NCBI GenBank assembly: GCA_026418875.1
Contig: JAOAAM010000561.1
Location: forward strand, 1 to 13,245
Length of the DNA stretch: 13,245 nt
Direction of reading: 5' to 3'
From: Gemmataceae bacterium
GTDB taxonomy: Bacteria; Planctomycetota; Planctomycetia; Gemmatales; Gemmataceae
The position numbers were made by a program, and so were the translations under genes. Positions 1 through 13,245 of the stretch are shown here, piece by piece. How positions within the stretch are numbered: position 1 is the first letter of the stretch; the number at the start of each line of letters is the position of its first letter. The notes beneath the pieces are model-generated. The model made no database searches. It had not been told where the DNA came from and saw nothing but the letters and a program-made list of their open reading frames with translations.

Positions 1-51
1 TTCACGCGGCGATTTCAGTTCCGGTGCCCGGGAGAAAAACTGGCGGAGCAT
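1..51 (-). CDS. map: Methionine aminopeptidase type I, N-terminal fragment (partial)
   Basis: An ATG at 51 opens a frame that runs off the left edge of the window, giving 17 codons: MLRQFFSRAPELKSPRE. The LKSPRE ending resembles the start of type I methionine aminopeptidases, which typically read (I/L)KSPREIE.MR.AG. These metalloenzymes remove the initiator methionine from new proteins. The gene begins 5 nt after the adk stop, and secY-adk-map is the usual order in bacterial spc clusters. A weak AAGGA lies about 12 nt upstream. The metal-binding residues are outside the window, so the call rests on the short N-terminus plus synteny. Confidence 0.72.
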   Translation of the reverse strand, partial: MLRQFFSRAPELKSPRE

Positions 52-56
52 GGCAG

Positions 57-617
57 TCAGGCGTCCTTCGGCAGGAGCAGGGAAGCGATGCGGACATAGA
101 CGTGCTCGATGGGCGCGTCGGCCCGGATCAGATGAACGAGCTGTCGATGCTGATAATAGCGGACCAAATCGTCGGCGGTCTGATGGAAGGCGACGAGGCG
201 TTGTCGCACTGTGTCTTCCGAATCGTCCGCGCGCTGCCGGGAAAGCAAGCGGCGGATGACCAGGGCATCGTCGATGTCGAAGACGACAACGGCATGCAAA
301 GGCAAACCCAATTCGACGAGAAGGGCGTCCAAGGCCCGGGCTTGGGCGACATTCCGCGGGTAGCCGTCGAGGACAAAGTCGCGAGGGGCATCGGGTCGGC
401 GCAAGCGCTCGGCGACGAGGTCGTTGACGAGGTCGTCGGGGACGAGTCGGCCGGAGTCCATGAATGGTTTGGCTTTCAACCCGACTTCGGTGCCTTCTCG
501 AACCGCCTCGCGCAAGATGTCGCCGGTGCCGATGCAGATCAAGCCGAGCCGTTCACGCAACAATCGGGCTTGCGTGCCTTTACCACTGCCCGGGGGTCCG
601 ATGAAGACGACACGCAT
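57..617 (-). CDS. adk: Adenylate kinase, short form
   Basis: This cytosolic enzyme catalyses ATP + AMP = 2 ADP. The 186-residue protein begins MRVVFIGPPGSGKGTQA, with the P-loop at residues 7-15. It has the AMP-site TGDILR at 31-36 and GYPRN at 85-89. The segment RQRADDSEDTVRQRL (about 128-141) corresponds to the short lid of AMK proteins. The roughly 30-residue LID insertion with its zinc-binding cysteines, found in long forms, is absent. The ATG at 617 is right because the P-loop begins almost at once; no strong Shine-Dalgarno precedes it. It sits 105 nt after secY and 5 nt before map, as in many bacteria, and is probably cotranscribed. Confidence 0.96.
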   Translation of the reverse strand: MRVVFIGPPGSGKGTQARLLRERLGLICIGTGDILREAVREGTEVGLKAKPFMDSGRLVPDDLVNDLVAERLRRPDAPRDFVLDGYPRNVAQARALDALLVELGLPLHAVVVFDIDDALVIRRLLSRQRADDSEDTVRQRLVAFHQTADDLVRYYQHRQLVHLIRADAPIEHVYVRIASLLLPKDA

Positions 618-673
618 AAACAGGCCGCCCGTATGCCCTGCGGAGTGTCATTTTGGCCCGGGAGCGTGAAACC

Positions 674-688
674 GGGCGGCTCCCGCCC
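674..688 (-). other. Small GC hairpin between secY and adk
   Basis: GGGCGG (674-679) and CCGCCC (683-688) form a perfect 6-bp stem around a 3-nt loop. Overlapping GGGAGC/GCTCCC segments offer an alternative pairing. It lies in the 105-nt secY-adk gap, about 56 nt before the adk start. No T-run follows on the minus strand, so an intrinsic terminator is unlikely. It may be an mRNA stability or processing element, or only a product of high GC. Confidence 0.35.
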
Positions 689-722
689 AGGCCGTTACTA
701 CCTGTTACAGCATTCCCTTCGG

Positions 723-2099
723 TCAATCGTCTGTCAACCCCGGGTAGTTGCGCATCACCAAGTGGCTGTTGATCTTCTGCACCAGGTCCAGGGCCACACT
801 CACGACGATCAGCAGTCCCGTCCCGCCGTAGAATCCGGCGATCAGCGGGTCGATGTTCATTTCGGAGGAGATGATGTTGGGGATGATGGCGATAACGGCC
901 AGGAAGGCTGCGCCGATGTAGGTAATCCGCATCATCACTTTTTCGAGGTAGTCTGCCGTGCTCTTGCCGGGACGGTAACCCGGAATGAAGCTGCCGTGAT
1001 CCTTCAAGTTGTTGGCCATTTCCTTCGGGTTGAAGATGATCGCCGTCCAGAAATAGCAGAAGAAATAGATCATGGCGACGTAGATGACCAGGTAGAGCCA
1101 ACCTTCCCGTTGGAACGCGGCGGCAAGGCCTTGAGCCCAGGTGTAGTGGTTCGCCAGCGAGGTCAGGATCATCCTTGGGATCATCAACAAACTACCTGCG
1201 AAGATCACGGGCATGACGTTGGCCGTGTTGACTTTCAACGGCAAGTAATTTCGGGTGCCGCCATAGACCCGTCGGCCGCGGACGTGCTTAGCCGATTGCA
1301 TCGGGATGCGGCGTTGCGCCTTGGTCATGGCGATAACGCCGACCACGACCGCGATGAACATGAGGATGAGGACGAGCAGTTTTTCAAAGCCGATGTCGCT
1401 CGCGCTGGTGCCGCCCCCGAGGACGAAGAGCGATTCCTTGAGTTTGCCATCGCTGTCGAGCAAGAGCATCCGCGTGGCGGCGGGGATGCGGCCGACGATG
1501 CCCGCCATGATGATGAGGCTGATGCCGTTTCCGATCCCGTATTCGTCGATCTGTTCACCGAGCCACATCAAGAAGATGGTGCCGGCGGTCATCGTGATCA
1601 CGGCCGTGATCGAGTAGAACCAGAGATTGAACCCTTCGTCGAAGCCGGGAGTCGCCAAATTCCAGCCGTCGCGCTCCACCAGCGTCTTGACGACCCAACC
1701 TGCTTGGAACAGGCATATCGGGACGGTGGCGTAACGGGTGTACTCGTTGATTTTCTTCCGTCCGCTCTCGCCTTCCTTTTGCAGTTTTTCCAAGGGGGGA
1801 TAAAAGCTCGCGAGCAGTTGGAAGATGATCGACGCGGAGATGTAGGGCATGATGCCCAAGGCAATGATACTGGACTGGGACAGGTTGCCGCCGGAGAACA
1901 TGGCAACGAAGCCGAGCACCTGCCCGAAGCCGGTCCCTTGGGCAGACTCCATCTTCCGCGCCAGTTCTTCCTGATTGATGAACGGCACGGGGATGTAGTA
2001 ACCGATCCGATAGACCGACAAGAGGATCAAAGTGATCACGATCTTGCGGGTCAGTTCGGGGATTTTGAAGATAGCGAGGAAACGCTGCATGTGCGCCAT
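723..2099 (-). CDS. secY: Protein translocase subunit SecY
   Basis: SecY is the ten-helix inner-membrane channel of the Sec translocon, working with SecE, SecG, SecA and ribosomes. The 458-residue product has the expected hydrophobic segments. The N-terminal IFKIPELTRKI precedes TM1. SASIIFQLL and EGESGRKKINEYTRY lie near residues 90-120, GIGNGISLIIMAGI in the middle, and the C5 loop has KHVRGRRVYGG followed by LPLKVNTANVMPVIFA. The ATG at 2099 gives MAHMQRF. The fourth codon, ATG at 2090, is a realistic alternative: GGAAG stands 9 nt before it but abuts the first ATG, and MQRFLAIFKIPEL matches family starts better. The gene follows rplO by 78 nt, the standard spc order. The length is slightly above the usual 430-450. 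Confidence 0.98.
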   Translation of the reverse strand: MAHMQRFLAIFKIPELTRKIVITLILLSVYRIGYYIPVPFINQEELARKMESAQGTGFGQVLGFVAMFSGGNLSQSSIIALGIMPYISASIIFQLLASFYPPLEKLQKEGESGRKKINEYTRYATVPICLFQAGWVVKTLVERDGWNLATPGFDEGFNLWFYSITAVITMTAGTIFLMWLGEQIDEYGIGNGISLIIMAGIVGRIPAATRMLLLDSDGKLKESLFVLGGGTSASDIGFEKLLVLILMFIAVVVGVIAMTKAQRRIPMQSAKHVRGRRVYGGTRNYLPLKVNTANVMPVIFAGSLLMIPRMILTSLANHYTWAQGLAAAFQREGWLYLVIYVAMIYFFCYFWTAIIFNPKEMANNLKDHGSFIPGYRPGKSTADYLEKVMMRITYIGAAFLAVIAIIPNIISSEMNIDPLIAGFYGGTGLLIVVSVALDLVQKINSHLVMRNYPGLTDD

Positions 2100-2177
2100 C
2101 CTTCCGGCCGTGTTCGGCGGCTCACCGGCCGAGGCGATCTTGTCGAAGCTCCCTGGAAGCCGGCGGCCGGGGTCAGG

Positions 2178-2681
2178 TCAGGTTGCTGCCCGGCGGGGCT
2201 TCATTTTGTTGCGGACGGGCTTTTTCGGCCCGGGGATAATTTGCACCGTGCCGCCACGGGCTTGGATTTTCTCGGCGGCCGACTTGGAAACGTGATGCGC
2301 TGCCACTGTCAGCTGGCGTTGCAAGTCGCCGTGGCCGAGAATGCGAACCCCATCGGCAACGCCTTTGGCCAACCCCTTGGCCTTCAGGCTGGCAGGATCG
2401 ACGGTGTCGCCGTCCGCAAAGTGATCGTTCAAATCGCCGACGTTCACGACGTGATAGTGCCGCCGCCAAGAATTCTGGCTGAAGCCCCGCTTGGGCAGCC
2501 GTCGGAAGAGGGGCGTTTGACCGCCTTCGAAGAGCGGGCCGAACAGCTTGGCACCGGCACTGGAGTACTGCCCTTTGTGGCCGCGGCTGGCGGTTTTGCC
2601 ATGCCCACTGCCGATGCCCCGGCCAACTCGCTTTTTCGGTTTGCGTTTGTGGACGCCTTGATGGACTTGACTGAGGTCCAT
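2178..2681 (-). CDS. rplO: 50S ribosomal protein L15
   Basis: L15 (uL15) is a late-assembling large-subunit protein that contacts 23S rRNA. The 167-residue product begins MDLSQVHQGVHKRKPKKRVG and continues with the glycine- and basic-rich GRGIGSGHGKTASRGHKG typical of the family N-terminus. LFRRLPKRGFSQ lies at about 57-68. The C-terminal half carries the globular domain ending near ARGGTVQIIPG, followed by a basic tail. Its ATG shares one base with the rpsE stop (TAATG, 2679-2683), implying translational coupling. In most spc operons rpmD (L30) lies between these genes, but there is no room for it here. Confidence 0.97.
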   Translation of the reverse strand: MDLSQVHQGVHKRKPKKRVGRGIGSGHGKTASRGHKGQYSSAGAKLFGPLFEGGQTPLFRRLPKRGFSQNSWRRHYHVVNVGDLNDHFADGDTVDPASLKAKGLAKGVADGVRILGHGDLQRQLTVAAHHVSKSAAEKIQARGGTVQIIPGPKKPVRNKMKPRRAAT

Positions 2682-3190
2682 TACAGTTTCACTCCGCGCA
2701 GGGCCTCGACCTCCTGCTTAGTTCGCAGTTGGAGCAGCCCGTTGATGGTGGCCTTTACGAGGTTAATTGGGTTGGTCGAGCCGTGGGTTTTGCTCAGGAT
2801 GTTACGGATGCCGCAGGCTTGCAGCACTTCCCGGACGCCGGGGCCGGCCTTCACACCCGTGCCCGGACCGGCAGGCACCAAGATCACCCGGCTGGCACCG
2901 AATCGCCCCACGACGCGATGGGGGATGGTCTCGCCCCGGAGCGAGATTTTCTTCATGCGGCGAAGCGATTGCTCGCCATCCTTGAGGGCTTTCTCGACTG
3001 CGGGGGGAACTTCGTTGGCCTTGCCGTACCCCCACGCCACTTTGCCTTGCTCATCGCCGACGACGACCAAGGCGTTGAAGCTGAAGCGGCGACCGCCCTT
3101 CACCACCGCGGCACAGCGGCGGATCTTGACGACGAAATCCTTCAACTCCGATCGGGGCGAGTCGGCAGCATCTCGACGTTCACGAGCCAT
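2681..3190 (-). CDS. rpsE: 30S ribosomal protein S5
   Basis: S5 (uS5) sits near the mRNA entry channel and decoding centre and affects translational accuracy. The 169-residue product has the N-terminal double-strand-RNA-binding-like domain at about 15-80, with LKDFVVKIRRCAAVVKGGRR followed by FSFNALVVVGD and GYGKANEVPPA. The C-terminal domain includes VILVPAGPGTGVKAGPGVRE and GIRNILSKTHGSTNPINLVKA. The sequence is typical, with a short hydrophilic N-terminal extension. It starts 15 nt after the rplR stop and its stop overlaps the rplO start. The Shine-Dalgarno is weak (GTGAG 8 nt upstream). Confidence 0.98.
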   Translation of the reverse strand: MARERRDAADSPRSELKDFVVKIRRCAAVVKGGRRFSFNALVVVGDEQGKVAWGYGKANEVPPAVEKALKDGEQSLRRMKKISLRGETIPHRVVGRFGASRVILVPAGPGTGVKAGPGVREVLQACGIRNILSKTHGSTNPINLVKATINGLLQLRTKQEVEALRGVKL

Positions 3191-3205
3191 CGCGAATTCT
3201 CACGT

Positions 3206-3676
3206 TCACTTGGGTTTGGAGGCTTTGGGTTTCTTGTCGGTCTTGGCTTTTGCTTCCGGCTTGGCCGCCTCAGGCGGGGCCTCAGTTTTCGGCGCGGGTT
3301 GCTTGATGTTCTTCGGGTTGCAGCAGATCAGTCCGGCCTCGGTGGCGGCGACGGCGAGTGCCTGGACTCGCCCGTGGAAGCGGTACGGTCCGCGATCAAA
3401 TGCGGCTTGGGTGATGCCTTTGGCCTTGGCGGCTTCGGCGATTTTGCGGCCGACTAACTTGGCGGCTTCCACGTTTCCGCCGTAGCTCCCGTTCTTGCCC
3501 ACTGTGCTGGCGGCGGCGAGGGTGCGGCCGGTCTCGTCGTCGATCAACTGGGCGTAAATGTGCTTGGAGGAGCGGAAGACGCTCAGGCGGGGCCGCTCCG
3601 CGGTGCCGCGAATCTTTTTCCGAACGCGATGTTTGCGACGTTCACGCCGCACCAAGATCAATTTTTGCTGACTCAT
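3206..3676 (-). CDS. rplR: 50S ribosomal protein L18 with extended C-terminal tail
   Basis: L18 (uL18) binds 5S rRNA with L5 and docks it on the large subunit. The core, residues 1 to about 118, is ordinary: a basic N-terminus ([13 protein letters not shown]), [20 protein letters not shown], and [22 protein letters not shown]. Bacterial L18 normally ends near this last motif at about 120 residues. This protein continues for about 38 residues rich in Lys, Pro, Ala and Glu, ending KPKASKPK, so it totals 156 and should be disordered. The ATG at 3676 has only a weak ribosome site. Neighbours are rplF upstream, with a hairpin in the gap, and rpsE 15 nt downstream. Confidence 0.97.
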
Positions 3677-3695
3677 GGCCCGTATCCATCAACGA

Positions 3696-3720
3696 GGGTT
3701 GGCTGGAGACCAGCCCACCC
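3696..3720 (-). other. Hairpin in the rplF-rplR gap
   Basis: GGCTGG (3701-3706) pairs perfectly with CCAGCC (3710-3715) around a 3-nt loop. GGGT (3696-3699) pairs with ACCC (3717-3720) outside one T/C mismatch, making a compact stem of about 10 pairs. It lies 19 nt upstream of the rplR start. No T-run follows on the minus strand, so it is not a classical terminator. It may affect rplR translation or mRNA cleavage; its function is inferred only from position. Confidence 0.45.
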
Positions 3721-3742
3721 AGGATGAGCAATTATGTTCCGA

Positions 3743-4297
3743 TCAACCGCCACTGGCGAACGACTTGCCCTCTTTGCGACGCACCACTTCGTTCTCGTAG
3801 CGGACACCTTTCCCCTTGTAAGGTTCTGGCTTGCGGGCGGCCCGAAGCTCGGCAGCGAATTGCCCGACCTTCTGCTTGTCGGCCCCCCGGACGACGATCG
3901 TCGTCGGGTCCGGCAGGTCGGCGGTCACACCGTCGGGCGGCGTCAACACGATGTCGTTGGCGAAGCCCACCTTCAGAACAATGGCCTTGCCTTGCTTGGT
4001 GGCCTGATACCCGACACCTTCGATCTTCAGCCGCTTCTCGTACCCCTTGGTCACGCCCTCGATCATGTTTTTGATGATGTTGCGGGTCGTGCCGTGCAGG
4101 GACCGACTCAGCCGCTCGTCGTTGGGCCGCTCCACCTTGATCGACTTCGTGGCCTCATCGTGCGTGACCTTCATCAAAGGGTGGCAGTTCCATTCAAGCT
4201 TGGCACCCTTTGGCCCCTCGACGGTAATCTTGGCCCCCTCGACCTTCACCTTCACACCAGCGGGGTATACCACCGGTTGCTTACCGATACGGGACAT
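3743..4297 (-). CDS. rplF: 50S ribosomal protein L6
   Basis: L6 (uL6) lies at the base of the L7/L12 stalk near the factor-binding site. The 184-residue product begins MSRIGKQPVVYPAGVKVKVE and contains two tandem copies of the L6 fold. The second copy has RLKIEGVGYQATKQGKAIVLKVGF at about 90-113. The C-terminal signature PEPYKGKGVRYENEVVRRKEGK is present in full. The ATG at 4297 has GAGGT 7 nt upstream. It lies 69 nt downstream of rpsH and 66 nt upstream of rplR. Length is close to the family norm of about 178. Confidence 0.98.
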   Translation of the reverse strand: MSRIGKQPVVYPAGVKVKVEGAKITVEGPKGAKLEWNCHPLMKVTHDEATKSIKVERPNDERLSRSLHGTTRNIIKNMIEGVTKGYEKRLKIEGVGYQATKQGKAIVLKVGFANDIVLTPPDGVTADLPDPTTIVVRGADKQKVGQFAAELRAARKPEPYKGKGVRYENEVVRRKEGKSFASGG

Positions 4298-4366
4298 GAT
4301 GCCGACCTCTTATCTCCACACTCCCGGCCACGAACCGCAGGATGGATCCGCGTCCGAACTTTGTTA

Positions 4367-4813
4367 TCACCACACGTTGGCGATCACCTCGCCGCCCAAG
4401 TTCAGTTGGCGAGCGCGGCGGTCGCTCATGACTCCCTGGTTGGTGCTGATGATGGCGATCCCCATCCCGTCCAGAACTCGCTTCAATTCCGCACGACGTT
4501 TGTAAACCCGCAGCCCCGGCTTGCTCACTCGCTCGATTTGACGAATGACCCTCTCGCCCTCGGGGCCGTACTTCAAGTAAATCCGCAGCACGGCCTTCGG
4601 CTGGCTCAAATCGTCGGAAGGCGTGAAGACTTTCTGCCCCTCAGCATCGGTGGTGTAATGACCAACCTGATAGTCGAGGATGAACCCTTCATCGCGCAGC
4701 ACTTGAGCGATGCCGATCTTCAGCCGCGTGGCAGGCATTTCGACAGCGGGACGCTCGATGGCGTTGGCGTTGCGGATTCGGGTCAGCATGTCGGCGATCG
4801 GATCAGTCATCAT
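4367..4813 (-). CDS. rpsH: 30S ribosomal protein S8 with internal insertion
   Basis: S8 (uS8) binds the central domain of 16S rRNA and in E. coli represses the spc operon by binding its mRNA. The start [17 protein letters not shown] and the C-terminal [21 protein letters not shown] and GGEVIANVW are standard. At 148 residues it exceeds the usual 130-133. The excess maps to about residues 52-73, [20 protein letters not shown], a hydrophilic loop between two strands of the N-terminal domain. Adjacent ATG codons at 4813 and 4810 are equally plausible starts; the ribosome site is weak. Gaps are wide on both sides: 129 nt from rpsN and 69 nt to rplF. Confidence 0.97.
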
Positions 4814-4942
4814 GGCGTCAGTCGCTCACTTTGCAATTCAATTCCCACTCAGGCTCGTCGGTGTGTTCGGTTGTTACGTCGGCTCGCTACCTCGGATTCA
4901 AGAGCACTCCGCCGGTGTTTCGGCCAAGTCGCTCCGAGGGCG

Positions 4943-5179
4943 TCACCACGAGGCTTTGCGAACCCCCGGGATGAGGCCATCGCTTGCCATGTTGCGGAAG
5001 CAGATGCGGCAAATGCCGAACTTGCGGTACACTGCCCGCGGCCGACCGCACAGGCGGCAGCGGAGCCGGATGCGGATCTTCTCGCGCGGCGGCATCTTGA
5101 CCTTTTCCGGGTCTTTCAGATGCGCCTCGAGCTTGGCCATCTGCTTGCGAAACTTCGCCTCTTTCGAGTTCGTGGACAT
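4943..5179 (-). CDS. rpsN: 30S ribosomal protein S14, zinc-binding type
   Basis: S14 (uS14) assembles late into the 30S head. The 78-residue protein contains [20 protein letters not shown], a CxxC...CxxC zinc site with cysteines at 41, 44, 57 and 60, and ends [10 protein letters not shown]. This is the C+ (type Z-like) form, as opposed to the cysteine-less 101-residue form. Classical type Z proteins have about 61 residues; here roughly 17 extra residues, largely charged, precede the conserved basic stretch. The ATG at 5179 has GAGAG 6 nt upstream. It lies between rplE and rpsH, its normal place. Confidence 0.97.
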
Positions 5180-5240
5180 AACTGTCTCTCTTGGCCGACC
5201 GAGTCAATGCCCGGTGGGTGCTTATCGCCTCACGCTTGGT

Positions 5241-5780
5241 TCAATCGCGGAAGGGCATGCCGAATGCCCGGAGCAATTCGCGCGCTTCGTCGTCGCTATC
5301 GGTGCTGGTGACAATCGTGATGTCCATTCCCTGGGTGAACGAGACTTTGTCGGCGTCGACCTCGGGGAAGATCAATTGCTCGCTGACACCCATCGAGTAG
5401 TTTCCATGACCATCAAACGACTTCGGATTGATGCCACGGAAGTCGCGGATTCGAGGCAGGGCAACGTTGATGAGCCGGTCGAGGAACTCATACATCCGTT
5501 TGCCCCGAAGCGTGACTCGGCAGCCGATCTCGTTTCCCTTTCGCAGCTTGAACGAGCTGATCGCCTGGCGAGCACGGGTGACGACGGCTTTCTGACCAGC
5601 AATCATGGTCAATTGTTCGACCGCTTGTTCGATCCGGTTCTTGTCCTGAAGGGCCTTCCCCACCCCCATGTTCAGGACGATCTTCTTGAGCCGGGGCAGG
5701 CTCATGGGGTTGGTCCGTCCGAGCTTTTTCTTCAACTCGGGGACGATGTTTTTCTGATAGTGTTCGAGCAAGCGAGCCAT
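5241..5780 (-). CDS. rplE: 50S ribosomal protein L5
   Basis: L5 (uL5) binds 5S rRNA and contacts P-site tRNA and the small-subunit head. The 179-residue product has the typical opening [19 protein letters not shown]. It continues with [16 protein letters not shown], the [25 protein letters not shown] region at about 69-93, and [14 protein letters not shown] with MDITIVTS near the C-terminus. Length equals the family norm. The ATG at 5780 has AGGTA about 9 nt upstream. Neighbours are rplX 51 nt upstream and rpsN 61 nt downstream. Confidence 0.98.
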
Positions 5781-5831
5781 GTCCGTTTACCTGCAATTCC
5801 GTCGGGGGCGGGCGTTGTCGATGTCTCGGCC

Positions 5832-6200
5832 TCAGGAGGAGGAACGAGCGTACTTGGGATCAGGCTTGCTGAGCAAACCCAAGCCGCTGCCACATTTTTT
5901 GCAGTACCGCTCTTTCGCTCCCTCGGCGGTGTACCGTTTGCCGATGCGGCGGCCTCGGCGGCACGTGGGGCAGTAAAGCAACACGTTGGAGGCGTCGATG
6001 GGCATCTCTTTCGACAGTCGGCCGCCCTGAGGATTCCGCCGGGACGGCTTCAGGTGCCGATACACCTTGTTGATGCCCTCGACGATGACCTTGTTCTTGT
6101 CCGGCAGGACGCGCAGCACTTTGCCCAACGTCGGCGATTGGGCATCGCCGGCGTCGTCACCGGTGAGAACTTCCACGATGTCATTCTTGCGCACGTGCAT
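5832..6200 (-). CDS. rplX: 50S ribosomal protein L24 with zinc-ribbon cysteines and KOW-loop insertion
   Basis: L24 (uL24) is an early assembly initiator at the tunnel exit. The KOW region starts MHVRKNDIVEVLTGDDAG. It then has about seven extra residues (DAQSPTL, roughly 19-25) before GKVLRVLPDKNKVIVEGIN, where most L24 proteins read G.(D/N)(K/R)GK.GKV. The C-terminal domain keeps two cysteine pairs, CPTC (77 and 80) and CKKC (100 and 103), consistent with a zinc ribbon found in many L24 proteins. The tail SKPDPKYARSSS is extra. Total length is 122 residues against about 105. The ATG at 6200 is preceded by AAGGGA at 9 nt. Confidence 0.97.
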   Translation of the reverse strand: MHVRKNDIVEVLTGDDAGDAQSPTLGKVLRVLPDKNKVIVEGINKVYRHLKPSRRNPQGGRLSKEMPIDASNVLLYCPTCRRGRRIGKRYTAEGAKERYCKKCGSGLGLLSKPDPKYARSSS

Positions 6201-6239
6201 GGGGATCGTTCCCTTGGGCGATTGTTCGCGGGTGGCGGC

Positions 6240-6608
6240 TCACACGACTTCGGAGGCCAAGTTGGTGATTTTCACGAAACCCTTTTCTCGCAACTCTCGG
6301 GCGACCGCGCCAAAAATGCGGGTGCCCCGGGGATTCTTCTCGGCGTCGATCAGGACACACGCATTTCGGTCGAAGCGAACATAGCTGCCATCCTTCCGGC
6401 GAGTCGCCCGTTTGGTGCGGACGACGACGCCCTTGACCACGTCGCCGGGTTTGACATCGCCACCGGGGATGGCTTTCTTAACACTGGCGACGATGATGTC
6501 TCCCAGCCCGGCATACCGACGTTTGCTGCCGCCCAGCACCTTGATGCACATGCATTCTTTGGCACCGGTGTTGTCGGCCACGTCGAGGTAGGTGTACATC
6601 TGAATCAT
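6240..6608 (-). CDS. rplN: 50S ribosomal protein L14
   Basis: L14 (uL14) forms part of intersubunit bridges and is the target of the silencing factor RsfS. The 122-residue sequence is close to canonical: [71 protein letters not shown], and [20 protein letters not shown]. Start ATG 6608 gives the expected MIQ and has AGGTG 7 nt upstream, which rules out the second ATG at 6599. It lies 41 nt after rpsQ, so the S10-type and spc-type gene groups run together without an obvious terminator. Confidence 0.99.
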
Positions 6609-6649
6609 GTCAATTCACCTGTCCGATGGTCGCCTCGAAATTCTTTGCG

Positions 6650-6958
6650 TCAAGCAGGGTTGGTCGATTCCGCGCGCGGGGCGGCTTTCACCACCCGCAC
6701 CAATCGCCAATTCTTGGTCTTCGACAGCGGTCGAGTTTCCATGATTTCCACGGTGTCGCCGGTGCGGGTTTCGTTGTTCTCGTCGTGGACATAGCAGACG
6801 GTTCGCCGCTTGATGTATTTGCCGTATCGTGGGTGTTTCACGAGACGAGAAACTTCGACGCGGCGCGTCTTGTTCATTTTGTCGCTGGTGACTTCGCCGA
6901 TGAGGGTACGGCGGGGTTTGCGTTTTGGGGTCGAGGGGGCGGGGGTGGGATCAGCCAC
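6650..6958 (-). CDS. rpsQ: 30S ribosomal protein S17
   Basis: S17 (uS17) is a primary 16S rRNA binder with an OB fold. The core [36 protein letters not shown] is followed by [31 protein letters not shown], a typical S17 motif set. At 102 residues it has a Pro/Lys N-terminal extension of about 15 residues and a short C-terminal tail. The start is GTG at 6958, overlapping the last 8 nt of rpmC. A strong AAGGAGG lies 6 nt upstream, so the start is well fixed. Confidence 0.97.
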
Positions 6959-7193
6959 GGCGAGCCTCCTTCGCCTCGGCAGGCGTCTGGCGTTGCCGCT
7001 CCCGTTCGCGTTGGATCGTCAGGATGCGAGCGATGTCACGTTTCGCTTTGCGGATTTCGCTGGGGGTTTCCAGACGATCCGTTGCGGATTGGAAGCGCAG
7101 GTGGAACAAATTCTTCTCCAGTTCCTTCAAGCTGAGGGCCAATTGTTCGTCGCTGGCCCCGCGATACTCGTTAAGTTTCTCTTTCCGTTTCAT
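6951..7193 (-). CDS. rpmC: 50S ribosomal protein L29
   Basis: L29 (uL29) is a small helical-hairpin protein beside the tunnel exit, near the SRP and trigger-factor docking site. From ATG 7193 the 80-residue protein reads [20 protein letters not shown], then [39 protein letters not shown], a standard L29 pattern, followed by a charged tail. An in-frame ATG at 7205 would add MRWT, but GAGGTGG lies between the two ATGs and serves the second, whose product also matches the family start. The stop overlaps the rpsQ start by 8 nt, suggesting coupling. It follows rplP by 42 nt. Confidence 0.96.
6965..6971 (-). promoter_or_regulatory. Ribosome binding site for rpsQ
   Basis: AAGGAGG on the minus strand, 6 nt before the GTG at 6958. 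It is the best Shine-Dalgarno in the window, and it lies inside the 3' end of rpmC. It supports the GTG start and the 8-nt overlap. Confidence 0.85.
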
Positions 7194-7196
7194 GGT

Positions 7197-7203
7197 CCAC
7201 CTC
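7197..7203 (-). promoter_or_regulatory. Ribosome binding site deciding the rpmC start
   Basis: GAGGTGG on the minus strand; GAGGT ends 5 nt before the ATG at 7193. It overlaps codons of the longer frame that begins at ATG 7205, so it favours the shorter start. Confidence 0.75.
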
Positions 7204-7235
7204 ATCCGGTGCAGACGCCCCGGCTCACACCCGGG

Positions 7236-7655
7236 TCAAACGTTGGGCCGTCGCGTCACGAACCGGCATTTGAACGGCATTTTGTAAGCAACACGGGCAA
7301 GGCATTCACGAGCGGCGGACTCGGGGATACCGGCCACTTCGTAAAGGATCGTGCCGGGCTTGACAACAGCCGCCCAGTATTCCGGCTCGCCTTTCCCCTT
7401 CCCCATCCGGGTTTCGAGGGGGATCGCGGTCACGGACTTGTGTGGGAAGACGCGGATGTACAATCGACCCTCGCCTCGAATGAAGTTCGAGGCGGTGATG
7501 CGACCCGCTTCGATCGCCTCGGCACTCAGCCAGCCGCCCTCGAGGGCTTGCAGGCCGAATTCGCCCATGGCGACGGCGTTGCCCCGCTGCGCGTTACCTC
7601 TTACCTTGCCGCGCTGGCTTTTTCGATACTTGACGCGCTTGGGCATCATGGCCAT
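7236..7655 (-). CDS. rplP: 50S ribosomal protein L16
   Basis: L16 (uL16) organises the A-site tRNA region next to the peptidyl transferase centre. The 139-residue product has PKRVKYRKSQRGK at the N-terminus, GEFGLQALEGGWLSAEAIEAGR, then RVFPHKSVTAIPLETRMGKGKG and PEYWAAVVKPGTILYEVAGIPE, all canonical. The arginine hydroxylated in E. coli L16 (in RMGKGKG) is present. Three in-frame ATGs (7655, 7649, 7646) cluster here. GGAGG lies 9 nt before the first and 15-18 nt before the others, so 7655 (MAMMPKRV) is chosen. The frame also stays open further upstream, but that part does not resemble L16. The first 62 nt overlap the 3' end of rpsC in another frame. Confidence 0.97.
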   Translation of the reverse strand: MAMMPKRVKYRKSQRGKVRGNAQRGNAVAMGEFGLQALEGGWLSAEAIEAGRITASNFIRGEGRLYIRVFPHKSVTAIPLETRMGKGKGEPEYWAAVVKPGTILYEVAGIPESAARECLARVAYKMPFKCRFVTRRPNV

Positions 7656-8295
7656 CGCTTGTTTCCTCCACCGCGAGATAATCGCCGTTGTTGATCCAAA
7701 CTTTGATTCCGATATGCCCCTGCGCTGTCTTCGCCTCGTGGAACCCGTACTCGACTCGGGCACGCAGCGTCGACAACGGGATGCTTCCCTCCATCGCTTT
7801 TTCGCACCGGGCCATTTCCGCTCCACCCAGCCGGCCCGACAATTGCAGCCGAATGCCCTTGGCTCCGTTCTCCATCGCTTTTTGCATCGCGTTCTTCATG
7901 GTCCGACGGAAGCTGACCCGCTTCTCGATCTGCTCCGCGATGTCTTGTGCGACCAATTGGGCATCCACTTCCGGCTTGGGCACTTCGATGGTCTTCACCT
8001 CGACATGGCGATGGATCAACTGCTCAAGCTGCTTCGTTAGTTTCTCGATCTTCTCGCCTTTCTTGCCGATGATTTGCCCGACCCGCCCCGAGTGGATGTA
8101 AACGACGACTTTCTCCCGGGTGCGTTCGATCACAATCTTCGAAATACCCGTCGGGTGTTTCTTTTTGATGAATTGGCGGATGCGCGCATCTTCGACGAGC
8201 AACTCGCCGTACTCTTTCTTGCCGGCATACCACTGGCTCTGCCAGTCGATCATGATGCCGGTGCGGAAGCCAGTCGGCCGGACTTTCTGACCCAT
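7594..8295 (-). CDS. rpsC: 30S ribosomal protein S3
   Basis: S3 (uS3) lines the mRNA entry tunnel and has helicase-related roles. From ATG 8295 the product has 233 residues. It opens MGQKVRPTGFRTGI. The KH domain has HSGRVGQIIGKKGEKIEKL, with its GKKG loop near 77-80. The C-terminal domain has RRTMKNAMQKAMENGAKGIRLQLSGRLGGAEMAR, and later GHIGIKVWINNGDYL. A GTG at 8298 is also in frame, but GGGAG stands 7 nt before the ATG and the family begins MGQK. After the usual core the protein continues with about 26 hydrophilic residues ending SKKPARQGKR. That tail is read from DNA that also encodes the start of rplP, a 62-nt overlap confirmed codon by codon. Confidence 0.98.
   Translation of the reverse strand: MGQKVRPTGFRTGIMIDWQSQWYAGKKEYGELLVEDARIRQFIKKKHPTGISKIVIERTREKVVVYIHSGRVGQIIGKKGEKIEKLTKQLEQLIHRHVEVKTIEVPKPEVDAQLVAQDIAEQIEKRVSFRRTMKNAMQKAMENGAKGIRLQLSGRLGGAEMARCEKAMEGSIPLSTLRARVEYGFHEAKTAQGHIGIKVWINNGDYLAVEETSDGHDAQARQVSKKPARQGKR
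7665..7669 (-). promoter_or_regulatory. Ribosome binding site deciding the rplP start
   Basis: GGAGG on the minus strand, 9 nt before ATG 7655. It lies within rpsC coding sequence (the GTG GAG GAA codons of S3), so translation of rpsC passes through it. This is consistent with coupling by terminating or re-initiating ribosomes. Confidence 0.8.
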
Positions 8296-8302
8296 CACTC
8301 AT

Positions 8303-8307
8303 CTCCC
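8303..8307 (-). promoter_or_regulatory. Ribosome binding site deciding the rpsC start
   Basis: GGGAG on the minus strand lies 7 nt before ATG 8295 and only 4 nt before the in-frame GTG at 8298. Spacing and the conserved MGQK start favour the ATG. Confidence 0.7.
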
Positions 8308-8407
8308 GGCGAGTCGCGGTTCGATTCGGGGTCGTTGGCCAACCAACCTCGCGTCCCGAATCAATTTCCATCGACCCCCTTCACCATAGCTCTGCACGAC
8401 CCCTCGA

Positions 8408-8493
8408 CCACCGACGGCCCAACGAGCGCCGAAGTCACAAGCGCCGGCGGGAGGGGTTGGCTCGCCGCCGGCGCTGCTCGGTCGTCTCGGTGG
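8408..8493 (-). other. Large GC-rich stem-loop in the rplV-rpsC gap
   Basis: GCGCCGGCGG (8441-8450) is perfectly complementary to CCGCCGGCGC (8465-8474); with A8440-T8475 this makes an 11-bp stem and a 14-nt loop. CCACCGA (8408-8414) can pair with TCGGTGG (8487-8493), just outside the rplV stop at 8497, giving a possible longer structure. No T-run follows on the minus strand. The gap to the rpsC start is about 200 nt, unusually wide for genes normally almost adjacent. Candidate roles are a partial attenuator, a 3'-end stabiliser after mRNA processing, or a protein-binding site. Confidence 0.6.
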
Positions 8494-8496
8494 TGG

Positions 8497-8853
8497 TTAT
8501 TCTTGCTCCTCGCTGTTCTGTTCCTCAGCGACGCTGACGATGATGTGCGAAAGTCGTCGTTTGATCGGGTAGGCGGTGCCGCGTGCGCGGGGCATGATCC
8601 GCTTATACATCGGGGCACCGTCCACCCGAGCTTCGGTGACGATCAACTCTTCGACGTTCCGCACACCGCGGTCCTCAGCGTTGCCGACCGCACTCTTCAA
8701 CACGGCTTCGAGGAGTTTGGCGCCACGATTCGGGACGAATCGCAACAACTCCAGAGCCTCTTCCGCATAACGTCCGCGAATCATGTCCGCGAAGGGGCGG
8801 ATCTTTCGCGCCGAGACGTCCGCAAAACGATGCTTGGCCGTGTACTGTTCCAT
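8497..8853 (-). CDS. rplV: 50S ribosomal protein L22
   Basis: L22 (uL22) has a long beta-hairpin lining the nascent-peptide tunnel, the site of macrolide-resistance mutations. The 118-residue product starts MEQYTAKHRFADVSARKIRPFADMIRG. It continues with EALELLRFVPNRGAKLLEAVLKSAVGNAED, and the hairpin segment is DGAPMYKRIMPRARGTAYPIKRRLSHIIVSV. Sequence and length are typical, with an acidic C-terminal end. ATG 8853 is preceded by AAGGT at 7 nt. Upstream, 42 nt separate it from the initiator tRNA; downstream a strong hairpin occupies the gap before rpsC. Confidence 0.98.
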   Translation of the reverse strand: MEQYTAKHRFADVSARKIRPFADMIRGRYAEEALELLRFVPNRGAKLLEAVLKSAVGNAEDRGVRNVEELIVTEARVDGAPMYKRIMPRARGTAYPIKRRLSHIIVSVAEEQNSEEQE

Positions 8854-8895
8854 CGCTCTACCTTGCCCTGTCGGGTCAAGACCGTCGTCAGGAAG

Positions 8896-8967
8896 TTCCG
8901 GGGGCAGGATTTGAACCTGCGACCTCCAGGTTATGAGCCTGGCGAGCTACCCCTGCTCCACCCCGGG
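8896..8967 (-). tRNA. Initiator tRNA-fMet (anticodon CAU)
   Basis: A complete cloverleaf of 72 nt reads on the minus strand. The acceptor CCCGGGG pairs with CCCCGGA, leaving the C1-A72 mismatch diagnostic of bacterial initiators (formylation signal). The D stem GAGC/GCTC has the A11-U24 pair of initiators, with a short 7-nt D loop. The anticodon stem is CCAGG/CCTGG around CTCATAA, with anticodon CAU at 8935-8933. The variable loop is AGGTC, the T arm is GCAGG-TTCAAAT-CCTGC, and discriminator A73 is followed by CTT, so CCA is not encoded. The three G-C pairs next to the loop in most initiators are here A29-U41, G30-C40 and G31-C39. It lies 11 nt after the rpsS stop and 42 nt before rplV, on the operon strand, so it is probably excised from the polycistronic RNA. 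Confidence 0.98.
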
Positions 8968-8978
8968 ATCGTGTCGCG

Positions 8979-9257
8979 TCACTTGCCACCCGCAGCCTTC
9001 TTGCCACCCGAGTGGCCCTTGAACGTTCGTGTCGGGGCGAATTCGCCGAGCTTGTGGCCCACCATGTCCTCAGTCACGAACAGCTTGATGAAATGCCGAC
9101 CGTTATGGATTTCGAAGGTGTGGCCGACGAATTCCGGAACGATCGTGCAATCACGCGACCAAGTCCGCAGCGGCCGGCCGCCGCTGGCAGGTTGCTTTTC
9201 GACTTTGGCCAGCAACCGCAGATCGACGTAAGGCCCTTTTTTCAGCGATCGACCCAT
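8979..9257 (-). CDS. rpsS: 30S ribosomal protein S19
   Basis: S19 (uS19) forms a complex with S13 in the 30S head and contacts A- and P-site tRNA. The 92-residue product begins [12 protein letters not shown]. It carries KTWSR-like sequence ([25 protein letters not shown]), then [33 protein letters not shown], the standard family signature. Length is normal. The ATG at 9257 has only a weak upstream purine tract. It follows rplB by 128 nt, and the initiator tRNA begins 11 nt after its stop. Confidence 0.98.
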
Positions 9258-9285
9258 GTTGGCTCGTCCATTCGCTCTTGCGTCG

Positions 9286-9308
9286 CCGCCGTCGAAATTT
9301 CGCGGCGG
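9286..9308 (-). other. Hairpin in the rplB-rpsS gap
   Basis: CCGCCG (9286-9291) pairs with CGGCGG (9303-9308) around an 11-nt loop. The loop contains the palindrome CGAAATTTCG, so the helix can extend inward. It lies 28 nt upstream of the rpsS start within a 128-nt gap. No T-run follows on the minus strand, so it is not a typical terminator; it may influence rpsS translation or mRNA processing. Confidence 0.4.
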
Positions 9309-9385
9309 TAACCAATACTTTTATGACCGAATCCAATCAACGGCTACAGTCATTATGCCCATGAAACCAAACCACGTTCCGCCGA

Positions 9386-10249
9386 TCACCAGCCGCCCTT
9401 GGCGTAATGCGGGCCTGGATGACGACGGCGGATGATCGCGGAGTTCGAAGGCTTCCGTTTCTTGCGAGTCTTCCCGCCTTTCGACAGCACACCCGTCGGA
9501 CTGCAAGGGTGCCGACCGCCTGAGGTCCGCCCCTCGCCACCGCCCATCGGATGGTTGACAGGGTTCTGGCTCGTGCCCCGGTTGTGCGGCTTGCGACCTT
9601 TCCAGCGCTTCCGACCTGCCTTGCCCAAGCTGATGTTCATGTGGTCGGCATTGCCGATAGTGCCGATGGTCGCCCGGCAATTGACATGGACTCGCCGAAC
9701 CTCGCCCGACGGCAAGGTGATTTGCGCCCAATCTGATTCCCGGGCTGTCAGCACGGCACTCATGCCGGCAGCTCGACACAACTGACCGCCACGGCCTGGG
9801 TGCAACTCCACGTTGTGGATCGTCATGCCCAACGGGACTTTTCGCAGCGGCAGGCAGTTACCCACCCTCGGTTCCGCGGTCTCCCCGCTGTAGACTAAGT
9901 CGCCCTTTTTCAGACCTTCCGGGGCAAGGATGTACGCCTTTTCGCCATCCTCGTATTGGATCAAGGCGATTCGTGCCGAACGGCAGGGGTCGTACTCGAT
10001 CGATTGAACCGTGGCGGCAATGCCGTCTTTCTTGCGCTTGAAGTCGATCAAGCGGTACATTTGCTTATGGCCGCCGCCCCGGAATCGCGCGGTCACGATC
10101 CCTTGGTTGTTACGGCCGCCTTTTTTCTTCCGCGGGACCAATAGTGATTTCTCCGGTCGGTTCACCTTCGGATAGGTGCACTCCGAGAAATCACTGACGG
10201 AACCACCACGGCGGCCCGGACTGGTCGGCTTGTATTGACGAATCCCCAT
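9386..10249 (-). CDS. rplB: 50S ribosomal protein L2
   Basis: L2 (uL2) is a primary 23S rRNA binder needed for subunit joining and peptidyl transfer. The 287-residue product has [50 protein letters not shown], the OB/SH3 core, and [37 protein letters not shown]. His233 in VNHPMGG aligns with E. coli His229 near the peptidyl transferase centre. The neighbours read Asn232 and Met235, where most bacteria have Asp and His (VDHPHGG). The C-terminus has an extra GPHYAKGGW after RRR. ATG 10249 has TGAGG 5 nt upstream. It follows rplW by 60 nt. Confidence 0.98.
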
Positions 10250-10309
10250 GGATGCCTCATCCCCTTGGCGTGTTGGCCGTCGCCTCGCGGCGATCGGTGG
10301 ACGCCTGGC

Positions 10310-10729
10310 TTAGAAGAATTCGATCTTGTCCTCCGGGTGCAACCGAACGATGGCCTTCTTCCAATGCGAGAGTCGGCCGATTCGGAAGCGGAACCGTCGA
10401 TGTTTGCCGTAGTAGTTCTGCGTGCAAACTTTCTCAACCCGCACGCCGAACAGCTCCTCGACGGCATTCTTGATGTCGTGCTTGCTGGCGTGGCGAGCGA
10501 CCTCGAAGGTGTAGCTGCTGCCGACGGGTTTCAGACCCTTCTCCGATCGCCGTGCCCCGAGCCGCTCTGACCGAGTGCTGTGGTGCGTGCTTTTCTCGGT
10601 GACGAGCGGCCGCAGGATCACCTGGTGCGGTCGGAGTTCCGGCCCGGCGGGTGTCAGCACCTCGGTGCGTTGACGTTCCCTGGCCGCGAGTTTTCGCAGG
10701 TATCGTTTGGGTCGAGGTCGAGCCTGCAT
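10310..10729 (-). CDS. rplW: 50S ribosomal protein L23 with N-terminal extension and insertion
   Basis: L23 (uL23) borders the tunnel exit and is the docking site of trigger factor and SRP. The conserved parts are ILRPLVTEKST at about 38-48, SSYTFEVARHASKHDIKNAVEELFGVRVEKV at 71-101, and YYGKHRRFRFRIGRLSHWKKAIVRL. Typical L23 has 95-100 residues; this has 139. The excess is a basic N-terminal extension of about 34 residues and a hydrophilic insertion of about 20 residues (roughly 49-70) in the first loop. ATG 10729 is supported by GGGAG 8 nt upstream, so the extension is probably translated. Neighbours are rplD (51 nt) and rplB (60 nt). Confidence 0.96.
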   Translation of the reverse strand: MQARPRPKRYLRKLAARERQRTEVLTPAGPELRPHQVILRPLVTEKSTHHSTRSERLGARRSEKGLKPVGSSYTFEVARHASKHDIKNAVEELFGVRVEKVCTQNYYGKHRRFRFRIGRLSHWKKAIVRLHPEDKIEFF

Positions 10730-10737
10730 AGTTCCGT

Positions 10738-10742
10738 CTCCC
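10738..10742 (-). promoter_or_regulatory. Ribosome binding site supporting the extended rplW start
   Basis: GGGAG on the minus strand, 8 nt before ATG 10729. It supports translation of the unusual N-terminal extension of L23 rather than a start nearer the conserved core. Confidence 0.65.
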
Positions 10743-10780
10743 TTCGTCGCGCTATTCCACCATTTTCGGCGACGCGGATG

Positions 10781-11485
10781 TCAGCTCTTCGTGCGCAACT
10801 GCTCCAGAGCGGCTTTGGTCAAGATGAGTCGCTTCGGTCGCAGCACAACGTAAGCGTTGAATTCAGCGGCGGGCATCAACTCCAGGCCCGGGATGTTCCT
10901 CGCCGACTTGTAAGCGATTTCTTGGGCTTTCGGGTCGAGTCCGGCTGTGCCGATCAGGCAGCTCTTTCCGGTCAGGTTCAAGGCTTTGAGAATACCGGCG
11001 ACTTGCTTGGTTTTCGGTTCGGTGAGGTTCAAATCTTCGAGGATCACCGTCTCGTTGTCGGCGAAGCGGCTGAGGAGTGCCATGCGAGTGGCGGCCCGGA
11101 GAGCTTTTCGCGGCAGATGGTACTCGTAATCGCGGGGTTTTGGGCCTTTCGCGGTGCCGCCGCCACGGCGTTTGTTCGTTCGACGATTGCCCACACGGGC
11201 GTTGCCGGTTCCTTTTTGCCGGAATAACTTCCGGGTGCTCCCAGCGACTTCGCCTCGGCGCAAGGTGGAGTGGGTGCCGGCCCGCTGGTTCGCCAAGTAC
11301 ATCAGCACCGCTTCGTGGAGAAGTTGCTTGCTGATTTTGCCGCCAAACTCGGCCGGGTCGATACTGACTTTGCCAGTAAGAACCCCGGCTGAATTGTAAA
11401 CGGGCAACTCGATCGGTCCCGCCACGTCGCCCTCGACGGGTGGCTTCGATTCGGCAGTGTTCGTTGATTCGGTGGCCGCTGTCAT
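10781..11485 (-). CDS. rplD: 50S ribosomal protein L4
   Basis: L4 (uL4) reaches the tunnel constriction through a long loop; in E. coli it also represses its own operon by attenuating transcription in the leader RNA. The 234-residue product has an acidic Thr/Ala/Glu N-terminal extension of about 25 residues, then ELPVYNSAGVLTGKVSID. The tunnel loop region is RRGEVAGSTRKLFRQKGTGNARVG. The C-terminal Rossmann-like part includes RKALRAATRMALLSRF, KTKQVAGILKAL and the RNIPGLELMPAAEFNAYVVL segment. It directly follows rpsJ, with no rplC between; the 112-nt gap holds a perfect 12-bp inverted repeat ending 25 nt before this start. The ribosome site is weak. Confidence 0.97.
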   Translation of the reverse strand: MTAATESTNTAESKPPVEGDVAGPIELPVYNSAGVLTGKVSIDPAEFGGKISKQLLHEAVLMYLANQRAGTHSTLRRGEVAGSTRKLFRQKGTGNARVGNRRTNKRRGGGTAKGPKPRDYEYHLPRKALRAATRMALLSRFADNETVILEDLNLTEPKTKQVAGILKALNLTGKSCLIGTAGLDPKAQEIAYKSARNIPGLELMPAAEFNAYVVLRPKRLILTKAALEQLRTKS

Positions 11486-11510
11486 GGTCGCATCTCGTCA
11501 CTTGACGCGG

Positions 11511-11572
11511 GCGAGCCGGGAACTCAAGCTGGCAGGAGTGACATCATCCAGCCGCTCGGATTCCCGGCTCGC
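11511..11572 (-). promoter_or_regulatory. Long inverted repeat upstream of rplD, in the usual place of rplC
   Basis: GCGAGCCGGGAA (11511-11522) is the exact reverse complement of TTCCCGGCTCGC (11561-11572). Inside the 38-nt spacer, GCTGG (11528-11532) pairs with CCAGC (11548-11552), so the RNA could form a long two-part stem-loop. It fills more than half of the 112-nt rpsJ-rplD gap and ends 25 nt before the rplD ATG. No T-run follows, so simple termination is unlikely. Autogenous control by L4, RNA processing, or a relic of rearrangement are possible roles; none is shown by the sequence. Confidence 0.6.
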
Positions 11573-11597
11573 GACGCACGCCTGGAGTGGTCCCCTT

Positions 11598-11933
11598 TCA
11601 GCCTCCCAAGCCCATCACACGGATCTTAATGTCCACACCGGGGGGGAGGGTCAAACCCTTGTTCAATGCTTCAATCGTTTTCGCCGTCGGTCGGAGAATG
11701 TCGATCAGACGCTTGTGAGTGCGAATCTCGAACTGCTCCCGCGACTTGCGATCAATGTGCGGGCTGCGCAAAACCGTGTAACGCTCGATCCGAGTGGGCA
11801 AGGGGATCGGACCATGCACTTCGGCCCCGGTCTGCTCGGCCGTGTTGATGATCTCCTTGGCCGTGCGCTCCAGGATCTCGTAATCGTACCCCTCCATGCG
11901 GATGCGAATCCGTTCGTTGCTCGGACCCGGCAC
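11598..11933 (-). CDS. rpsJ: 30S ribosomal protein S10
   Basis: S10 (uS10) is a 30S head protein and, as NusE, part of antitermination complexes. The core [42 protein letters not shown], then [29 protein letters not shown], is unmistakable. The frame is open up to a GTG at 12002, but the best start is GTG 11933, giving 111 residues beginning (M)[11 protein letters not shown]. It has GGGGAG 6 nt upstream and a length near the usual 103. The ATG in RIRMEGY would delete a conserved strand. It heads the ribosomal cluster after a 177-nt leader. The expected next gene, rplC, is missing; rplD follows after 112 nt. Confidence 0.97.
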
Positions 11934-11939
11934 GTTTGG

Positions 11940-11945
11940 CTCCCC
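11940..11945 (-). promoter_or_regulatory. Ribosome binding site deciding the rpsJ start
   Basis: GGGGAG on the minus strand, 6 nt before the GTG at 11933. It selects this GTG over the upstream in-frame GTG codons (for example 12002), which would add an unconserved stretch. Confidence 0.75.
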
Positions 11946-11989
11946 GCATTCACTGCGTGACTGAGGACATTCTCTCACCAGGAACTGTA

Positions 11990-12018
11990 TTGGTACGACC
12001 ACGATCCCACGGAGTCAA
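11990..12018 (-). promoter_or_regulatory. Weak sigma70-like promoter candidate for the ribosomal cluster
   Basis: On the minus strand TTGACT (12018-12013) resembles a -35 box. After 17 nt, TACCAA (11995-11990) is a poor -10 match. Transcription would begin near 11983, leaving a leader of about 50 nt before the rpsJ GTG. The -35 is good and the -10 weak, so this is only a candidate. The position, between the end of the upstream gene and rpsJ, is where an operon promoter is expected. Confidence 0.3.
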
Positions 12019-12036
12019 GGTAGAGTGTCGATTCCG

Positions 12037-12099
12037 TGTCCGTAAAGTGAAAAAAAATCGGGAGAAATCGGGTTTCGCTCAGCTCGTTTTTGTCCGTAA
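12037..12099 (-). repeat. Short direct repeats in the region upstream of rpsJ
   Basis: TTACGGACA (minus strand) occurs twice, at 12037-12045 and 12091-12099, 54 bp apart. Between them AAATCGGG (plus strand) occurs at 12055-12062 and 12065-12072, a 10-bp period equal to about one helical turn, next to an eight-A run. The cluster lies just upstream of the promoter candidate and could bind a regulator. Repeats this short could also arise by chance. Confidence 0.35.
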
Positions 12100-12110
12100 G
12101 ATCAACCAGG

Positions 12111-13245
12111 TCAACCGCGACCTCGGCTGGGAATGGCGGCTTCTTCCCCACCGACCGACGATGCGTCTCCCGCGGCAGACATGGTTTTCAGCAGGCTCGG
12201 CCACATCATTTGAAAACCGCTTTTCAGTCCTTGCACCAGATGTTCGGGCCGCTTTTGTCGATCCAAACCCGAAACCTGGCCGCACCAAACCCCCGAATCG
12301 TCAAGCTGAATTGACAAGCACGGTTCGGCCTCGGGGGCGGTTGAACCTAACTTCGCAACGATTCGCTCGGACAACCCGTGATTTCGTAGTTCGTTCTCCC
12401 ACTCGGCAATGGTGGGTCGATCGACTCGCTCGAGCAGAATGAACGCATCAACCTCTTTGAGGATGACCTCCCGGTGCTTGGGGACTCGTTCTGGCGGCGA
12501 CTTGCTGTGATCCCCCCCAGGCAAGTCGGCGATGGCGATGTCGAAAAAGTCCCGCAGGCGGTGCAGCCGTTTGGCGATTTGATCTTCCATCGCCTCCGTC
12601 CAGGGGCGTTTGATGGCGCGCCGCTTCTCTTTGGCTTCTTCCGGGTTGGTCTCCAGCGATGACAAGTACCAATCGGGCGTGGGTGATGCTCCGTCGCAAT
12701 CGAGCCGCCAACCACGAATCCCGAGTTGCCGTCTGTAGTGGTTCAACGCCAGGCTCAACACCGATTTGCCGCAGTTCGGATCACCCAACACGCCGACGAC
12801 GACGGGGCATTTTGGAGGATCGAGAAAGTTGAGTAACCAGTCGGGGAACGTCTCCGGGTCGATCTGCGACGACTGTCGTCGATCATAAATCAGCACCGAA
12901 CCGTCGGTTGGCGTCCAACAATAGATTCGCTCGACTCCCCGTCGCACTGCTTCGGCTGCAATGTGAGCGTAAGCCACCCCATTCGCCCTGCCGGTGATGC
13001 ACAATTCTTGGATGTTCGAAGAAGGCCAGCGGTTCAACTTCTCGGAGATTAACGAAATGATGGCAGAATTTTTCAAGCGTGGTTCTTCGGCGAGCGAGAT
13101 CTCGAACAGTGCGTAGGGAGGCAATAAGCGAAGCTCCGCGAGACTGCCCGTTGTGTCCTCGGAGTCGCCCTCCTGTGCGGCGAGGGTGACCCGGACATTT
13201 TTGCCGCTCGCCGCAGCGGCGGCGGCCGCATGCGCGTACATCCAC
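12111..13245 (-). CDS. Putative Csx3-like domain / P-loop NTPase fusion protein (5' partial)
   Basis: The frame is open to the right edge, and the codon before the ATG at 13241 (TGG) fits the repeat described here, so the true start is probably outside. Residues below count from that ATG. Residues 2-35 (YAHAAAAAAASGKNV...) resemble residues 91-118 (YAHIAAEAVRRGVERIYCWTPTDG), suggesting two similar modules. The second, about 45-125, has FEISL, then CITGRANGVAYAH, then WTPTDGSVLIY. This recalls Csx3 (SGRGPIWL..., YDPRLGAVVV), a cyclic-oligoadenylate-binding family of type III CRISPR systems. A P-loop domain follows: Walker A GDPNCGKS at 153-160, DCDGASPTPDWYL near 181-193, DIAIADLPGGD near 234-244, and EW.....GLSERIVAKLGS near 280-300. 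This order recalls Csx3-AAA fusions. No CRISPR genes are near. The P-loop is clear; the Csx3 relation is a recollection-based inference. Confidence 0.6.
   Translation of the reverse strand, partial: WMYAHAAAAAAASGKNVRVTLAAQEGDSEDTTGSLAELRLLPPYALFEISLAEEPRLKNSAIISLISEKLNRWPSSNIQELCITGRANGVAYAHIAAEAVRRGVERIYCWTPTDGSVLIYDRRQSSQIDPETFPDWLLNFLDPPKCPVVVGVLGDPNCGKSVLSLALNHYRRQLGIRGWRLDCDGASPTPDWYLSSLETNPEEAKEKRRAIKRPWTEAMEDQIAKRLHRLRDFFDIAIADLPGGDHSKSPPERVPKHREVILKEVDAFILLERVDRPTIAEWENELRNHGLSERIVAKLGSTAPEAEPCLSIQLDDSGVWCGQVSGLDRQKRPEHLVQGLKSGFQMMWPSLLKTMSAAGDASSVGGEEAAIPSRGRG

Follow-up and report, generated by a model that had tools for sequence, protein, structure and literature searches.

Why should an initiator tRNA gene lie in the middle of the S10 ribosomal protein operon, whose gene order ranks among the best conserved of all bacteria, and is such a gene put to use there? 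The question is raised by the 13,245-nucleotide stretch analysed here as a whole (the window), which is contig 443 of an 816-contig metagenome bin that is 83% complete. The answer that we consider likely is that the gene took up its place between rpsS and rplV in an ancestor and encodes a functional, often the sole, initiator tRNA that is transcribed together with the S10 operon and excised from its mRNA. That ancestor was probably as old as the window's order or older. The relevant features, all on the minus strand, are as follows.

8896 to 8967, minus strand: predicted initiator tRNA gene, anticodon CAU, without encoded CCA (ARAGORN; Rfam RF00005; C1xA72, A11:U24 and A29:U41)
8968 to 8978, minus strand: 11-nt spacer from the rpsS stop to the tRNA 5′ end (reading frames and tRNA bounds)
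8854 to 8895, minus strand: 42-nt spacer from the tRNA 3′ end to the rplV ATG (reading frames and tRNA bounds; folding z 0.25)
8979 to 9257, minus strand: rpsS, ribosomal protein S19 (frame; PF00203, E 5.8e-34)
8497 to 8853, minus strand: rplV, ribosomal protein L22 (frame; PF00237, E 4.5e-31)
9386 to 12002, minus strand: upstream part of the S10 operon (frames; PF00338 and PF00573; same order in relatives by tblastn), made up of the next four
11598 to 12002, minus strand: rpsJ (frame)
10781 to 11485, minus strand: rplD (frame)
10310 to 10729, minus strand: presumably rplW (frame, named from its sequence)
9386 to 10249, minus strand: presumably rplB (frame, named from its sequence)
57 to 8298, minus strand: downstream part of the gene series, rpsC to adk (frames; adk by PF00406; rpsC to rplE aligned in relatives)

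Apart from adk, we take the downstream frames to be rpsC, rplP, rpmC, rpsQ, rplN, rplX, rplE, rpsN, rpsH, rplF, rplR, rpsE, rplO and secY.

A single tRNA is detected in the window by ARAGORN, a tRNA-Met(CAU) at 8895-8967 of the minus strand. The Rfam model RF00005 matches it over its full length at 8967-8896 of the same strand (65.5 bits, E 1.1e-12, gathering score 29). An earlier note on this DNA had described a complete tRNA on the operon strand, 11 nt past the rpsS stop and 42 nt ahead of rplV; ARAGORN, Rfam and the reading frames reproduce this exactly. Within the second spacer, AAGG at 8861-8864 is by eye a possible ribosome-binding site of rplV.

The tRNA folds into a full cloverleaf that presents the CAU anticodon expected of a bacterial initiator. 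Nucleotides C1 and A72, which form no Watson-Crick pair, are found in all 30 aligned copies that occupy the same slot (hereafter embedded), the window's included. All 30 also have A11:U24, a purine 11:pyrimidine 24 pair. The third classical mark, three G:C pairs at 29-31:39-41, is incomplete: the anticodon stem of the window's tRNA reads A29:U41, G30:C40, G31:C39. As A29:U41 occurs in 68 out of 68 aligned tRNAs from the fetched loci of the class (30 embedded, 38 free), the three-G:C feature is not a defining one for initiators of this group. Other natural initiators also do without the three pairs. By its C1xA72 and A11:U24 the window's tRNA is of initiator type, and we predict its use in initiation. 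As a side observation, U1 stands opposite A72, with which it could pair, in 10 of the 38 aligned free tRNAs; six of the ten come from the loci L055-L058 of one family (f3), several genomes of which contain two to five neighbouring tRNA copies.

The same arrangement is found well beyond the window. A second bin of its genus (G001) has the same gene order and an identical tRNA, and 57 of the 59 genomes in a first search of relatives had a match to the tRNA somewhere. We then surveyed 90 genomes of the window's order with a completeness of 80% or more, in 86 of which rpsS was found. In 32 of these 86, the gene directly downstream of rpsS, and on its strand, is an initiator tRNA; this holds for all seven genomes of family f2 and for 25 out of 79 of the window's own family, f1. 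None of the 14 genera with two or more measured genomes is mixed. For 37 of the 54 negatives the locus was fetched and both genes could be measured; 36 of these loci have no tRNA in the gap and in the last, G097, the gap is N-masked, while the remaining 17 were judged from coordinates alone. Across the 30 intron-free embedded loci, the tRNA is on the operon strand and begins 5-90 nt after the rpsS stop, the distance being 5-15 nt in 16 of them.

In a sample of 118 genomes of the class, with coordinates compared by eye, the slot is filled in 13 genomes from four of 14 families (6/26 of f1, 4/4 of f2, 2/2 of f5 and 1/1 of f7); the embedded genomes known from the latter two families are G046, G051 and G055 (f5) and G048 (f7). 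The remaining ten families account for 85 genomes; among the tRNA matches listed for 83 of these (G111 and G179 had no match), none is embedded, and the gap is free of tRNA in all 12 loci fetched. For other classes of the phylum the count is 0 of 27 measurable loci, from the 29 non-window loci among the best 30 (49 genomes searched), and a control across bacteria gives 0 of 70 measurable loci among the 80 named loci listed. The earlier note is supported in that the slot is an unusual one for an initiator tRNA. The comparison of the rpsS-rplV junction across planctomycetes that it proposed has a divided outcome: the gene is kept in many relatives, but in less than a third of the families sampled from the class and in none of the measured loci of other classes. 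The literature searched, made up of titles and abstract openings with few subscription journals, does not describe the placement. Altogether, the embedded placement is lineage-specific and conserved, not private to the window's metagenome bin, and the gene is, judged by sequence, a functional one.

How often is the embedded gene the only one of its kind? The window's bin yields 22 tRNA hits, two of them with a CAU anticodon; the second CAU tRNA, on contig 459, is by eye of the elongator type. With the tRNA as a DNA query, the bin returns one full match and a 34-nt partial match that belongs to a tRNA-Arg. The count of initiator genes called for by the earlier note therefore finds no second copy in this bin, where one may be missing because of the incompleteness and fragmentation of the assembly. 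In 26 of the 32 embedded genomes, most of which are likewise incomplete bins, a cut-off of E 1e-8 leaves the embedded gene as the single match. The other six (G004, G018, G019, G078, G079 and G080) have a second copy. Five of the weaker hits that the first search of relatives gave in embedded genomes were read and turned out to be a tRNA-Arg, a tRNA-Val with a tRNA-Ile, a tRNA-Pro and, in two cases, no tRNA.

The clearest case is G046, a single 7.6-Mb contig that is 94% complete by marker genes. All of its 47 tRNA hits were read. Four have a CAU anticodon, one of these being a weak 34-bit hit, and by eye the initiator marks are found solely in the embedded one. As a DNA query the tRNA has one match at E 1e-3 or better in this genome, which speaks against a second copy split by an intron. 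That G046 has a sole initiator-type tRNA is the strongest evidence that the embedded gene would have to be expressed.

The embedded tRNAs also appear to be maintained as folded molecules. In an alignment of 22 of them (11 distinct), the 220 cells of the 20 stem pairs tested are all standard, which none of 500 shuffles reaches. Five stem pairs are changed on both sides, a number reached by 5 of 500 shuffles; on a weaker covariation measure, the count of further pair types, 37 of 500 shuffles do as well, and relatedness among the sequences makes all tests of this sort look stronger. Compensation of this kind in the stems speaks for selection that acts on the RNA in its folded form. Mean identity is 95.5% over the tRNA (30 loci) versus 70.8% over nucleotides 6-45 of the trailer (loci with a long enough trailer), the latter value being inflated by gapped alignment. 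Elsewhere, a stretch of 36 nt in G040 (L317; contig 45, 6262-6297) is 92% identical to nucleotides 13-48 of the initiator tRNA and is not called as a tRNA by ARAGORN; it may be a tRNA fragment that marks a site of integration.

No intron interrupts the window's own tRNA. In four relatives the embedded tRNA is interrupted, by 677 nt in G031, 345 nt in G005, 356 nt in G028 and 645 nt in G093, and one free copy, in G036, has an insert of 281 nt (loci L059:5424-6172, L060:5799-6215, L061:5640-6067, L169 in the S19-L22 gap, and L062:1443-1797). By eye, the insertion site is in the anticodon loop, between U33 and C34. The introns have no Rfam match at gathering score; RF00028 (gathering score 50) matches all four of L059-L062 (three embedded, one free) below that threshold, with 36.7-46.2 bits and E values between 8.8e-9 and 6.3e-6. 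The G093 insert (L169) resembles group I introns by eye. Taken together, the inserts in tRNA-fMet resemble group I introns. Two of the five, in G031 and G093, contain a frame with PF11645, a PD-(D/E)XK endonuclease family. In the PDB the G031 frame matches 2OST (E 1e-62), labelled 'Putative endonuclease', which we take to be I-Ssp6803I; both introns would thus encode I-Ssp6803I-like homing endonucleases. By eye, the frame is shortened in G005 and G028, where mostly its C-terminal part remains. In G028, G031 and G093 there is no initiator match besides the interrupted embedded gene, and in G005 this gene was the sole one in the first search of relatives, where a weak hit corresponds to other tRNAs; the bins of these four genomes are 79-95% complete.

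The known counterpart is the tRNA-fMet intron of Synechocystis, within which, as PMC1995217 presents it, I-Ssp6803I is encoded. The anticodon-loop insert in the embedded tRNA of the four relatives, with PF11645 in two, is alike; the difference is that their interrupted tRNA sits inside the S10 operon, so that the intron lies in a ribosomal protein gene series as well. In G077 (L174), the spacer between the embedded tRNA and rplV measures 445 nt and holds an antisense frame (1875-2258, minus strand). This frame has CxxC and HH/CxxCH patterns, is HNH nuclease-like by eye and has no Pfam family.

How would a tRNA in this position be made? The earlier note saw no separate promoter or terminator, and our consensus scan of 8400-9400 likewise comes out empty for the operon strand. 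Sigma-70-like sites number zero on either strand, a weak negative since 0.2 would be expected by chance and planctomycete promoters may not fit the consensus. No terminator-like site is found on the operon strand of the same interval, which is also a weak negative for a consensus scan. Same strand, close spacing to the operon genes and lack of a terminator of its own are features that the window's tRNA has in common with metY of E. coli. No RNase III-cleavable hairpin was found beside the window's tRNA, where the folding covered the spacer on its 3′ side (z 0.25). A conserved fold between tRNA and rplV was entertained, as strong hairpins occur in several relatives, and was rejected as not specific: values of z below -2 were obtained for 9 of the 33 tRNA-bearing loci folded (a 34th was skipped as too long) and for 15 of 46 S19-L22 spacers that lack the tRNA. 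As for the 3′ end, RNase Z (TIGR02651) gives only matches below the cut-off in 6 of 6 genomes, against matches above it in 9 of 14 control genomes.

In our proposal the S10 mRNA is most likely the transcript that contains the tRNA. The 5′ end would be released by RNase P and the trailer removed by an endo- or exonuclease acting on the 3′ side, and CCA, because it is not encoded, would be added after trimming. Each tRNA set free would sever that mRNA at the rpsS-rplV junction, and the supply of initiator would track transcription of the S10 operon. The two resulting parts, rpsJ to rpsS and rplV onward, might then differ in stability, as the earlier note suggested. A more far-reaching version, in which the whole initiator supply comes from the S10 transcript at the price of one mRNA cut per tRNA, and some relatives additionally need group I self-splicing, is put forward tentatively: it may well be right, but we lean slightly the other way.

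Several other accounts of the locus deserve consideration. An artefact of assembly or binning that joined unrelated contigs might be suspected in a bin as fragmented as this one, but it is refuted by independent genomes, namely G001 from the same genus with its identical tRNA, many others, and one assembled as a single contig; its probability is negligible. The embedded copy could instead be a redundant or decaying duplicate, with a normal initiator tRNA gene elsewhere doing the work. The earlier note had named other initiator copies as the observation that would tell against a working gene here, and they do exist in the six genomes listed above, three of which were read and have a different acceptor stem; the incompleteness of the window's bin adds some room for this account. 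The single match in the 26 other embedded genomes and in G046, the compensatory stem changes and the C1xA72 kept in every aligned embedded copy all weigh against it, and make it very improbable. The tRNA might also be driven by a promoter of its own inside the rpsS coding region and be expressed independently, its location being incidental. Operons can hold internal promoters, several being known in metY-nusA-infB of E. coli according to PMC6511841, and the scan could overlook promoters that depart from the sigma-70 consensus. Still, it returned no site on either strand, and in about half of the intron-free loci the rpsS stop precedes the tRNA by so little that the promoter would have to lie within the rpsS coding sequence. 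We find this account improbable, although clearly less so than redundancy, and retain co-transcription with the S10 operon as the likely source of the tRNA.

When did the gene settle in this slot? In a FastTree tree of L2, S19, L22 and S3 (86 tips, G097 being coded 'no' despite its N-masked gap), the embedded gene is present in all seven f2 genomes and in one whole subclade of f1. On the simplest reading there, the order's ancestor would have had the embedded gene, and repeated losses would have followed. The acceptor stem carries a trace of the two kinds of copy: C2:G71 is found in 27 of 30 aligned embedded copies and G2:C71 in all 38 aligned free ones. The second copies of G004, G018 and G019 (L080, L081 and L082) are of the free kind, with a different acceptor stem. 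Replacement of one gene by the other would leave behind just such a pair of embedded and free-kind copies. The competing view is that the placement arose several times independently, or that an rpsS-tRNA-rplV segment spread by horizontal transfer. In its favour, the embedded f5 and f7 genomes are scattered among families without the embedded gene, Fitch parsimony requires at least 10 changes over the tree with absence as the root state, several deep nodes are weakly supported, f2 is not a single clade, and embedded tRNAs share up to 99% identity between f1 and f2. Against it, slot and strand are common to four families, every genus of the order is uniform in this respect, and near identity is expected of a tRNA under strong selection. 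Multiple origins or transfer thus seem unlikely to us, though of all the alternatives this is the one to be taken most seriously, and we keep to ancestral settlement followed by losses.

Co-transcription of tRNAs with genes of the translation machinery has precedents. In the tRNA-tufB operon of E. coli, tRNA genes stand ahead of an elongation factor gene and are transcribed together with it. The planctomycete case would be similar if its co-transcription holds; the tRNAs of tRNA-tufB are, however, elongators at the head of the operon, outside any ribosomal protein operon. The closest precedent is metY-nusA-infB of E. coli. As far as PMC6511841 and a title that it cites describe the system, RNase III releases the tRNA there and starts decay of the downstream mRNA. 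The same source portrays metY as promoter-proximal, as a minor copy (about 25% of the initiator tRNA of K-12) and as dispensable for growth. Both systems place an initiator tRNA with translation-machinery genes, with co-transcription demonstrated for E. coli and presumed for the S10 case. By contrast, metY comes first in an operon that encodes factors, whereas the planctomycete gene stands midway in the S10 operon, often with no second copy found. An initiator tRNA in a translation operon is hence known; more notable here is that it lies inside the S10 operon, is frequently the sole copy and serves as a site for introns.

The level of initiator tRNA sets initiation capacity, which, if the proposal is true, would be tied to ribosome synthesis in one step. 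A lineage whose sole initiator tRNA comes from the S10 operon would be a natural experiment on whether the supply of initiator has to keep step with ribosome synthesis, and on how a ribosomal protein mRNA survives a cut in mid-transcript. Related genera that kept, lost, doubled or intron-loaded the gene are ready comparisons.

The gene series of the window has two further peculiarities. According to the frame list, there is no rpmD (L30) frame between what we take to be rpsE and rplO, the frames of which abut (2675-2690). In addition, rplC (L3) is missing between rpsJ and rplD (11486-11597), and L3 was not found in the window's incomplete (83%) bin. L3 and rpsS lie on separate contigs in G037, G039, G030 and G020 and far apart in G062, and L3 is located about 2.2 kb upstream of rpsS in G046. 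The distance between rpsJ and rplD is 116-332 nt in all 27 f1 loci with both genes measurable. It is also short in a named Gemmataceae locus (L085), the nearest by S19 (74%) among the 80 loci listed. These two likenesses make Gemmataceae/Gemmatales the likely, though not proven, affiliation of the window, the short distance being shared by two loci of other Planctomycetota (L095 and L161) and three from outside the phylum (L101, L138 and L143).
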